Origin: Propionibacteriaceae bacterium
GTDB lineage: Bacteria > Actinomycetota > Actinomycetes > Propionibacteriales > Propionibacteriaceae
Assembly (NCBI GenBank): GCA_030537675.1
Contig: JAUNVL010000015.1
Location: forward strand, 1 to 38,513
DNA length: 38,513 nucleotides
Direction of reading: 5' to 3'
Shown: one piece after another, positions 1 to 38,513 of the stretch
Layout: each line of letters opens with the position of its first letter
How positions within the stretch are numbered: position 1 is the first letter of the stretch
Program-made: the position numbers and the translations under genes
The notes under the pieces: model-generated
Told to the model about the DNA's origin: nothing
The model's input: only the letters and a program-made list of their open reading frames with translations
Database searches by the model: none

Positions 1-122
1 AGCTTGGTGCGAACGATGGTGTTGCCCTTGCCGGGCTTGTGGTGCTGGAAGAACAACACCTGCCACAGCTGACCGTCAAGGTCGAGCACCATGCCGTTCT
101 TCAAATCGTTGGTCGACGCCAC
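1..122 (-). CDS. efp: Elongation factor P, N-terminal part (cut by window edge)
   Basis: Translation elongation factor that relieves ribosome stalling at polyproline stretches. Only the first 40 codons are inside the window. The reading starts [14 protein letters not shown] and continues through [12 protein letters not shown], the KOW-like N-terminal domain of actinobacterial EF-P with the K-P-G-K-G loop that carries the functional lysine. The start is GTG at 122-120, preceded by an AAAGGGG ribosome binding site at a 6-base spacing. It lies downstream of aroB on the same strand, the usual actinobacterial order, but a plus-strand gene (csbD) separates them here, so efp probably has its own promoter somewhere in 123-328. 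Confidence 0.93.
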
Positions 123-253
123 AGTCGTCCCCTTTCGCCTCTGATATCAAGGGCCTTGGGTGGGCCGAGGGGAAAGTTTACCCAATCCGGACGGCGCTGG
201 CGAACGGCACGCCCCCCAACGGGTGACGTTGCCGTCAATTCTTGACGTTGGCC

Positions 254-281
254 TTGAGATGACCCAGGTATTGGCTATGTT
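254..281 (+). promoter_or_regulatory. Candidate promoter of the CsbD-like gene
   Basis: A TTGAGA hexamer at 254-259 and a TATGTT hexamer at 276-281 are separated by 16 bases. This resembles a primary-sigma promoter and would start transcription near 288, about 40 bases before the csbD ATG. Nothing resembling the GTTT/GGGTA elements of SigB/SigF-type promoters was found at a proper spacing. The rest of 123-328 holds no gene. A minus-strand promoter for efp must also lie here; a weak candidate is TAAACT (complement of 175-180). Confidence 0.45.
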
Positions 282-328
282 GTGGGGAAGCGCGGTCGAT
301 TGGGGCCGCCGAACGAGAGGAGACACAT

Positions 329-538
329 ATGGGTTTGGGCGACAAGATTTCGAACGCCACCGAAGAGGCCGTTGGTAAGGTCAAGGAAGGCTTCGGCAAG
401 GCAACGGACAACGAATCCCTCGAGGCCGAGGGCAAGATGGACCAGGGCAAGGCCAACGTCAAGCAGGGTGTCGAGGACGTCAAGGACTCCGCCGCAGGCG
501 CGTTCAACGACGTGACTGACAAGCACGACGGTCGCTGA
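329..538 (+). CDS. CsbD-like small stress-response protein
   Basis: Small hydrophilic, highly charged 69-residue protein of the CsbD family, a group usually induced by general stress; its biochemical role is unknown. It has the family pattern of amphipathic repeats: G-D-K-I-S-N near residue 4, E-E-A-V-G-K-V-K-E-G near 12, a central E-A-E-G-K-M-D-Q-G-K-A segment, and a charged C-terminus. The length matches the family. The ATG at 329 follows a good ribosome binding site (AGGAG, 6 bases upstream). It stands alone on the plus strand between aroB and efp, bounded by its own promoter and a strong terminator, so it is an independent unit inserted in a conserved minus-strand neighbourhood. Confidence 0.85.
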   Translation: MGLGDKISNATEEAVGKVKEGFGKATDNESLEAEGKMDQGKANVKQGVEDVKDSAAGAFNDVTDKHDGR

Positions 539-566
539 GCCAGAGGTCATCTGACCTTGGCAAGTT

Positions 567-596
567 GGAGCCGGAACCCCACGGGGTTCCGGCTCC
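567..596. terminator. Bidirectional hairpin terminator between csbD and aroB
   Basis: Perfect 14-base inverted repeat: the arm 567-580 (GGAGCCGGAACCCC) is the exact reverse complement of 583-596, with only two bases between. On the plus strand it is followed by TTCCGTTTC. The two genes converge here (csbD ends at 538, aroB at 604), so the hairpin can serve both strands. Confidence 0.8.
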
Positions 597-603
597 TTCC
601 GTT

Positions 604-1689
604 TCAGGCGGTGACGAGCGCGTCCCGGTAGGCATCCTCCAGCAGGTCATCCGCCGGATCGTCGATGATGACTGGGCGCCCAAGACCCGCCAGACCCACG
701 AGCCGCAGCGTGTTCCCCCGCGACTTCTTGTCCAGGCTCATCATTTCCCGCAGCCGCGGCCACGCGTCGCCGTCATAGCTGGTCGGCAGCCCCAGCCCGG
801 CAAGCAATTCCCGATGCTGTGCCGCGACGTCGCCGTCGAGGCCCAGGATCCGTCGGGACACCTCCGCCATCCACACCATGCCGATGCTGATGGCCTGTCC
901 GTGGCGCAACCGGTAGCCCTCGCGTGCCTCGATGGCGTGGCCCAGCGTGTGGCCGTAGTTCAGGGCCTCCCGGCCCACCTTGTCGCCCGAGGACGTCCGC
1001 TCCGTCAGGTCGGCGGCCACGACGCGCGCCTTCACGGCCACGGCGCGGGTGACCAGTTCGGCGAAGCGATCGGAGTGGGTGTTGGTGGCATCGGGGAGGT
1101 CACCGCTGGCCAGAGCAAGGATCTCGGGATCCGCGATGAATCCGCACTTGATGACCTCGGCCATACCGGAGACCACCTCGGCCGCGGGCAGGTCGTCGAG
1201 GAGCGCCAGGTCCGCCAGCACGGCGCGCGGCTCGTGGAAGGCACCCACCAGGTTCTTCCCGGCGGGCAGGTTGATGCCGGTCTTGCCCCCGACGGCGGCG
1301 TCCACCATGCCCAGCACCGAGGTCGGTACCGAGACGAAGTCCACGCCCCGCAGCCACGTTGCCGCGACGAATCCGGCCAGATCCGTGGCGGATCCGCCGC
1401 CCATGCCGACGACGACGTCATTGCGGGTGAATCCAGCGGCTGCGAGGTCGTCCCAGCACCTTGCCAGCACCTCGGGCGTCTTGCCCGCCTCCGCGTCGGG
1501 GACGGTGATGATGGTGGTCCTGCGGCCCTGCGTCAACGCGACCGCCCTGTCCGCGAGGTGCCGCAGCGGCTCGGACACGACGATGGCCACCCGATCCGCA
1601 CCCTGCATTGCCCCGGCCAGGCCATCCAGTGCGCCTCGGGCGATCGTGACGTCGTAGGGCCCGCGGGCCGACTCCACACGCACGATCAT
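604..1689 (-). CDS. aroB: 3-dehydroquinate synthase
   Basis: Second step of the shikimate pathway: converts DAHP to 3-dehydroquinate using NAD and a divalent metal. The protein is 361 residues, normal for AroB. Visible signatures are the nucleotide-binding G-M-G-G-G-S-A-T-D-L-A-G-F segment, the V-P-T-S-V-L-G-M-V-D-A-A-V-G-G-K-T-G-I-N segment, and the metal-ligand motif N-Y-G-H-T-L-G-H-A. The ATG at 1689 overlaps the aroK stop as ATGA, which fixes the start; an upstream open frame to 1902 is only read-through inside aroK. Last gene of the aroE-aroC-aroK-aroB run before the terminator at 567-596. Confidence 0.97.
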   Translation of the reverse strand: MIVRVESARGPYDVTIARGALDGLAGAMQGADRVAIVVSEPLRHLADRAVALTQGRRTTIITVPDAEAGKTPEVLARCWDDLAAAGFTRNDVVVGMGGGSATDLAGFVAATWLRGVDFVSVPTSVLGMVDAAVGGKTGINLPAGKNLVGAFHEPRAVLADLALLDDLPAAEVVSGMAEVIKCGFIADPEILALASGDLPDATNTHSDRFAELVTRAVAVKARVVAADLTERTSSGDKVGREALNYGHTLGHAIEAREGYRLRHGQAISIGMVWMAEVSRRILGLDGDVAAQHRELLAGLGLPTSYDGDAWPRLREMMSLDKKSRGNTLRLVGLAGLGRPVIIDDPADDLLEDAYRDALVTA

Positions 1690-2186
1690 TGCGTGGCCTT
1701 CCTCGTCTCCGCGAGTTCTGCCGCAACCTCGGAGGGGCGGCGATTGTCCGTCATGATGCGGGTGGTGGCCACTTCTTCGTACAGCGGCGTGCGTTCGCGC
1801 AGCAACTCGATGAGACGCCCCCGCACGTTGCCCATCAGCAACGGACGGACGGTGTTCATGCCCACTCGTCGCGTGGCCTGCGAGATGGAGACCTCCAGCC
1901 ACACCACGTCGTGGCCCACCAGTGCCTTGCGGATGCGCGGGTTCAGGACGGCTCCGCCGCCCAGCGAGATGACGCCGTCGCCCTGGATCAGCTCAAGGGT
2001 GGCCGACTCCTCTAGTTCACGGAAGTGCGCCTCCCCCTCGTCGGCGAAGATCTCGGAGATGGGCTTGCCTACCACTTGCTCAATCCGGTTGTCGACGTCG
2101 ACGAACGCGACGTCCAACTTCACCGCGAGCAGCCGTCCCACGGAGCTCTTGCCGGCGCCCGGGGCGCCGATCAGCACGATACTCAT
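1686..2186 (-). CDS. aroK: Shikimate kinase
   Basis: Phosphorylates shikimate at the 3-hydroxyl using ATP. The protein is 166 residues, typical for a monofunctional AroK. The P-loop G-A-P-G-A-G-K-S-S is at residues 7-15, the shikimate-contacting D-V-D-N-R-I lies near residue 32, the glycine-rich S-L-G-G-G-A motif is in the middle, and the lid arginines are in V-R-P-L-L. The ATG at 2186 overlaps the aroC stop (ATGA), and its stop overlaps the aroB start in the same way, so the three genes are translationally coupled. Confidence 0.97.
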
Positions 2187-3379
2187 GCCCTCACCTGCAG
2201 TCCGCGGTCCCTGACTCGTGCCAGGTAGGAGTCGGCGTTGCGTCGGGTCTCGGCAACGGAGTCGCCCCCGAACTTCTCCAGGACGGCTTCGGCCAGGACG
2301 AGCGCAACCATGGCCTCGGCGACAACACCCGCCGCGGGCACGGCGCACACGTCGCTGCGCTGGTGGTGGGCTGCTGCAGCCTCCCCGGTCGCGGTGTCGA
2401 TGGTGCGCAGGGCGCGCGGCACGGTGGCGATGGGCTTCATGGCGGCACGCACCCGCAGCACCTCACCGGTGGACATGCCGCCCTCAGTGCCGCCGGAGTG
2501 GCCGGTGGCACGGGCGATGCGCCCGTTCTCCGGAATGATCTCGTCGTGCGCGTCGGAGCCGCGGCGCCTCGCGAGGCCGAAGCCGTCGCCCACCTCGACG
2601 CCCTTGATCGCCTGGATGCCCATGAGGGCGCCCGCGAGCTTCGAATCCAGCCGACGGTCGCCCTGGCTGTGGGAGCCGAGTCCGGGCGGGAGTCCCCAGG
2701 CGAGCACTTCGACGACGCCACCCATGGTGTCGCCCTCCTTCTTGCAGGACTCCACCTCGGCCAGCATCCTCTCGGAGGCTTCCTCGTCGAAGCACCGCAC
2801 GGGGTCGGCATCGATGGCGTCGAGATCCTCTGGGCGCGGAAGGTCCTCGCGGGTGGCAACCACGGGGCCGAGTTCGACGACGTGGCTCATCACCCTGATG
2901 CCGAGCGCCTGCTCCAGGAATGCCTGGGCGATGGTACCGAGCGCCACCCGGGCTGCGGTTTCGCGTGCGGAGGCGCGTTCCAGGATGGGGCGTGCCTCAT
3001 CGAAGTCGTATTTCTGCATGCCCGCGAGGTCAGCGTGGCCGGGCCGGGGGCGCGTCAGCTTGGCATTGCGGGCGAGTTGCGCCAGCACGTCCTCGTCCAC
3101 CTCGCCGGGGGCCATGACCTGCTCCCATTTGGGCCACTCGGTGTTGCCGATCATGACGGCGATGGGCGAGCCCAGCGTCTCGCCATGCCGGAAGCCCGCG
3201 AGCAGGGAGAGTTCGTCGGCCTCGAACTTCATCCGTGCTCCCCTGCCCACCCCCAGCTTCCTGCGTGCCAGGTTGCGTGCGATCTCGGGGACGCCGACGC
3301 GGACGTGGGCGGGGATCCCCTCCATGGTGGCGATCAGTGCTTGGCCGTGAGATTCACCGGCGGTCAGGTATCTGAGCAT
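2183..3379 (-). CDS. aroC: Chorismate synthase
   Basis: Last common step of aromatic biosynthesis: converts EPSP to chorismate with reduced FMN. About 398 residues. Signatures are the N-terminal L-T-A-G-E-S-H-G, the R-P-G-H-A-D-L segment, the [12 protein letters not shown] motif, and R-S-D-V-C-A-V-P-A near the C-terminus. Two ATGs are possible. The one at 3388 overlaps the aroE stop (ATGA) but has its GGAAGA element almost touching. The one at 3379 has that element about 9 bases upstream and gives the usual [10 protein letters not shown]-terminus, so I chose 3379. The 3' end overlaps aroK. Confidence 0.96.
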
Positions 3380-3384
3380 GCGTC

Positions 3385-4215
3385 TCATTCTTCCATCGAT
3401 GGGCCACGGCGCCTGAGCTCTTCCGCGGCGGCTGCATGGCAGTCGTCGAAGGTGACGGATCCGCCCGTGAGGAGGTGGAACTGGTCGACGGCCTGGCCTG
3501 CGAGGAGGTCCAGGCCGGTGAGGACGGTGTGGTGGTCAGCCGCGGCGGCCCCGAGCGGCGTGGGCCACGGGTGGTAGACCGCGTCGAACAGGTACTGCGC
3601 GGATGCGGCCCAGGCGTCGGCGTGGGGCTCCGTGGCGGCCGCGGGGATGGTGCTGGCCACGAGATCCACATCAGGCAGGTGATGCTCCAGCGGCTGGACC
3701 GTGGTGTCGATGCCCAGCGCGATGCCGAGTTCCACGATGCGGGCTGCGCGCCCCGGGTCCCGGGCGAGGACGACGGCCTGCGTCAGGTGCAGGCCCGCCA
3801 GCGCCACGAGGATCGAGCGCGCCGTCGCACCATTGCCGACGATGGCTGCGGTGCGCGGCGCCGGCAGTCCCCGCGCCCGCCATGCGCGGACGAACCCGGG
3901 CACGTCGGTGTTGTGGATCGTCGGTGGATTCCCCGGCGATCTGTCGTGGAAGACGATCGTGTTGCCCGCCCCCACGAGACGGGTGACGTGATCCGGTTCC
4001 CCGAAGGCCACGACGGCCTCCTTGTGGGGCGCCGTCACGCTCAGGCCCGCCCACTGCGGATCAGCCACGCAGTCGCTGACGAAACAGTCGAGATCGGCCG
4101 GCGACACCGTGATGGCGTCGTAGCGCCAGTCGAGCCCGGAGCGGACGTAGCCGTCGCGGTGGATGGCGGGTGACAGCGAATGTTCGGCCGGGTCGCCGAT
4201 CAGCGCGCACCTCAT
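3385..4215 (-). CDS. aroE: Shikimate dehydrogenase
   Basis: Reduces 3-dehydroshikimate to shikimate with NADPH. 276 residues. The N-terminal substrate-binding half shows H-S-L-S-P-A-I-H (shikimate-binding serines) and S-V-T-A-P-H-K-E with the catalytic lysine; N-T-D-V-P-G-F supplies the conserved aspartate. The nucleotide-binding half begins at [11 protein letters not shown], where the usual G-x-G-G-A/S is changed to G-N-G-A-T. The start ATG at 4215 (M-R-C-A-L-I-G) fits the family; the longer open frame to 4344 lies inside mltG. The stop overlaps the upstream possible aroC ATG at 3388. First gene of the aro run, 22 bases after mltG. Confidence 0.95.
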
Positions 4216-4237
4216 CAGATGGTCCCTCGTCCCCGCA

Positions 4238-5365
4238 TCAACAGCGGCCGGAGTTGGCGCTGCACCACGCCTGGAACAAGGCGACGTTGGCGTCGTGCTC
4301 AGGCAGGGTGGCGGCAAACCGCGTCTCGCCGGAGTCGAGGTCAACCGTCACGAAGTAGAGCGCATCACTGGCAGCCGGGTGAGCGGCCGCATCCAGTGCG
4401 GCCTCACCGGGGTTGCTGATGGCGCCGGGCGGGAGGCCCGTGTTGCGGTAGGTGTTGTAGGGCGAGTCGACGAGGCGATCCTCGGCGGTCGTCGTCACCT
4501 TGCCGAAGTCCTGCAGCGCGTAGTGGACGGTGGAGTCCATCTGCAGGGGCATGCCAGCCTTGAGGCGATTCTGGATGACGGCGGAGACCATGGGCCGGTA
4601 CTCCTGCTTGTTCACCTCGCGCTCGATGATGGAGGCGATCGTCAGGACGTCGAACGGATCCATCGCCATCACCTCGGACGCGTTGACGAAGCCCATCTCG
4701 TCCGTCACCTTGGTGAACTGGGCCACCTGCTTCTCGAAGATGCGCACCGCGCTGACGGGCTCGGCCACCGCGTAGGTTTCCGGGAACAGGAAGCCCTCCA
4801 CCTTGCCGCGTGACCACAGGGGCAGGTTCAGTTCCTCGGGAATCAGGCCTGCGGCCAGTTCCTCCCGCGTGATGGTGATGCCCTGCTTGGCGAGCTGCTG
4901 CTCGATGTAGGTCCACTGCCGCCCCACTGTGAAGCCCTCTGGGAGGACCACCCGTATGACCTTGAGATTGGCGGGGTCCAGCATCATCTGCAACGCCGTG
5001 GCAGCCGGGAGTTCGGTGCGCAGCTTGTAACGGCCGGACTGGAGGGTGGCTGACTTGGGCTCCTTGGAGGCCACCTTCCGGAAGGTCTTGGTGGACTTGA
5101 TGACGTTGTACTGCACGAGCACGTCACCGATCTGCGTCACCGTCGCTCCGCTCGGAATGGTCACGGTGATTTTGTCCACTCCTTCTCCGATGTAGTCGTC
5201 CTCGGTGCGGAAGGCGGTCCAGGCGTCCTGCGCCTTGTCATAGACGAACCAGCCACCCCCAACGAGAATGGCGATCGACAGCAGCACCGCGAACGCGCTG
5301 CGTGCGTGGTAGCCGATCTTCTGCCAGTTGTACTTGCCGTCGTTCTCAACGAATGCCGGGCTCAC
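4238..5365 (-). CDS. mltG: Endolytic murein transglycosylase MltG (YceG family)
   Basis: Membrane-anchored lytic transglycosylase that cleaves nascent glycan strands and is thought to terminate their growth. 375 residues: a short cytoplasmic N-terminus, one membrane segment at about 23-41, a LysM-like region around 65-115, and the YceG catalytic domain with G-F-L-F-P-E-T-Y (191-198) and the catalytic glutamate E248 in I-A-S-I-I-E-R-E. The start is GTG at 5365, overlapping the ruvX stop as GTGA. In Actinobacteria mltG commonly sits between ruvX and aroE, as here. Confidence 0.95.
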   Translation of the reverse strand: MSPAFVENDGKYNWQKIGYHARSAFAVLLSIAILVGGGWFVYDKAQDAWTAFRTEDDYIGEGVDKITVTIPSGATVTQIGDVLVQYNVIKSTKTFRKVASKEPKSATLQSGRYKLRTELPAATALQMMLDPANLKVIRVVLPEGFTVGRQWTYIEQQLAKQGITITREELAAGLIPEELNLPLWSRGKVEGFLFPETYAVAEPVSAVRIFEKQVAQFTKVTDEMGFVNASEVMAMDPFDVLTIASIIEREVNKQEYRPMVSAVIQNRLKAGMPLQMDSTVHYALQDFGKVTTTAEDRLVDSPYNTYRNTGLPPGAISNPGEAALDAAAHPAASDALYFVTVDLDSGETRFAATLPEHDANVALFQAWCSANSGRC

Positions 5366-5835
5366 GATGCCTCCTCCTCCTGGATGCGCTCACCTGCGAG
5401 CGACGACGTGCGTGTCTCCCACTCGATGGCCCGCTGCAGAATCTCCACTGCTGCGGCTTGGTCGATGATGCGCCGCTGCTGTTTCACGCGATGCCCGGCC
5501 CCCGTCAGGCTGCGGGAGGCCGACGCGGTACTCATGCGTTCATCGATGAGCCGCACGGGCACGGGTGCCACGAGCGCGGCGAGTTCCGTTGCCTTGGCTG
5601 ACGTGAACTCGGCAGCCTGTTTGCGCTCACCCGAGAGGGTCAACGGCAGCCCGACGTAGATGGCGCCCGGTTCATACTCCCCCACCAGGGCGGCGATCCG
5701 CTGCATCTCCTGCGGACCGGCTGCCACCGTCTCCACCGGGTAGGCGAGCGTCGTTCCGCGGTTGCAGGCTGCCACGCCGATGCGGGCCTTGCCCCAGTCG
5801 ATTCCCATGCGGCCCCCGGCCGGGAACTCACCCAC
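5362..5835 (-). CDS. ruvX: Putative pre-16S rRNA nuclease YqgF/RuvX
   Basis: RNase-H-fold nuclease proposed to process the 5' end of 16S rRNA precursor. About 157 residues. The first strand G-I-D-W-G-K-A-R-I-G-V-A carries the catalytic aspartate, the middle has Y-V-G-L-P-L-T-L-S-G, then L-I-D-E-R-M-S-T, and the C-terminal D-Q-A-A-A-V-E-I-L-Q helix supplies the last acidic residue. Two starts are possible: GTG at 5835, overlapping the alaS 3' end, and ATG at 5808. I chose 5835 because it keeps the G-R-M-G-I-D strand whole, as in actinobacterial homologues that begin with a short extension. The ATG has a better Shine-Dalgarno (GGGGG). Confidence 0.9.
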   Translation of the reverse strand: MGEFPAGGRMGIDWGKARIGVAACNRGTTLAYPVETVAAGPQEMQRIAALVGEYEPGAIYVGLPLTLSGERKQAAEFTSAKATELAALVAPVPVRLIDERMSTASASRSLTGAGHRVKQQRRIIDQAAAVEILQRAIEWETRTSSLAGERIQEEEAS

Positions 5836-8482
5836 GGTGGGCCAGCGCCAACTCGATGGCTGCCAGAGCCTGCGGCGCAGCCTCGGGGGTGGTGCCGCCG
5901 CCCTGGGCCATGTCGTCACGACCACCGCCCTTGCCGCCGAGTGCCGCACACGCCGGCGCGATGAGTGAGCCCGCCTTGATGCCGAGCTCACGGGCCGCAT
6001 CGTTGGTGGCCACCAACGCCGCTGCCTTCCCGTCTCCGCCACCCACCAGCGCGACCACGGCGGGCGCGTTGCCGAGCCTGTCGCGCAGGTCGAGCGCCAG
6101 TGTGCGCAGGTCGCCACCGGATACTCCGGCGAGTTCGATACCGAGGTACCTGACCCCCGCGATGTCTCGCGCCTGGCTGGTGAGTTGGCCCGCGTTGGCA
6201 CGCAGTTGTGCTGCGTGCAGCGCTGCGATCTGCTTCTCCGCGTCCTTCAACGCACTGATCAGTTTCTCCACGCGTCCGACGACCTGGTCAGGCTGGACCC
6301 TCAGGGTTTCCGTCAGGGTGCTCACCAGTGCCCGCTCAGCAGCGAACTTCTTGAACGCATCGTCGGCGACCAGGGCCTCGACGCGTCGTACTCCGGAGCC
6401 GATCGAGGCCTCGCCGACGAGGTTGAGGACACCGATCTGGCTGGTGTTCGGCACGTGCGTGCCGCCGCAGAGTTCCCGCGACCATGCTCCGGCCAACTCC
6501 ACCATGCGCACGATCGGCGGGTACTTCTCCCCGAACATGGCCATGGCGCCCATCGCGGTGGCGTCCTCGAGCCTCATCTGGGCCGACGTCACCTCGAAGG
6601 AGTCGCGGATGGCCTCGTTGGCGCGCTGCTCCACCTCCTGGCGCAGTGCCGGCGACATTCCCGAGGGCGCGGCGTAGTCGAAACGCATGTAGCCGGGCTT
6701 GTTGTAGGAGCCGGCCTGGGTGGCGCCGGGCCCGACGAGTTCGCGGAGCGCCGCGTGGATGATGTGGGTGGCGGTGTGTGCCTGGCACGAGCCGCGACGC
6801 GCTTCGGCATCGACGATCGCCCGGGCGTGGGAGCCGGTGGCCACCTCACCCAGAACACGGACGAGGTGCACAGCCAGTCCGGGGATGGGGCGCTGGACGT
6901 CCAGCACTTCGAGGGAGAAGCCGTCTCCGACGATGGTGCCGTGGTCCGCGTCCTGTCCGCCGGCCTCGGCATAGAACGGGGTCTCGGCCAGGACCACCTC
7001 GACGACGTCGCCGTCTCCTGCCCGATCCGCGACGGAGCCGTCGGTGATGATCCCGGCGACGGAGGTCTCGATGTCCAGATCGGTGTAGCCGAGGAACGGC
7101 ACTTCGCCGGCCTCCCGGACCTGCCGGTAGGCCTCCGTGCTCGCGGCTCCACCCTTCTTGGACTTCGCATCCGCGCGAGCGCGCTCCTTCTGCTCCGACA
7201 TCAGGGCATTGAACTTCTCGCGGTCGACGGCGAGGCCCTGCTCGGCGGCCATCTCCATGGTGAGATCGATGGGGAAGCCGTAGGTGTCGTGCAGCTGGAA
7301 CGCCTGGTCGGCGGGCAGCGACGTCTCCCCCGCCTTCTTCGCGCGGCTGGCCGCCACATCCAGGATCACGGTGCCGGAGGCAAGGGTCCGACGGAAGGAG
7401 TCCTCCTCCGTGTCGGCGACCGGAGCGATGCGGTCCCACGCCTGGTCGATCTCAGGGTACGAGCTGCGCATGGCGTCACGGCTGACGGGCAGCAATTCCC
7501 GAAGAACCTTGTCGCCCACGCCGAGCAACCGCATGGCGCGGATGCTGCGCCGCATGAGCCGGCGCAGCACGTATCCGCGGGCCTCGTTGCCGGGAGTGAC
7601 GCCGTCGGTCATCAGCATCAGGGAGCTGCGGACATGGTCGGCCACCACGCGGAACCGGACGTCGTCGGCGGGATCCGCACCGTAGCGACGGCCCGAGAGC
7701 TCGGAGGCACGCTGGATGACGGGGAACACCTCGTCGATCTCGTACAGGTTGTTGACGCCCTGCAGCAGCAGCGCGGTGCGCTCGAGGCCGGAGCCGGTGT
7801 CGATGTTGCGGCTGGCGAGAGGCCGGGCCACGTCGAAGTCGTCCTTCGCACGGACGGCGGAGAGCTCCTCGGTCTGGAACACGAGGTTCCAGATCTCCAG
7901 GAACCTGTCCTCGTCCGCCTCGGGGCCACCGTCGGGGCCGAAGGCGGGTCCGCGGTCGATGTAGATCTCCGAACAGGGACCGCCCGGACCGGGCACGCCC
8001 ATGTGCCAGTAATTGTCCTTCAGCCCACGCTCCTGGATGCGGGCGCGGGGGATGCCCGCCCGCTGCCACAGGTCGATGGTCTCGCTGTCGCCGTGCAACG
8101 CGGTGACCCAGACCTTGTCGGGATCAAACCCCCAGTTGCCCTCGGCGACGCTGCCGGTCACCAGCTCGAAGGCGTAGGCGATGGCCTCTTCCTTGAAGTA
8201 GTCACCGAAGGAGAAGTTGCCATTCATCTGGAAGAACGTGCCGTGGCGGGTGGTGACACCCACCTCGTCGATGTCGAGGGTCCGGACACACTTCTGGACG
8301 GAGACGGCGCGCTTGTACGGGGCCGGTTCCTCGCCCAGGAAGTACGGCTTGAACGGCACCATGCCGGCGTTGACGAACAGCAGTGTGGGGTCGTTGTACA
8401 ACAGCGACGAGCTGGGGACCACGGTGTGGCCGTTGCGCTCGAAGAAGCTGATGAACCGGCTCCGGATGTCGGAGGTCTTCAT
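5828..8482 (-). CDS. alaS: Alanyl-tRNA synthetase
   Basis: Charges tRNA-Ala and edits mischarged Ser/Gly. 884 residues, the usual length. The class II catalytic core is at the N-terminus (R-S-R-F-I-S-F-F near residue 6; F-F-Q-M-N-G-N-F-S-F-G-D-Y-F in motif 2; G-S-G-L-E-R-T-A-L motif 3). The editing domain has the H-T-A-T-H zinc ligands and C-G-G-T-H. A DHHA1/C-Ala domain ends the protein. The ATG at 8482 begins M-K-T-S-D-I-R; a GAGGG element lies about 10 bases upstream. The frame stays open to 8560, but that stretch is the preceding small gene. Confidence 0.98.
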   Translation of the reverse strand: MKTSDIRSRFISFFERNGHTVVPSSSLLYNDPTLLFVNAGMVPFKPYFLGEEPAPYKRAVSVQKCVRTLDIDEVGVTTRHGTFFQMNGNFSFGDYFKEEAIAYAFELVTGSVAEGNWGFDPDKVWVTALHGDSETIDLWQRAGIPRARIQERGLKDNYWHMGVPGPGGPCSEIYIDRGPAFGPDGGPEADEDRFLEIWNLVFQTEELSAVRAKDDFDVARPLASRNIDTGSGLERTALLLQGVNNLYEIDEVFPVIQRASELSGRRYGADPADDVRFRVVADHVRSSLMLMTDGVTPGNEARGYVLRRLMRRSIRAMRLLGVGDKVLRELLPVSRDAMRSSYPEIDQAWDRIAPVADTEEDSFRRTLASGTVILDVAASRAKKAGETSLPADQAFQLHDTYGFPIDLTMEMAAEQGLAVDREKFNALMSEQKERARADAKSKKGGAASTEAYRQVREAGEVPFLGYTDLDIETSVAGIITDGSVADRAGDGDVVEVVLAETPFYAEAGGQDADHGTIVGDGFSLEVLDVQRPIPGLAVHLVRVLGEVATGSHARAIVDAEARRGSCQAHTATHIIHAALRELVGPGATQAGSYNKPGYMRFDYAAPSGMSPALRQEVEQRANEAIRDSFEVTSAQMRLEDATAMGAMAMFGEKYPPIVRMVELAGAWSRELCGGTHVPNTSQIGVLNLVGEASIGSGVRRVEALVADDAFKKFAAERALVSTLTETLRVQPDQVVGRVEKLISALKDAEKQIAALHAAQLRANAGQLTSQARDIAGVRYLGIELAGVSGGDLRTLALDLRDRLGNAPAVVALVGGGDGKAAALVATNDAARELGIKAGSLIAPACAALGGKGGGRDDMAQGGGTTPEAAPQALAAIELALAHRG

Positions 8483-8510
8483 GCTGGGGTATCCCTCAGG
8501 GTTGGCTGTG

Positions 8511-8738
8511 TCAGGAAGCGTGGATGTCGAGTTCGCGGCGCAGTTCTGCCTCGCGGGCATCCATGGAAGTCTTGAAGGTGGCGTAGAAATCGCCGAAGTC
8601 GGCGGCGGCCGCCGATCCGCGGCGCTCCACCTGTTCAGCGATGCCCTTCGGCGTCAGGCGGGCGAGGAGTGCGCGGCCACGGCTGATGAGGAACACCGCC
8701 AGAGCCGCACCCACGACCATCCAGAAGAGCTTCTTCAC
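8511..8738 (-). CDS. Small single-pass membrane protein (DUF6167-like)
   Basis: 75-residue protein of unknown function. It starts V-K-K-L-F-W-M-V-V-G and has one N-terminal membrane segment at about 4-20, followed by a charged region with many Arg, Glu and Ala, ending in an amphipathic helix. By position (between a DUF948 gene and alaS) and layout it looks like the actinobacterial DUF6167 group; that name is from memory. The GTG at 8738 overlaps the stop of the upstream gene as GTGA and is preceded directly by GGAGGAGGAA, a very strong ribosome binding site that settles the start. Confidence 0.82.
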   Translation of the reverse strand: MKKLFWMVVGAALAVFLISRGRALLARLTPKGIAEQVERRGSAAAADFGDFYATFKTSMDAREAELRRELDIHAS

Positions 8739-9115
8739 TTCCTCCTCCGACCCTTCAGCGCGCTGCGCACGCCGTAGGTGAAGGCGGCGGACTTGACCAT
8801 GGGGCCACCAAGCGTCGCCGCGAACAGCTGCGAGAGCTGTGCAGCGTTCTCGCTGACGACCGTGGCATGGCCGGAGACCTTCGAGACGTCTTCGGTGACG
8901 AGGCTGATCTTGGCAATCTCGTCGTTGGTGGCCTCGACGGTGCTCTTCAGCTCCACCAGGATCGGTACGGAGTTGTGGCCGATGTCGCGTACCGCCAGGC
9001 GCATCTCCTCGAGCACACGGCCCAGCTTGAGCAGTGGCACGGCGCAGAAGGCCACCAGAACACACAGGGCGATGGCGGCCGCCAGTCCGGCGAGCTCTCC
9101 AATGGTCACGGTCAT
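8735..9115 (-). CDS. DUF948 membrane-anchored protein
   Basis: 126 residues. One membrane helix at about 8-30 is followed by an extended helical region with heptad-like spacing (V-R-D-I-G-H-N-S-V-P-I-L-V-E-L-K-S-T), typical of DUF948 proteins, which are predicted to form an anchored coiled coil. Function unknown. The C-terminus is basic (K-G-R-R-R-K). The start ATG at 9115 (M-T-V-T-I-G-E-L) has GGAG at an 8-base spacing; an in-frame ATG at 9151 would add 12 polar residues and is less likely. Co-transcribed with the following small membrane protein (GTGA overlap) and alaS; rarA ends 16 bases upstream. Confidence 0.88.
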   Translation of the reverse strand: MTVTIGELAGLAAAIALCVLVAFCAVPLLKLGRVLEEMRLAVRDIGHNSVPILVELKSTVEATNDEIAKISLVTEDVSKVSGHATVVSENAAQLSQLFAATLGGPMVKSAAFTYGVRSALKGRRRK

Positions 9116-9131
9116 GCGGGGACTCCAAGTC

Positions 9132-10514
9132 TCAGGATTGTTTCGGCGCAACTCTAGCCGACGGGGGGCGTCCGCTCACCTGCTCCGCCGCCCACGCCAG
9201 TCGCTCGCCCACCGCAGCTTCGGCGCCATGGTCGGTGGGTTGATAGTAGCGGGCGTCGCGAAGGTCCTCGGGCAGGTACTCCTGCGCCACCAGCGCGTGT
9301 GGGAAATCGTGGGGATAGCGATACCCCTTGCCGTGGCCCAGCGTCTCCGCCCCGGCGTAGTGGGCATCCCGCAGGTGGCTGGGCACTTCGCCACCCTTGC
9401 CAGCCCGGACATCGGCGATCGCCGCGTCCATCGCCAGATAGGCCGCATTCGACTTGGGGGCCGAGGCCGCAGCGACGGTGGCGTGCGCCAGGGTGAGTCG
9501 TGCCTCCGGCATGCCCAGCAACTGCACGGCCTGTGCGGCTGCGACGCACGTCTGCAGCACTCCGGAGGCAGCCATACCTATGTCCTCGGAGGCCGAGATC
9601 ATGAGTCGGCGCGCGACGAACCGGGGGTCCTCACCCGCCTCCAGCATGCGTGCGAGGTAGTGCAGCGAAGCGTTGACGTCGGACCCGCGGATCGACTTGA
9701 TGAACGCGCTGATGATGTCGTAGTGCTGATCACCCTGGCGGTCGTAGCGGACAGTGGCACGGTCGACGGCCTGCGCGAGCACCTCGGGGGTGATCTCCGG
9801 CTCCCCCAACGCCTCGGCGCCAGCCGCGGCCTCCTCCAGGAACGTGAGCGCCCGGCGTGCATCGCCCTGGGCCATGCGCACCAGATCTCCGCGTGCTGCG
9901 TCGCTGAGGCCCACCGCACCGGCCAGGCCGCGTTCATCGGCGACGGCTCGGTCGATCAGGTCACCGATGTCCTTCTCGGTGAGTGGCTTGAGCCGCAGCA
10001 GCAGCGAGCGTGACAGCAGCGGGGAGATGACGGAGAAGGACGGGTTCTCGGTGGTGGCCGCGATCAGCGTCACGATGCGATTCTCCACCGCCGGCAGGAG
10101 GACATCCTGCTGGGTCTTGGAGAACCGGTGCACCTCGTCGATGAACAACACGGTGGAGGTGCCGCGCTCGAGTTCGCGACGAGCCTTGTCCAGTTCCGAG
10201 CGCAACTCCTTCACCCCGGCCGTGACCGCCGAGATCTCGACGAACCGTGCTCCCGAGGCGCGGGAGACGATGGAGGCGAGCGTGGTCTTGCCCACCCCCG
10301 GGGGTCCCCACAGGAAGACGCTCATGGGTTGGCCGGAGACGAGCCGCCGCAGAGGGGCGCCGGGGGCCAGCAGGTGCTGCTGCCCCACGATCTCCTCGAG
10401 CGTCCTTGGCCGCATCCGCACCGGCAACGGCGCACCCTCGACGCGGGCGTCTCCCAGCGAGCCCACGGGTCGGGCAGGCTGCGGGTCGGGGTTGCCGAAC
10501 AGGTCGTAGTTCAC
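9132..10514 (-). CDS. rarA: Replication-associated recombination protein A (RarA/MgsA AAA+ ATPase)
   Basis: Clamp-loader-like AAA+ ATPase acting at stalled replication forks. About 460 residues. The N-terminus has L-F-G-N-P and then [15 protein letters not shown]. The Walker A is G-P-P-G-V-G-K-T (70-77), the Walker B is L-F-I-D-E-V-H-R-F, sensor 1 is A-A-T-T-E-N-P-S-F, and the MgsA C-terminal tetramerisation region contains D-A-H-Y-A-G-A and G-K-G-Y-R-Y-P-H-D. Two GTGs, 10520 and 10514, are possible; 10514 has a better spacing from upstream G-rich sequence. The open frame runs on to 10988 but crosses the hairpin region and an opposing gene. Confidence 0.95.
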
Positions 10515-10522
10515 GCTCACCC

Positions 10523-10528
10523 ACTTTA
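10523..10528 (-). promoter_or_regulatory. Possible -10 element of rarA
   Basis: TAAAGT on the minus strand fits the actinobacterial TAnnnT -10 pattern and lies 8 bases before the GTG at 10514, so the message could be nearly or fully leaderless. No convincing -35 hexamer was seen. Confidence 0.3.
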
Positions 10529-10576
10529 GCCATGCCGACCACCCGTCCCCCTGACCCCGCTGCCAACCAGGAAAAC

Positions 10577-10647
10577 CACTTCTGTTCCGCAACCCGCATC
10601 GGAGCCCCGATCCAGGGCTCTCCCATCGGGGTTGCGGAACGAAAGTG
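10577..10647. repeat. Imperfect palindrome, left flank of the DUF559 gene
   Basis: A 71-base imperfect inverted repeat. The core arms GTTCCGCAACCC (10584-10595) and its exact complement (10629-10640) are 12 bases long. The outer ends CACTT and AAGTG (10577-10581, 10643-10647) also pair, and the inner part (GCATCGGAG and CTCCCATCG regions) pairs with gaps. The minus-strand arm reads CACTTTCGTTCCGCAACC (10647-10630). Related arms recur at 11574-11645 on the other side of the DUF559 gene. It lies between the rarA start and the DUF559 start, a 214-base stretch without another gene. Confidence 0.75.
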
Positions 10648-10649
10648 CT
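10637..10649 (+). repeat. 13-base direct repeat, left copy
   Basis: GAACGAAAGTGCT is identical at 10637-10649 and 11634-11646. Each copy forms the right end of one of the two palindromes that bracket the DUF559 gene. Confidence 0.8.
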
Positions 10650-10728
10650 CATCGTCCATCCGGCTCGAGAGGCGACTGCGCTGTGGAAGGGTGCGGATGG
10701 CACCTCAGCAACTCCCACAGTGGGACAC

Positions 10729-11559
10729 ATGGAGCATTTCCTACCCGCCGTCTTCGCCCGCCGGGAGCACCTGGCCCACCTCGGGCACATCAACCATCTG
10801 CGCCGGACCAGTGCAATTCGGACACTCCTACCCGGGGTGTACTGCTGGTCCGGGATCGAGGACTCCTTCGAACTCCGTGCAGAAGCCGTCAGGCTCTGGG
10901 ATCCGAAGGCGATCTTCCTGGGTGCCACGGCGGCACGGCTTTCTTGGTGGCCAAGCCACCCGGAGGGCAGGCTTCTTGTCTCCGGCACTCACGCCCGCAC
11001 GCCTCGGCCCTGGCTGGAGGTGACGTCGAAAAGGGTTCCAGGAGAACTCATGGCGCAGCTCGACACGATCAGCGTTGCCGATCCGGCTCTGGCTGTGCTC
11101 GAAATGGTGGCGGCCGGCGACGGGAACGCCATCTGCGAAGCACTCCGACGTGGGGCGACAACTTTGGCGCGAATGCAGAACGCCGTCAAGATCGTGAAGT
11201 GGGCAAATGGAAACACGATGCGGCGCCGCCTGCTGCACGAGTCCCGGGATGAACCGTGGTCACCGCTCGAGAGGGAGGCACACACGTTGCTGCGTGCAGC
11301 CCACATCAGGGGGTGGCGGACGAACTACCCTGTGCGAACCGTGCGGGGAAAGCTCTACATCGACGTGGCTCTGGTCGAGGAACGAGTCGCTGTCGAGTTG
11401 GACGGTTGGGAGCACCACGGCACAAGGGAGGCATTTCACGCCGACCGACACCGCTGGAACTCCTTCACCCTGGCGGGCTGGGAGGTCCTGCATTTCACGT
11501 ATCGAACCCTGCCAACGATGGTTCCCACGCTCCAACAGATCTTGCGCACACGGCGATGA
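10729..11559 (+). CDS. DUF559 / Vsr-like endonuclease-fold protein with AbiEi-like N-terminal region
   Basis: 276 residues, function unknown. The C-terminal 90 residues match the DUF559 pattern of the PD-(D/E)xK nuclease fold: E181 in S-P-L-E-R-E, D212 in Y-I-D-V-A, E223 and D225 in V-A-V-E-L-D-G, histidines H229/H230, then D-R-H-R-W-N and G-W-E-V-L-H-F-T. The N-terminal half (L-L-P-G-V-Y near 34, G-A-T-A-A-R-L near 66) resembles the winged-helix/AbiEi-like part often fused to DUF559 in Actinobacteria. The ATG at 10729 has a weak GTGGGA element; a GTG at 10645 would start inside the palindrome. It is on the opposite strand from both neighbours and is bracketed by related palindromes, suggesting acquisition as a unit. 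No obvious toxin or partner gene is adjacent. Confidence 0.82.
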
Positions 11560-11573
11560 GCCGCCCACCACCG

Positions 11574-11645
11574 CTCTTTCGTTCCTCGACCTTTGCTGAT
11601 GCGCCTTGTTGGACGCAACTGTCCCGAGTTGGAGAACGAAAGTGC
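11574..11645. repeat. Imperfect palindrome, right flank of the DUF559 gene
   Basis: The arms TTTCGTTC (11577-11584) and GAACGAAA (11634-11641) are exact complements. The wider arms (CTCTTTCGTTCCTCGACC on the plus strand; CACTTTCGTTCTCCAACTC on the minus strand) pair imperfectly across about 50 bases. They resemble the arms of the palindrome at 10577-10647. It begins 15 bases after the DUF559 stop; no gene lies in 11560-11673. Confidence 0.65.
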
Positions 11646-11646
11646 T
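11634..11646 (+). repeat. 13-base direct repeat, right copy
   Basis: GAACGAAAGTGCT, identical to 10637-10649. Confidence 0.8.
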
Positions 11647-11648
11647 TT

Positions 11649-11670
11649 CGGGCAGTTCTTCGGCTGCCCG
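11649..11670. terminator. Hairpin after the LLM oxidoreductase gene
   Basis: CGGGCAG (11649-11655) and CTGCCCG (11664-11670) are exact complements with an 8-base loop. It sits just past the stop of the minus-strand gene ending at 11674 and downstream of the convergent DUF559 gene. There is no T-tract on either side, so it would be an intrinsic terminator of the T-poor type proposed for Actinobacteria. Confidence 0.45.
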
Positions 11671-11673
11671 GCG

Positions 11674-12690
11674 TCAAACGCTCAGGCCCCAGGCGTTCGC
11701 GACGAGTTCCAATGAGCGCAGCCGTACCGCGGGGTCGTGGGCGTAGGTGACGGTGACGAGTTCGTCCGCATCCGTCAGCTCCACCAGCGACTCCAACTGG
11801 CTCACCACGCGGTCGGGGGACCCGATGGCGCTGACCTGCAGCATGTGCTCCATCATCGCCAGCTCCCCATCCGTTGCCTCGAAGTCCCCGGGGGGCTGCA
11901 GTGCGTCACGGCCACCGGTGCGTCGCATGGACAGGAACATGCGCTGGACGGTGGTGAACTGGTGGTGCGCCTCGGCGTCGTCGTCGCAGGCCAGGACGTT
12001 GACGCCCACCATCACGCGCGGCTCCGCGATCTGGGCGGTGGGAGCATCCGGATTGAACCGGCTGCGGTACAGCTCGATGGCCGGCAACAGCGCGTCCGGA
12101 GCGAAATGGGATGCGAAGGAGTAGGGCAGTCCCATGTATGCGGCGATCTGTGCGCCTGCGGTGGAGGACCCGAGGATCCAGAGGGGAACCCTCGTCCCTG
12201 CTGCCACCCCGGCGCGCAGCCCCGAGGAGGCGACGCCGCTGTCCATCCAGTCATGCAGGTCCGTGACGTTGGCAACGAAAGCGTTCGGAGACCCGTCGGA
12301 GCGCGCCAGCGCACGTGCCGTCACCTGATCAGTGCCGGGGGCACGCCCGAGGCCGAGTTCGATCCTGCCCGGGAACATGGCGCCCAGCGTGCCGTAGTCC
12401 TCCGCCACCATCAGGGGCGCATGGTTCGGCAGCATCACCCCGCCGGAGCCCACCAGGATTCGACGGCTGCGGGCCGCGGCCTGCCCCACGAGGACTGCCG
12501 TGGAGGAGGATGCGACGGCCGAGGTGTTGTGGTGCTCGGCAAACCACACCCTGCTGTAACCCGACTGGTCTGCCGCCTCCACGGAACGCATGGACGCCTC
12601 GATGGCCTCCCCCACCGACTGTCCGGTGGAGACGGAGACGAGGTCAAGGATGGACAGCGGAACGTGGCGTGGGGTGGTGTTCTGACTCAT
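11674..12690 (-). CDS. LLM-class flavin-dependent oxidoreductase (MsnO8-like)
   Basis: Bacterial-luciferase-like (TIM barrel) flavin oxidoreductase, 338 residues; substrate unknown. Family signatures are P-L-S-I-L-D-L-V-S-V-S-T-G near residue 11, W-F-A-E-H-H-N near 50, V-G-S-G-G-V-M-L-P-N-H-A-P-L, the F-P-G-R-I-E-L-G-L-G-R-A-P-G-T-D segment, and W-I-L-G-S-S in the middle. These match the widespread MsnO8-type subgroup of unassigned monooxygenases. The ATG at 12690 has GGAGGG immediately upstream; the open frame extends to 13140 but overlaps the divergent MFS gene. It is transcribed away from the MFS transporter across 108 bases. Confidence 0.93.
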   Translation of the reverse strand: MSQNTTPRHVPLSILDLVSVSTGQSVGEAIEASMRSVEAADQSGYSRVWFAEHHNTSAVASSSTAVLVGQAAARSRRILVGSGGVMLPNHAPLMVAEDYGTLGAMFPGRIELGLGRAPGTDQVTARALARSDGSPNAFVANVTDLHDWMDSGVASSGLRAGVAAGTRVPLWILGSSTAGAQIAAYMGLPYSFASHFAPDALLPAIELYRSRFNPDAPTAQIAEPRVMVGVNVLACDDDAEAHHQFTTVQRMFLSMRRTGGRDALQPPGDFEATDGELAMMEHMLQVSAIGSPDRVVSQLESLVELTDADELVTVTYAHDPAVRLRSLELVANAWGLSV

Positions 12691-12723
12691 GCCCTCCATA
12701 CAATCACGTGGCGAAAAATGCCG

Positions 12724-12729
12724 TAGAGT
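12724..12729 (+). promoter_or_regulatory. Possible -10 element of the MFS transporter gene
   Basis: TAGAGT fits TAnnnT and would give a leader of about 60 bases before the ATG at 12799. No good -35 hexamer was found. The 12691-12798 interval also has to carry the promoter of the divergent LLM gene. Confidence 0.25.
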
Positions 12730-12798
12730 GCTGGGGTTGCACCGCTGCCGCTCCCTCGATGGGGCGGCTTCTGCTTTTCCCGCTATTTCTGGAGTGAG

Positions 12799-14022
12799 AT
12801 GTCCGTCCAACTCGGCGACAAATTCAGCCCACGCCGCCGACTGGCCTTCATCATCACGCTGGGGCTGCTGACGGGTTTGGGTCCCTTCACCATCGATCTC
12901 TACCTGCCTGCCTTTCCCGCCCTCAAGCAGGAACTGTTGATCAACGACGCGCAGGTGCAGATCACGCTGTCCGCCACGACGCTGGGCTTTGCTCTCGGGC
13001 AGCTCCTGATCGGCCCGTTGAGCGACCGGCTCGGCAGGAAACTGCCGCTGCTGGCCATGAGCTCGCTGCACGTCATGGCTTCCGTTCTGGTCGCGATCTC
13101 CCCCAACGTGGAGTTCCTGACGGGGATGCGTGCGCTGCAAGGCCTTGGCGCGGCGGGCGGAGCTGTGGTGGCCATGGCCATGGCACGTGACCTCTTCGAG
13201 GGCCGACGCCTCGTCCAGATGCTGTCCAGGCTCGCCCTCATCAATGGCATGGCGCCCATCATCGCGCCGCTGGTGGGCTCCTGGATGATCGGCTTCGTCT
13301 CGTGGCGCGGTGTCTTCTGGGCACTTGCGCTCTACGGCCTCTCCATCGTGGCGCTCGTCTGGTTGCTGATCGTGGAGACGCGCCCACCGTCGGAGCGCAC
13401 CCGGGGCGGGTGGAAAGTGATGGCCGGGGCATACCGGCGAATACTCAGCGACCGCATCTTCGTGGGGGCGTGGCTGACAGCCGCGGCTGCCTTCGCCGGA
13501 CTCTTCGCCTACGTCACGACCTCCTCGGTCCTGCTGCAGGAAGTCTTCGGACTCTCCCCACGCGGGTTCGGTGCGGTGTTCGCCATCTGCTCCGTGGGCG
13601 TGTTCATCGGCGTGCAGCTGGGAAGCCGCCTCTCCTCACGGTTCGGTCCACAACGCGTGCTCGCGGTGGGCACCGCAGGCATGGCGCTGGCCGCCGCCGC
13701 ACTGCTCATCGTGAACGCCGTGTCCGACTCCTACGTGCCCCTGATTCCGACCATGTTCGCCTTCACGATGTTCTTCGGCACCTGCCCTCCCAACGCTCAG
13801 GTGCTGGGGCTGCAGCACCACCGCAAGGACTCCGGCGTCGCAGCCTCCCTCATGGGTGCGCTGAACATGACGGCCGCTGCTTTCGTGGGGCCGATCATCG
13901 GTCTCACACCTCTGACCAGCGCAGCGCCCATGGGCATCGCCATGCTGGTGTGTGCCCTGTTGGCCGTGGTGTTCCTGTGGACGATCCTGCGGCCGTTGTC
14001 GTTGCACGCCCGGCTCGACTGA
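12799..14022 (+). CDS. MFS multidrug efflux transporter, Bcr/CflA family
   Basis: Proton-driven exporter of the 12-TM drug-resistance group; 407 residues. The first helix ends in the family motif G-P-F-T-I-D-L-Y-L-P-A-F-P (about 29-41), followed by the MFS motif A loop G-P-L-S-D-R-L-G-R-K-L-P between TM2 and TM3. Further on are G-A-A-G-G-A-V-V-A-M-A-M-A-R-D and W-R-G-V-F-W. The substrate (chloramphenicol, bicyclomycin or another) cannot be read from sequence. ATG at 12799 after GGAGTGAG. It is followed 34 bases later by a second transporter. Confidence 0.94.
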   Translation: MSVQLGDKFSPRRRLAFIITLGLLTGLGPFTIDLYLPAFPALKQELLINDAQVQITLSATTLGFALGQLLIGPLSDRLGRKLPLLAMSSLHVMASVLVAISPNVEFLTGMRALQGLGAAGGAVVAMAMARDLFEGRRLVQMLSRLALINGMAPIIAPLVGSWMIGFVSWRGVFWALALYGLSIVALVWLLIVETRPPSERTRGGWKVMAGAYRRILSDRIFVGAWLTAAAAFAGLFAYVTTSSVLLQEVFGLSPRGFGAVFAICSVGVFIGVQLGSRLSSRFGPQRVLAVGTAGMALAAAALLIVNAVSDSYVPLIPTMFAFTMFFGTCPPNAQVLGLQHHRKDSGVAASLMGALNMTAAAFVGPIIGLTPLTSAAPMGIAMLVCALLAVVFLWTILRPLSLHARLD

Positions 14023-14044
14023 CAGACACCCGGCCAAAGTGGGA

Positions 14045-14050
14045 TACAAC
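14045..14050 (+). promoter_or_regulatory. Possible -10 element of the EamA gene
   Basis: TACAAC lies 6 bases before the GTG at 14057, the spacing expected for a leaderless message, and the GTG has no close Shine-Dalgarno. A CTGACA hexamer at 14019-14024 could be the -35, but the spacer is 20 bases and the last base of the -10 is not T. Transcription may equally continue from the MFS gene. Confidence 0.25.
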
Positions 14051-14056
14051 TTCACT

Positions 14057-14932
14057 GTGACCACCCAGCCCCGCATCCGCCCCGAGCTCCTGCTGCTCGT
14101 GGCGATCGCGTCGGTGCAACTGGGTTCCTCGTTCGCCAAACAGTTGTTCGAGCTGGCACCGCCGTGGATCGTCGTGTGGTTGCGGTTGCTGACCAGCGGC
14201 ATGGTCCTGGCCATGTTCGCCCGGCCACGATTGCGGGGCCGGACCTGGATCGAGTGGCGGCGGGTGCTGGCGTATGCGCTCAGCCTGACGCTGATGAACG
14301 TGTCGTTCGTCCTGGCGATCAGCCGCATCCCCATCGGCATGGCGGTGACGTTTGAGTTCCTCGGACCGCTGGCCGTGGCGGTGGCTGGATCACGTCGCGT
14401 CCGGGAGTTCCTCTGGGCGGGGCTGGCAGCGCTCGGAGTGGCCCTGCTGGGTTTCACGCCCGGAGACCTCGACGCTGTCGGCGTCCTGCTCGCACTGCTG
14501 GCGGGTGCTTTCTGGGCCGCCTACATCCTGGCTGCCGCGCCAGCCGGCAGGCACTGGGAGGGAACGACGGCCGTGACCATCTCCTCCTGGGTGGGCACGC
14601 TCCTTCTCCTGCCGGTGGTACTGGCGACGCTCGGCGCAGGGACGACGGAGTGGGTGACGGATCCCAGAGTCTGGCTGTGGGGGCTGGCCCTGGGACTGCT
14701 GGGCTCGGTGATTCCCTACGGACTGGAGCTGCGGGCGCTGAGCACCATGGACCGCGGGGTGTTCGGCATCATGATGAGCCTGGAACCGGCGGCGGCGGCG
14801 GTGCTCGCCTGGCTCGTGCTCAGCGAGGAACTGCGCCCCGTGGAGATGCTTGCCATGGCTTGTGTGGTGGTGGCAAGCATGGGGGCGCTGCACGGGTCCC
14901 GCGCAGCGCCCCTGCCTGAGGTTGTGGCCTGA
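14057..14932 (+). CDS. EamA/DMT-family inner-membrane transporter (RhtA-like)
   Basis: 291-residue drug/metabolite transporter with ten predicted membrane segments in two EamA repeats. The first repeat contains F-A-K-Q-L-F-E-L-A-P-P near 25 and I-P-I-G-M-A-V-T-F-E-F-L-G-P-L near 95, and the second has S-V-I-P-Y-G-L-E-L-R-A-L and S-L-E-P-A-A-A-A-V-L-A-W-L-V-L-S-E. These are features of the RhtA-type threonine/homoserine exporters and their actinobacterial relatives; the substrate here is not known. The GTG at 14057 is the only sensible start (V-T-T-Q-P-R-I-R); longer open frame is inside the MFS gene. It converges on aspS with only 4 bases between the stops. Confidence 0.92.
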   Translation: MTTQPRIRPELLLLVAIASVQLGSSFAKQLFELAPPWIVVWLRLLTSGMVLAMFARPRLRGRTWIEWRRVLAYALSLTLMNVSFVLAISRIPIGMAVTFEFLGPLAVAVAGSRRVREFLWAGLAALGVALLGFTPGDLDAVGVLLALLAGAFWAAYILAAAPAGRHWEGTTAVTISSWVGTLLLLPVVLATLGAGTTEWVTDPRVWLWGLALGLLGSVIPYGLELRALSTMDRGVFGIMMSLEPAAAAVLAWLVLSEELRPVEMLAMACVVVASMGALHGSRAAPLPEVVA

Positions 14933-14941
14933 CCGGTCAGG
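14928..14941. repeat. 14-base perfect palindrome spanning two convergent stop codons
   Basis: CCTGACCGGTCAGG is self-complementary and contains the EamA TGA (14930-14932) and, on the other strand, the aspS TGA (14937-14939). No longer hairpin or T-tract accompanies it, so I do not call it a terminator. Confidence 0.6.
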
Positions 14942-16760
14942 GCACCTGCGTGGCGGGCGCGGACTCCGACGGTGCGGGCTTGACGTCCTTGGCCACCGGC
15001 TTGCTGTCGACACCGGCTTCCCTGCGCTGCTGGGGCGTGATGGGCGCGGGGGCCTGCGTGAGGGGGTCGTACCCGCCACCCGACTTCGGGAACGCGATGA
15101 CGTCGCGGATGGACTCCGCGCCGCTCAGCAGTGCGACGATCCGATCCCAGCCGAAGGCGATGCCTCCGTGCGGCGGGGCGCCGAAGGCGAAGGCATCCAG
15201 CAGGAAGCCGAACTTCTCCTGCGCCTCCTCCTCACCGATGCCCATGACCCGGAACACTCGCTCCTGGATGTCGCGGCGATGGATGCGGATCGAGCCGCCG
15301 CCGATCTCATTGCCGTTGCAGACGACGTCGTAGGCGTAGGCGAGTGCGCTGCCGGGATCCGAGTCGAAGGTGTCCACGCACTCCGGCTTGGGTGAGGTGA
15401 ACGCGTGGTGCACGGCCGTCCAGGCGGAATCGCCCAGTGCGACGTCGCCCTCGCTGAGTGCCTCACCGGTGGGCTTGAACAGGGGTGCGTCCACGACCCA
15501 CAGGAAGCTCCACGCCGCTTCGTCGATCAGGTCGCAGCGGCGACCGATCTCGGCGCGGGCGGCACCCAGCAAATTCTGCGACGCGGTGCGAGCGCCAGCG
15601 GCGAAGAAGATGCAGTCGCCGGGCTTGGCCCCGGTGCGCTCGGGCAGTGCGGCAAGCTCGGCCTCGGAGAGGTTCTTGGCGACGGGACCGCCCAGAGTGC
15701 CGTCCTCGGCGACGGTGACGTAGGCCAGGCCCTTGGCGCCACGCTGCTTGGCCCATTCCTGCCAGGCGTCGAACGTGCGCCGCGGCTGCGATCCACCTCC
15801 GGGCATCACGACGGAGCCCACATAGGGGGCTTTGAAGACGCGGAAGGCGGTCTCAGCAAAGAGATCCGTCAGCTCGGTGATCTCGAGCTCGAACCGGAGG
15901 TCAGGCTTGTCGGAACCGTAGCGATCCATGGATTCGGCGAACGTGATGCGCGGGAACGGCGTGGCCAGCTCAACGCCCTTCAACGCCCATACGTCGCGGA
16001 GCACGGCCTCGGCCAACTCGATGACGTCGTCCTGGTCGACGAAGCTCATTTCGACGTCGAGCTGGGTGAACTCGGGCTGCCGGTCGGCGCGGAAGTCCTC
16101 GTCGCGGTAGCAACGGGCGATCTGGTAGTACCGCTCCATCCCGGCCACCATCAGAAGCTGCTTGAACAGCTGCGGCGACTGGGGCAGGGCGTACCAGGAG
16201 CCGGGCGCCAGACGGGCAGGCACCAGGAAGTCGCGTGCACCCTCGGGGGTGGAGCGGGTCAGCGTGGGCGTTTCGATCTCGACGAAGTCCCGTGCGTCCA
16301 GCACCGCGCGGGCCGCGCGGTTGACGGCGGAGCGCAGGCGCAGGGCCTCCGCGGGGGCGGGGCGGCGCAGATCGAGATAGCGGTACTTCAGCCGCGCTTC
16401 CTCGCCGACTCCGCTGCGCTCGTCGATCTGGAACGGCAGCGGTGCGGACGTGTTGAGCACGACCAGCTCCGAGATGGCCACCTCGATCTCGCCCGTGGCG
16501 AGGTCGGGGTTGGCATTGCCCTCGGGGCGCGCCTCGACGACACCGGTCACCTGCACGCAGAACTCGTTGCGCAGGTCGTGGGCGCCGGAGGAGTCCAGCA
16601 CCTCGTCGCGGACGACGACCTGGGCCACGCCGGAGGCGTCACGCAGGTCGATGAAGGCCACACCGCCGTGGTCGCGGCGCTTGGCCACCCAGCCGGTGAG
16701 GACGACGGTCTGACCGGCGTGACTTGCGCGCAGGTCTCCGGCCTTGTGGGTGCGAAGCAT
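14937..16760 (-). CDS. aspS: Aspartyl-tRNA synthetase
   Basis: Class II synthetase charging tRNA-Asp (possibly also tRNA-Asn if AsnRS is absent, which cannot be judged here). 607 residues. An N-terminal OB-fold anticodon domain ([20 protein letters not shown], about 22-41) is followed by motif 2 ([19 protein letters not shown]), the bacterial GAD insertion, and motif 3 (A-F-G-W-D-R-I). A Pro/Ala/Lys-rich tail of about 35 residues follows the usual R-R-E-A-G end. ATG at 16760, 56 bases after hisS. Confidence 0.98.
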
Positions 16761-16816
16761 GTGGATTCAGTCCCTTTCCTTGGATGATGCAGGTGCTTTG
16801 GTGATGTGGCCGTGGC

Positions 16817-18139
16817 TCACCAGGTGGTGGTGATGCCGGGCCTCAGGTCGTCGGCAGGTGGCGCCCACACGTCGGGGTCCGCCTCCTGCTGCTCGCCGGT
16901 ACGGATGTCCTTGACGGAGGTGCCGAACCACACGAAGGGGATGCCGCGACGCTCTGCGTGGCGGATCTGTTTGCCGTACTTGTCCGCCTTGGGCGCCACC
17001 TCGCAGGCGATGCCGCGGGCCCTCAGCCGGCGTGCCACATCGTCAGCGGTGGTGCGGGTGTCGTCGGTGTCGACGGCCACCAGCACGCAGCTGGGCACCG
17101 AGCGGTTCGCGCTCAGGTGTCCACGCCCGATCAGGGGGGCGAGGATGCGGGTGACCCCGATGGTGAGACCCACGCCGGGGTAGGTGTTCTTGCCGTCACT
17201 CGCCAGCGCGTCGTAGCGGCCGCCACCCGAAACGCTGCCGATGGACTCGAAGCCCACCATCTCGGTCTCGTAGACGGTGCCCGTGTAGTAGTCGAGTCCG
17301 CGCGCAATCCGCAGGTCGGCAGCGATCTGCCCGGGGAACTGCGACGACACCGCCTCCAGCACGCTGCTGACCTCCTCGATGCCCTCGGTGAGCAGGGCGT
17401 TCTCGATGCCCAGCGCGGCAACCTCGTCGGCGAAGGAGAGGTCGTTGCTCCGGATGCGCGCCAACGCCAGTGCGGCCGACACCTGGGCGTCGTCCATGCC
17501 GAGCTGCTCGCGCAACAGGGTGGCGACGCCGTCGGGCCCGATCTTGTCGAGCTTGTCGACGCGCTGCAGCACTGCGCTGGGATCATCGATCCCGAGGCCG
17601 GCGTAGAAGCCCTGCGCCAGCTTCCGGTTGCCGAGCCGCATCAGGACGGGGGGCAGTCCCAGGTCCTGGTGCATGCGTCCGAACGCTTCCAGTGCGACCA
17701 GCGGGAGCTCCGCGTCGTGGTGCAGGGCCAGCGTGCCGGAGCCGACGATGTCGAAGTCTGCCTGCGTGAACTCGCGGTAGCGACCCTCCTGGGGCCGCTC
17801 GCCGCGCCACGACTTCTGCACCTGGTAGCGGCGGAACGGGAAGTGCAGGTGTCCGGAGTTCTCCAGCACGTACCGCGCGAAGGGCACGGTGAGGTCGAAG
17901 TGCAGGGCCAGTTGGTCCACGTCGGAGGCCTCCGCGTGCAGCCTGCGCACGACGTAGATCTCCTTGTCGATCTCGCCCTTGCGGGTCAGCTGTTCCAGTG
18001 GTTCGACGGCGCGGGTCTCGACGGAGGCCAGCCCGTGCAGCTCGGCGGTGCTCGAGATGATGTCGAGAACGCGAGTCTCGACCATGCGGCCAGCAGGGAG
18101 GAACTCGGGGAAGCCGGAGATCGGCTTGGGGCGTGCCAT
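16817..18139 (-). CDS. hisS: Histidyl-tRNA synthetase
   Basis: Charges tRNA-His. 440 residues. It starts M-A-R-P-K-P-I-S-G-F-P-E-F-L-P with no long extension. Motif 1 surrounds R-V-L-D-I-I, motif 2 gives S-W-R-G-E-R-P-Q-E-G-R-Y-R-E-F-T-Q-A-D, and the HisA signature is R-I-A-R-G-L-D-Y-Y-T-G-T-V-Y-E. Then come G-G-G-R-Y-D and the C-terminal anticodon domain. A form with spelling such as L-T-V-P-F-A-R-Y and R-G-E-R-P-Q-E-G is common in Actinobacteria. It lies 17 bases after the MBL hydrolase and upstream of aspS in one unit. Confidence 0.98.
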   Translation of the reverse strand: MARPKPISGFPEFLPAGRMVETRVLDIISSTAELHGLASVETRAVEPLEQLTRKGEIDKEIYVVRRLHAEASDVDQLALHFDLTVPFARYVLENSGHLHFPFRRYQVQKSWRGERPQEGRYREFTQADFDIVGSGTLALHHDAELPLVALEAFGRMHQDLGLPPVLMRLGNRKLAQGFYAGLGIDDPSAVLQRVDKLDKIGPDGVATLLREQLGMDDAQVSAALALARIRSNDLSFADEVAALGIENALLTEGIEEVSSVLEAVSSQFPGQIAADLRIARGLDYYTGTVYETEMVGFESIGSVSGGGRYDALASDGKNTYPGVGLTIGVTRILAPLIGRGHLSANRSVPSCVLVAVDTDDTRTTADDVARRLRARGIACEVAPKADKYGKQIRHAERRGIPFVWFGTSVKDIRTGEQQEADPDVWAPPADDLRPGITTTW

Positions 18140-18156
18140 CAGTGAAGTCTTTTTCC

Positions 18157-18837
18157 TCAGTTTTCGTCGTGCATGAAGGGATTGCGTTCCATCTCGAGTT
18201 CCAGCGTGGTGCCCGGACCGTGGCCCGGCAGCAGCGGAACGTCCTCGGGAAATGAGTCCCGAATCCGTCGGAGAGTTTCGCGCATCTCCGCCATGTTACC
18301 GCTGGGCAGATCGGTTCGCCCGATCGTCCCCGCGAACAGCACGTCCCCGGTGAACACCACCACCGTCGTGTCATCGCTGACCTCGAGCAGCGTGGAGCCC
18401 GCGGTGTGACCGGGCGCCGCGAAGGGTCTCACCCTCAGCCCTGCCACCTGGAAGGGCTCGGCCAGCCCCCGCACCTCTGCAGGCAGGGGAAGGGCATCCG
18501 CGCCCAGGAACTGCTCGATGATGCTGATGAACGACTCCCCCAGCCCCAGTGAGGGACGCTCCAGCATCGGCTGGTCGGCACCGGCACAGAAGACCGGTAC
18601 GTCCCAGCGGGCAGCCACGGCGTGCGCGTCACCGGCATGGTCCAGGTGTCCGTGGGTCAGCACCACCGCTGCTGGCTGCCAACCGCGCTGCGCCAGGGCA
18701 TTGGTGATGATGTCGAAGGACATGATGCCGGGGTCGATGACAAGGCACTGTCTCGGGGACTGGGGGTCGTCAACTTCCGCCGCGACCAGGTAGCAATTCG
18801 CCTGCCACGGTGAGACGGGATGGGCCTCGATGAGCAT
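18157..18837 (-). CDS. MBL-fold metallo-hydrolase (glyoxalase II-like)
   Basis: 226-residue metallo-beta-lactamase-fold hydrolase; the natural substrate is unknown. The metal ligands are all visible: T-H-G-H-L-D-H-A-G-D, the A-P-G-H-T-A-G-S histidine, F-T-G-D-V-L-F, and the final L-P-G-H-G-P. In Actinobacteria this gene conventionally precedes hisS, as here. The ATG at 18837 has no Shine-Dalgarno, but TAGGGT ends exactly 6 bases upstream, which suggests leaderless translation from the first base of the message. Confidence 0.93.
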   Translation of the reverse strand: MLIEAHPVSPWQANCYLVAAEVDDPQSPRQCLVIDPGIMSFDIITNALAQRGWQPAAVVLTHGHLDHAGDAHAVAARWDVPVFCAGADQPMLERPSLGLGESFISIIEQFLGADALPLPAEVRGLAEPFQVAGLRVRPFAAPGHTAGSTLLEVSDDTTVVVFTGDVLFAGTIGRTDLPSGNMAEMRETLRRIRDSFPEDVPLLPGHGPGTTLELEMERNPFMHDEN

Positions 18838-18843
18838 TGCGCC

Positions 18844-18849
18844 ACCCTA
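18844..18849 (-). promoter_or_regulatory. -10 element of the MBL-hisS-aspS unit (leaderless)
   Basis: TAGGGT on the minus strand fits TAnnnT, with six bases (GGCGCA) to the ATG at 18837. It is only 6 bases from the opposing -10 of the DUF349 gene. The -35 would lie inside the start of the DUF349 gene and shows no clear hexamer. Confidence 0.55.
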
Positions 18850-18855
18850 TCCGGC

Positions 18856-18861
18856 TAGATT
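18856..18861 (+). promoter_or_regulatory. -10 element of the DUF349 gene (leaderless)
   Basis: TAGATT fits TAnnnT, with six bases (GGGCGC) to the ATG at 18868 and no Shine-Dalgarno. The arrangement mirrors the opposite-strand promoter of the MBL gene. Confidence 0.55.
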
Positions 18862-18867
18862 GGGCGC

Positions 18868-20115
18868 ATGAGCGATATGCAAGCGCCCTCAGACTTCGGT
18901 CGGGTTGACGAGGACGGCACCGTCTGGGTCCGCACCGCCGAAGGTGAACGCAACGTGGGACAGGTCCCTGATGCGACACCCGAAGAGGCAATGGCCTTCT
19001 ATACGAGACGATTCGAGAACCTGGCGGCCGAGATCGGCCTGCTGGAGGCTCGCGTGAAGAGTCAGACGATGTCCCCCGAGGAGGCGCGCAAGGCCATCAC
19101 CGTCACGCGCGGTTCCGTGGAGAAGGCCAACGCCGTCGGCGATCTTCCCGCCCTACTGGAGACGCTGACGAAGATCGAGGAGATGCTTCCCGCGCAGATC
19201 GAGGCCCGCAAACTGGCCCGCGCGCAGCAGAATGCAGCCACGGTCGCGGCGAAACAGACCATGGTCGAGGAAGCCGAGAAGCTGGCAGCCGGCAATGACT
19301 GGCGGGGCGGGGTGGATCGCTTCCGCACACTGCTCGAGGAGTGGAAGGCGCTGCCGCGCATCGACCGCACCACCGACAACGAACTGTGGCACCGGTTCTC
19401 CACGGCCCGCACCGCCTACACGCGCCGCCGCAAGTCGCACTTCTCCGAGGTCAACAGCCGTCGCGACGAGGTCAAGACGCTGAAGGAAAAGATCATCGCC
19501 GAGGCCGAACCGTTGGCCTCGTCCACGGAGTGGGGCCCCACCTCCGGCATGTTCCGCGACCTCATGGCTCGCTGGAAGGCCGCCGGCAGCGCCCGACGCT
19601 CCGACGACGACGCCCTGTGGGCGCGCTTCCGCGGTCTGCAGGACCAGTTCTTCGATGCCCGCACCGCCGCGCAGAGCGCAGTGGACGGCGAGGAGGCGGA
19701 GAACCTCGCGGCCAAGACCGCGCTGGTGGAGCAGGTGGAGAAGGACCTGGCCGACGTCACCGATGTGGAGCGCGCCAAGGGCATCCACCGCGAATTCCTG
19801 TCCAAGTTCAATGAAATGGGACATGTGCCGCGCAACGCCATGCGGGATCTCGATGGCCGGGTACGAGCCCTCGGTGACCGGTTGGCCACCATGGAGGCCG
19901 ACGAGTGGCGGCGCACCGACCCGGAGGCACGCAAGCGGGCCGAGGACACGGTGGCGCTGTTCCAGGCCCAGGTGGACAAGCTCAATCGTGACATCACGGA
20001 CGCCGAGACCAAGGGCGATTCCCGCAAGGCACGAGATGCAGCCAAGTCGTTGGAGACCTACAACGCGTGGCTCGACCAGGCCAGAATGACGCTCACGGAG
20101 TTCCAGCAGGCCTGA
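18868..20115 (+). CDS. DUF349 domain protein
   Basis: 415-residue, highly charged, mostly helical protein with about three DUF349 repeats: around A-E-K-L-A-A-G-N-D-W-R-G-G-V-D-R-F-R (near 135), A-E-P-L-A-S-S-T-E-W-G-P-T (near 215), and the D-V-E-R-A-K-G-I-H-R-E-F segment (near 297). The N-terminus reads G-R-V-D-E-D-G-T-V-W-V-R-T-A-E-G-E-R, a conserved start in actinobacterial members. The family has no agreed function in Actinobacteria. Predicted coiled coils cover much of the length. It is transcribed divergently from the MBL-hisS-aspS unit and probably together with the flavoprotein gene that starts 1 base after its stop. Confidence 0.92.
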   Translation: MSDMQAPSDFGRVDEDGTVWVRTAEGERNVGQVPDATPEEAMAFYTRRFENLAAEIGLLEARVKSQTMSPEEARKAITVTRGSVEKANAVGDLPALLETLTKIEEMLPAQIEARKLARAQQNAATVAAKQTMVEEAEKLAAGNDWRGGVDRFRTLLEEWKALPRIDRTTDNELWHRFSTARTAYTRRRKSHFSEVNSRRDEVKTLKEKIIAEAEPLASSTEWGPTSGMFRDLMARWKAAGSARRSDDDALWARFRGLQDQFFDARTAAQSAVDGEEAENLAAKTALVEQVEKDLADVTDVERAKGIHREFLSKFNEMGHVPRNAMRDLDGRVRALGDRLATMEADEWRRTDPEARKRAEDTVALFQAQVDKLNRDITDAETKGDSRKARDAAKSLETYNAWLDQARMTLTEFQQA

Positions 20116-20116
20116 C

Positions 20117-21343
20117 GTGCCGGGGCACATCATCGTCGGCGCCGGACTGGCCGGGGCCAAGGCGGCGCAGTCGTTGCGACGCGAGGGCTACACCCGCCCC
20201 TTGACCCTGCTCGGAGCCGAGGCGGAAGCTCCGTACAACCGTCCGCCCCTGTCCAAGGAGTACCTCCGTGGCCAGGCGGAGCGCGGCGGTATCCACGTGC
20301 TCCCCGAGCAGTGGTACGCCAAGCACGACGTCTCGCTTCGGGTCTCCAGCAGGGTCGAGGCTCTCGACGTGGACGGCCACCGTGTGCAGCTGTCGACCGG
20401 TGAGGAACTGGGCTACGAGAAACTGCTGATCGCCACCGGATCCCGGGTACGCAGGCTGCAGGTTCCGGGCTCGGACCTCGACGCCGTGGTGTACCTCAGC
20501 ACCATCGGTGACAGCGACCGGCTGAAGCGGGTCCTGGCCACGGCCGGGCGGATCATCATCATCGGCGCCGGTTGGGTGGGGCTCGAAATTGCCTCGGCAG
20601 CCCGCGTGAAGGGCATCGAGGTCATCCTGGTGGAAGCTGCCGCTCTTCCGCTGGAGAAGGTGCTGGGAAGCCATGTCGCGCAGCATTTCGCCACGCTGCA
20701 CGTGTCCCACGGCGTCGACCTGCGCTGCGGTGTGCAGCCGGTGGCGATCACCGGCCGCGATGGGCGTGCCACGGGCGTGGACCTCTCCGACGGAACGCAC
20801 ATCGACGCCGATGCGGTCATCGTCGGTATCGGCGTGACGCCACGCACGGAACTGGCCGAACACGCGGGCCTCGCCGTGGACAACGGCATCCTCGTCGACG
20901 CGAGCATGAGGACGTCGCACTCGGACGTGTTTGCCGCAGGCGACGTCGCCAACGCCTGGCACCCACTGCTGGGGCGACACGTCCGGGTGGAGCACTGGAC
21001 CAACGCCGCATGGCAACCGCGAGTGGCCTCCCAGTCGATGCTCGGGATCGCCGCCTCCTACGACAAGCTCCCCCACTTCTTCTCCGACCAGTACGACCTG
21101 TCCATGGAGTACACCGGCCACACTGGAGACGGAGGTCACGATTCCGTGGTCCTGCGTGGCGCGCCGGATGACCACGCCTGGATGGCCTTCTGGCTCCGGG
21201 ACAACACGGTGCTGGCCGGCATGCACGTCAACGATCCGCGAGCGGTGCGCGACATCACCACGCTGGTGCGCTCGGGTCAGGCCATCGACCCCGGCCTCCT
21301 GGCGGACAGCACGCACCCGCTGAGGTCGTTGCTGCGCACCTGA
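20117..21343 (+). CDS. FAD-dependent oxidoreductase, ferredoxin/rubredoxin reductase type
   Basis: 408-residue flavoprotein of the NAD(P)H:ferredoxin/rhodocoxin reductase type. The N-terminal FAD site is I-I-V-G-A-G-L-A-G-A-K (5-15), the family motif P-Y-N-R-P-P-L-S-K-E-Y-L is near 35, the NAD(P)H site is I-I-I-G-A-G-W-V-G-L-E, and the second FAD motif is V-F-A-A-G-D-V-A-N. A C-terminal reductase domain completes it. No ferredoxin or P450 gene is nearby, so the redox partner is unknown. The GTG at 20117 is one base after the DUF349 stop, with AGG 7 bases upstream. It converges on the DUF488 gene with a 4-base gap. Confidence 0.93.
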   Translation: MPGHIIVGAGLAGAKAAQSLRREGYTRPLTLLGAEAEAPYNRPPLSKEYLRGQAERGGIHVLPEQWYAKHDVSLRVSSRVEALDVDGHRVQLSTGEELGYEKLLIATGSRVRRLQVPGSDLDAVVYLSTIGDSDRLKRVLATAGRIIIIGAGWVGLEIASAARVKGIEVILVEAAALPLEKVLGSHVAQHFATLHVSHGVDLRCGVQPVAITGRDGRATGVDLSDGTHIDADAVIVGIGVTPRTELAEHAGLAVDNGILVDASMRTSHSDVFAAGDVANAWHPLLGRHVRVEHWTNAAWQPRVASQSMLGIAASYDKLPHFFSDQYDLSMEYTGHTGDGGHDSVVLRGAPDDHAWMAFWLRDNTVLAGMHVNDPRAVRDITTLVRSGQAIDPGLLADSTHPLRSLLRT

Positions 21344-21347
21344 AGGG

Positions 21348-21707
21348 CTACGCACCCGACAGGACGTCGGCGAGCACTCGGGCCTGGCTGTGTTCCACGT
21401 CCTTGGTGGCCGTCAGAAGAGTGAGACGTGTCCCGCGCACGCAGTCCCGCAGCTCCTTCAATGCAGCCACGCCAGCGGATGATTCCAGCTCGGCGCGGTA
21501 GCGTCGGGCGAACTCGTCGAACTTCTCCGGATCGTGCCCGTACCACTGGCGCAGTTCATGGGACGGCGCCACATCCTTGATCCAGTGCTCCATCACGACC
21601 TCGGACTTCTTCATCCCGCGGGGCCAGAGTCTGTCCACGAGCACCCTCGTGCCGTCGTTGTGCGTCGGTTCCTCCTGGACCCGACGGATCCACACGCTCA
21701 GGGTCAT
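21348..21707 (-). CDS. DUF488 family protein (YeaO-like)
   Basis: 119 residues, function not established. The hallmark segments are R-V-L-V-D-R-L-W-P-R-G-M-K-K, H-W-I-K-D-V-A-P-S, L-R-Q-W-Y-G-H-D-P-E-K-F-D-E-F-A-R-R-Y, and L-T-L-L-T-A-T-K-D-V-E-H-S-Q-A near the end, which is the standard layout of the family. The ATG at 21707 follows GGAG with a 7-base spacing. It lies 38 bases after rel on the same strand and may be read from the rel message. The long open frame upstream to 22007 is inside rel. Confidence 0.92.
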   Translation of the reverse strand: MTLSVWIRRVQEEPTHNDGTRVLVDRLWPRGMKKSEVVMEHWIKDVAPSHELRQWYGHDPEKFDEFARRYRAELESSAGVAALKELRDCVRGTRLTLLTATKDVEHSQARVLADVLSGA

Positions 21708-21745
21708 CTCGCGCTCCGTCCCGCACTCCACGATGTGCTGGTTTC

Positions 21746-24037
21746 TCAGTAGTTGGCCCGGAACACGTCGTAGACCCCGGGTACCTTCCGGACCTGGCTC
21801 AGCACGTGCGACAGGTGTGTGGGGTCCGGCGACTCGAAGGTGATCCGCCCCACGAACTGCCTGTTCTTGTTGGTGGAGATCGACGCAGACAGGATGTCCA
21901 CGTGCTGCTCCGAGAAGGCTGCGCTGACGTCGGAGAGCATGCGGGCACGGTCGATGCCCTCCACCTGGATGGTCACCAGATAGCTGCCGGTGCCCGTCTC
22001 CGCCCACGAGACGTTGACGAGCCGCTCCGACTGCTCCCGCAGGGAGGGCGCGTTGGTGCAGTCGGTGCGGTGCACGGAGACGCCGTCGCCGCGCGTCACG
22101 AAACCCAGGATGTCATCGCCGGGCAGCGGTGAGCAGCACTTGGCCAGCTTCACCATCATGGTCGAATCGCCGTCCACGAGCACCGCGACGTCACTCTTCG
22201 ATGACGCGCGCGGACGCTGCTTGACCACCGTGTCCTCGGTCACGGTGTCGACGGCCTCGTCCTCACCACCGTGCAGGTCGATGAGGTGCTGGACCACCGC
22301 CTGCGCGCTGATCTGGTTCTCCCCGATGGCCACGTACAGGCTGGAGACATCCTTGGTGCGCAGCACGTTCGCCACCGCAGTCAGGTTTTCCAGAGTCAGG
22401 AGCCGCTGCATGGGCAGGCCCGTGCGTCGCAACTGCTTCGCCAGCAGATCCTTGCCCGTGTCCTCGGCCTCGTCACGGCGTTCCCGCGTGAAGTACTGCC
22501 GGATCTTCTGCTTGGCGCGGCTGGAGGCAACAAAACTCATCCAGTCGCGGCTGGGGCCGGCATTGGGGCTCTTCGAGGTGAGCACCTCCACCTTGTCGCC
22601 CTGCTGGAGCTTGGTGGACAACGCCACCAGCCGGCCATTCACGCGCGCACCGATGCACCGGAACCCCACTTCCGTGTGGACGGCGAACGCGAAGTCCACG
22701 GGTGTGGCGCCCACGGGGAGAGCCATCACCTCGCCCTTGGGCGTGAACACATAGATCTCGTCGGAGTTGATCTCGAACAGGATTGAATCCAGGAACTCGC
22801 CGGGGTCAGCCGTCTCCTTGCTCATGACGCCGAGCTGGTGCATGGCGCGCAGGCCCGCCTCCTCAGGCGTCACTCCTTCGCGCAGGTTCGCCTTGTACTT
22901 CCAGTGCGCCGCAACGCCGTACTCGGCTCGACGGTGCATCTCGTGGGTGCGGATCTGGAACTCCACGGGTTCGTTGCTCTCCCCCAGCACCGTGGTGTGC
23001 AACGACTGGTACATGTTGAACTTGGGGTTGGCGATGTAGTCCTTGAAGCGGCCCGGTATCGGTTTCCACGTGCTGTGGGCGACGCCGAGCACCGCGTAAC
23101 AGTCCTTCACGTCGTCGACGAGGACTCTGAGCCCGATCAGGTCGAAGATGTCGGAGAAGTCGCGGCCCCGCACCATCATCTTCTGGTAGATGGAGTAGTA
23201 GTGCTTCGGGCGTCCGTAAATCGACGCCTTGATCTTGTTCTCCGTCATGAGCGACTGGAACTGGCTGATCAGGTCGCGCAGGTACCGTTCGCGCCCGGGC
23301 GCCTGGGTGCCGACCATCTCGACGATCTCGCTGTAGATGTTCGGCTCGATCGTGGCGAAGGACAGGTCCTCCAGCTCCCACTTGATGGTGTTCATGCCCA
23401 ATCGGTGCGCCAGCGGTGCGTAGATGTTCAACGTTTCCGTGGCGATCCGCACCCGCTTGTCGGGACGCAGGAAGCCCAGCGTCCGCATGTTGTGCAACCG
23501 GTCGGCCAGCTTGATGACGAGGACGCGAACCTCTTCGCTGGTGGCCATGATCATCTTGCGGATGGTCTCGGCCTTCGCGGTTTCCCCGTAGGTGACCTTG
23601 TCCAGCTTGGTGACCCCGTCGACCATCTGGGCCACCTCGTCGGAGAAGTCCTCCCGCAGGGCCTCCATCGAATACGGGGTGTCCTCGACGGTGTCGTGCA
23701 GCAGGGCCGCCACGATGACGGGCTCCGTCATGCCCAGTTCTGCCAGGATCGTCGCCACGGCCAGCGGGTGCGTGATGTACGGATCGCCCGACTTGCGCTT
23801 CTGGCCATCGTGGTAGTGCTCGGCCGTCCGGTAGGCACGCTCGATGATGTCGAGATCAGCCTTCGGATGGTTGCTGCGGATGATCTTGAAAAGGGGGTCC
23901 AGCACCGCGACCCGGGGACGCACTGCTCCCAGACGGGCGAGCCGGTGCCGCATTCTGAGCCGCGGCTGTTCCGGACCCGAGGACACACGCTGAAGAACGC
24001 CGTGTTCCGGCTCCCGTTCAGCAGGCTGCTCCGCCAT
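21746..24037 (-). CDS. rel: Bifunctional (p)ppGpp synthetase/hydrolase Rel
   Basis: Makes and degrades the alarmone (p)ppGpp in the stringent response. About 763 residues. The hydrolase HD domain has H-D-T-V-E-D-T near 114-120 and an intact pattern, so it should be active. The synthetase region has G-R-P-K-H-Y-Y-S-I-Y-Q-K-M and F-S-D-I-F-D-L-I-G-L-R-V. The TGS domain starts at E-I-Y-V-F-T-P-K-G-E, the conserved C-C-S-P-L-P-G-D-D lies further on, and the C-terminal ACT domain covers the last 75 residues. I prefer ATG 24037 because GGAGGGGG precedes it; ATG 24058 has no ribosome binding site. Usually apt lies directly upstream; here a channel gene intervenes. Confidence 0.95.
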   Translation of the reverse strand: MAEQPAEREPEHGVLQRVSSGPEQPRLRMRHRLARLGAVRPRVAVLDPLFKIIRSNHPKADLDIIERAYRTAEHYHDGQKRKSGDPYITHPLAVATILAELGMTEPVIVAALLHDTVEDTPYSMEALREDFSDEVAQMVDGVTKLDKVTYGETAKAETIRKMIMATSEEVRVLVIKLADRLHNMRTLGFLRPDKRVRIATETLNIYAPLAHRLGMNTIKWELEDLSFATIEPNIYSEIVEMVGTQAPGRERYLRDLISQFQSLMTENKIKASIYGRPKHYYSIYQKMMVRGRDFSDIFDLIGLRVLVDDVKDCYAVLGVAHSTWKPIPGRFKDYIANPKFNMYQSLHTTVLGESNEPVEFQIRTHEMHRRAEYGVAAHWKYKANLREGVTPEEAGLRAMHQLGVMSKETADPGEFLDSILFEINSDEIYVFTPKGEVMALPVGATPVDFAFAVHTEVGFRCIGARVNGRLVALSTKLQQGDKVEVLTSKSPNAGPSRDWMSFVASSRAKQKIRQYFTRERRDEAEDTGKDLLAKQLRRTGLPMQRLLTLENLTAVANVLRTKDVSSLYVAIGENQISAQAVVQHLIDLHGGEDEAVDTVTEDTVVKQRPRASSKSDVAVLVDGDSTMMVKLAKCCSPLPGDDILGFVTRGDGVSVHRTDCTNAPSLREQSERLVNVSWAETGTGSYLVTIQVEGIDRARMLSDVSAAFSEQHVDILSASISTNKNRQFVGRITFESPDPTHLSHVLSQVRKVPGVYDVFRANY

Positions 24038-24062
24038 CGGGTCCCCCTCCACAGTCATGGAT

Positions 24063-24075
24063 CAGTGATTCACTG
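24063..24075. promoter_or_regulatory. Palindromic operator-like site before rel
   Basis: CAGTGATTCACTG is a perfect 6-1-6 inverted repeat. It lies between the candidate -10 of rel and its start codon, where a bound protein would block transcription. No known regulator is assigned. Confidence 0.35.
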
Positions 24076-24080
24076 GCAGA

Positions 24081-24086
24081 AGTGTA
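24081..24086 (-). promoter_or_regulatory. Candidate -10 element of rel
   Basis: TACACT on the minus strand fits TAnnnT and lies 43 bases before the chosen rel ATG at 24037. It is downstream of the channel gene stop (24103). A weak CGACTG-type -35 may overlap the end of that gene. Confidence 0.4.
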
Positions 24087-24102
24087 CTGGCCCGCACGGC
24101 GC

Positions 24103-25176
24103 TCAGTCGTCGAGGTCGCGTAGTCCCTCGACGGTGTTGACCGATTTACGCACCACAATGAGCTGGTCGCCCGCTTCGATGCGTGCCGCCGTCGAATCGT
24201 AGAACCGTCGGAGCGTCCCGTTGCGCACGAGGCCGATGACGCGCTCGTTGCCGATGCCGCTGGGATTGGCGCCCACCTCGTCGGGACGGGCCTGGCGCTG
24301 CGTCACCTCCAGACCTGTGCCACTGGTCAGCAGGTCCTGGATGATTGCGCCCAGTTCCGGTCCGATGGCGGACAGGCCCATCAGCCGGCCCACCGTGTCC
24401 GACGACGTGACCACCGAGGTGGCGCCTGACTGTCTGACGAGCGGTACGTTCTCGTGCTCCCGGACCGACACCACGATGCCGGCCTGCGGGTTGAGCTGCC
24501 TCACCATCAGGGTGGTGAGGATGGCGGCATCGTCGCGGTCCAGACAGATCACCACTTCCTTGGCCTTGCTCACCTCGGCACGGCGCAGCAGGTCGCGCCT
24601 TCCCGCGTCCCCCTGGAACGCGGCCAACCCGTCGAGATTGGCGTCATTGATGGCCAGAGCGTCGTTGTCGACGACGACGATCTTCTCTGGTGCCTGACCG
24701 TGACGCCGCATGGTGTTCACGGCGCTGCGGCCCTTGGTGCCGTATCCGATGACGACGACGTGGTTGCGCATTGTTCTCCTCCACTGCAGGTCACGGATGA
24801 TGCGGGTGCCCTCGTTGGCGAGGACCTCGATGGTGGTGCCGACCAGCAGCACCAGGAACGCGATCCTCATGGGCGTGATCACCAGGGCGTTGATGAGCCG
24901 CGCGTGCGGGGCCAGTGGCGTGATGTCGCCGTACCCGGTGGTGGTGATGGTGACCGTGGAGTAGTAGAGGGCGTCGATGAAGCTGACGCCGTCTGCGCCC
25001 GTGTTGTCGACGTAGGCGCCGCGGTCCAGCCACACCAGCGCCGTGCTGACGAGCAGGAGCACGCCCGCGAACATGGCGCGACGTCCCAATTGCCTGAACG
25101 GATGCACGCCGAGCCGCGGCATGCTGACGAGTGAGACCTCGTCGCTGCGCTTGCCAGGGTGACGCATCCTGGGCAT
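24103..25176 (-). CDS. Two-TM potassium channel with RCK (TrkA-N/TrkA-C) domain
   Basis: 357-residue MthK/Kch-like channel. After a basic N-terminus come TM1 (about 34-51), a pore helix with the intact selectivity filter T-T-T-G-Y-G-D at 78-84, and TM2 (95-117). The cytoplasmic RCK domain starts V-V-V-I-G-Y-G-T-K-G-R-S (140-151), with the ligand-binding D following V-V-V-D-N-D, and a TrkA-C-like part covers the last 80 residues. It should gate K+ flux in response to a cytoplasmic nucleotide or ion. ATG at 25176, 5 bases after apt, with a weak ribosome binding site. Its place between apt and rel is unusual. Confidence 0.93.
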   Translation of the reverse strand: MPRMRHPGKRSDEVSLVSMPRLGVHPFRQLGRRAMFAGVLLLVSTALVWLDRGAYVDNTGADGVSFIDALYYSTVTITTTGYGDITPLAPHARLINALVITPMRIAFLVLLVGTTIEVLANEGTRIIRDLQWRRTMRNHVVVIGYGTKGRSAVNTMRRHGQAPEKIVVVDNDALAINDANLDGLAAFQGDAGRRDLLRRAEVSKAKEVVICLDRDDAAILTTLMVRQLNPQAGIVVSVREHENVPLVRQSGATSVVTSSDTVGRLMGLSAIGPELGAIIQDLLTSGTGLEVTQRQARPDEVGANPSGIGNERVIGLVRNGTLRRFYDSTAARIEAGDQLIVVRKSVNTVEGLRDLDD

Positions 25177-25181
25177 GTTTC

Positions 25182-25715
25182 TCAGACCTTCAGGACCGCG
25201 CTGCAGTTGTGGATGCCCAGTTCCTGCAAGCGTTGCCTGCCTTCCAGGAAGCCGAGTTCCAGGAGCACGCTGACGTGCACGAGTTCTGCACCCAGCTGTT
25301 CCAGCAACTTGGCGGTGGCCCCGATGGTCCCGCCGGTGGCCAGGACGTCGTCGACGACGAGCACCCGGGCCCCGGAAACGATGGCGTCACGGTGCATGTT
25401 GAGTGCGGTGGAACCGTACTCGAGGTCGAAGGCCTGCGACACGACGTCGCCCGGCAGCTTCCCGGGCTTGCGCACGGGAACGAAGCCAGCGCCCAGCGCG
25501 AGTGCGACGGGGGCCGCGAAGATGAAACCCCGCGCCTCCATGCCCACCACCACGTCGATGTCCTCGGGTGCCGAGGCCACCAGTTCCTCGATGGCGGCCT
25601 GGAAGCCGTCGGCCGAGGCGAGCAGGGGGGTGATGTCCTTGAACACCACGCCCGGCTGCGGGAAGTCCGGCACGTCGCGGACGAGCCCCCGCAGCATCTC
25701 CAGTCGGGAGGTCAT
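25182..25715 (-). CDS. apt: Adenine phosphoribosyltransferase
   Basis: Purine salvage: adenine plus PRPP gives AMP. 177 residues. F-P-Q-P-G-V-V-F-K-D-I-T-P-L lies near the N-terminus, G-M-E-A-R-G-F-I-F in the middle, and the PRPP-binding loop V-L-V-V-D-D-V-L-A-T-G-G-T is intact. The ATG at 25715 overlaps the secF stop as ATGA. In Actinobacteria apt is commonly placed between secF and rel, so AMP salvage is expressed with protein export and stringent-response genes. Confidence 0.97.
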   Translation of the reverse strand: MTSRLEMLRGLVRDVPDFPQPGVVFKDITPLLASADGFQAAIEELVASAPEDIDVVVGMEARGFIFAAPVALALGAGFVPVRKPGKLPGDVVSQAFDLEYGSTALNMHRDAIVSGARVLVVDDVLATGGTIGATAKLLEQLGAELVHVSVLLELGFLEGRQRLQELGIHNCSAVLKV

Positions 25716-26836
25716 CGGGTGCCGGGCCGCTTCTTGCGCTCGGCGCGCGACGCGCCGGTGCGGGGCTGCATCCTCGGGCCGGCGGGAGCAGCAGTGACGG
25801 CCACGCCGTCGCCACCTTCGAGCAGGTCCGTGTCGCTGCGGCGATTGGCCTTCACTGCGGCACGCTCCGAGCGACGCACCAGGGTGGCGCGGTGCTGGAT
25901 CTGCTCCGGCTCGCGCTCCTTGAGCGTGGTGAGGATGGGGGTCGCGATGAAGATGGAGCTGTAGGCGCCAACGATCATGCCGATGAACAGCGCGAGACCG
26001 AGGTCCTGAAGCGGGCCACCGTTGAGGATCGAGCCTGCCACCAGCAGGGCTCCCGTGGGCAGCACCCCGATGATGGTGGTGTTGATGGAGCGCACCAGCA
26101 CCTGGTTGATGCCGAGGTTCGCCGCTTCGGAGTAGGTCTTGTTGGTGTCCTCCAGGCCGAGGACGTTCTCCTTGATCTTGTCAAAGACCACCACGGTGTC
26201 GTAGAGGGAGTATCCGAGGATCGTCAGCACGCCAATCACGGTGGCCGGGGTGACAGTGAATCCGACCAGCGCGTAGATGCCGATGGTGACGATCAGGTCG
26301 TGCGCCAGCGCAAGGATGGCGGCGACCGACATTTTCCAGTCGCGGAACCACACCCAGATGAGCAGCATCACCAGGATCGTGAACACAAACAGTGCGATTC
26401 CGGCCTGTTGGGACACCTGTTTGCCCCATGAGGCACCAATGGCGTTGTAGGTGACGTCAGCCGGGTCGGCGCCGGTCAGATCGGCGATCGCAGCGCGCAC
26501 GCTGGATGTCTCGTCCGGGTTCAGGACGCGGGTCTGGATGCGGACCGCGTCGTCGCCGATGGAGAACACCTGTGCTTCGAGGTCGGGGACCTCGAAGCCG
26601 TCCACCGCCTGGCGGACCTCCTCGACGGTGCCGGAGGTGACCTGCATGGGGGCCTGGAAGTCGGTGCCACCCTTGAACTCGATACCCAGCGTCAGGCCAC
26701 GGATGATCAGCGCAAGGATCGAGATGCTCAGCACGATGGCGGAAACCGTGTACCAGAGCTTCCGGTTCTTGACGAAATCGTAGGACACCTGCCCGGTGTA
26801 CAGACGATGGGCGAGGCCCAGCTTGGCGTTGTTCAT
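25712..26836 (-). CDS. secF: Protein translocase subunit SecF
   Basis: RND-like accessory subunit that uses proton motive force to help release exported proteins. About 374 residues. TM1 lies near 25-45, followed by G-I-E-F-K-G-G-T-D-F-Q at the start of the periplasmic loop, then five more TM helices with D-L-I-V-T-I-G-I-Y-A-L and S-I-N-T-T-I-I-G-V-L-P-T-G. A basic C-terminal tail is about 60 residues long. Two adjacent ATGs exist (26839, 26836); AGGAGG is 4 bases from 26836, which I chose. The 3' end overlaps apt. Confidence 0.96.
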   Translation of the reverse strand: MNNAKLGLAHRLYTGQVSYDFVKNRKLWYTVSAIVLSISILALIIRGLTLGIEFKGGTDFQAPMQVTSGTVEEVRQAVDGFEVPDLEAQVFSIGDDAVRIQTRVLNPDETSSVRAAIADLTGADPADVTYNAIGASWGKQVSQQAGIALFVFTILVMLLIWVWFRDWKMSVAAILALAHDLIVTIGIYALVGFTVTPATVIGVLTILGYSLYDTVVVFDKIKENVLGLEDTNKTYSEAANLGINQVLVRSINTTIIGVLPTGALLVAGSILNGGPLQDLGLALFIGMIVGAYSSIFIATPILTTLKEREPEQIQHRATLVRRSERAAVKANRRSDTDLLEGGDGVAVTAAPAGPRMQPRTGASRAERKKRPGTR

Positions 26837-28407
26837 CATGCCTCCTGCGCGATGCGGGTGGTGCGGCGGCTCCGGCGGCCCAGCAGGGAGTCACGCGAGA
26901 CGCCCATGTGCGTGGCGTCCAGGCCGGAGAGCCGATGGCCCTCACCGTAGAACTTGGTGCGGCCGAGGAGCTGCATCAGGGGATGGGTGAAGAAGAAGAT
27001 CACTGCGAGGTCGATGAGCGTGGTGAGGCCCAGCATGAACGCGAACCCCTTCACGCTGCCGACGGCCAGGACGAACAGGACGATGGCGGACAGCAGGCTG
27101 ACCATGTCGGCCACGACGATGGTGGAGCGGGCCTTGACCCAGCCGGTCTGGATGGCCGAGCGCAGGCTGCGACCGTCCCGGATCTCGTCACGGATTCGCT
27201 CGAAGTAGATGACGAACGAGTCGGCGGTGATACCGATGGCCACGATGGCGCCAGCGATGGCGGGCAGGTTCAGCGTGAAGCCCACCGCGGAGCCCAGCAA
27301 CACCATGGAGGAGTACGTGCCCAGCGCCGCCACCAGGAGGGAGCCGAGTACCACCAGCCCCAGTCCCCGGTAGTAGGCGAAGGCATACGCCATCACGATG
27401 AGGAGGCCGATGAGGCCGGCGATGAGCCCGACGCGCAACTGCTCGCCGCCCAACGTCGCGGAGACGCTCTCCACCTGGGAGGGCTCGAACGACAGCGGCA
27501 GGGAGCCGAACTTCAGCACGTTGGCCAGCGACGCGGCGCTGGCTTCGGTGAAGTTGCCGCTGATCTGCGCCTGGCCACCCGGGATGCGCTCGTTGGCGGT
27601 GGCAGCGGACTGCACCACGCCGTCGAGGACGATGGCGAACATGTTGGTGGGCTCAGGCTTGCTGACGAGTGCACCGGTCAGCGTCGCCAGGGCGGCGCTT
27701 CCTTCGGAGTCAAAGCTCAACGTGACGACGGGGGCGAACTGTCCCGACGGAATGCCGGAAGCAGCGGTGGTGAGCTGCTCCCCGGAGATGGCCACGGGTC
27801 CGAGAAGGTACTTGGTGGTGCCCTCCTCGTCGCACGCGAACAGAGGCGCGTCCAGGGTGTCGACGACGTCGGCGCCACATTCGTGCGCCGCGAAACCTTC
27901 CAGGTCGGCGTCGCTGGGCTGGAAAGCCAGCACGGTGTCGATGTCGAGCCTTTCGCCCTCACCGACGTCGTTCTTCACCGGCGGTGCGGTGGGCAGTCCC
28001 GGTCCGTCCTCGTCGGTGGGCGGCGCCGTCACGCCTGCGCCAGCAACGGTCAGCACCGGCCTGAAAGCCAGCTGAGCCGTGGCACCCACCAGTTCGACGA
28101 GGTCGTCGCGCTGGACGTTGGGGGCGGAGACCACGATGTGGCGGTCGCCCTGGGTGGCGACGGACGCCTCACCCACACCCAGCCCGTTGACACGGTCCTG
28201 GATGATGTTCTTGGCCAGTTCCAGCGATTCGGCCGGCACCGTCGAGTTGGTGGCGGTCAGTGTGATCGTCATGCCGCCCTGGAGGTCCAGGCCGAGCTTC
28301 GGGGTCCAGGTGCGCGTGGCTGCCATGATCGAGAACATGATGCCGATCACCAACAGGAGCAGCAACAACACCACTGCCGGACGGGATTTGCGGGAGCTAA
28401 TAGCCAC
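26836..28407 (-). CDS. secD: Protein translocase subunit SecD
   Basis: Partner of SecF. 523 residues. TM1 at about 11-29, then the conserved K-L-G-L-D-L-Q-G-G-M at the start of the large P1 loop, and C-terminal helices with A-I-V-A-I-G-I-T-A-D-S-F-V-I-Y-F-E-R-I and F-T-H-P-L-M-Q-L-L. The extracytoplasmic loop has a Pro-rich insertion and two cysteines (in H-E-C-G and F-A-C-D-E), which could form a disulfide. The start is GTG at 28407 with only a weak upstream AAAGA element. Confidence 0.96.
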   Translation of the reverse strand: MAISSRKSRPAVVLLLLLLVIGIMFSIMAATRTWTPKLGLDLQGGMTITLTATNSTVPAESLELAKNIIQDRVNGLGVGEASVATQGDRHIVVSAPNVQRDDLVELVGATAQLAFRPVLTVAGAGVTAPPTDEDGPGLPTAPPVKNDVGEGERLDIDTVLAFQPSDADLEGFAAHECGADVVDTLDAPLFACDEEGTTKYLLGPVAISGEQLTTAASGIPSGQFAPVVTLSFDSEGSAALATLTGALVSKPEPTNMFAIVLDGVVQSAATANERIPGGQAQISGNFTEASAASLANVLKFGSLPLSFEPSQVESVSATLGGEQLRVGLIAGLIGLLIVMAYAFAYYRGLGLVVLGSLLVAALGTYSSMVLLGSAVGFTLNLPAIAGAIVAIGITADSFVIYFERIRDEIRDGRSLRSAIQTGWVKARSTIVVADMVSLLSAIVLFVLAVGSVKGFAFMLGLTTLIDLAVIFFFTHPLMQLLGRTKFYGEGHRLSGLDATHMGVSRDSLLGRRSRRTTRIAQEA

Positions 28408-28449
28408 AGTTGTCTTTTTCTCTACTGGTGCCCGATGGGCGCCTCACGG

Positions 28450-28908
28450 TCAGTTTTCGTCGAACCTGCGCTGGAGCTCCTCGGGCGAGATGTCGTCCCC
28501 CCGTGGGTCGAACGTCGTTTCGTGGTCGAATCTCATTTCGGGGTCAATCGTCATGTCCGGGTCCACCAGATCGGCGGAGGCCTCATCGCCCTCGAGGACG
28601 AGTCCGTCCACGTCGGAGACGACGTCCACGTCATCCGCGAACTCGAACTCCTCCTCATCAGCCGTGGTGGGGCGGGCGATGTTGCCCTTGATGATGGTGA
28701 TTTCCACCCCGGGAGCGAGCTCGACGATCGCGTGACGCTCACCGAGGTGGCGAACCGTGGCGAAGACGCCGGAGGTGAGCAGGACGCGCGTTCCCGTGGT
28801 GAGAGCTCCGATGGAGGCCTGGTGCTCCTTCACGCGCTTCTGCTGGGGTCGAATCATGAGGAAGTACATGAGCGCGCCGAACGCGACGATCATCAGGATC
28901 AGGTCCAT
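28450..28908 (-). CDS. yajC: Preprotein translocase subunit YajC with acidic C-terminal extension
   Basis: Small single-TM component of the Sec accessory complex. The family core occupies the first 85 residues: a TM at about 2-19, then I-R-P-Q-Q-K-R-V-K-E-H and G-T-R-V-L-L-T-S-G-V-F-A-T-V. The remaining 65 residues are strongly acidic (E-E-E-F-E-F-A-D-D-V-D, many D and E) and look disordered. Start ATG 28908 (M-D-L-I-L-M) follows AGGAAAATTG; an in-frame ATG at 28950 adds 14 polar residues without a site. Sits between ruvB and secD, a classical order. Confidence 0.94.
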   Translation of the reverse strand: MDLILMIVAFGALMYFLMIRPQQKRVKEHQASIGALTTGTRVLLTSGVFATVRHLGERHAIVELAPGVEITIIKGNIARPTTADEEEFEFADDVDVVSDVDGLVLEGDEASADLVDPDMTIDPEMRFDHETTFDPRGDDISPEELQRRFDEN

Positions 28909-28984
28909 CAATTTTCCTTCGCTGGAGATGCGTGGTTGGCCAGCGATCACAATAGCCGACGCAGTCCCCAGAGCCCCATTGGGA

Positions 28985-30019
28985 TCACTCCATGTCGTCG
29001 AACAGGGCTGGCACGGCCCCTGCGGGCGGTCGCAGACCGATGTGCGCCCAGCCTGCCCGGGTCGCGACTCGTCCGCGCGGCGTGCGCATCATGAGCCCTT
29101 CGCGGATCAGGAACGGCTCGGCCACCTCGGAGACCGTCTCCGTCTCCTCACCCACGCTGAGCGCCAGGGTCGACAACCCCACGGGTCCCCCACCGAACAA
29201 CCGGCAGAGCGCATCCAGCACCCCACGATCCAACCGGTCCAGACCCAACTGGTCCACCTCGTACATCTCCAGGGCTGCGCAGGCGACGTCCAGGTCCACC
29301 ACCGGGTGGTCCTTGACCTGGGAGAAGTCGCGGACTCGGCGCAGCAGGCGGTTGGCGATACGCGGCGTGCCACGTGAGCGCGACGCGATCTCGTCGGCGG
29401 CGCGGGCGTGGATCGTGACGTCCAGCTTCGCGGCAGAGATGGTGACGATGCGCGCCAGGTCCGCGTCTTCGTAGAAGTCGAGTTGGGCCGTGAAACCGAA
29501 CCGGTCGCGCAGCGGCCCCGGCAGCAGGCCGGCACGCGTGGTGGCACCCACCAGGGTGAACGGCGGGAGCTCGATCGGAATGGCGGTGGCGCCCGGACCC
29601 TTGCCCACCACGACGTCCACGCGGAAGTCCTCCATGGCCAGGTACAGGAGTTCCTCGGCGGGGCGTGCGAGCCGGTGGATCTCGTCGAGGAACAGCACAT
29701 CGCCCTCGCTGAGGCCCGTGAGGATCGCCGCCAGGTCACCCGCGTGGGTGATGGCGGGTCCCGAGGATATCCGCAGAGCGACGCCCAGCTCAGCAGCGAT
29801 GATCATGGCCAGCGTCGTCTTGCCCAACCCGGGTGGCCCCGACAGCAGCACGTGATCAGGGCTGTGGCCGCGGTGGCGAGCAGCATCCAGCACGAGACCC
29901 AACTGGTCACGCACGCGCGGCTGTCCCCCGAACTCGGCGAGGCTCTTCGGCCGCAGGGCGGACTCGAAGTCGCGTTCCTCCGGCACGACGTCGGGGTCGA
30001 CCTCGGAGTGTTCCATCAT
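28985..30019 (-). CDS. ruvB: Holliday junction DNA helicase RuvB
   Basis: AAA+ motor that drives branch migration with RuvA. 344 residues. Begins with [13 protein letters not shown]; Walker A is G-P-P-G-L-G-K-T near 61, Walker [10 protein letters not shown], sensor 1 V-G-A-T-T-R-A-G, arginine finger region L-R-D-R-F-G. The winged helix includes R-T-P-R-G-R-V-A-T. Two adjacent ATGs (30019 and 30016) are possible; 30019 overlaps the ruvA stop as ATGA. Confidence 0.98.
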
Positions 30020-30624
30020 CGCTTCGCCAGGGAGTTCAGCGCGGAGCGCATGAGCTGCCCGATGGCGATGCCCGGCTGTTCTTTCACGAGGTGGGCGACG
30101 TTGTCACACGCGGCGGCAGCGTCACGCGCGGACCAACCGAGCCCCAGCAGGCCTTCGGACACCTGCTCGCGCCACTGCTCGTCCCCGGTGGTGACAGGGC
30201 GTGGGGCATCCTCGGAGGCGGCCAGCAGCAGCACTTTGTCCTTCAGTTCGATGACGAGCTTCTGTGCGCCCTTGCGTCCGATGCCGGGCACGCTGCACAG
30301 CCTCGCGAGATCCTCGGAGCTGATCGCCCGGCGCAGTTCGGAGGGGCTGAGGACAGAGACAATGGCCACTGCGAGTTTGGGTCCGACACCTGAGGCGGTC
30401 TGCACGAGTTCGAAGGCGTCACGCTCGGACGGGTCGTCGAACCCGAACAGGGTCATGGAGTCCTCGCGCACCACCAGGCTCGTGTGGACAGTCGCCGGCT
30501 CACCCAACCGCAGTCCCGCTGCGGTCGCCGGGGTGGTCAGTGCCTTGAACCCCACGCCGCCGACGTCGATCGTGAACGTGGTGGCGCCCGCCTCGATCAC
30601 GGTGCCCCGCAGTTGCTGGATCAA
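30016..30624 (-). CDS. ruvA: Holliday junction DNA-binding protein RuvA, TTG start
   Basis: Tetramer that holds Holliday junctions and loads RuvB. 202 residues. N-terminal OB fold ([15 protein letters not shown]), then two helix-hairpin-helix motifs ([20 protein letters not shown]), and a C-terminal RuvB-binding domain ([11 protein letters not shown]). No ATG or GTG fits; the start is TTG at 30624, preceded by AAGGAG at a 6-base spacing and overlapping the ruvC stop as TTGA. Confidence 0.95.
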
Positions 30625-31142
30625 CGTCTTCTCCTTGCTTCGGCCGCCGCGGCGGCATAACGATTGGTGTGGCCGCCCCGCCACGCGTGACAGATGGCCA
30701 GAGCCAGCGCGTCGGCGGCGTCCGCCGGCTTCGGCGGTGAGGCCAACCGAAGGATACGGGCCACCATGGCACCCACCTGCGCCTTGTCTGCACTGCCTGA
30801 GCCGGTCACGGCAGCCTTCACCTCACTGGGCGTGTGGTAGGTGACCGACAGCCCCCTGCGTGCCCCCAGCAGCGCCGCCACACCCGATGCCTGTGCTGTA
30901 TCGATGACGCTGCCCAAGTTGTGCTGGGCGAAAACCCGCTCGATGGCCACCGCCTCCGGCGAGTACTCGTCGAACCATTCATCCAGGCCGGCGGCGATCT
31001 CCATCAGGCGGCTGGCGACGTCCAGCGTTGCGTCGGTGCGCACGACCCCCACCGCCACCAGCGTGGGGGGACGGCCGACCGTGCCGTCGACGATGCCGAC
31101 GCCACACCTGGTCAGGCCGGGATCAATCCCCATTACACGCAT
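30621..31142 (-). CDS. ruvC: Crossover junction endodeoxyribonuclease RuvC
   Basis: Holliday-junction resolvase. 173 residues. The four acidic residues of the RNase-H-like site are recognisable: D in M-G-I-D-P-G-L near residue 7, E in V-A-I-E-R-V-F, and the pair in [11 protein letters not shown]. The S-A-D-K-A-Q-V and H-T-P-S-E-V-K segments are typical. ATG at 31142 with GGGGC about 8 bases upstream. First of the ruvC-ruvA-ruvB run, 28 bases after yebC. Confidence 0.97.
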
Positions 31143-31170
31143 GGTCAAGCCCCGCTCGGATGGGTGAGGG

Positions 31171-31944
31171 TCAGTCGTCGCTGTCCAGTGCCGCCTCGAC
31201 CTCTGGCGTGAGGTCGAGGTTCGTGAATACGTTCTGCACGTCGTCGGAGTCCTCGAGAGCATCGATGATGCGAAAAACCGTGTGCGCCACGTCCACCTTG
31301 TCGACGGCCTGGTCGAAGGATGCGACGAAGACCACCTCCGAGGAGTCGTATTCAAGCCCCGCGGCCTCGATGGACTTGCGGACCTCGACGAGGTCGTTCG
31401 GGTCGCAGATTGCCTCCCACGACTCCCCCGCCTCCAGAACCTCCTCGAGCCCGGCGTCCAGTGCCGCCTCCAGGACCGAGTCCTCACTGACCTCCAGTCC
31501 GTCGTGTTCCCTCGGAACCGTGACGACGCCCTTGCGCGCGAAGAGCCGGGCGACGGAGCCCACGTCGGCCATGGTGCCGCCGTTGCGCGTCACTGCCACC
31601 CGGACATCAGAAGCTGAGCGGTTGCGGTTGTCGGTGAGGCACTCGATGAGGATGGCCACGCCGGCTGGTCCGTAGGCCTCGTACATGATGGTCTCGTAGT
31701 CGGTACCACCCGACTCGGTGCCTGCGCCACGCTTGTGGGCACGGTCGATGTTGTCGTTGGGGACCGACGCCTTCTTCGCCTTCTGGATGGCGTCGTAGAG
31801 CGTGGGGTTGCCGGCGGGGTCACCGCCGCCCACGCGCGCCGCCACCTCGACATTCTTCACGAGTTTGGCGAACAGCTTTCCGCGCTTGGCGTCGACGATC
31901 GCCTTCTTGTGCTTCGTGGTTGCCCATTTGGAGTGGCCGGCCAT
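31171..31944 (-). CDS. yebC: YebC/PmpR-family transcriptional or translational regulator
   Basis: 257-residue conserved protein that in other bacteria acts as a DNA-binding regulator and, in recent work, as a translation factor. It begins [14 protein letters not shown], contains [13 protein letters not shown] and [10 protein letters not shown], and ends in the acidic third domain. Length is standard. The ATG at 31944 has GGCGGG upstream. It precedes ruvC, as in most bacteria. Confidence 0.97.
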
Positions 31945-31982
31945 GCATCCCGCCTCAGGTAGAGAGATCAATACTGCATCGC

Positions 31983-32939
31983 TCACCTTACAGACTTGGT
32001 CCCCGGGATGGTTTTGCTCATGAGCAGCACGCTGTCGCGATCCTCGTAGCCAAGGGGATCCCGCAACATTTCCGGCACTCCCGTGTCGTCGGTGTCCACC
32101 CCGATCCCCGCCCCACGGCACTGGGAGTGCGCCATGGATTCCATTGTTCTCTCCAGCAGGGCACTCGCTATGCCCTGGCGGCGGTAGGCCGGATGGACCC
32201 CGATGCGCTGGGTCCAGCCCTCCACCACCCCGTCGACGGCGGCCGCATCGTCCTCACCTGAGAGCACATATCCCACCGCACCCTTCCCGTTGATCGCCAC
32301 CCAGGACCAGTCGGGGCGCACACGTGAGAGCGAGCTCTCCCAGTGGTCGTGCTCAGCGTCGGAGCCGAAGCACAGGTGGTGGAGTTGGTGCACTTCCTCA
32401 CTGTTGGCATCATCGAAGGCCACGAAGGAGACACCGTCCACCATTCGCGGCACGGGGACGACGTCGAGGGGGCGCTGCATGTCGATGAAGTGACGCTCCT
32501 CCTGAAAGCCCAGTCCCTTCAACATGTGGTGCAATCCCGCCTGGGTCCCCTCCACGTAGCAGCCCAACCACAGGTCCATCCCGGGACGCTCGGCATCGCG
32601 CCACTCGATGCCGCGCGCCACCTGCCAGTCAAAGAGTTTGCGTCCGATCGAGAGGTAGCGATGGGTGGGGTGCACCCCGCCGGCCAATGTCACGCGCGCA
32701 TGATCCTGATCGGCGTGGACGATGTTCCAGCCGTAGGCCATCAGGCTGCCGTAATTGTCCCAGCCGCCCACGCAATGCCCACCGTCCAGCGTGGCCCCAT
32801 CGTGGAACAGGAGTCCCTCGACGGTCGTGATCATGGTGTCGTCGAACGCTTCGATCTGGTGACGCAACCTGGCCAGTTCCTCCATGTCGCCGGGTTCCAT
32901 CATTCGCCAGTGCAAATGGTCTTCCACGTAACTGTCCAC
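31983..32939 (-). CDS. Tandem GNAT acetyltransferase
   Basis: 318-residue protein with two GNAT-like domains; substrate unknown. The N-terminal copy has a degenerate acetyl-CoA site ([16 protein letters not shown] near 105-120). The C-terminal copy has a good one ([19 protein letters not shown]). The two-domain form resembles mycothiol synthase and other actinobacterial tandem GNATs, but it is too dissimilar for me to assign a substrate. The GTG at 32939 (V-D-S-Y-V-E-D-H) has GGGAGGA 6 bases upstream; an in-frame ATG at 33017 would add 26 low-complexity residues. Confidence 0.85.
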
Positions 32940-32973
32940 GCCGGTCCTCCCTGCGTCTGCTGGAGTTCTATGG

Positions 32974-32979
32974 ACCTTA
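32974..32979 (-). promoter_or_regulatory. Possible -10 element of the GNAT gene
   Basis: TAAGGT on the minus strand, in an AT-richer patch (32940-33032) that has no gene. It would give a leader of about 28 bases. The -35 (TTATTT, spacer 16) is weak. Confidence 0.3.
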
Positions 32980-33032
32980 CTCGATGAAAGTGCGGAAATA
33001 ATGCCTTGCGGGGACACTACGCCTGGGTGGGG

Positions 33033-33824
33033 TCAGCGCCAAAGATTGTGCTGCGGTTGCTCCCGGGGTGACGTCTGCCCCCACAGCCTGCGCCAGCGCG
33101 GCATGGCCTCGGCCCGACATGCAGGGGCTGCGGCACCCCGTTGAACAGCCCACCACGACAGGTGCTCCGCCTGGAAGAGTTCACCCACAGCGGCCTGCAC
33201 CTCCGCCGTCGTTCCTCCGAGCGACCGCCCGTGCACGTAGATCGGCGCTCCGAAGCAGACCCACACCTTGGGCTTGGACTTCAGCGTCAGGCGCAGGATT
33301 TCCTTCAGTTTGAACGTTCCCCCGAGTGCGACCGGCACGATGGGGATGCTGTACTGCGTGGCCAGGTCCGCGGCCACGGTGGTGAAATCGCCCACCTGGT
33401 CCGGCACCAAGGGATCATCCGTGAACACCGCGACGCTGCGACCCTGCGACAGTGCGCGGCTGAGGCGACGGTGGGTGGTGCGCAGCCGGGGCGGGAGCAC
33501 GAGTCGCAACACCTGCCAGTCCAGCGGTCCCTGCTCATTCACGGCGAACACGACGGGGGCCTCGAGACCTGTGAGCGCGTCGATGCCCATCACCTGGTAA
33601 TCCACCCGCCAGGCCAGCATGTTGAAGATGTCCGGGATGCGACGCAGGTCGCTGCGGGACAGCCGGTCGCGTGGCTCGCTCTCGCGCGGTGGCGCGCTGT
33701 GGGGCCGTCGGGTACGCAGCCCGAAGAGGGTCCCGGCGAACGCCAGCATGTCACCCGGCCACGTGATGCGCGGGGCTCTTTTGGCGCTGGACGTCCTCGT
33801 CCAGGAGCTCAGCTCACGCGTCAT
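33033..33824 (-). CDS. PlsC/AGPAT-fold protein with degenerate active site
   Basis: 263-residue protein related to 1-acylglycerol-3-phosphate acyltransferases. The fold is visible in A-P-V-V-F-A-V-N-E-Q-G-P-L-D (89-102) and I-P-I-V-P-V-A-L-G-G-T. In the catalytic NHx4D motif the histidine is replaced by glutamate (N96-E97, D102 kept), and the usual F-P-E-G-T-R-S is F-T-D-D-P-L-V. It is therefore probably not an active acyltransferase, or it uses another chemistry. The ATG at 33824 overlaps the LarA-like stop as ATGA, so the two are coupled. Last gene of the hisA / FAR-HAD / LarA-like group. Confidence 0.8.
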   Translation of the reverse strand: MTRELSSWTRTSSAKRAPRITWPGDMLAFAGTLFGLRTRRPHSAPPRESEPRDRLSRSDLRRIPDIFNMLAWRVDYQVMGIDALTGLEAPVVFAVNEQGPLDWQVLRLVLPPRLRTTHRRLSRALSQGRSVAVFTDDPLVPDQVGDFTTVAADLATQYSIPIVPVALGGTFKLKEILRLTLKSKPKVWVCFGAPIYVHGRSLGGTTAEVQAAVGELFQAEHLSWWAVQRGAAAPACRAEAMPRWRRLWGQTSPREQPQHNLWR

Positions 33825-35341
33825 GACACGGACCCCAGCACCCGTCCCGGACCGTGCAGGTGTGTGATCTCGGGACGATGCCCCACGACTGCGGCGGCGA
33901 TCTCGTAGGCGTCCGTCAGCGTGCTGGCCGCGCGGTGACCCATCATTGCAGCGGTACGGCGGTCCGCCCCCACCCAGATCACGTCGGCGAGCCCCTGCGT
34001 TGCTTCCCGGAGCCGGTACCAGGTGTGGAACACGCCCAGCGGATGGTGCGCGAAGCGCTCCTTGTACAAATTGAGATACCAGGGGTCCACGGCCGCAGCA
34101 GCCTCGAAGCGCTCGTGGATCTCGAAGGGATCCAGCGTCTGCGGCAGCACGTTGACGAAGAAGTCGGCGGAGGCTGACTGCGTGCGGTTGGAGAAGTTCT
34201 GCACCAGCGGGTGCAGGGCCACCACCACACCCTGGTCACGCACCAGGGGCTGGCCGAGGTGACAACCTGCCTGCTCCACGAGCGCGTTGTGGGCTGCCCG
34301 GATGGGCGAACCCACGGGGTTGCCGACGTCGAAGGCCGAGCCCCATACCGACGCCACCAGCACATCCGCCTGCCGACCGAGATCGACCAGGTGCGCAGCC
34401 CGCCACACTTCACGGGCCTCGGCGTGCACTGCCTCGGGTTCCCCACCCACCATGTCGAGGACCACGTAGTCCGCCCGAGGAGCGGCATACAGCTTCTGGG
34501 CGCCCTGTTTGGGCAGCGCTGCGACGAACTGGCGTGCTGCGGCATAGGCGAGGTGGTCCGTGAATCGCCACTCCCACTCGCGCCGGTTGAGGAACGACAG
34601 GCTGGGGTGCATCCGTGGCTGCCCCAGGACGGCAACGACCGCGAACGTGGGAATCTGCGCGGAGATGAGCGCTGCCACATCCTCTGTCGCAGAGGGGGCC
34701 GCGCCGAATCCAGCGATTCTGTTGATGGTGTCCACGTCAGTGAGACCCAGCGTGAACGGGTGGCCCTCAGCATGGTCGTCGCGGACTCCGATGCTGACCA
34801 CCAGGTCCGACGACGCCACGCGCGCATTCATCCGCACCTCGTGGCCGCCGACCTCCCCGATGCTGACCAGGTCATCGCTCGTGACGTCGTGGCTGGTGAT
34901 CAGGTTGTCGGCCAGGAATGACGTGGCCACACGATCGCCCAACACCTCGGTGATGTCACGGTCGGACCAGCGTCGATTGAGCCCGGTGGCAATCACCACC
35001 TGGACGTCGTCCACCTTGTTCCGAGCAGCAAGTTCGAGGACCCGCTCCACCATCGTGCGGCGAACGTCGAAGCGCATCCGTGGCTGCGGACGGCTGTTGT
35101 CGGTGACCACGATGGTGAGGCGAACATCAGGCGCGAGGCGCTCCGCCAGGGGTTGACCGACGACCGGTGACTCCAGCGCGGCATCGATCAGCGGGACAGG
35201 GTCCGAGGAGGGGACCGCATCGGCCGGGTATGCCACGCGTGTTCCCGGACCGAAGCGCTCCAGTTTGACCGATGCGCCGGCCATGGTCAGCAGCGGTGGG
35301 GTCTTCTCGTCGACCTCGAGGACGAATCCGGGGCGTGGCAT
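33821..35341 (-). CDS. LarA-like DUF2088 protein (lactate racemase superfamily), divergent
   Basis: 506 residues. The N-terminal domain matches DUF2088/LarA: V-V-T-D-N-S-R-P-Q-P (79-87) in place of D-x-T-R-P-x-P, then A-T-G-L-N-R (118-123) where LarA has G-T-H-R, S-H-D-V (150-153), and D-D-H (188-190). The G-G-x-K segment of LarA is not seen after it. LarA proteins use a nickel-pincer cofactor to racemise or epimerise 2-hydroxyacids; with a histidine changed to Asn here, activity is uncertain. No cofactor genes (larB, larC, larE) are in the window. ATG 35341 has AGGAG 12 bases upstream, 26 bases after the fusion gene. Confidence 0.8.
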   Translation of the reverse strand: MPRPGFVLEVDEKTPPLLTMAGASVKLERFGPGTRVAYPADAVPSSDPVPLIDAALESPVVGQPLAERLAPDVRLTIVVTDNSRPQPRMRFDVRRTMVERVLELAARNKVDDVQVVIATGLNRRWSDRDITEVLGDRVATSFLADNLITSHDVTSDDLVSIGEVGGHEVRMNARVASSDLVVSIGVRDDHAEGHPFTLGLTDVDTINRIAGFGAAPSATEDVAALISAQIPTFAVVAVLGQPRMHPSLSFLNRREWEWRFTDHLAYAAARQFVAALPKQGAQKLYAAPRADYVVLDMVGGEPEAVHAEAREVWRAAHLVDLGRQADVLVASVWGSAFDVGNPVGSPIRAAHNALVEQAGCHLGQPLVRDQGVVVALHPLVQNFSNRTQSASADFFVNVLPQTLDPFEIHERFEAAAAVDPWYLNLYKERFAHHPLGVFHTWYRLREATQGLADVIWVGADRRTAAMMGHRAASTLTDAYEIAAAVVGHRPEITHLHGPGRVLGSVS

Positions 35342-35367
35342 GGGTGGTGACGGCTCCTGTCGGTGAT

Positions 35368-37719
35368 CTAAGAGGGTAGCTTCCAGCGGGGCTGGGGCGA
35401 GCTCGCCGGCCAATCAATGATGGACCAGCCACTGGTGCGCGCGGCGCGCATCAGACCGATGTCGGGGCTGACCGCCACCGGATTGCCGACAGCGCGAAGC
35501 ATCGGAAGGTCGACGTGGCTGTCGGCGTAGGCGAAGGACTGGCTGAGGTCAATGCCGTGCAGGGCCGCATAGTGATCCAGCCAGGCAGAGCGTGACTCAC
35601 CCACCATGGGTGGGCCGGTCAGGAATCCGGTGCAGTTCCCCTCGGCGTCCACACCGAGGTCAGCAGCCACGATGTGGTCGAAGAGACCCTCGAACGGCCG
35701 GGTCAGTGGACGGATGACGCCGGTGATCAGGATGGTGGTGTGGCCCGCTTCACGGTGTGCCCGGATGCGTCGCAGAGCGTCGGCAGAGCTGCGGTCCAGG
35801 ATGTGGGCCGCCAGTTTCTCGTCGACGTAGGTTTCCATGTCGGCGAGGTTCGCACCCTCGTAGCGGCGGTAGACCTGACGCAGGAAAATGCCGCGATCCT
35901 TGCGCTCCGCCGCCAGGTAGTTGGGCATCTGCGCGACGACCCGGGCCACTTCGGCGGCGCGTTCCACGACCGAGAGTTCCGGCAGCCGGAGCCACAGGTA
36001 CGTCTCGATCACGTTGGTGACCATGACGGTGCCATCGAGGTCGAAGGCGGCAAGCACGGTGCCCGGCTCAGCCGGCTTCAGGTCCTTGAAGGTGGCCGAG
36101 CGCGCCTGCCGGCGCTTGCGCGCGGACTCGAGGCGCCGTACCGGGTCAGTGACCGCGGGGCAGTGCACATCCTCGATGTAGTGCGTCCAGTCAAAACTCG
36201 CCGAGTCGAAGCTGAACGCATCCACGTCGGCCTCGTCGAGGGAGCGGTGCAGCGCCAGGGTGCAGTCGTCGACGAAGTGCAATTCGGACTGCAGGTACTC
36301 GCCGTACAGCGACAGGTACTTGTTGAGGAATTCCAGTTGCTTGGTGGTCTTGTCGAGCGCCGTGGCGGCAGCTCGCACCCTGTGCCCGCGTGGGGCGAAG
36401 CTGAGCAGTCGGTTGCCGATCGCCGTGCCCTTGCCCGCGAACCACAGCATGCGCTCCACAGGTTCTGCGCCGGGGAAGTTCCAGGTGGCCAACGGCGCGG
36501 AGCCCTGACCGACGACGTAGGGGTGCTTGGTGAAGTAACTGCGAATGTGCTGGTAGATGCCCCTGAACGTCAGGGGGTTCCGGGCCCCTGAGCTGCAGTG
36601 GTAGTACTCAGGCTCCCCGACGGTGGGCTGCGTGGCGCAGACGGCGATGATGGCATTGACCACGAAGTCACACGGGATGATGTCGATGACCGCGTCCGGC
36701 GAGGCGGGGAACTCCGCCAACTGGCCGCGACCGTAGGCAAGGATCAGCGGGTCTGCCATCTTGAAGCCCTCGATCCAGCCCTCGTGCGGGAACCGCAGCG
36801 ATGACTCGACGATGGCGGGCCGCACGATGGAGACCTGCATGTCATGGCCCATCTCGGCCACCACGCGCTCCCCCATGGCTTTGGCGAAAGTGTAGACGTC
36901 GGTCCAGCCGAGCGAGCGCGCGCGCTCAGTCCCGGCGGACACCAGTTCCTGCTTCACCCATTCCTTGCGGCGTCGCTCGGTGTCCTCCGATGTGGTGAGA
37001 TAGCCGGCTCGGCGGTGGAGACGCTCCGCCTGCTTGCGCAGGATCGTGAGCTGCTCGGAGCTCCGGGAGCGGGCCTCGACGTGTTCCGCCATGGCGAGAG
37101 CGGCTGCCGCTTCCACCTCGTAGTCGACGTCGTGGATGTGCGCGGCTTCGGGGATGGGTCCGCGTCGACGACCCGCGGTGTAGGCCGTGGAGATGTGCAC
37201 ATAGTGCGGCACCTTCACCAGGTTGCCCTCAGCGTCGCTGCATGCCTCGCGCAGCTTGCCGAGCAGCGCCTTGGTGCCGACGACGTTGGTGGTGAACGCC
37301 TGGTCGATCGGAGGATCGAACGACACGTCACCTGCGCAGTGCACGAGGATGTCCAGGTCGCGCGGCAGGTCCGGAACGCGCGGGAGGTCGCCCTCGATGA
37401 CCTGGACACGCTCCGCCATCAGGGTCTCGACGGAGCCGGCCGCGGCCACCACGTCGGCGAAGATCTTCTTCTTCAGCAGGCTCTTCACTCGCTGCTCGGC
37501 AGTGACCGAGCCCTTGCGGCGTACGAGGACACCTGTGCGGACATCGTCACACTCGGTGAGGATCTTCCAGAGCATCTGCTCCCCGATGAAGCCCGTGACG
37601 CCCGTCATGACGATCTTCTTGCCGGCGAGGAGGTCCTTGATACGACCGGTCAGCAACGGCGGGGTGTGCACCCCTGCGTGGTCCGACGCACCAAAGCTGC
37701 TGCGCGGCGCCTCAGCCAT
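35368..37719 (-). CDS. Fatty acyl-CoA reductase-like SDR fused to HAD-IB phosphatase
   Basis: 783-residue fusion. Residues about 30-400 form an extended NAD(P)-binding reductase of the male-sterility/FAR type: nucleotide loop G-V-T-G-F-I-G (40-46) and active-site Y276-x3-K280. A FAR C-terminal (sterile) region follows with [12 protein letters not shown] (464-475). After a basic linker (530-550), residues 556-760 form a HAD-IB hydrolase with D560-L-D562-G-T, the I-L-I-T-G motif II (663-667), and Y-A-D-S-H-V-D-L (731-738). Expected activities are reduction of an acyl thioester and dephosphorylation; the actual substrate is unknown. The ATG at 37719 follows GGGGGAAAG and overlaps the hisA 3' end by 8 bases. 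Confidence 0.88.
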
Positions 37720-38449
37720 GCGTCTTTCCCCCTGCCACTTCCAGCGCCTCGGGCAGCGTGAAGGCGCCCATGTAGAGGGCGGTGCCGATGATGGCACCCT
37801 CGACACCGATCGGGACCAGTGTGCGCAGGGCCCTGAGGTTCTCCAGCGTCGCGATGCCCCCGGAGGCGATCACGGCTGCGTCCGTGAGTTCACACACGGC
37901 CTGGAGAAGGTCGATGTTGGGACCGGTCAGCATGCCGTCGGAGTTGACGTCGGTGACCACGAAGCGTTCACAGCCGGCTTCGGAGAGGAAGTCGAGGGTC
38001 TCCTGCCAGGGGCCGCCCTCCTGGGTCCAGCCACGCGCCGCAAGGTTGTCGCCGCGCACGTCCAGACCGATGGCGATCCGATCGCCGTGGTCGGCGATCA
38101 TGCGCTCGCACCAGTAGGGCTGTTCGAGCGCGGCCGTGCCGATGTTGACACGTCGGCAGCCGGTGGCGAGCGCCCGGTTCAGTGAGGCATCGTCCCGGAT
38201 CCCGCCGGAGAGTTCCACCTCCACGTCGAGCTTCCCGATGATGTCGCTCAGCAGTTCGGCGTTGGAGCCGCGTCCAAAGGCCGCGTCGAGGTCCACGAGG
38301 TGGATCCACTCCGCTCCCTGGTCCTGCCAGCGCATGGCCGCGGCGAGCGGGTCGCCGAATTCCTTCTGGGTTCCTGCCACGCCCTGGACCAACTGGACGG
38401 CGCGGCCGTCTGTCACGTCGACGGCTGGCAACAGCTGTAATGCATCCAC
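37712..38449 (-). CDS. priA: Phosphoribosyl isomerase A, HisA/PriA type
   Basis: TIM-barrel isomerase in histidine biosynthesis; in Actinobacteria lacking a separate TrpF the same enzyme also serves tryptophan biosynthesis. 245 residues from the GTG at 38449, which places the first catalytic aspartate in L-L-P-A-V-D at D11, as I recall for the mycobacterial enzyme. The second aspartate is in [20 protein letters not shown] is the PriA-type phosphate-site segment, and V-E-L-S-G-G-I-R and A-S-G-G-I-A follow. A GTG at 38455 is also possible; AGGG sits 9 bases before 38449. First of the group continuing into the FAR-HAD fusion. Confidence 0.95.
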
Positions 38450-38460
38450 GATCACGAACC

Positions 38461-38513
38461 CTATCGGACAGAGACCTTCCAGCCCTCGACTTCTCGCGCG
38501 CCGATACCCACCA
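38461..38513 (-). CDS. C-terminal end of an unidentified gene (partial)
   Basis: On the minus strand the last 51 bases of the window read [16 protein letters not shown] followed by TAG at 38463-38461. Such an open end in step with the hisA strand, stopping 11 bases before the hisA start, looks like the tail of an upstream gene. I do not recognise it; too little is present for any product call. Confidence 0.35.

Follow-up and report, generated by a model that had tools for sequence, protein, structure and literature searches.

Degenerate LarA-like and PlsC-like proteins encoded beside an intact fatty acyl reductase–HAD fusion in Propionibacteriaceae

What role is left for two proteins that have the folds of enzymes but not their catalytic residues, when they are encoded beside a reductase that has kept its own? 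The question is raised by the window, a stretch of 38,513 nucleotides from a member of the Propionibacteriaceae. Re-reading of the open reading frames places four consecutive minus-strand genes where an earlier note on this DNA had reported them, head to tail in the order priA, FAR-HAD (a fatty acyl reductase fused to a HAD-IB domain), LarA-like and PlsC-like (Table 1). FAR-HAD and priA overlap by 8 nt, and the PlsC-like and LarA-like genes by 4 nt. For the LarA-like protein, the ATG is the likelier start than the TTG of the longest frame because of a conserved RPGF start. The TIGR01919 match of priA lies above its cut-off, and the gene is thus phosphoribosyl isomerase A (HisA/TrpF), not a helicase. 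In the loci of the family, and in several of those of the order, it adjoins FAR-HAD; a scan of 13 deep loci did not find it beside the cassette. A single frame joins PriA and FAR-HAD in one family locus (L105). The downstream tandem GNAT gene stays by FAR-HAD in four loci in which LarA and PlsC are lost (L128–L131) and is therefore not tied to these two genes. A search of the genome's own contigs for related loci returned one locus.

Table 1. Features of the FAR-HAD locus in the window.
Feature	Position	Strand	Basis
Tandem GNAT acetyltransferase, downstream neighbour	31983..33017	-	Profile matches, neighbourhood comparison
PlsC-like (AGPAT-fold) protein, 263 aa	33033..33824	-	Alignments, Foldseek
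PlsC-like C-terminal tryptophan tail, W224-W225 ... W244-RRL-W248 ... W262	33039..33155	-	18-sequence alignment
Glu97 codon, replaces NHx4D histidine	33534..33536	-	Alignment
LarA-like protein (likely ATG 35341, 506 aa; longest ORF from TTG 35413)	33821..35341	-	Lar_N, NF052592, alignments, AlphaFold/Foldseek
Asn146 codon (TTG numbering), column of LarA catalytic His108	34976..34978	-	Alignments
FAR-HAD fusion, 783 aa (ATG at 37719)	35368..37719	-	PF07993, PF12710, TIGR01490, motifs
priA/hisA (phosphoribosyl isomerase A, neighbour)	37712..38455	-	TIGR01919 hisA-trpF, 353.9 bits (cut-off 306.45)

Within this group, FAR-HAD is the only member with intact catalytic motifs in the window. The two domains proposed for it earlier are borne out by profile matches: the reductase half matches PF07993 (NAD_binding_4) with 153.4 bits against a cut-off of 20.1, while the HAD half matches PF12710 with 102 bits, exceeds the cut-off of the HAD-IB model TIGR01490 (102.1 vs. 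98.3 bits) and contains FDLDGT. The Sterile domain (PF03015) scores 30.8 bits, below its cut-off of 35.4. In a 32-sequence alignment, the motifs TGxTGFxG, STAY, YTFxK, FDxDGT and YADS are all intact in the window, and they are retained in 24/24 full-length copies from the family and in 12 from the genus; only 5 of the 14 deep loci have the strict DxDGT in the HAD half. Over ~500 residues, the window protein resembles the fatty acyl-CoA reductase of PDB 7eoz (E = 1.9e-47), as does the copy in L068, a locus outside the family (E = 3.2e-56), and it differs from such reductases in its fused C-terminal phosphatase domain. FAR-HAD is predicted to be an alcohol-forming-type fatty acyl reductase with a HAD-IB phosphatase domain.

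The LarA-like protein keeps the LarA fold in its AlphaFold model (pLDDT 91.1). At E ≤ 0.001, 18 of 19 Foldseek matches are titled LarA, lactate racemase or malate racemase (the 19th is T. maritima 4nar), and the closest solved folds are the single-histidine LarA of Blautia and Streptococcus (PDB 9q3j and 9q3k; E = 8e-25, TM by query 0.66–0.71). One of these structures is cofactor-loaded, a link to carbohydrate metabolism has been drawn from gene context, and LarA groups 14 and 15 are likewise without the second histidine (PMC12611868). The window protein matches Lar_N with 66.3 bits and shares sequence family and fold with LarAH14/15/16, although it falls under the cut-off of the corresponding model, NF052592, titled NPN-dependent isomerase in NCBIfam (334.8 vs. 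740 bits). What it lacks, in contrast to these relatives, is the cofactor lysine (Lys184 equivalent), the nickel-ligand histidine (His200 equivalent) and the catalytic His108 (LarA residue numbering after PMC12611868); the A-T-G-L-N-R of the earlier note is indeed found at residues 142–147, numbered from the TTG. Unlike the Blautia and Streptococcus proteins, it has no cofactor site and lies in a lipid-type cassette. A register shift does not account for this, as a second, canonical LarA of the same genome, encoded near LarC on contig C143, aligns GTH, SGGNK and SH at those columns. Desguin et al. 2020 (PMC7583248) excluded LarA groups 12, 13 and 16, in which the catalytic and cofactor residues lack conservation, from consideration for that reason, and they list no detected activity for LarAH14 of Frankia.

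The loss extends across the family. Among 59 Propionibacteriaceae loci, the cofactor lysine motif is found in none and the His-His motif in one, while the His108 motif is found by pattern in one (L004), with His also seen by eye in L030. By group, the His108 motif occurs in 1/31 genus loci, 0/28 other family loci and 21/21 intact-type loci, and the degenerate LarA sequences form one clade (support 100). The 31 genus loci represent 30 genomes, as L033 and L006 are equal in length and are apparently one contig, and L003 repeats the window; two loci with frame breaks (L049 and L050) were left out of motif counts. Outside the genus, 28 of 32 family genomes with a LarA-like gene were read, the other four (G358, G366, G403 and G416) having partial matches. 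Family loci cut by contig ends are L085, L101, L105–L108, L119, L120 and L126.

The PlsC-like protein lies under the Pfam cut-off (16.6 vs. 23 bits). Its model is of middling confidence (pLDDT 73.7); the top Foldseek match is Thermotoga PlsC 5kym (E = 2.5e-6), and the two matches at E ≤ 0.001 are both chains of this entry, placing the protein in the fold of the AGPAT acyltransferases. Relative to these enzymes, the NHx4D block reads N96-E97-QGPL-D, with Glu97 for the histidine, and PEGTR is lost, both as the earlier note had stated, while ~38 residues are deleted between blocks I and III. Here too, intact homologues align with the window protein, and the degeneration is not a shift in register. 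Across 18 sequences, only W225, W244, W248, W262, P90, P164, G169 and G192 are invariant in intact and degenerate copies alike. The C-terminal tryptophan tail is specific to this protein family when compared with PlsC/AGPAT, and its strict pattern is present in 66 of 72 PlsC loci.

FAR-HAD, LarA and PlsC are a real and ancient group. FAR-HAD is found in 70 of the 71 Actinomycetota genomes with an NF052592 match over the cut-off (296 genomes searched), as opposed to 7 of the remaining 225, the window's own among them, and 40/40 sampled family genomes with a LarA-like gene also have FAR-HAD. Outside Propionibacteriaceae, a zinc (MDR) alcohol dehydrogenase lies between FAR-HAD and LarA in 20 of 21 intact-type loci; in L051–L070, this arrangement is on the same strand in 20/20, with PlsC in 18/20, and no dehydrogenase match was found in L137. 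The linkage holds for this LarA group only, since seven loci with more distant LarA homologues (L071–L077, not among the 21 intact-type loci) are without FAR-HAD. No fusions among FAR-HAD, LarA, PlsC and the dehydrogenase were found in the loci compared.

The intact type comprises 89 genomes (71 by the family cut-off and 18 from the order), with LarA residues read in 21. LarA has its His, Lys and His-His motifs in all of these 21 loci, and NHx4D and PEGxR are present in 19/19 loci that have PlsC. Three loci outside the family carry larE, larB and larC beside the cassette, including L068, where NCBIfam names them and LarA scores 914.6 bits, over the NF052592 cut-off. On a comparison by eye, LarC is found in 18/18 order genomes with an intact-type LarA match (residues read in 7) vs. 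0/6 without; it was not seen in 9 of the 71 genomes over the cut-off, including G324 (98% complete) and G355 (96%), in both of which the LarA motifs are intact despite the missing match. The dehydrogenase has an orthologue in 6/6 order genomes (69–100% identity), whereas none was found in the 36 genus genomes (best match 37%) or in 28 other family loci; relocation elsewhere in the genome was considered and ruled out on the 36 genus genomes. The existence of this cassette with intact LarA and PlsC, dehydrogenase and sometimes cofactor genes means that the loss is derived rather than a property of the system. Comparison of the loci places both the loss of the LarA nickel-pincer site and the absence of the dehydrogenase at the base of the Propionibacteriaceae compared here.

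The PlsC active site decayed stepwise within the family, after the LarA site was lost and more than once. NHx4D and PEGTR are present together in 0/31 genus loci and, elsewhere in the family, in 2 of 22 loci with a PlsC match (L102 and L118), and the FAR-HAD tree carries 13 changes of PlsC state, with two 'none' states (L108 and L119) being contig ends. PlsC is shortened to 186–189 aa in L125/L126 and is absent from four loci that keep LarA (L121–L124), so that the pair is not always needed. Of the family genomes that have FAR-HAD, 20 show no match to the LarA-like protein; their FAR-HAD is of a close type in 11 (8 read) and of a distant one in 9 (2 read, L135 and L136). LarA and PlsC are both absent from all 8 close loci read, and on the tree they vanished together in three lineages that retained FAR-HAD. 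FAR-HAD can hence do without both, which also fits slow decay.

Where the two degenerate proteins remain, they are under purifying selection (dN/dS mostly 0.09–0.3). In 13 genus pairs, dN/dS is 0.13–0.23 for LarA, 0.09–0.23 for PlsC and 0.04–0.13 for FAR, and it is below 1 in every family pair (LarA 0.09–0.43, PlsC 0.09–0.62). Relative to FAR dN, LarA dN is 0.29–0.98 in 8 intact pairs vs. 1.17–4.0 in 23 lost pairs, and PlsC dN is 0.69–1.16 in 8 intact pairs vs. 1.49–5.31 in 17 lost pairs (Fisher and rank tests ignore relatedness). After loss, LarA and PlsC are relaxed but still constrained.

That degenerate LarA and PlsC are mostly kept beside an intact FAR-HAD suggests that they are now non-catalytic partners. 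The starting state would be an old actinobacterial cassette of FAR-HAD, the zinc dehydrogenase, LarA and PlsC, with larE-larB-larC in a few genomes, of which the window would hold a stripped-down, family-specific form. FAR-HAD, as the remaining catalyst, would reduce an acyl thioester, yielding a fatty aldehyde or alcohol, and its HAD-IB domain may dephosphorylate this lipid or its acceptor. The LarA-like fold may act as a scaffold or as an acyl-binding subunit; for the PlsC-like protein, the proposed role is that of a membrane or docking adaptor acting via its conserved tryptophan tail. Together they could hold FAR-HAD at its substrate. We give an even chance to this reading, in which an ancestral nickel-dependent lipid cassette was stripped to FAR-HAD and the other two survive as non-catalytic partners. 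More tentatively, FAR-HAD, the dehydrogenase, single-histidine LarA and PlsC, with or without larEBC, may constitute a putative nickel-pincer lipid pathway across much of Actinomycetota, whose LarA would have shed its entire cofactor site in Propionibacteriaceae, though still folded and under selection, and with a dying PlsC would have become a pair of pseudoenzyme subunits docking FAR-HAD. No name for such a pathway was found in literature searches. The acyl-chain or lipid role suggested in the earlier note fits. In the part of the source consulted (PMC9131029), the Elb ether-lipid operon of Myxococcus, like the window cassette, brings FAR-like, AGPAT-like and HAD-like parts together; that part describes no LarA, and ElbD has ACS and ACP domains, which FAR-HAD is without. 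A literature search for the product (ether lipid, wax ester or long-chain diol) gave no supporting description of the cassette or its lipids. Fatty alcohols and aldehydes are described from other bacterial isolates, which is of no use for this question.

The most serious competitor, possible though in our judgment unlikely, is that the LarA-like and PlsC-like proteins of the genus have remained enzymes, now with a new active site that needs no cofactor. Strong purifying selection and the confidently modelled LarA fold are compatible with this, as are 33 LarA columns, D226, T229, Q265, D315, D320, N341, N409 and R410 among them, that are ≥95% conserved in the genus and ≤10% in intact homologues and would fit a new active site. 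Against it, the whole cofactor-less clade (54 sequences) has just five newly conserved columns (G144, T229, V262, A374 and L403), none His, Cys, Asp, Glu or Lys, and the 13 changes of PlsC state do not suggest one new active site. Of the 'new chemistry or binding roles' expected earlier, the degeneration has proved real, but new chemistry fares less well, with 5 new LarA columns vs. 58 lost from those conserved in intact homologues. Another 54 such columns are kept, and these, along with the tryptophan tail common to intact and degenerate PlsC, speak against an improbable account in which both proteins are leftovers of a decaying pathway with little or no present function. Faster evolution relative to FAR-HAD after cofactor loss, the shortened and missing PlsC copies, the eight loci without either gene and a LarA-like gene in pieces in three genus genomes (G008, G015 and G028) and present as a fragment only in G006 are what such relics would show; on the other hand, no pair reaches a dN/dS of 1, and all 36 genus genomes have a LarA-like match.

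The remaining explanations carry little weight. Continued use of the nickel-pincer cofactor by the LarA-like protein, by way of shifted ligands, is very unlikely: the LarC near the canonical LarA means that the cofactor may be made in the cell, yet the lysine and nickel-ligand histidine motifs are almost entirely missing (0/59 and 1/59), and LarC, again compared by eye, is matched in only 7 of the 36 genus genomes with a LarA-like match and in none of the other 29. We attach equally little probability to the HAD domain being the missing histidinol-phosphatase that would go with the adjoining histidine gene. In the window's family FAR-HAD does lie next to priA/hisA, and a HAD-type histidinol-phosphatase model matches its HAD domain with 74 bits, but this is far below the cut-offs (NF052360, 74.1 vs. 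280; NF052359, 72.5 vs. 400), and in the 13 deep loci the cassette has no priA as a neighbour. All 30 genomes tested have a HisN-like protein (best match per genome 265–282 bits, over the cut-off of 275 in 8), although this is not decisive, as the model also matches 14/14 controls and exceeds the cut-off in 2. An accidental grouping, which the earlier note had tied to the genes never co-occurring elsewhere, has practically no chance of being right: they do co-occur, and the seven loci of distant homologues without FAR-HAD stand against the 70/71 genomes, the 20/20 local linkage and the 40/40 family genomes. Accidental grouping, a register error in the motifs and the histidinol-phosphatase role were each dropped on the counts, the alignments and the HisN search (with its unspecific control), respectively.

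For the LarA superfamily, the preferred reading, that of non-catalytic partners of FAR-HAD, concerns a conserved branch next to LarAH14/15/16 that cannot hold the nickel-pincer cofactor as known. The intact LarA without the second catalytic histidine in the same cassette ties this puzzling group to fatty-acyl reduction and makes lipids a concrete place to look for the substrate of these LarA groups, none having been found for them in the literature surveyed. If the more tentative pathway reading is true, the loci would hold a natural series in which two unrelated folds pass side by side from enzyme through pseudoenzyme to loss, and such a graded series in one bacterial family would make the role of a dead enzyme in its operon directly testable.

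In deeper lineages of the Actinomycetota, as in the order, the FAR-HAD/LarA grouping forms a cassette. In each of 20 loci (L051-L070), FAR-HAD and LarA flank a zinc alcohol dehydrogenase of ~400 aa, all three on the same strand; PlsC comes next in 18 of them. A 21st locus, L137, contains FAR-HAD, LarA and PlsC, with no dehydrogenase match found in the locus. The nearest relatives of the L068 dehydrogenase are polyol, idonate and threonine dehydrogenases. In L059, L060 and L068, the nickel-pincer cofactor genes larE, larB and larC (named by NCBIfam in L068) lie directly beside the cassette, which ties this cofactor to a lipid-type gene cluster. Six of the 20 loci (L062, L063, L065, L066, L067 and L069) also share one gene family next to the cassette.

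Co-occurrence elsewhere, which the earlier note had set as the test of the grouping, is found genome-wide as well as locally: FAR-HAD (E 1e-50 or better) is present in 70 of the 71 phylum genomes in which the LarAH14/15/16 model NF052592 scores over cut-off, the exception being G277, and in 7 of the remaining 225, namely the window's genome, three whose family matches are partial (G157, G203, G348), and G102, G126 and G320. Within a family sample of 117 genomes, all 40 with a LarA-like gene have FAR-HAD, as do 20 more without one. Loci L071-L077, whose LarA homologues are more distant, showed no FAR-HAD; the sole HAD-like match among the seven, in L071, is on the opposite strand. We found no account of the FAR-HAD/LarA/PlsC cassette in open-licence papers.

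Contig C127 of a 3.06-Mb genome carries the window; the name Propionibacteriaceae for the compared family is inferred from one related record, Tessaracoccus rhinocerotis. The operon in the window has overlaps of 8 nt and 4 nt and a single 26-nt gap (if LarA starts at the ATG at 35341), and is followed by a GNAT gene and then by yebC and ruvCAB, the last two recognised by eye. Many family loci have the tandem GNAT gene downstream of the operon, and it still accompanies FAR-HAD in L128-L131, which have neither LarA nor PlsC. The single PriA/FAR-HAD frame in L105 is a genuine fusion or else an error in the draft genome sequence.

Features of the window and of compared loci
Feature	Source	Position	Strand	Remark
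priA	window	37712-38455	minus	
FAR-HAD	window	35368-37719	minus	
LarA-like gene	window	33821-35341 or 33821-35413	minus	alternative starts
PlsC-like gene	window	33033-33824	minus	
tandem GNAT protein	window	31983-33017		distant likeness to mycothiol synthase MshD
DUF488 protein	window	21351-21731		top-scoring Pfam model: inactive DUF488-N3 subclade
DUF559/REase_MTES_1575-like protein	window	10729-11556		weak match
larE-larB-larC	L059	9631-12082		beside FAR-HAD cassette
larE-larB-larC	L060	4130-6439		beside FAR-HAD cassette
larE-larB-larC	L068	3624-6552		beside FAR-HAD cassette
TetR regulator	L069	5872-6432		adjoins PlsC; appears to belong to the recurrent family
PriA/FAR-HAD open frame	L105	3690-6887		PriA 56-295, FAR-HAD 290-1065

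All 21 intact-type LarA sequences (14 deep and 7 order loci) carry the His108-type histidine, the GGxKS lysine and the HH motif. The corresponding counts in 59 family sequences (31 genus and 28 other) are 1, 0 and 1, with a histidine also present by eye at the first motif position in L030. The degeneration that the earlier note read in the LarA-like protein is genuine and not an alignment slip, since all three residues are present at the aligned columns of this genome's canonical LarA (contig C143). Cofactor-less LarA forms a single clade (31 rows, 100*). The cofactor-less set retains 54 of the columns that are conserved among intact sequences and has lost 58, including those of the His, Lys and His-His motifs, and just 5 columns are newly conserved in it; the genus by itself has 33 conserved columns absent from the intact set. 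A confident predicted model of the window LarA (pLDDT 91.1, pTM 0.89) resembles LarA structures, the single-histidine ones most closely. Such structures were solved by Gatreddi et al. 2025 (PMC12611868), according to whom the second histidine is missing from groups 14 and 15. Desguin et al. 2020 (PMC7583248) put groups 12, 13 and 16 aside on account of catalytic and cofactor residues that are not conserved, and list LarAH14 with no detected activity. NCBIfam places groups 14, 15 and 16 under one model, labelled NPN-dependent.

LarC follows the nickel site of LarA. It is present in 18/18 order genomes with intact-type LarA (residues read in 7), in 0/6 without, and in 62/71 phylum genomes with NF052592 over cut-off, compared with 7/36 genus genomes carrying degenerate LarA and 18/40 family-sample genomes with a LarA-like gene (pooled, 80/89 versus 21/68). 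No LarC match was found in G324 (98% complete) or G355 (96%), despite intact LarA motifs in their loci (L137 and L070, respectively); L137 is an exception to the pattern, with no dehydrogenase match in the locus and no LarC match in its genome. The window genome has LarC, near a second LarA, and a missing cofactor therefore does not explain its degenerate LarA.

The dehydrogenase was not matched in the 28 family loci outside the genus or in L127-L136. Genome searches recover it in 6/6 order genomes (69-100% identity) and, in 36 genus genomes, nothing beyond distant paralogues (≤37%). Both PlsC motifs, NHx4D and PEGxR, are present in all 19 intact-type loci with PlsC. Other family loci have a PlsC match in 22 of 28, NHx4D in 9 and both motifs in 2 (L102, L118), while the genus has PlsC in 31/31 loci and either motif in none. 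A PlsC remnant of 186-189 aa is seen in L125 and L126, yebC directly follows LarA in L121, L123 and L124, and PlsC was not found in L122. A 67-row tree of FAR-HAD recovers the family as a single group of 44 (100*), with 5 changes of LarA state and 13 of PlsC state (two PlsC absences are contig ends). LarA is absent from three family lineages (8 loci, L127-L134), PlsC being absent each time, and FAR-HAD and priA stay. The nickel site and the dehydrogenase were thus the first to be lost; erosion of PlsC came afterwards, and both partners then disappeared in places.

The degenerate LarA and PlsC genes are mostly not pseudogenes. Although overlapping pairs and partly saturated dS make all these figures rough, dN/dS in 13 genus pairs is 0.13-0.23 for LarA, 0.09-0.23 for PlsC and 0.04-0.13 for FAR-HAD, with 0.09-0.43 for LarA in 10 other family pairs and 0.10-0.62 for PlsC in the 4 that have it (maximum L115/L116), and LarA dN relative to FAR-HAD rises from 0.29-0.98 in 8 intact pairs to 1.17-4.0 in 23 lost pairs. 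Constraint was thus relaxed after the loss, yet has not vanished. Among 36 genus genomes, the LarA-like match is in pieces in 3 and a fragment alone in 1. Frame breaks in FAR-HAD, LarA or PlsC in genus loci L049 and L050 are possibly assembly errors.

FAR-HAD motifs are kept in all 24 full-length copies from the family, in 12 from the genus and in all 8 close FAR-only copies. Deep loci retain the FAR motifs, with strict DxDGT of the HAD half in 5/14; FDLENT replaces it in L058, L062, L063, L067 and L070, and L065, L066, L069 and L137 also depart from it. Judging from this motif, the HAD half may have changed in these loci, despite intact LarA and PlsC motifs.

Across 18 PlsC copies, intact and degenerate together, only P90, P164, G169, G192, W225, W244, W248 and W262 are invariant, the four tryptophans lying in the C-terminal tail. 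The strict tail pattern occurs in 66/72 loci; of the remaining six, one is a truncated frame and five show W-x3-W together with a late W on inspection by eye. The strongest hint of an adaptor role is this tail, which has outlasted the active site. FAR-HAD would act on an acyl thioester and on a phosphate, with LarA and PlsC holding or placing it. LarA acts on hydroxy acids, and both it and a polyol-type dehydrogenase would fit a vicinal hydroxyl carried by the acyl chain or by the head group; one guess is that the ancestral lipid may have been a 2-hydroxyacyl or 1,2-diol lipid.
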